Assembly (NCBI GenBank): GCA_003194525.1
Contig: NBIV01000660.1
Span: 1 to 22,875, forward strand
Length of the DNA: 22,875 nucleotides
Direction of reading: 5' to 3'
From: Gracilariopsis chorda
Lineage: Eukaryota > Rhodophyta > Florideophyceae > Gracilariales > Gracilariaceae
The position numbers and the translations under genes were made by a program. The notes under the pieces were generated by a model, which did not search any database, was not told the DNA's origin, and worked only from the letters and a program-made list of their open reading frames with translations. This document shows positions 1-22,875 of this stretch, piece after piece. The stretch's first letter is position 1; each line of letters starts with the position of its first letter.

Positions 1-330
1 CTGACCCTTCGGCAAGTGCCGGACTTTCTATCCCCAGCGGGGTGACGGCGAATGAAAACGAAATCATCACTTTTCCTCCGGGGTGCCGGTCTTAGCGCTG
101 CCGAGGTATCGGGGGATGTCACCACCATGGCGGACGCGTTGGCCTACCGCCTTGCTGGGGGTTACGCCCCGGACGATGGGGGTGAGTGAAACCTCTAGTC
201 CAGTTTCCTGGTTCTTCTTTCCCTGCTATGCCAGTTAGTGTAGTGTAGTGTTGTGGGGAGCTAGCTGCTCCCTTGAATAAACTTTCCCGTTTAGAACGGT
301 GCTTCTCGGTTGAGTTCCCCGTCTTCGACG

Positions 331-361
331 GACCTTGTCTTGTTATCCTTTCCTTTCGCTC
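331..361 (-). promoter_or_regulatory. Possible polypurine tract of copy A
   Basis: Starting about 20 nt downstream of the chromodomain stop, the minus strand becomes strongly purine-rich (AGCGAAAGGAAAGGA and onward). LTR retrotransposons keep a polypurine plus-strand primer just before the 3' LTR, and copy B has a purine-rich tract in the same relative place. The few pyrimidines and the absence of a recognised LTR start immediately after make this tentative. Confidence 0.3.
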
Positions 362-379
362 TCCGCTTGCGCGGCAACG

Positions 380-736
380 TTACCCAACTTGGGCATTAAC
401 CAGCGTGGCTGGGGCTGCAGTTCCCGTTTGACGGTGGTATCGCAGGACCTGCGACCGTGGGAGGTGTTCAATTGGCTCCCACGTATCCCCACTGGGGTCG
501 TACCCGTACCAGCGGACGCGGTATTGTAGAATACCATCCTGGTCCCAGGTGTGTCCGACAAGTCGGTCTACTACGAACTCTCGTTCGTAGACCTGCCGGC
601 CGTGCCGGGTGGTGGTTGTAATTCCTTGCGGGGGCTGCCCGCTGTGCGGTATAATGTCCCTTAGCAGGTGTTCGGCGATAACTCCGGCGTTGCCGTGCGC
701 TGTGGTAGCGGGCGTTGCTCGTGCGGGAGATATCCC
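380..736 (-). CDS. Chromodomain at the C-terminus of Pol, copy A
   Basis: On the minus strand a frame is open from just after TGA 737-739 to TAA 380-382, with no usual start codon, so it is presumably reached from upstream Pol. After a short variable part it encodes a chromodomain: REFVVDRL, then YRVRWYGY with the aromatic and Trp core, then TWEPIEHL, then a basic tail ending AQVG. In chromoviruses this domain binds modified histone tails and guides integration into particular chromatin. Copy B carries a clear homologue (12190-12423); aligned without gaps, I count about 38 identities in 69 residues. The domain identity is firm. Which upstream frame it joins is not resolved, because the linker changes frame. 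Confidence 0.85.
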   Translation of the reverse strand, partial: GISPARATPATTAHGNAGVIAEHLLRDIIPHSGQPPQGITTTTRHGRQVYEREFVVDRLVGHTWDQDGILQYRVRWYGYDPSGDTWEPIEHLPRSQVLRYHRQTGTAAPATLVNAQVG

Positions 737-2000
737 TCAAGAGGGTGTGTGGTGCCACGGTTTTCACCGGCAAGTCATTCCCCATTGGGGCCGGTTCATT
801 TCCGCTTTCGCGGTTATTGCGGGCGAACCGCCAGTCGGCGGGGACTTGGGCTCCGCCTTCACGGTTGAGCTCAAACGCGAGTTTGCGGGAAGATGACCGC
901 TCCTGCGGGGTCGGCATTTCCACAATCCCTGGGGGGCCCCGTGCGACACGGTGATTGGGTGCAAACCGCCTCCCTGCCAGGCGCATGAGCGCTCTGCACC
1001 ATACGTTTCCGGCAATGCCGTGGTGTCCCCGGCTACTGACGGGTTGCCTGGGGCTAACTCCGGTACACCGGTATTTTGGTCAAAATTCCCCTTTGGGGGG
1101 TGCCGGGCAGGTGCCGATGATACCCTTTTTCAGGGGAATTGCCGCTAAGCGCGGTGCACCATCTCCATGAGGAGGAGCAGCGTCCGGTACGACCGGTTTC
1201 GAGCGTGTGATGGCGCGCGTTTTTTCCCGAGTTCTCGGTTCTTCGCCGCAGCGATGCGCGGGTTGGCGCAAATTATTTCCCGTAGCGGGGGCTTCGATTC
1301 CGTCAACGAACGGAGGCGTTTCCGGTGCTTGCGAGCCAGGGCTTAAAGCTTCAACTGCGGCTTAGGCTGCCTTTTTCCCCAAGAGGGGTGTGGGTATTTC
1401 CCTGTGAGGCCGGCGTATCTGGGCGCCCCTTCTCCGCAAGGCGCGGGTCTGATCGACCTGATTGAACCGCTTCCGCGGGGCCTTCCGCCAATGGGCGGCT
1501 TCGAGGCATCGGCGATTGCCTTTCCGCTGCTGCGGTATTGGAGTGAGGCTTCTCGTTTTCCCGTGACAAACGGTGTATTTGCCGCTTTTGCGGGGCCTGC
1601 GCGTCTGGTTCCTGTTGCACAGCACTGCCCGGGAACGGGGGATTAGTGTCGCGTGACATACTCCGTGCTCCACGGTCCGTGTTCCGTATGTTACGGTGTG
1701 TTTCCCGTTGCGACGGCGATATTGTTCCTCGAAGACGAGTGTTCTCCTCCCCCTCCTTAGACGGAGCGGCGGGATAAGGGATAACATTCCCCGCCTGGCG
1801 GGTATAGATGCGCGCCAGTGGGGCATACGTGGTAGGGGCGGGCGCTGAGGGGCCCGAATTACCCGGCTGAGCCGGTGAGTCCGACAGAGTCGGTAGGTCT
1901 GAGAGTCCCCGGCTGGGGTGTTGTAGTACCGTAGGTCTAGTACTCCCGGATGGTTCCGGTGTTGCAGAGTCCGTACAAACGGGGTTGCCTGGATCCAGGA
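737..2000 (-). other. Long linker between integrase and chromodomain of copy A
   Basis: About 1.26 kb separates the last integrase frame from the chromodomain frame. No single long reading frame covers it. Fragments at 1351-1659, 1362-1826 and 468-986 (minus) are hydrophilic, rich in Pro, Arg, Ser and Glu, and resemble a low-complexity linker that changes frame. Dense short hairpins continue throughout, for example CCCTC/GAGGG-type and CCGC/GCGG-type arms. No known domain is recognised. Copy B has a Pro-rich linker in the same place (13245-13700), which argues that the spacer belongs to the element and is not a separate insertion. Confidence 0.5.
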
Positions 2001-3541
2001 CTACCTCTGACGAGGGAGGAGGGCAAGGACAACACGATCACGGGAAATCCGTTCGTGCGTGTCGCCCATCTCTACCACGATGGTGTCGGTGTTAACAGAG
2101 ATGACCTTGAAGGGTCCATCCGCCACAGGCGAGAGTTTGTGACGCTTCTCCCGTTCCGGGTTGTAGTACTCCTTCCTGATGAAGACGTAGTTATTTGCCC
2201 GAATCGGGGGTGTCTTTCCTCGCAAGCGAGCGTCAAAATTCCGCTTGTAAAGCGCTTGGCCCGTGCCATAGACTTCCACGCAGCGGGGAACAGCTTGGAA
2301 AGCCATTGCTTCCATTGCTGCCGGTAGATACCCACAGATGGAAAATTGTCCAAGGTAGCTTGGGGTTCCAGCGCCACAGGCGGGGTGTTCTAGATAGAAC
2401 CAAGTCGAATGGCGAAAACTCCGGTAGTCCGGTGTACCTGCGTATTGTACGCGTAGGTTACCGCATCAGCATAGAGATCCCAATTCGTTGGGTGGTCAGC
2501 GACGTAGGAACGTAACGCCGCGAGTAACGTCCGGTTAAACCGTTCAACTTGCCCATTACACTGGGGTGGTAGGTAGTCGTGAACAAGTTCTTGACATCCA
2601 GGATGCGACAAACATCCTGGAAGAACTTGCTCACGAACTGCTTCCCGTTGTCGGAGAGCACCTCCACAGGGGGACCGTAGACAAAAATCCAGTGCGTCAC
2701 AAGAGCCTGGGCCACCGTGAGAGCGGTTATCCTCCGAAGAGGGACAGTCCGTACCAGTTTAGAAAAGCGGTCGGTGATGACAAGTAGAAACTTGTTTCCA
2801 CGTTTTGTGGTGAGTAGTGGTCCGAGAAGATCAATTGCGATAAACTCGAGTGGCGCCCTTGCGGGGGAATAGTTTCATCTTCTTCGCATTTTTGCGGAGT
2901 TTGACGCGATTCTTCGCGCATTCGCTACAAAACCGCACAGTTGCGTAGCAATCCACCGCCATTGCGGGCCAATAGAAATCCCTTCGCAGGGTTAGGTAGA
3001 GTTTCCTCCCACCTGGGTGACCTCCAATGGGGGCGTAGTGTGATAGATGTGACACCCGCGATTGCAGGGAATGTGGTACCACAATCTGTGGGCGGGCTTC
3101 GATCTTTCTTACGAGGTAGCCTTTGTCGTTTACCCCGAAAGGGAGATCTTCACCACCGTTGATACGGGCACGAATTCTCGTACAGAATGGGTCGCCGAAT
3201 TGTTCTCGGATCATTTCTTCCGGTGATACCGGTACAAAGTTTCCCGGTAACGGTTTCTCAGATTTATCTCGCGATGCGAGTAGTTCGTCAAAATCAGCAT
3301 CCTCGTCCCAGGTTTCTGGCCTAGCCTCGACGGCATGTTCCGGATCATCCGGGTCTATAGCCATGAAACATGGGACTTCATCATCCTCCGTTGGGAGTGC
3401 TTCCCCACTTGTGGGTAACCGCGACAAAGCGTCGGTCTGGGTGTTCTGCGCACCCTTTTTATAAATGACTTGAAAGTCATATTCCGCGAGGCGGAGTCTC
3501 CAGCGCATGAGGCGTCCCGACGGGTCGGAGATATTCATCAA
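2001..3541 (-). pseudogene. Pol polyprotein, second part: end of RNase H and integrase, frame-broken
   Basis: The segment 2831-3541 encodes the RNase H tail, a linker, and the integrase HHCC zinc domain (two His near SHYAPIGGH, then CSEC), followed by FYWPAM. The catalytic core follows in pieces: the first Asp near AIDLLGP (about 2840), the second in SDNGKQF (about 2650), and Glu in QCNGQVERFN (about 2555). The GPY/F motif appears as GPF at 2109-2117. These pieces lie in different frames. I place changes at about 2852-2867, 2563-2566, 2415-2418, 2382-2385 and 2258-2259, mostly at runs of 3-5 identical bases. The last frame stops at 2001-2003. Either this copy's integrase is dead or the assembly has homopolymer errors; with Gag and RT intact, both remain possible. 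Confidence 0.85.
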
Positions 3542-5858
3542 AACACCTCAATGAAGAATGATCCGTGTACACGGTGAAGTGAATTCCCATAAGGTAGGGG
3601 CGCAGAGTGGTCATCGCCCATACGACGGCGAGGCACTCTTTCTCCGATACGGAGTAGTTCCGCTCATGAACATTGAGCGAACGTGACCAATAACCAATTG
3701 GATGTCGTTCCCCCTCGGGGGTGGTTTGAAAAAGAGCACACCCGACTTGGTAGCCGCTCGAGTCCGTATTTACGGAGTATGGCAACCCAAGTTTTGGGAG
3801 ATGTAGGATTGGTGCTGATGTGACAGCCTCCTTTGAGGAGTTAAAAGCTTCCGATTGCTCGGGCGTAAATGTTCCCAGTTTTTGGGGGTTCCCCTTTCGC
3901 AACAACGCGTTCAGGGGCGCTGCAGTATCCGAAAAGTTCGGGATAAACCGTCGATAGACGTTGACCAGCCCCAGAAAGGAGCGCAGTTCCGTTTGAGTAC
4001 GGGGTTCTTTCGCCTCAACGAGGGATTTGACTCGAGCTTTCTCGATCGCTAACCGTCCAGGACGGATAATGTGACCCAGATACTTCACAGTATCTGTGAA
4101 AAACTCGCATTTCCTCAACTTGAGGGTAATTCCCGCATCGCGGAGTACGGTCAGCACGTCTCGGACGTGAGTGAGATGGTCGTCCAACGAGTTGGAGAAG
4201 ATGATAATATCATCAAGGTAGACCAGACAGCTCCGCCACTTAAAGCGGTTGAGTAGAATATCTACTGCACGCTGAAAGGTGGCGGGGGCGTTGGTTAACC
4301 CAAATGGCATCCGCCTGAAGCGGTACGTTCCTGCATGGCAGGTGAATGCGGTTTTGTCGAGATCCTCCTGTCTGACAGGTACTTGCCAATATCCCCAATT
4401 GGCATCAAGGGCCGTGAACACGGTGGCGTCTCCAAGGGAGTCAATGCACTCGTCCATACGAGGGATGGGGTACGTGTCCCTAACAGTCACGGCATTGAGC
4501 CGGCGGTAGTCGACACAGAACCTCCAGGTTCCGTCGGCCTTTAAAGCCAGTACAACTGGGGATGCCCAGGGTGATTGAGCGGGCTCAATCACACCTGCGC
4601 GGAGCATCTTGTCCACTTGGGACTGCTCCTCTTCCCGAGCTTTCGGACCTGCCCTGTAAGGGGGTTGTGCAACCGGTCGCGCACCGGGGATTAAATCGAT
4701 CCGGTGTTCCGTTGCATTAATCTCGCCAAGCGAGACATCCCACATTGTGGTGAATTCCCGTAACATGGTACGGAGTTTGTCGCGGTGCGACTCTGGCACG
4801 TGGCTGAAGTCCAGCGCTTCCAGTGATTTTTCCGGATCAATCCGGTCGTTGCTCGATGGAGCATTGTCCTGTGGAACAGGTGTGGTTCGCGATTCCGAGC
4901 TACTCGGTATGTTCGACGCTGACGTAGCGGTTTCCTCCCCCTCCTTAGACTTGACGTCTTCGGACGGCGTGGCGAACTCCTCAGAAGAGGTGGTAACTCC
5001 GAGTACATCGGCGGCTGTCATCTTTGTTGGCAGCATTCCCATAGGATGGGGGGTTACACTCCCAATTACTTGGTGTTTGACCAGATACTGGGGGTGTTTG
5101 CCAAGGTTGGCAACCAATATCCGGCAAGGAACATTCGGGGAAATGGAGACAATTCCATTAGCCAGCGCCAGCTGGGATTTCTCGTACAACGAGGCGAGGG
5201 GTTGTATAACCCGAAGACCGTGTTGACGGGAATTTACCTGCACCCAGACTTGGGACTCAGCCGGTATAGAAACCGAGGAAGCGAAGCGGAGCTTGGTTGA
5301 CTCGCGGGACGCGGGCGTTGGTTCCTGCGCAGCAGGGAGCGCAACTTTTTTCCGAGAGGACCGCTTTAGCGGGCGGCGAACAATCGGAACCGACGATCCG
5401 TCGTCAAGTTCTACACGCCTGAGGCGGGGCCTGATTGCGTCGACAAATCTGTCGCAGTAATCACATCCCAGTATCACTGGTGCTGCCAATGAACGGCAAA
5501 CGATGAAGTACAACTTCACCACAGAGGTACCAAGTCTCACGACGAGGTCCACTGTGCCCACCGTTTGTAACGGATTGTTGTTCGCATCCGAAATGTCGGG
5601 GACCGCGTCAGAGCGGATACGCGACCGCACAAGCGGGGGTAATAATGATTCCACAACAAAGTTGGGGCCTGCACCTGTATCCAGGACGGTTAGAAACCTT
5701 ACCATAAACTGGGGGTCAAGGCCAAGGTCGGCATAGACCTTATAATTGCGCTTGGCCAAGACCAAGACTCTACCGGCAATCCGGGGATTTTTACTCCGTA
5801 TCCACGGGCGACGCAACACATCGAGGTGCGCAGAGTCCGCGTCAGCGGTGTCTTTCCT
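3477..5858 (-). CDS. pol: Pol polyprotein, first part: protease, reverse transcriptase, RNase H
   Basis: The frame is open from just after a TAG (5859-5861) to 3477, with no obvious ATG; GTG at 5817-5819 is the first near-cognate codon. The retropepsin active site DTGA is encoded at 5670-5681, with the ILG motif about 70 residues later. RT follows with its conserved blocks: IEPAQSPWASP, the first catalytic Asp in FTALDANWGY, FGLTNAP, and YLDD at 4209-4220. RNase H shows its catalytic Asp in TDSSG (3762-3764), then SEKE and TDHSS. The frame changes at the A4 run 3540-3543 (T4 on the coding strand); the real protein continues in another frame as the end of RNase H and integrase, so the last 20 or so residues before 3477 are spurious. 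It copies the element RNA into DNA inside the Gag particle. How it is translated relative to Gag is unclear. Confidence 0.9.
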   Translation of the reverse strand, partial: RKDTADADSAHLDVLRRPWIRSKNPRIAGRVLVLAKRNYKVYADLGLDPQFMVRFLTVLDTGAGPNFVVESLLPPLVRSRIRSDAVPDISDANNNPLQTVGTVDLVVRLGTSVVKLYFIVCRSLAAPVILGCDYCDRFVDAIRPRLRRVELDDGSSVPIVRRPLKRSSRKKVALPAAQEPTPASRESTKLRFASSVSIPAESQVWVQVNSRQHGLRVIQPLASLYEKSQLALANGIVSISPNVPCRILVANLGKHPQYLVKHQVIGSVTPHPMGMLPTKMTAADVLGVTTSSEEFATPSEDVKSKEGEETATSASNIPSSSESRTTPVPQDNAPSSNDRIDPEKSLEALDFSHVPESHRDKLRTMLREFTTMWDVSLGEINATEHRIDLIPGARPVAQPPYRAGPKAREEEQSQVDKMLRAGVIEPAQSPWASPVVLALKADGTWRFCVDYRRLNAVTVRDTYPIPRMDECIDSLGDATVFTALDANWGYWQVPVRQEDLDKTAFTCHAGTYRFRRMPFGLTNAPATFQRAVDILLNRFKWRSCLVYLDDIIIFSNSLDDHLTHVRDVLTVLRDAGITLKLRKCEFFTDTVKYLGHIIRPGRLAIEKARVKSLVEAKEPRTQTELRSFLGLVNVYRRFIPNFSDTAAPLNALLRKGNPQKLGTFTPEQSEAFNSSKEAVTSAPILHLPKLGLPYSVNTDSSGYQVGCALFQTTPEGERHPIGYWSRSLNVHERNYSVSEKECLAVVWAMTTLRPYLMGIHFTVYTDHSSLRCFDEYLRPVGTPHALETPPRGI

Positions 5859-5953
5859 CTAGAGGAATTTCACCGGGGAGCGAGGCGGGGACGCCTCGGG
5901 CGCCAACAGCCTCGTTCTTGAGGACGCCTCTCCCAAAGGGGAGACTCCCTCAG

Positions 5954-8128
5954 TTAGTTTTCCGCCTTCGGCGGTGGGTTGGTTTCCTCGACAACGAGTG
6001 CTTCATCCCGTTGACGGGGGTTTCTATCCGCATAAGCGGGGGTTGCAACGGATGGTTGCGTGATCTCCCGAATCGGGGTGTATGAAGCTTGCCGCGCACG
6101 CGGGGTCTGTGGTAGGGCATGGGAAAAGTCCGTTTTAGCACGGAGGTAGGAAGCCGTCGGGACGGAACGTTTCTCCTCTGGAGTGAGGGCCTCATAATTT
6201 GCCACCACCTTGGCCATATCCTTCAGTGAACAAATACACTGAGGTGAGTTATGGACATGGGTATAGCACAGGTGGCATATGAGAGCCAACACCGCGACAC
6301 GCGGATTATTATTCCGAGTATCGGAGAAGCGAACCGCAGGGCGGGTGTCAGTCCATCCAGGTCGTTGATAACGGGATTGACCGTTTGAAGACGGGAGTCG
6401 TTGGGGTTGAACCCGACTGTTACCACTGTACACAACGGGGTCTTCCGTTCCCGTATCACGGGTCATCTCCGTCGTTGACGGCAAATCACTGGTGGGTATG
6501 GACACACCATCCCCCTGCACTAAATGCACGGTATCAAATCCCTTTCCAGGGTTCCCATCCGCGGTGAGCGGGAGAGAGGAAGCTTCGCTTTCCAGCAACA
6601 ACGCCTTGGCGGATTTAGACCGATTGTTCGGAGTTCTTGCACGAAGTGCATCCCCTTCCGCTCGAGCGTGTTGGACCAGCTCGAGGTAGGTGATCCTCCG
6701 CTTGTCCTCCCGATAACGGGTAACTAAACTCCGGATTGCCGGGTCAAGACCATCGATGAACATGGTACTGCGCTCCCCATGGGGGTATACGTTACCACAT
6801 CTGTGGAAAGCCTTGTTAAGGCGCACCGAGTAATCGGTCTCGGTCTCTCCAGCACGCTGGCGTGTATCTCGCAAAGCGAGGATAGCCTGCTGAATAGCGG
6901 TGTTGGTGGCGTAGGAGCGCAGAAGATACTGCACAGCCTTTGGCCAGCAAGTAACTCCTCCCTCGGAGGCGCGAGAAGATCCTCTGACAGATGTGTATTG
7001 GTCCTCCGCCACTCCCCGTAAGAAATACGGTAAAGCCAAATAGGCTTGTCCCTCATTCATACCGAGGATATCGGCCTCCGCTACAAAGCGGGATAGGAAA
7101 TCCAGTACTAGGACTGGGTCCTCTCCAGTAAGATACTGGTTGCGGAGCGAGAGCTGCATTCGCTTAATGCATTCTCGCACCTTTCCCGTACCACGGGGCG
7201 TACGTCCAAGTGACGAATCTTCGAGCCGGTAGTACCGGTATGATAAAAGCTTCCGGTAATCCGGGTTTGTCGGTTTCAATTCCCGGAGACCGGGGTGTCT
7301 TCTCCCCTTCTGGCGGGTTCGGACCACACCTTCAGTGGCCGATGACCGCTTCGAGCGGGAGGAGTAGCCTCGCTTCTCGTCCTCCGAGTCGGAGTCCGAG
7401 GAGCTCGAGCTAACCGAATGGTTTCGGGATGAGTCCGACGATGTCGAAGAATCGGAGTCCGAATATTTTCGGTGGTGTTTCCGTCGATGACGGCGTTTCT
7501 TCTTCCCAGCAAGCTGGTCGTTGTGCGATGCCTCGTTTACCGGATCATCCGGGGATGGTTTGTCCATGAGGACGAACTGCTCCAGCGTCTCCAGGCGGGC
7601 ACCAATCCGATCAAATCGGGCTTCAACTCCTTCGATGAAGGTGGCGGGTTGTCCCAAACTCTCCAACACGGAGTTGACGTCAGACCGTAAAATACGGAGT
7701 TCCTCGGCGATCTCCTTTACAGGGGTTGCCGAGACCACCTCTTGGAGGGATTTTAGTTCCCCTGCAAGGGTGTCATGGGCGGTCCACAGAGCGCGGACCT
7801 GGGATTCCAGAGAAGTCCCCTGGGGGTTGTTATCGCCCGTTCCACGGGGGTTTGAAGCCGCGACAGCGGGAGCAGGCCGGGGTGCCTGGGGCACTGCGGC
7901 AACAGCCGGAGTCGATGCTGCATTCCCCTGCGGGGGTGATAACGAGGGCAAAAGGAGGTTCCGGGGTTCCCGGTCGGGGGTATCATTCCGCGATGAAGCG
8001 GCGCCAGTACGGCTGGAACTTGTCCGTATAGGGATACGGGGTACGAACCGAACTTCGGATGTGTCCGCGTTGTCGCGGGAGCGACTACGCGTAACCACTG
8101 GCTCCGCGTCGGAGGGATTTCTCGACAT
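5954..8128 (-). CDS. gag: Retrotransposon Gag polyprotein (724 aa) with CCHC zinc knuckle
   Basis: This uninterrupted frame starts at ATG 8126-8128 and ends at TAA 5954-5956. Visible regions, in order: a Ser/Arg/Pro-rich N-terminus (1-105); a heptad-like, probably coiled-coil stretch (about 108-185); a strongly basic block (209-221) followed directly by a Ser/Asp/Glu-rich block (223-251), resembling an SR or nuclear-type low-complexity segment; a Gag core-like helical region (about 330-500); and one zinc knuckle with C618, C621, H626 and C631 in CX2CX4HX4C spacing. Gag should assemble the particle and bind the element RNA through the knuckle. It lies upstream of pol in the same direction. It is long for a Ty3-type Gag because of the N-terminal additions. 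The family is certain; the role of the basic/acidic segment is unknown. Confidence 0.9.
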   Translation of the reverse strand: MSRNPSDAEPVVTRSRSRDNADTSEVRFVPRIPIRTSSSRTGAASSRNDTPDREPRNLLLPSLSPPQGNAASTPAVAAVPQAPRPAPAVAASNPRGTGDNNPQGTSLESQVRALWTAHDTLAGELKSLQEVVSATPVKEIAEELRILRSDVNSVLESLGQPATFIEGVEARFDRIGARLETLEQFVLMDKPSPDDPVNEASHNDQLAGKKKRRHRRKHHRKYSDSDSSTSSDSSRNHSVSSSSSDSDSEDEKRGYSSRSKRSSATEGVVRTRQKGRRHPGLRELKPTNPDYRKLLSYRYYRLEDSSLGRTPRGTGKVRECIKRMQLSLRNQYLTGEDPVLVLDFLSRFVAEADILGMNEGQAYLALPYFLRGVAEDQYTSVRGSSRASEGGVTCWPKAVQYLLRSYATNTAIQQAILALRDTRQRAGETETDYSVRLNKAFHRCGNVYPHGERSTMFIDGLDPAIRSLVTRYREDKRRITYLELVQHARAEGDALRARTPNNRSKSAKALLLESEASSLPLTADGNPGKGFDTVHLVQGDGVSIPTSDLPSTTEMTRDTGTEDPVVYSGNSRVQPQRLPSSNGQSRYQRPGWTDTRPAVRFSDTRNNNPRVAVLALICHLCYTHVHNSPQCICSLKDMAKVVANYEALTPEEKRSVPTASYLRAKTDFSHALPQTPRARQASYTPIREITQPSVATPAYADRNPRQRDEALVVEETNPPPKAEN

Positions 8129-9052
8129 GAGAAAATACCGTTACGACGGGAAACGATCACGGAACTTCCGGTAAATAAAAACAAACCTCCTAAGAGGGAA
8201 AATAAAAACCGATTCTAGGTCGGGAGACCACATTGTGGTGCAATGCCCCAAAGGGGGAAAAACACCGAAAGACGTTCGGGATCTTCCTCTCACGAGGTGA
8301 GCCCAGTTGGGTAGAGCCCTCCCAGAGGTGTCACGGCGAAGCCGGTTTGTAAGACCAGGGACACCTGTCGCGACTCGCGCAGGGAGGTGAAGGCGAAGAA
8401 TCGGTATCCGCGTGAGCGGGGTGTGGTCCTCACTAGAGGTATGTTTCCACGTAAGTGGGGGTGTGTGAGCGTATGCGCACACGAGGGCCGCGGAAAGCAG
8501 GAGGTGCTACCTTAAAAAGGGGAAAAAGGAAGGGCGAAGAGGGGGAAGAGAGGACGAAGTGAGTCGCGAGAGCGACGGGGACGAACGGCGATGCCGGTAA
8601 CAATATCCGTATACAGGGCGAAACACCAATGCAATTGGAACAATTATACTCCCAGTGATGGGTCCCTTTAGATGTGCAAGGGGGTTAGATGTCCCGTGGT
8701 TTACGGCGTTTCCCTCCAAGGAGGAGTAGAGTACGCGCGCAAGCGGCAACAACTAGAGCCAATTCCCCAGGTTGGGGTCCCTTGTTGGGGAAGGTTCACT
8801 GGTGCGACGGCAGTGCGCCGTCGCACTAAGTACTAGCTTCCCAGAAATGGGTGTGAAAATAATAAATAATATTGACTAAAATACTCCACATTTCGTGGCA
8901 ACATCCACTACTGTGGCCAACCGCCAATTGACCCAAAACCGTGTCCCACGTGTCCATATTCACCATAGTGGGGCGTAGTTCATATACACACTACACAACC
9001 GATAATATCGGGAAAGCGTTCAAGTACCCAGAATCCCTCCCTGAGGGCGTTG
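8129..9052 (-). other. 5' leader and presumed 5' LTR of copy A
   Basis: This 0.9 kb stretch lies upstream of gag and has no credible gene. It continues the dense short inverted repeats of the rest of the element, for example CCGC-gtga-GCGG at 8408-8419, CCTC-acta-GAGG at 8428-8439, CCAC-gtaa-GTGG at 8447-8458, CCGATA-a-TATCGG at 8999-9011 and CCCTC-cct-GAGGG at 9035-9047. I could not identify a tRNA primer-binding site, a TATA box or the internal LTR end. Confidence 0.45.
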
Positions 9053-9411
9053 CACTTCAAACTTTTTTTGCCATCCTTTAGCTGTGCGTTTGACTCTGTG
9101 TTCCGCTTTTGCAAGCTTTGTGGCTTCAACAAATACGTCTTTCAGATTTATTTCTGCTGTTTCCTGTTTCCGTATCCTGATTTCAACATCATTTTGAACA
9201 AGATTTGAACGGTGTCTTCATCGTAGTTCTGTGTGTCTGTGGCTCTTTTTTCTTTGTTTTCTGATGTGTTCGCTATTGCCTCATTCGTTGGTGTATCTTG
9301 TTGTTCCTTTTGTGGGGAAGATAGAGCCGATTGTAAAGCCTCATTTTCCAGTACAAACAATGCAGTGTTTGCCATTGCATTGGCTGAGATTTTGTCGGGA
9401 CTTGCGCTCAT
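9053..9411 (-). pseudogene. Myb/SANT-like DNA-binding protein remnant, apparently cut by copy A
   Basis: The frame starts at ATG 9409-9411 and encodes a Ser/Gln/Glu-rich N-terminus, then YDEDTVQILFKMMLKSG. It stops at 9148, but the next frame continues plausibly (ETAEINLKDVFVEATK, then a WQKKFE block) to about 9052. The change of frame lies near the A3 run around 9160. The spacing of acidic start, helix, middle helix and a Trp-containing basic third helix resembles the Myb/SANT-like domains of plant-type transposon and transcription proteins; this is a pattern match by eye only. The frame then runs into the hairpin-rich copy A, which I take as an insertion into this gene or into its own transposon. 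Its continuation would lie left of the window. Confidence 0.4.
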
Positions 9412-10200
9412 TTCTCTAGAACAGAGAATTGCACTGAAGTGTTAAGGAGGAGGACGAGAAGCGTAGTGTTTGAGCTTTACAAACAGGCTTGTATACCGCA
9501 GAACAGCCGCACTCTTTCTGTTTCCCGCGAAAGGGAACTATCGTTTTCACTGTCGTTGCAGCGTTTCTACATTGGCGCCAAATTGTCCGCTCGGCTCAAA
9601 AATGGCTCGGGACCATTTCAGCTGTTTTTCGTGTCCATTGTATTTCTTGGGTCTGTCCTAATGTAGAACGGGCCTTAAGTACGATTGAGTGACAATAAAA
9701 CAAGAATACTACTACTGTAGTGTGCCACACTTGTAGTTCTTACCCCTTGGCGGCACTGCCAGCCACGGCAAAACACGACACGTGTGAATCATGCCAACTA
9801 TGAATAATATCCGTACGCTTGCCACGCGTCCATCTGTTCCAGATACCAAAGAAATTATCCACGAAGCTTCCAAAATACCAATTACAATTCATATCGAATT
9901 TCATCCAGTATTTCCGAGGGTCCACTTATACCTGAGTTGAAGCAATGCCACGTTGGTATTGATTCATACATGATCCACCTCGCATAGAGGGTATGGGCGA
10001 ACGCATTGTCGAAAACGTCTCTTTCCTTAGAACAGGAAACATTGCAACGAAAGTGAGTGATCTGCAGGCGGAAAAGGATATAAAGAATCCAACTTCTCAA
10101 GAGCGACACCGAACTCACTCCGGATCAAAGCATAAAGCGGCAAATGAAAACTAACAAAATCGAAACCGATTTGTCATCTACGTTAATGAACTCAGAGAAT
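9412..10200. other. No gene recognised
   Basis: Upstream of the Myb/SANT-like frame, this stretch has only short overlapping frames on both strands with no recognisable motif, and it lacks the hairpin density of copy A. Part of 9412-9700 may be the promoter and 5' UTR of the neighbouring minus-strand gene. Confidence 0.3.
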
Positions 10201-10545
10201 CTCAACCAATAATACCCCGGAGCGGGTACTTCCCAGTCTGGGCGTATAGGTCCTTCATCCTCCCGGCTGAGCCGGTTTCTTACGGCTCCATTGCCTCATT
10301 GTAACGCTCCAATAATCTTTCTGGTACAATCCTATCATGGTACTCTGGTTGTCATGAACCAACTGAGGTAGGTCCTCCGGGTAGCTCTTTAAGCATGGGA
10401 TCCGTTACAGAATACTTCCATCTATGCCCGCGCTCCTTGGTTTCACACGTGCCAGGTTTTCTACCTGCCACTGATCCATTCCTATGCACACGACACCGGT
10501 GTCCCTGGTGGGCTTCCACTTGAAGTGGTCACTTCACGCGATTGG
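10201..10545. repeat. Hairpin-bearing island, possible retroelement relic
   Basis: Several inverted repeats of the copy A style occur close together: CCCAG-t-CTGGG at about 10232-10242, CCGGC-tga-GCCGG at about 10263-10275, a perfect 12-bp palindrome at 10492-10503, CCACT-tga-AGTGG at 10516-10528 overlapping TGAAGTG-gt-CACTTCA at 10521-10536. The segment shares a short hairpin string, CCCGGCTGAGCCGGT, with copy A near 1862. No coding domain is seen. It may be an LTR or non-coding remnant of a related element. Confidence 0.35.
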
Positions 10546-11282
10546 CGGGGACGCATTGCGTTTCATCATAACCTTTTAAAGATAGACCTCCCTCTTGGAG
10601 AGAACCTGGATAGGGCCCGAAAAGAAATGAGGCGACTTGCATTAAAAGGGCTCATGCATACTCCAAGTCAACATCTGCTTTCCAGTGAATACGACTTCGA
10701 CGTATCGAGTTATCGCACCTATGGCGAAATACATATGGGGATAGCCTGGCCCACTTTGATACGGCACACTTCGAAACCCCAACAAGGGTAACTATCGAGT
10801 CCGATATGCTTTTTTGGGCGAGACCCATCACCCCTGCAAAGTTTTGGTTCCTCTGACGTTCTGAAACGCAAGCGGCGTGCTCCGAGAGGATTCGGTTTGA
10901 ACGCAAGGCGCGTTCCGGACATGGTTATTTGATTCAATACACCAATATCGAAACCGAACGGTATCTCCGGCAAACGTGCAGGGGTCGCTTGGCATCGTTG
11001 CCACCGTGTTGGCGTCAGTCTGAGGTACCCAAGGGGTGTTTCCTGGACATTTCTCCCTGTTTAACTTATATAAATTTCTACATCATTGATGATCCGAGGT
11101 CCAGTTATTGGTCACTTATTGCCGCCGATCGGAATACCTGCGTAGCTGTTTTCCTTCTCTGGGTAGCGTATGACGAATACCGTCTTTGGTTCATACCACC
11201 AATGGTAAGGAACATCATCAAACAGCTCGATCTTTAAGTCCCATTGGGATACCAAGACAACGTGGACGAAGTCTAATACATT
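10546..11282. other. No gene recognised
   Basis: Frames of 80-100 codons exist on both strands (for example 10525-10791 plus and 10719-10973 minus) but overlap one another, have no recognisable domain and mostly rely on non-ATG starts. I see nothing I can name. Confidence 0.25.
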
Positions 11283-11790
11283 TTGGATTTGATCGACCCG
11301 GTCAACTGGAATACAGTTCCGTGGAATAACCGTGGTCAGGGTTCAAGAAATACTCGTGCTAAATGTCCCGGTCGCCAGCATACAACTGCTGGAGACTTCG
11401 TCTATTACCGCTCGTATTTGGGTGCAACGGTGTCCCGTGCTCATGCATTTGAGCACCGCAGTCTTCTGCGGGCCATAACAGCGGTTCATCTGACAGGATT
11501 TGTATTTCATGACGATTACGATCCTTTGGTCGCCTTCGATGATCTGATGATGGACGAAGAGGCCACGGAGAGTGGCGGCCTTTACCATGGACCGGTCATG
11601 GATACGGTTTTTGCGAAAAACGCCAGTGCGTCCAAACCAGCGGGTGCTCTCGAGGGCTGAGGTTTTGTAATCCAGATGAGTGAGCCGCAACTCTAGCGGA
11701 CGATCCACTTACGGTTTTAACGGACCCTCACGTCATCGCGTTGTGCGAGAACCTCCAAATCCTTGTAATCCTAGTACTTCCGGATACGGT
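11283..11790 (-). repeat. Possible relic of the copy A linker region
   Basis: Two anchors look like copy A in the same order and at nearly the same spacing: TGATCGACC at about 11290 against 1450, and CTAGTACTTCCGGAT at about 11770 against CTAGTACTCCCGGAT at about 1938. Copy A-style hairpins persist, for example GTGCTCA-tgcatt-TGAGCAC near 11437-11456 and CCGCAG-tctt-CTGCGG near 11457-11472. A 125-codon plus-strand frame spans 11283-11660, but it has no known domain and a TTG start, so I do not call it a gene. The homology is weak and judged by eye. Confidence 0.3.
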
Positions 11791-12189
11791 AGATTTTGGA
11801 CAGCTCCTGGCTCTCGCCACGCCGAACTATCCTCAGTCACCCAGTCAATTTGGTGCTGGCCCTTAGTCTGGCAAACTTTTACGCAGTATTCTGACCTTCA
11901 CGTATCGTTGATAAGTCTTGCAATAGCACCTGCATTAATCCAAACTTGTGGTTTTTTGTACTTCCTTCTTCATGCTTCTTCTGCATTCTTCACTTCATAG
12001 TGTTCTTCATCATCATGAAGGTTTTTCTTTAAACCGTTAGTCTGGTATCACTGTTAACTCGGTAGTAGTTTACTTGCTACAGTTCATCAACTTCTTTTTC
12101 CATCCATGAGATTGTTCTTCTTCTTCTTCTCTTCTTCGAGCTTCCTCGCTTCGCGGTCACTTCATACCCTTCGGAGATTGGGTACTGTT
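11791..12189. other. Sequence downstream of the copy B chromodomain, possibly decayed 3' LTR
   Basis: There is no gene. The stretch is rich in TTC on the plus strand (GAA on the minus strand), both at 11960-12025 and in the short TTC repeat. Its position just past the end of copy B Pol makes a decayed 3' LTR possible, but I found no LTR ends or repeat partner. Confidence 0.25.
12114..12146 (-). promoter_or_regulatory. TTC/GAA simple repeat, possible polypurine tract of copy B
   Basis: The plus strand reads as TTC triplets, so the minus strand is an almost pure purine tract. It starts about 45 nt downstream of the copy B chromodomain stop (12190-12192), where an LTR element's plus-strand primer is expected. 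A plain microsatellite is the alternative. Confidence 0.35.
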
Positions 12190-12423
12190 CTACCCTACTT
12201 GGGCTTTATCCACCGTTGCTGGTATGGATGTCCGAGTCCTTCGGTGATATTGTAGGACTTTAGACCTAGATAGGTGTTCGATGGGTTCCATCTTGCTCTC
12301 TTCTGGAGGGTATCCATACCAACGGATTTGGTATTTGAACAAACCTTGCGGGTCATATTCCTGTCGCACGATGCGTTCGATAACAAATTCTCGGGAATAC
12401 GTGTCCGGTTTCACGTCTCCCAT
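12190..12423 (-). pseudogene. Chromodomain of copy B, reading frame uninterrupted
   Basis: The frame ends at TAG 12190-12192 and encodes REFVIERIVRQ, then KYQIRWYGYP, then MEPIEHLSRSKVLQYHRR and a tail ending AQVG. It aligns without gaps to the copy A chromodomain, with about 38 of 69 identities by hand count. The Trp that normally precedes EPIEHL is Met here, so the domain may be weakened. No stop or indel interrupts it, in contrast to the rest of this copy. It is probably a relic of the Pol C-terminus, though independent expression cannot be excluded. Confidence 0.75.
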
Positions 12424-13244
12424 GACTAATTACCGTAAAGGCGAACCCTTGAGGGGTACCAAGGGACTCGTTTCCAACTTTGATCGAGGGTATTCTGGTT
12501 CTCGGAGACAATGGACTTGGAATTTACTTTCCGTAGGTCCATCGAATCGGTGGAACGGTAACTTACGTGATACGCGTTGTAGCACAAATATAAAAGTGTG
12601 TCCAGATATAACTCGCTTTCCAGAGTCATACTTCTTCACATGAGACCCCCAGAGTCGTTAACCGGCGAACGATAGCGTCCAAGATTCGGATAGCACCTCA
12701 CAGGTTCGGGATTACCGTTCGAAGAAGATACTCATGGGCCGCATTCCCTGCGCCTCGAGGCCGATCGACTGGCTACCTTGCTTGCACACTGGATCGTGAT
12801 TGGGTGACCGTCGCTTGTGCACGTTAACAAAGAGCCGGTGCCATTTTAAGTAAACCCTTGCCAATAGGTGCCACGGGTTGTCCTGTACACGGGTACGGTC
12901 TCCGTTACTTCTGCAACTCAGTGCTACGCGACGCTGTAAGCGTGTTACGTCCAAATGGCTATACGGGCTGTACACCATGTGACGCACGTTGTGCGTGAGC
13001 TTCCCACACGCCGTGGCCCACGTCTCAACGTTCTCTCTCTTCAAGAATTCCACGAAAGCCTCGTTCTTCCCAGCGTTCTTCCCAGTGATCAAGGATTACA
13101 AGCACAAAAGCATGCTGTACATCCGATCAGGTTCGTTCTCCTCGTCAAGGTAACCCAGGTCAGGTTGGGCCTTCATCGGGGGCGGTTCGCTACTAGTCTG
13201 AGGAGCAACGCCTTGCGTGCTATCGTTACTGCGAAAATCTGATT
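12424..13244 (-). other. Copy B linker region, decayed
   Basis: This lies between the integrase tail and chromodomain of copy B and matches the position of the copy A linker. No intact frame is seen. A minus-strand frame at 12712-13092 contains a hydrophilic stretch (KNEAFVEFLKRENVETWA) that looks protein-like but is not recognised. Confidence 0.35.
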
Positions 13245-13781
13245 TCAGCAGGCGAGCCAGGGGGTCGGTGCTGCTACAGCGGTGTCGTCCATTTGAGTGC
13301 CTTCCCTAGTGGGGTTCTCGTTTAGCTTGCGTGGTCCCATGTCTACGTCTCGCACTATGCGATTAACGGTTTTGTGATAAGGAATAATTTTTCCTGGCGA
13401 CGCCAGTAAATTGGCAGCGAGTGCACCTCCCTCTTCTTCATTAAGCAGAGCCGGGGGGTGGAGCAGGGTGGGTGGCGGGTTGACTCGAGTAGATTGAGCC
13501 AGGATATACGGGAACCTGTTCTGATGACAGAGATCCGTTTCCTTCGGTAAATCCGATAAACCATGATCCGGATGCGGTAGAATCGCTGGCCACCATGGAG
13601 AATGAACCGCGAGCGGGTCTTCTGAGTCCAGATTACGGTGGGAGGTATGCCCGGTATCACGAGCTGGGTGAAGTTGAGGAGGTACAGTAACGCGATCGCG
13701 CGAAACCCGTTCGTGTTCGTCGTTAATGTCCAAGTCGACTGTGCATTTGGCAGTAGAAACCACGCGATATGGTCCGTCCAC
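13245..13781 (-). pseudogene. Integrase C-terminus (GPY/F motif) and Pro-rich tail, copy B
   Basis: The frame opens with DGPYRVV (GPY at 13767-13775), followed by ERVSRDRV, matching DGPFKVI and ERISRDRV of copy A. About 140 residues follow, rich in Pro, His, Ser and Asp, with no known domain, ending at 13245. GPY/F is the signature of the integrase C-terminal domain of chromoviruses. The upstream part of the same domain is in another frame. The long tail suggests that a spacer between integrase and chromodomain is native to this family. Confidence 0.7.
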
Positions 13782-15091
13782 GAATTTATAAAGCTTATGA
13801 CGATTTTCTTTTTCAGGATTATAATACCACTTACGAAGGAAAACGAAGTCATTTTTGTTAACTTGCGGTAGCGATTGACGGAGATTGCCGTCGAAAAATT
13901 ACGCCTGTAGGCAAGTTGAGCTTTGTCGATAGCTTTCCAGGCAACCGTTATCATCATCTTTAACCATTCTCTTCAGTTATCCTTGCGCTACCGTGGTGAA
14001 AGGTACGCCGACAAAGTCGCTTGACCGTCGATTGCCACCGGGGGTGGGATTCGCGACAGCACCAACTCAAAAAGTGAAATTGACGTATCCCGATGTATCT
14101 GGGTAGTGTAGCCATACGTAACCGCATCAGTATACGGGTCCAAGTCCTTAGGATGATCTGCAAAATAGGATCATAATGCGTTAAGCATCGTACGATTAAA
14201 TCGTTCCACTTTTCCATTACCCTGCGGGTGATACGTAGTAACGAACATATTTCGAACATTAAGAATAAGATATACGTCTTGAAAAAATTTTGACGTAAAC
14301 TAAAGACCGTTTTCTGATAGTAAATCGACGGGTGGACCGTAAAAGAATTCCCAATGGGTGACAAAGGCTTGTGCCACCGCTGTGGTGGTAATCAGTTTAA
14401 GCAGGACTGTCGTATATCTATGGCCACGAATCCCAGGGGAGCGCATTTTAGAACAAACATCAACTTCTCTGAGTACATCCGTAGTTTCACGTTGTTTTTA
14501 GCGCATTACGTATGAGAGTGGCAAAATGCATAACAGGCCAACGCCTTGGCGGGCCAATGCTAATCTCTGCGGATAATCAGATATAAATTCCTACCCCCTG
14601 GGTGTGCTCCGAGTTGCACATAGTAAGGGAGTTAGAGAGCCCTTCTATATAACAAGTGGGCTACCACAATCTTTGGAGACGAATTAACGAACCTGACAAG
14701 GTATTCCTGATCGTTTGTCGAATGAGGTAAGTCATATCCTCCATTGAGGCGACTGCAAATCTGCATACATAACGGGTCGCATTGTTACTCACAATGCCAC
14801 TCTTCTGGAGTTACAAAACGTAAAAAAGCCTTTCTTCGAGTGGTCCAAAGTCTCAGAAGCGAGAATATTGTCACAAATATCCTCTGAACACTCCTTGGTT
14901 TTCCGTTCGTCGTTCGTAACCATGAACCACAGTATCTCGAGATCAACTACCAATTCTGCTTCTGCAGTGGTTTTCATGTTGGATAAAGAGTCTTCTAGCG
15001 TTTTAGGGGTTCCCTTTTTTAATAAAGTATAAAGTACTTCAAAATCAAACTCGAAAGTCACAGGCGCCACTAAACGAGGCTTCCCGAAGAT
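13782..15091 (-). pseudogene. Integrase core and zinc region, copy B, degraded
   Basis: Scattered frames (13355-13957, 13960-14364, 14789-15070 minus) carry fragments matching copy A integrase and the RNase H/integrase linker, such as FDFEVLYTLLKKGTPKTLEDSLSN against the copy A stretch before its zinc domain. Stops and frame changes are frequent and no complete DDE triad can be read. It is non-functional. Confidence 0.65.
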
Positions 15092-16302
15092 TTAGCCATC
15101 TATAAGGGCCAATGGATGGAGAAATGGTCCTTGCGTACCATAAAATTGGTTCCTGTAAGATATGGTTGAAGAGTGGCAAGTGCCCAAACAACTGTGAGAA
15201 ACTCGTTTTTCCGAAACCAAGTAGTTACGTTCGTGGACGTTCAATGCCCGAGACAAATATCCGATTGGGAATGGATTACTGTCTTCAGTCACTTGAAATA
15301 GTCCAAACCCAACCTCTTTACCACAGGTATCAGTATCCAATTCCTAAGGTAAACCAAGACTTTGCAACGTTAATATTGGTGGGAACGTCACGAAGTTGAT
15401 GAAAGCCATGAAAGACGATGATTCGGCGTTGCCAAAAGGTTCCAGTTTGACTGGTTTTTCCTCTTCAAAAGAACATAAAGATGTTTTGCAAGCTCAGCAA
15501 AAGGCAGGACAGACTGACGATAAATAATAAAAAGTCCGAGAAATGATCGAAGTTTCATTTGCGTAGTCGGATGTTCGGCGTTCTTCAGCAACTTAAGTAT
15601 TAATTCGTCTTTTGAGATGTCCTGGACGGATTATATGTCCAAACAACCTAATCAAATCGGTCTGGAACCATCTCTTGAGTTTTACTGTAGTCCATTTAAT
15701 ATCTGCACAAGGATGACGCTTCTCAGATGGGTTCTGTGATCATCCAAGTTGTTGGAGAACATAATTACATCTTCGAGATACACCAAGCAAGTCGTCCATT
15801 TAAAACTGGCCAAAAAAGTATCTATGGCACATTGAAACATAGCCGGCGCATTGGTTAACCCGCAGGGAAATCTTGTGAAATGATATGGAGCTTGGTCACT
15901 TACAAATGCGGTTTGATCACGGTCCTCCTTTCGGATAGGGACTTTTCCATTATCCCAAATGGATTCAACAGTGGTGAAAACAGTTGGACTCCCAATTGAG
16001 TTAATGTTCTCTGCAATTGGAGAAATCGGGTAAACGTCTTTGCCGATAACTGTGTTAAGACGTAGGTAATCGATAAATATCTCCGCGATCCATCAAAATT
16101 CGGAACAAGAACAAGCAGTGAAGCCCAAGGAGACTGAGCAGGTTCAATAGCGCTGACTCGTAACATCTTCTAAACTTGAGATTTTCCCTCTTCACGGGCT
16201 TTCGATCCAGCCCGATAGAGTTTCTGTGCAACTGGAAGATGTTTCAGTAATAAGTGCATACAGTGATCTTTTATTCCTATTTTTTCAAGGAAACCGCCCC
16301 AT
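15092..16302 (-). pseudogene. Reverse transcriptase and RNase H, copy B, degraded with YLED active site
   Basis: RNase H similarity is clear at 15092-15340 (DTDTCGKEVGFGLFQ, then RALNVHERNY). RT similarity includes IEPAQSPWAS at 16100-16160 and the active-site block at 15771-15783, which reads YLED and not the YLDD of copy A, so one catalytic Asp is replaced by Glu. Several in-frame stops and frame changes follow. This substitution alone would be expected to cripple RT. Confidence 0.75.
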
Positions 16303-17439
16303 ATGGGAGTAAGCGAAGCATATCCCGTAGTATCACGCGGTGAGAGTTGGAAGCATGATCCTCAAGCTTCTCGAGCTGCTCTATAGGATACGCGTGTTCT
16401 GAAGCAGGTTGTAGCGCACGGTCTTCCGTAGTTCGGTCACTTCCGAAATCGAAATCTGAACTACGGTTAGCATTTACGGATTTCTTCCACTTTTTTGAGT
16501 CCTCACTCTCAGGATGGGAATCACTAGGATGTTTTTGTGCAATGTTACGCATCGCGGTGGAGAAAAATCCTAGAAATTCATTTCTGACTAATCACTGAGT
16601 GGTTATGCTAAGCGTTACTGCTAGAAACTTAAACGGAACATCAAGATTGATCAAAATGACTCGGTTTGAAACTGAAAGGTGACATTGGTTTTATCGAGAC
16701 AAAATCGTTGAACAACATGACATTTTCTCTGTTTAAAAGCAAATGAGACCCATTTTTGAGACGTCAGTGGTACTGCAACTGAATGAGCGAAACCAAGCTC
16801 CCTCAAAACAACTATTCGTGCACTGAATGTCCTACGTGGCCAGTAATGGCCATCAATTCTGCTTTGTTTCTCCTAGCGTGTTCCGATACCCACTTTTGGC
16901 TTCTGGACAATCGATACGGTAGAAATGTTTGCCATTTTGATGTTTTACGCACGCCAGCAAATTGTTTGTACAAAACAATCAAAGAATTCAAAACTAAGAA
17001 ATACTGGTGTCGATAGTTCATCGCATAAAATAACGTCCAGTTGAACTATACAGATACTCAATGTTCTAACAAGAAAAACGTATGCCAAGGTTTTTAAAAG
17101 ACTGTCGTTCGCTTCAGCGATATTTAGGCCTAGTCTACAGCAAATATGAATGCAAAGAGCTGGAAGTACTATTGGGAAGTGATATAGTTGGGGGCAGCCT
17201 CTGTATCTGAAACCAAAAACTAGCGAACTCTGTACTGTTTTGAACAAGCCAAGATCGACGTAAAATGTGTAGTTTCTCTTGGCAATGACCAGAGCTTTAT
17301 CCAGAATATGTAAATTAAGAGAACGTATCCATGGACGAGGAAAAACCGAGATGGTTACCCAGCTCACGTCGGTTGCAGCCATTTTCCTGGTGAGGATCCT
17401 GATAGCTAGGGAGCGAAACTGTACCACCTCGTTCGTCAA
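16277..17439 (-). pseudogene. Protease and pre-RT linker, copy B, degraded
   Basis: The segment 16945-17439 aligns with the start of copy A Pol (PRPWIRS, then AKRNYTFYVDLGL). The protease active site expected shortly after is lost: the DTGA position reads as unrelated residues. The stretch 16277-16552 encodes an acidic linker ending in NSHRVILRDML, matching ESHRDKLRTML of copy A before its RT domain. The intervening 16553-16944 is too degraded to follow. It is non-functional. Confidence 0.65.
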
Positions 17440-17510
17440 CTTCGGCTCAGAGTACGCCCTTGCCGTTGGGGAGACTCCGGATTCTAGTTTTCTGAGGTAT
17501 CAAAAGATTG

Positions 17511-19077
17511 TTTGTGTTTATTATTAACCTTTTTGTAAATTTCGCGAGTTAAAATATGGAACCGATGAATCATGCCCATTCGAGAGATTTGTATGTCAAA
17601 AAAGAAGAACAGCTCTTAAGAACACCATTTGTGAAGACCGAGCAATCATCAAATCTTGATATACCACTGGGATACTGCAGTCGTGCAAGTTAAGTGCTGT
17701 TACAAAACCAAAAGTGGGAATGAAGTAAGGCTAACCCTTAAACGCTCAAGCACGGCAGAATCAGGCTTTTGTTTGTCCAAATTAGTCAGCACTCAACGCC
17801 AGCAACAATTGCTAAGGAGAGAATTGAGTTGCCCATATTGCGTTGATATTTTAGAGACTTTTGACAAGCTTCCAGTAGCAATTGCAGAAGACTTCTCGTC
17901 CATGCCACAGAGCCTGTGGTTTGCATACTGTGAACAATACTGGCGGAAGGAGGAAGATCACATATAGCACATGTTTCGGTTTTGAGCAAGGAGAAATTGA
18001 GAACAATGAGTTGTTTGCATACTGCATAACTATGCGTTAGTAGCGTAGTCAACACCAAATATTTGAACGAAAGCCCAGACTTTCAACCCGGGCATTCCTA
18101 CATTGATAGCGATGAAGCATGAATATGGCCCTTCAAACCGTTGCTCTTCTTCACGAGCGTAAAGCTTTTTTCAAAATCAAAGCTTGAGAACGATTTGAAA
18201 GGTCAGTTTGTATCGTACAAAAAAAACTTGAAAGAAAGAACTTTATGAGAAATGTAAACTCTTAGGCTCTATCGATATCTAAGCTCTATGTGGCTAAATC
18301 AGCATGCGAGTGCGAGTGTGATTACCGATTTCGAGTTCAGAGTTTCGTCAACTCATGGAACGCCCCTAAGTGGTTCTTGGAGCGTGAAGTTATCGGTGTT
18401 ATCTGATTCGAACAATTTTCAATAAAGTTTTTGTGACATTACTAAAATAATTCTTCCAGAAAGATGACGATACTCATTGTCAGCGATTCGTCGCTAGCAT
18501 ATGTGTATGCCGTGTAGTGCGTGTCGGGAAAGAGTACAACGGTACATCTGGCTCTTTCCGCCCTCGCGTTTCAAAGCCGCATCAACCAAAGCGTCCAGGT
18601 CAGACCTCCCTGCGTCACCACAATCCCGTCGGCAGTGATGCTAAACGTCTTCCACTCTGGGCTCCCTCTGTGGTTCCGAGCGCAGCGACGGGGTCACTAT
18701 AGCAGTCGCCTACACGCCTTTGTATCGCTCACACTGTGTCGGCGTGCTCCGTTTCTACCATCTCAAGCGACTGAAGAGTTTATTCGTGTTGCTTATGTGT
18801 CTAGGTGCGGTTCACCGTCCTCACCGTTGTCATTATCAATGGCCTGACGCATCATCGCTAGTGGGAAGCGCATCAGATGGAGTATGCAGTGCAGCTGCTG
18901 TCGCAGTCGAGCAACATATACTCTTCACAAGTTGTGTTCTCCTAAAGACATTTCCCGTACCTCCCGGAGGGCCGCCAAACTTCCTGATGTTGTATGGCAA
19001 CCCTTTTACTATGGGCACGTCAAATATGATGTAACTCACAGCCCTGGGACGCCGGTAGGGGTCAGTCGAGTAGAGCT
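17511..19077. other. No gene recognised
   Basis: This 1.6 kb stretch lies between copy B and the glutaredoxin gene. A plus-strand frame at 17656-17967 (104 codons, TTG start, containing CPYCVDILETFDKLP) and a cluster of overlapping frames at 18517-19093 on both strands are the longest. None shows a domain I can name, and the overlap in several frames makes any single call unsafe. The part near 19077 probably holds the 3' UTR of the glutaredoxin gene. Confidence 0.25.
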
Positions 19078-19796
19078 TTATATAGCGCAATAATCATACA
19101 CGGGAATCTCGGCTGCAGCCGCCTGAAACTCTACGTATTCCCTCAGCCGTTTCGGAAGCACAAGCCCCTTCACAATCGTTAACGTACGTAAACGCGGGAA
19201 GAGCACGATATCATCATACGAAAGCCCGTGCGGGCTGCAATGCTCCGGCGAGTAGATCATTTCTGCAAGCTCGTCCAGACGCTCCTGCACCTGCGTGATG
19301 TACTCAGTAGACCGATCAAAATTGTCTTCGTAGTCGCCTGGATCGCTGAGCGGGTGGTTGCGAATATACGTTTTCCCTAGCCTCTTGGAAGACAAACTCC
19401 GGTAGCGGCGCACGGGAGAAAACGGACGCGAGACAGCCTTCTCATGGGCATCGCCAGCTCGTCCATCCATTTCGCGATGTCGTCCCTCGGCGTCGCCGAC
19501 TTGAGCAGCCCAGGCGCCCCGAAGCGCGGATCATTGTCAACATGCTTGCAAATATCGAGGCTTTCGGGCTGTGCGGGACCGCCGGTACCTTGCGGCTGGA
19601 AGATGGGAACGACCTTGCGACCGACGAGCGCGGTGGGGGTGGTCACATCGTCGTTTGCGAGGAACACTAGGTTGTACTTGATATTCTTGAGGCCAAGAAG
19701 GTGACGAACGCGGACGCAAAAGGGACAGTGATCGTACACGTAGAGGGTTGGGAGGGGAGAGAGGACAACGCGAGGAGGGAGTGAGGGGGTTGGCAT
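19078..19796 (-). CDS. Grx2-like (GrxB-type) glutaredoxin with internal frame breaks
   Basis: The N-terminal half (from ATG 19794-19796) encodes a glutaredoxin fold: LYVYDHCPFC with a CPFC redox motif, VGRKVVPIF with the cis-Pro region, then ESLDICKHVD for glutathione binding. The C-terminal half (19078-19370) encodes the helical domain typical of E. coli Grx2, including LSYDDIVLFPRLRTLTIV, and ends VYDYCAI with TAA at 19078-19080. The halves lie in different frames. A short third-frame stretch between them (LPEFVFQEAREN) also fits the family, which places two breaks at about 19371-19378 and 19400-19425. The family makes glutathione-dependent dithiol oxidoreductases with a GST-like fold. A leader in another frame from ATG 19930-19932 (MAFVSTPALTRLSRG, Arg/Ser-rich, good start context) could be a transit peptide. 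It is either a recent pseudogene or an assembly error. Confidence 0.8.
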
Positions 19797-19932
19797 TGTG
19801 GAGGGAGTTGCAGCTGAGCAGAACGGCGTGGGACGCTGCACGCTGCGCGAAGAACGGTCGGCAGGGAGCGATGGAACAAGGGCGGAAGCCGCGGCTGAGG
19901 CGCGTTAGAGCGGGAGTGGAGACGAAGGCCAT

Positions 19933-21696
19933 AGTAGCGTGGGATCGGGAGATGGAAGTTCTGTGAGGGGTGGAGGAGGACGCGGAGATCGGGGCAGCGC
20001 TAGCTAGTACAGTAAGTGACGAGGCGCCATGGTTCTGAGCTGCCTGTCAGCAGAAGCTGAGAATCATTTTTTTGAACAAGGCGCGAGAATACCCTTTCAT
20101 TATTATCGGTTCAGACTTTGGACAGGATTTCTTGCCTTGCTGCCACTGACGCGGGGGCTTGGAGCTTCTCCTTGCCCCCAACTGGCGCTGCTTGGCACCA
20201 GTCCTTTCAGTGTCTAGCGCAAGCGATAGCCCGGGAGGAGTGGGGTCGGGAAAAGAAAGCGATAGCGCCAGCAGAGTTCGAGGAGCGCAAACAGGAGCGT
20301 TCAGGCGCGGTCGTTTGGTGCGATCGTCGCCGGTAGTGAATCCTTTCGGCGTGCCTCGAAATCCCAGTACCGTCCACACAGTGAGTGAGGTGACTGTGTA
20401 TCATACAGTAAAAGGGTTAGCAGACGGTCGCTTCCTCTAGTAGTAAGTGTGGCAAAGTCGGTCCCACCAAGATCGGCCACATACCGCCACAATACCGGCC
20501 TCGAATATGCATGATGCCATGATGGTGCTCATTTCTTAGGCCCTTTCCTACATCAAAGAATGGACAGCCTCATATTTGCCCCTTGTCCAATATCTTGGAG
20601 TCGCTCAAGATCAAGATGCAAAGAGACAGCTGACTGATGCTAGCTGTCAGATTATTTTTTAAAAGTTCTGACACAAAGTACTCAAGCTGGCTTGTCCATT
20701 TTGCAGTGTGGAAAGCTTCGTGGGCTGAAACTGATCCTTCCCCGACTGACCACACGGATACGGTTCGAGAGAAAACTGTGTTGTTGTAGTACACTTTCAC
20801 AACAAATGTGAGCATGTCCCGTTAAGAAACATGATTTGGGGCAGGTCCAAATTCTTGTTGTTGTGAGCATGGCGGCATCTGCTATCTTTTTCCTTGCGGC
20901 TAGTATGGCATCGTCCTTTCATGTAGTTCCACTGAAGAAAGAAGGCACATAAACAGTGGTGCAAAACCAGTTCTGGTAAAAGATTTTGAGAGTACGAGCT
21001 GCTCTTTTCTCAGGAGACCTAAATTAAACGATGCAACAACACGATCAGTAAACAACGGCATTCATCTGCTGTCAAAACGTTTGCTCTGCGCCCACGGGAA
21101 CCCCGTGGAGTAATTGTGCATTGATGACCGTGTACAGTAGCAGACAGACAAGTGCAATTGCAAGAGTGGAGGCCCAGATTTGGTGCAACCGGTTGTATCC
21201 ACGTGGGCGAAATTGGAAACTCTCTACTACACAGGAGTAACACGCAACAAATCAGCACGATCCACTCGGAAAGTAACAAATAAGCCAAAATAATGTTCGC
21301 TGATACAAATACATTATACACAGTATCTGTTGAACACTTCTCCACTTTGGGGTTTTGCCCGTGTACAGTAGAACTCGACTGTGCCAACTCAAGGACATCG
21401 GAGTCGTTTCGTACATCTATGCCGCAGAAGCGATACACTCCCCCTGCCAACTCCGACTTTTTGGTTTTCTGTATCTCAGGTTTTGTCTTATTACTCCCAG
21501 TACCTTTGGGTAACTACCCAGTGCCGTGTTGTGTCCTTGTTGCGCAAGGAAACGGGGGAGGACGCGCGTTGTTGTTGTAGGGGTGGAGGTGATGGCGACA
21601 AAAGGGGGGCCACTGACTCTTTTGGTGTGCGGGTTGCTTGCTGCCTCCCCCCCCCGAGCGGTGAAGCCGCCAGTGTGAGAGGCGAGTATTTATGCG
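19933..21696. other. No gene recognised; several unassigned small frames
   Basis: The stretch contains many overlapping frames of 60-145 codons. The more protein-like ones are 20029-20217 plus (62 codons, ATG in good context gccATGG, hydrophobic middle), 20570-20815 minus (81 codons, ATG start, no known domain) and 21019-21450 minus (143 codons, TTG start, one hydrophobic segment at about 50-75 and many Cys after it). None matches a family I recognise and none has supporting context. A promoter for the glutaredoxin gene should lie just right of 19932. There is a C9 run at 21647-21655. Confidence 0.25.
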
Positions 21697-21739
21697 GGGC
21701 GCAATGCTCAGCTTCCATGCTGGAAGCTGGGCAGCGCCC
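21697..21739 (+). other. Strong 43-nt stem-loop, possible structured RNA
   Basis: The bases 21697-21702 pair with 21734-21739 (6 bp). After an AA bulge at 21703-21704, 21705-21716 pair with 21722-21733 (12 bp, one G-U), leaving loop 21717-21721. A TATTTA lies just upstream (21688-21693) and AATAAA follows directly. The stem is far longer than the micro-hairpins of copy A. No RNA family is recognised. Confidence 0.45.
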
Positions 21740-21760
21740 AATAAAAATGTGCAGAATAAA
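21740..21760 (+). terminator. Two possible polyadenylation signals
   Basis: AATAAA occurs at 21740-21745 and again at 21755-21760, directly after the strong stem-loop. Canonical AATAAA use in this organism is assumed, not shown. Confidence 0.3.
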
Positions 21761-22447
21761 AACTATATCTAGATCAATGCGTGTGCACCACAGGCACGCG
21801 ACAGTCCTCATAGCAAACAAGCAAATTCTCCAGGCCCCGGAGCAAAATGCTGGCTGAATATTGACGTGCTCCTTAGCTGGTTCCCAATTACTGTGGCCTT
21901 GGAATGGCAATAGATGTTTATACAATGCGAACAAACACCCCTGACACTCCTACAAACCTTGAGTTCACACAAGAGATCTGACTACCATGCGATATTTTTC
22001 TTGCATTGCAGGGCACAAATCACTTGCGAATATATTTATACACATAATGTATCAAGCATCATGCTGACAGCTGCATTCAGAGTTGAGATTGCGCGTGGTG
22101 TATTCGGCAGCAATGGTAGAACCGTGTTGCAGCTTTTGTGCATACTCCAGATCAATCCTACTGCTTCATTCAGAGCAACAACCTTTTTTGTTGAGTTATG
22201 CTTTCTTCTGGTCATTATGTGGGACAAAAAGTTGAACCTCTTCTCCAACGGTTTGATCTATTGATCTATTAGAAAGAATGCTGTCAATGAAGATGGAGAC
22301 GGATTCATATTTCAGCCACCCGGCTGTTCCCGAGAAGCATCTTGCTCTGGCTTGTGCTCACGACTGACAAGCGAACTCCATCACTGCCCATCAGTGTGCC
22401 GCATTCTACAACTCAAAGCTCTTTGGAACGCTTTCTATATTAGCAAG
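21761..22447. other. No gene recognised; upstream region of the VWA gene
   Basis: There are only short or overlapping frames. A 147-codon minus-strand frame at 21491-21934 uses a TTG start, overlaps a 158-codon plus-strand frame and has no known domain. The last 100-200 nt should contain the promoter and 5' UTR of the VWA gene; a CTATATTA string at about 22435 is too close to the ATG to be a conventional TATA box. Confidence 0.25.
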
Positions 22448-22875
22448 ATGAAGACAATCGTATCCTTTGTGCTGAGCGTATTCGCTGTCTCCTTGGTCAC
22501 GGCTATCCCTTTCGAATCAAACATGAATATGCGGATGAGGCTCCAAGGTGTTCGGCGAATGGTCGAGCGTAATGGTTGCAATCTAAATGTCTGCTTCGCA
22601 CTGGATGGAAGCGCATCGGTGACTCCACTGGATTATGAGATGCAGAAGGATTTTGTTCAACTCATGTCTGCAGTTCTTGACTTTGAGGTCGAAAAATTCC
22701 AGTTTTTCTGCAGTTCAGTATGGTGACCAGGTTTCGCCTATCTCGCCACTCACACAGAGTATTGATGATTTCAACCTCAAAGTTCACGCATCCAATATTA
22801 GTGCATTTCAAGGTTCTTCTATTGGGAAAGGAATTACGTACTGCTCGAACCAACTATTGGAGCTTGCTGATAACC
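22448..22875 (+). CDS. Secreted von Willebrand factor A-domain protein (partial, one frame break)
   Basis: ATG 22448 begins a clear signal peptide (MKTIVSFVLS, then a hydrophobic core to about residue 20, VTAIPFES). After a short basic linker, the VWA domain starts with LNVCFALDGSAS, whose D53, S55 and S57 form the DxSxS metal-ion-dependent adhesion site. The frame ends at TGA 22724-22726, but the next frame continues the domain from about residue 87 (VQYGDQVSPISPL, then GSSIGKGITYCSNQLL) to the window end. The change lies at a T5 run near 22698-22704. VWA domains bind proteins or matrix through the metal site, so an extracellular adhesive role is likely. The 3' part is off the window. One homopolymer base decides whether the gene is intact, so I favour a sequence error over a pseudogene. 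Confidence 0.75.

Follow-up and report, generated by a model that had tools for sequence, protein, structure and literature searches.

Dense short hairpins along a red-algal Ty3/Gypsy retrotransposon lineage suggest an RNA genome shaped like those of some RNA viruses

We analysed a window of 22,875 bp from the red alga Gracilariopsis chorda (contig NBIV01000660.1). Positions 1-9059 of the window, on the minus strand, are a Ty3/Gypsy LTR retrotransposon of a family that we call A, in which short hairpins are dense throughout. Among the loci examined, the hairpin excess is restricted to one lineage, whose hairpins look partly preserved by selection; both points suggest that its RNA genome has been shaped in the way known from some RNA viruses. 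We consider it probable that this red-algal Ty3/Gypsy lineage has been selected over its full length for a cover of short local hairpins in its RNA. The window contains the following features:

1-9059, minus strand: family A Ty3/Gypsy LTR retrotransposon, truncated at its 3' end where the contig begins, hairpins dense throughout
8234-9059, minus strand: 5' LTR of the window copy, 826 bp
8802-8826, unstranded: example hairpin inside the LTR, 10-bp arms, 5-nt loop
5954-8128, minus strand: gag ORF, 724 aa, with a CX2CX4HX4C knuckle spotted by eye in the alignment
3477-5819, minus strand: pol ORF of the window copy, RT and RNase H
4020-4595, unstranded: stretch singled out by the first-pass annotation, 15 hairpins with arms of at least 5 and loops of 1-6
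4571-4592, unstranded: example hairpin, 10-bp arms, 2-nt gap
2831-3541, minus strand: integrase H2C2 part, in a frame that differs from pol in the window copy
2393-2758, minus strand: integrase core remnant, ..NGQVERFN.. motif, by eye
1-2200, minus strand: 3' region of the window copy without an established gene
14034-17491, minus strand: decayed relative of old age, B2 being the closest family (DNA identity of 65-72%, in pieces)

The first-pass annotation had placed a whole retrotransposon at 1-9047. The retrotransposon is there, its true end is at 9059, and "whole" is slightly off because the contig starts inside the element and cuts off its 3' end. The order of gag, then RT, RNase H and integrase is that of Ty3/Gypsy elements, with Pfam matches within the window to RVT_1, RT_RNaseH, RT_RNaseH_2 and Integrase_H2C2; the rve domain was matched in the sister copy L003, the core remnant of the window copy being recognised by eye only. 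Window gag gave no Pfam match and PF03732 is present in some gag relatives; by eye, a CCHC knuckle and a basic stretch can be recognised in Gag. A Chromo match, which at or after the integrase C-terminus would mark the chromovirus branch, was weak and lay in a separate ORF of L081 (E 0.0005; 20.4 bits against a cut-off of 25.1), and several relatives carry PF00385. The marks of an LTR element were found in a full-length sister copy of 11,510 bp (G000:C57:203157-214666), with two 808-bp LTRs that are 99.75% identical and end in TGAAG..CCACA (TG...CA), a flanking TTTAC on either side as target duplication, and the purine tract AAGGGGGGGGATA preceding the 3' LTR. In the window copy, which lost its 3' LTR at the contig edge, target duplication and purine tract cannot be seen. 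A search for non-autonomous partners by LTR query, with 40 of 1759 candidates scored and at least 41 places listed, yielded none; the four same-strand LTR pairs that could be assembled, on C24, C28, C57 and C110, are all about 11.5 kb apart. Scans of viral contigs confirmed no relatives, and an RdRP search gave no match, though its control gave none either.

The window element contains 156 hairpins with stems of at least 5 bp, where dinucleotide shuffles give 37.6; for stems of at least 4 bp the figures are 313 and 112. In a scan per kb for non-overlapping perfect hairpins (arms of at least 5, loops 1-7, 20 dinucleotide shuffles per 1-kb window), all nine windows of 1-9 kb showed an excess, with 11-25 hairpins per kb against 5.0-7.2 when shuffled (z 2.1-9.2), bearing out the earlier claim that hairpins run densely through gag, pol and non-coding DNA. 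With the same arms, z is 2.7-3.3 at 9-11 kb and -0.6 to 0.7 from 13 kb onward, bar 18-19 kb (z 2.0); lowering the arm length to 4 makes 14-15 kb elevated as well (z 4.7), and across 14.0-18.5 kb, over the old relative, the excess is only 1.3-1.6-fold. The LTR edge forms a step in hairpin count, from 4-7 per 200 bp inside to 0-1 outside. For 4020-4595, where 17 hairpins with loops of 1-7 had been reported, the high density holds and the count is 15 here, with loops of 1-6.

Stems of at least 4 bp lie on average 28.9 nt apart, in agreement with the inverted repeat about every 30 nt first described, with a spacing peak at 20-24 nt (85 against 55.6, z 4.4), and hairpin-free runs of at least 21 nt cover 33% of the element, compared with 80% when shuffled. 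The loop spectrum peaks at length 3 (63 against 6.2 expected); loops of 1, 2 and 4 are elevated, those of 5 and 6 slightly, and those of 0 and of at least 7 are flat, and the excess of stem lengths is confined to 4-6 bp. Inverted pairs number 266 (85.7 expected), direct pairs are mildly raised (143 against 93), and mirror and complement pairs are not enriched in the element. The arms are mutually unrelated, as had been noted; they differ from one another and the window has no direct repeat of at least 40 bp, and a single repeated unit, as dispersed repeat or MITE insertions would leave, was rejected. We found no loop motif in the hairpins of the element, and their sense-strand flanks are A-rich on the 3' side and A/C on the 5' side. 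The 3' region (1-2200) holds 34.1 stems of at least 4 bp per kb, on a par with gag and pol, and 10.5 of at least 5 bp.

The form CCNN(N)-loop-(N)NNGG, previously given as the usual one, reappears as a polarity of the outer pair, which in 4-bp stems of family A is 5'C-3'G 208 times (24.1 expected) and G-C 29 times (24.0 expected). This polarity is strong in the sister family B1 (C-G 6.6-fold, G-C 1.2-fold), moderate in B2 (4.4-fold and 1.6-fold) and weak in L074, a 49%-identical element of another record (3.4-fold and 2.6-fold). Where CC-N9/10-GG occurs, all three inner pairs are complementary 59 times, against 2.0 expected, and dimeric DNA-binding sites, which are read at their ends and need no inner complementarity, were rejected. 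Selection for folding leaves the 5'-CC...GG-3' polarity unexplained.

The excess persists against dinucleotide, codon and synonymous shuffles, the first two being checks that the first-pass annotation had proposed, indicating that it is not an artefact of composition or codon use. Compared with synonymous-codon shuffles, hairpins number 45 in gag (11.4 in shuffles, with a maximum of 21 in 100), 46 in pol (9.9, maximum 18) and 11 in IN (2.9, maximum 7). That the hairpins were forced by amino-acid change was rejected as well: among conserved columns, differences occur at 5 of 56 arm codons, 22 of 206 arm-free codons and 6 of the 19 codons holding one arm base.

All eight loci of family A show the excess (4.5-5.9-fold), as do all 30 loci of B1 and B2 in the same genome (2.5-4.3-fold) and L074 (2.9-fold). 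Host genes do not resemble the element: 30 kinase loci gave 0.34-1.61-fold one by one and, pooled, 519 hairpins against 436 (arms of at least 5, loops 1-5; 1.2-fold) or 658 against 663 (stems of at least 4, loops 3-4). Three of four Copia loci lie at 0.9-1.1-fold and the fourth at 1.78-fold, and two distant Ty3 families reach 1.1-1.4-fold (1.13-fold at the Ty3 locus L084). A general host mutation bias or a by-product of reverse transcription thus finds no support in the kinases, three of the four Copia loci, the two other Ty3 families or the flanking DNA.

To judge by variation among copies, the hairpin arms of family A look constrained. Across seven copies, shared variants occupy 4 of 1377 arm sites and 48 of 4196 others, and singletons 56 of 1377 and 145 of 4196 (Fisher 0.002, conservative class); L006, being a mosaic whose 3' part has diverged, was omitted, and sites with gaps or N were skipped in the variant tests. 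With L006 included, shared variants fall at 8 of 1449 arm and 56 of 4111 other sites (Fisher 0.015), and 4-bp stems give 0.006 for the any-copy class and 0.08 for the majority class. In B2 (19 copies, four short loci of 23, L024, L025, L029 and L036, having been dropped), shared variants do not shun arms (6/536 vs 26/2800), and with 4-bp stems the trend is opposite to avoidance (13/651 arm vs 18/2564); B1 has just five shared variants. Between subfamilies, divergence in non-coding arms is 1.8-3.5 times lower than at the remaining sites: against the other subfamily, the window copy differs at 8/335 arm and 119/1253 other G/C sites (p 4e-6) and at 7/138 and 131/1002 A/T sites (p 0.005), and when the other subfamily's arms are mapped back, 30/531 and 220/2170 sites have diverged (summed). 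The effect is small in coding integrase (G/C sites, 20/119 vs 111/548). Two-sided pair changes number 16 (6.4 expected), with 9 of the 16 still paired, and one-sided changes 76. The alignment of sister copies suggested earlier yields some compensatory changes within the family. Families that share 65% of their DNA sequence retain only 3-8 intact hairpins out of 37-63 mapped, and double changes there exceed expectation little or not at all. Family A hairpins are intact in 7 of 62 mapped in B1, 4 of 63 in B2 and 0 of 28 in L074, the poor conservation of individual pairings that belongs to genome-scale ordered RNA structure (GORS).

Folding of the RNA, also proposed earlier, gave an MFE difference (MFED) over 30 windows of family A of 12.2 +/- 1.3% in sense and 10.4% in antisense; the folding energy of these windows lies below that of shuffled sequence, as is expected of GORS over a whole genome. 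Values were 7.5 +/- 3.0 for B1, 7.3 +/- 1.5 for B2 and 12.1 +/- 1.7 for L074, and for the controls 2.4 +/- 1.7 (flank) and 0.2 +/- 2.1 (Copia L070). The measure is noisy, with 4.4 +/- 4.0 in L083 and 10.2 +/- 3.8% at L084 despite its near-absent hairpin excess. Near-misses and wobble pairs are not enriched in the stems, and G.U is preferred neither at interior pairs (59 vs 57.4 expected) nor among substitutions in pairs (17 G.U vs 20 A.C). Tolerance of G.U was discarded as a test for RNA folding, because RNA phages in a comparable test likewise lacked the preference (G.U 63 vs 47.7, A.C 63 vs 41.8).

Lineage specificity, codon shuffles, arm avoidance in family A, reduced arm divergence and MFED support the view that selection acts on the genomic RNA to keep it globally folded, one of the causes first suggested. 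Individual hairpins, with stems of 4-6 bp and loops of 3-4 nt at roughly one per 29 nt, would be gained and lost by point substitutions, in coding parts mostly at silent sites, and the target of selection would be the overall state, with long unpaired stretches eliminated. The single-stranded genomic RNA would fold immediately into a string of hairpins, as would its complement, because the stems are Watson-Crick only. We infer that it is the RNA that folds and that the element would gain a compact molecule, with which antisense RNA, small RNAs and its own complement could not pair. Evasion of host silencing is a possible cause; silencing-related matches comprised two Piwi domains, both near-complete, and paired RNase III domains in each of two ORFs. 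Some observations run against selection for folding: B2 lacks arm avoidance and the integrase effect is small; few hairpins stay intact between families, with double changes hardly in excess; the MFED is noisy; stems of at least 5 bp are denser in gag and pol (17.5-18.4 per kb) than in less constrained non-coding parts (9.8-10.5); and folding of one RNA strand alone predicts the G.U preference that was not found.

The hairpins could instead be repeated putative binding sites for the element's Gag, with a 5'-CC/GG-3' stem base and A-rich flanks, whose tiling would drive packaging and compaction, a reading that we hold to be unlikely. Dispersed packaging signals have been proposed for small RNA viruses, and such sites fit the strong polarity in A and B1, the flank composition, the narrow range of stem lengths, the spacing peak and the knuckle and basic stretch of Gag; they fit poorly with the weaker polarity of L074 and B2 and the lack of a loop motif, and simple saturation alone also yields quasi-regular spacing. 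Equally doubtful is a genome-long code of some 300-400 CCNNN-loop-NNNGG hairpins every ~20-29 nt, read by the element's own Gag as an assembly ruler; if true, a retrotransposon would have evolved an RNA-phage-like genome architecture inside coding sequence.

Less likely again is a role at the DNA level, in which hairpins formed by the long single-stranded cDNA would aid its synthesis or protect it. The absent G.U preference fits DNA, or a need on both strands, but RNA phages, which have no DNA stage, equally lack it, and the A-rich flank asymmetry of the sense strand does not indicate minus cDNA. Template switching by the element's reverse transcriptase, perfecting imperfect palindromes each cycle without benefit, had also been suggested, and we regard it as very improbable and reject it as the main cause: stems without near-misses or wobble pairs suit it, and correction would likewise make shared variants shun arms, but the arms were built by scattered point substitutions at rates near those elsewhere (lineage-specific rates in family A, arm vs elsewhere: cp1 0.17 vs 0.145, cp2 0.08 vs 0.10, cp3 0.44 vs 0.51), one-sided changes prevail where templated copying would alter both sides together, non-coding arms diverge less than neighbouring sites, and Copia loci, also reverse-transcribed, mostly lack the excess.

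Large-scale RNA structure is a known yet unexplained trait of some RNA viruses. Its presence in an LTR retrotransposon that is abundant and was recently active, in a genome that also holds structure-poor retrotransposons, would remove virus-specific explanations such as interferon sensing or an RNA replicase. With numerous young copies, others that have decayed, sister families and internal controls, the lineage offers a comparative system for genome-wide hairpin function. In the literature text available to our searches, we found no report of a hairpin-saturated retrotransposon or other transposon.

Among known elements, Ty3/Gypsy proteins of Agarophyton chilense, compared by protein records only, are up to 75% identical in RT-RNase H over the searched part and ~50% in gag. 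Yeast Ty3 belongs to the same superfamily and has a genomic RNA with mapped secondary structure, which the accessible text of PMC11381356 describes as an A-rich mosaic with a well-folded core of ~19% of the sequence and not as a uniform tiling of hairpins. The RNA phages MS2, Qbeta and PP7 share with the element an excess of short local hairpins (2.2-3.0-fold, same script) and G.U not favoured over A.C. Unlike them, the element is denser (17.2 vs 8.9-10.9 hairpins per kb), passes through a DNA stage, lacks an RNA replicase and shows a CC..GG polarity that is absent in MS2 and PP7 and weak in Qbeta (3.4-fold vs 2.2-fold). For GORS of positive-strand RNA viruses, the accessible text of PMC7642675 reports genomes lined with hundreds of successive, mostly unbranched stem-loops, a turnover of pairings among relatives, shared variants but not singletons scarcer at paired sites, and MFED of 15% in SARS-CoV-2 and 7-9% in HCV. 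On that account, the element is alike in consecutive stem-loops, pairing turnover and MFED range, and family A, though not B2, in the scarcity of shared variants at arms; it differs in its 5'C-G3' base polarity without wobble excess, in its uniform 4-6 bp stems and 3-4 nt loops, and in that the host of the feature is an LTR retrotransposon.

The window is the entire contig G000:C651 (22,875 bp; genome 91.3 Mb in 1081 contigs), and the element at its start belongs to a Ty3/Gypsy lineage that we call family A. The features concerned are:

1-9059, minus strand: Ty3/Gypsy retrotransposon (family A)
8234-9059, minus strand: 5' LTR
8128-5954, minus strand: gag
5819-3477, minus strand: pol, with reverse transcriptase (RT) and RNase H
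within 3541-2831, minus strand: integrase H2C2
about 14.0-17.5 kb: old relative
C57:203157-214666 (another contig of the genome): complete sister copy, 11,510 bp

Both LTRs of the C57 copy are 808 bp long, with a mutual identity of 99.75%, and the copy is flanked on either side by TTTAC. Among the matches listed (3-kb query; 40 of 1550 candidates scored), at least 40 places, window included, are 97-100% alike. By protein, its nearest relatives among named algae are Agarophyton chilense records, at 75% identity for RT-RNase H and 50% for gag, so that the host is probably a red alga of the Gracilaria group. Only short ORFs were found in the 3-4 kb separating integrase from the 3' LTR, both in window 1-2200 and at locus L081, where one short ORF has a weak chromodomain match; this region diverges by 11% between subfamilies over the 1.9 kb compared. 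Family A copies are mosaics, as seen at locus L006 (G000:C451), whose gag-RT part lies within about 2% of other copies per 500 bp and whose integrase part, from about sense alignment column 4720, is about 23% different; 3' parts of its type occur at at least 40 places at 99-100% among the matches listed. We additionally identified, at G000:C119:222930-224586, two family LTRs that match the query at 90% and 99% and are oppositely oriented, with 26 bp between them. Beside the old relic in the window (19377-19841, minus strand) lies part of a host-like gene, encoding glutaredoxin and glutathione S-transferase N-terminal domains.

The first-pass annotation described the element as dense in short hairpins, and counting bears this out: nine windows within it contain 11-25 perfect hairpins per kb (arms at least 5, loops 1-7), compared with 4-13 in the window outside the element and 4.6-7.2 in dinucleotide shuffles. 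The excess is independent of codons, being kept under synonymous-codon shuffling, the check proposed there (45 against 11.4 in gag, 46 against 9.9 in pol and 11 against 2.9 in integrase; 100 shuffles each). By loop length it lies at loops of 1-4, with a maximum at 3 (63 vs 6.2) and no excess over expectation at loop 0 or at loops of at least 7; loops of 1-2 are probably 3-4 nt loops whose innermost bases match by chance. Stems are mostly of 4-6 bp, and those of at least 4 bp with loops 3-6 number 313 against 112 expected, or one per 28.9 nt. Stems of at least 4 bp occur at 27-36 per kb across gag, pol, integrase, leader and 3' region, and those of at least 5 bp at 17.5 per kb in gag and 18.4 in pol, against 9.8-10.5 in the other three. 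Linkers of 5-12 nt are commonest (134/312), and hairpin-free runs of at least 21 nt make up one third of the element, compared with 80% in shuffles. The spacing between hairpin centres has its maximum at 20-24 nt (85 vs 55.6) and dips at 10-14 and 30-34, as expected once most sufficiently wide gaps are filled.

Among the loci examined, the trait tracks retrotransposon lineage, not host. Within this genome, observed counts were 4.5-5.9x the shuffled expectation in all eight family A loci, and 2.5-4.3x in 30/30 loci of the sister families B1 (seven) and B2 (23), which each share 69% amino acid identity with A and 71% with one another. Ordinary genes, the comparison suggested in the first-pass annotation, behave differently, with 0.34-1.61x at 30 kinase loci of the same genome. 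Four Copia loci gave 0.91, 1.08, 1.09 and 1.78x (arms at least 5; 0.87-1.03x for stems of 4, loops 3-4), and two Ty3 families further removed (33% and 38% amino acid identity) 1.37x and 1.13x, and also 1.34x and 0.95x. Eight outside contigs with relatives come from bacterial or archaeal genome bins and are probably eukaryotic contaminants; of these (arms at least 5, loops 1-5), locus L074 (49% amino acid identity) reached 2.9x, L073 (39%) and L077 (40%) 1.5x, and the remaining five 0.7-1.1x. Across the LTR boundary of the C57 copy, hairpins per 200 bp rise from 0-1 to 4-7, and the old relative (14.0-18.5 kb) shows 1.3-1.6x. A weak excess (19 vs 9.3; arms at least 5, loops 1-5) was seen at window 9060-11500, DNA without an identified gene that is possibly an older relic. 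Separately, at G000:C383:36202-50459, six successive Copia RT matches on one strand, every 2,680-2,790 bp or so, look like a partial Copia element repeated in tandem.

The hairpins share a form. In 4-bp stems the outermost pair shows a strong polarity (5'C-3'G 208 vs 24.1; G-C 29 vs 24.0; A-T 21 vs 14.4; T-A 37 vs 15.9), and inner positions are free in sequence yet complementary, all three inner pairs matching at 59 CC-N9/10-GG sites against 2.0 expected. Read on the sense strand, the hairpins are followed by A-rich sequence (0.41-0.44 at +1 vs 0.23 overall) and preceded by A or C, and their loops are G-poor. Interior mismatches, pooled across A, B1, B2 and L074, are mostly near chance (G.U 59 vs 57.4, A.C 64 vs 67.2, A.A 42 vs 25.7). 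We favour a genomic RNA that would be a folded molecule and, through folding, would presumably stay compact and inaccessible to antisense pairing. The main rival, in which the hairpins are putative repeated recognition sites for Gag, would alone account for the CC..GG polarity; however, L074 shows this polarity weakly and B2 moderately, and we consider Gag recognition unlikely.

The arms of family A are under constraint. Across seven copies, counting a site as arm when any copy has an arm there, which is the conservative classing, variants in at least two copies fall at 4/1377 arm sites vs 48/4196 other sites (Fisher 0.0019, loops pooled with other sites), and singletons at 56/1377 vs 145/4196. 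Classing sites by majority gives 0/1277 vs 52/4304 shared variants (1e-5), and all eight copies give 8/1449 vs 56/4111 (0.015). When two subfamilies are compared, changes in the non-coding arms of the window copy affect 8/335 G/C sites vs 119/1253 outside (p 4e-6) and 7/138 A/T sites vs 131/1002 (0.005); moving the same mask by 16-24 nt gave 7-8% changed overall. Mapping the other subfamily's arms on the window copy gives a weaker contrast (3' region 26/367 vs 163/1450; leader and LTR 4/164 vs 57/720), and in coding integrase the arm difference is small (G/C 20/119 vs 111/548; A/T 17/78 vs 129/490). Both sides changed in 16/455 pairs, vs 6.4 expected under independent sides, and 9 of the 16 still pair. 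Two results count against selection: in B2 shared variants do not avoid arms (6/536 vs 26/2800; stems of 4, 13/651 vs 18/2564), and B1 offers a total of 5 shared variants.

From one family to another (65-66% DNA identity), most hairpins lie at different places, mapped hairpins being intact in 7/62, 4/63, 8/37, 4/38, 6/43 and 3/43 cases. Double changes exceed the number expected for independent sides little or not at all (A to B1 45, about 42 expected). New arms were built by substitutions that are scattered and occur at much the same rates as outside arms; where both other families agree, third-position rates in arms and elsewhere are 0.44 and 0.51 for A, 0.39 and 0.49 for B1 and 0.42 and 0.48 for B2, and first- and second-position rates lie within 0.03. 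A mutational origin through palindrome-perfecting template switching, raised in the first-pass annotation, is thus very improbable, since such copying would change both sides jointly, in clusters and without lowering arm divergence, whereas two-sided changes are few, the substitutions scattered and non-coding arm divergence between subfamilies lowered.

The host has means of silencing: it encodes two near-complete Piwi domains, one in a 590-aa and the other in a 1039-aa ORF, and RNase III domains are paired in two other ORFs (1754 and 1762 aa); a search for RdRP, run without a positive control, gave no match. Broken Piwi-domain fragments also occur in inverted pairs about 200 bp apart, recurring about every 8,000 bp (G000:C483, C648, C777 and C944; also C48, C345 and C143), a pattern that resembles amplification of an inverted repeat derived from Argonaute.

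RNA phages offer a yardstick. With the same script (arms at least 5), MS2, Qbeta and PP7 gave 2.98x, 2.65x and 2.19x (8.9-10.9 per kb), and the element 4.14x (17.2 per kb). Like the element, the phages show a hairpin excess and no preference for G.U over A.C (63 vs 47.7; 63 vs 41.8), so that lack of this preference does not exclude RNA folding. In phages it is usually put down to a need for both strands to remain folded and thereby escape annealing. The element differs in its denser short hairpins and a form of its own. Its sense strand has an MFE difference (MFED) of 12.2 +/- 1.3% and its antisense strand one of 10.4 +/- 1.4%; passages of PMC7642675 put SARS-CoV-2 at 15% and hepatitis C virus at 7-9%. 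The same passages describe viral genome-scale ordered RNA structure (GORS) as largely unbranched stem-loops, with pairing turnover between relatives and paired sites poor in shared but not in single variants, a set of signs similar to that of the element. Literature searches on red algal retrotransposons, GORS or MFED in transposons, and palindromes listed no paper describing one of this kind; the nearest, on yeast Ty3 RNA, presents in the part consulted a mosaic whose well-folded core makes up about 19% (PMC11381356), whereas the element is hairpin-rich throughout. We regard the structure as GORS-like, here in an LTR retrotransposon, GORS itself being already known.
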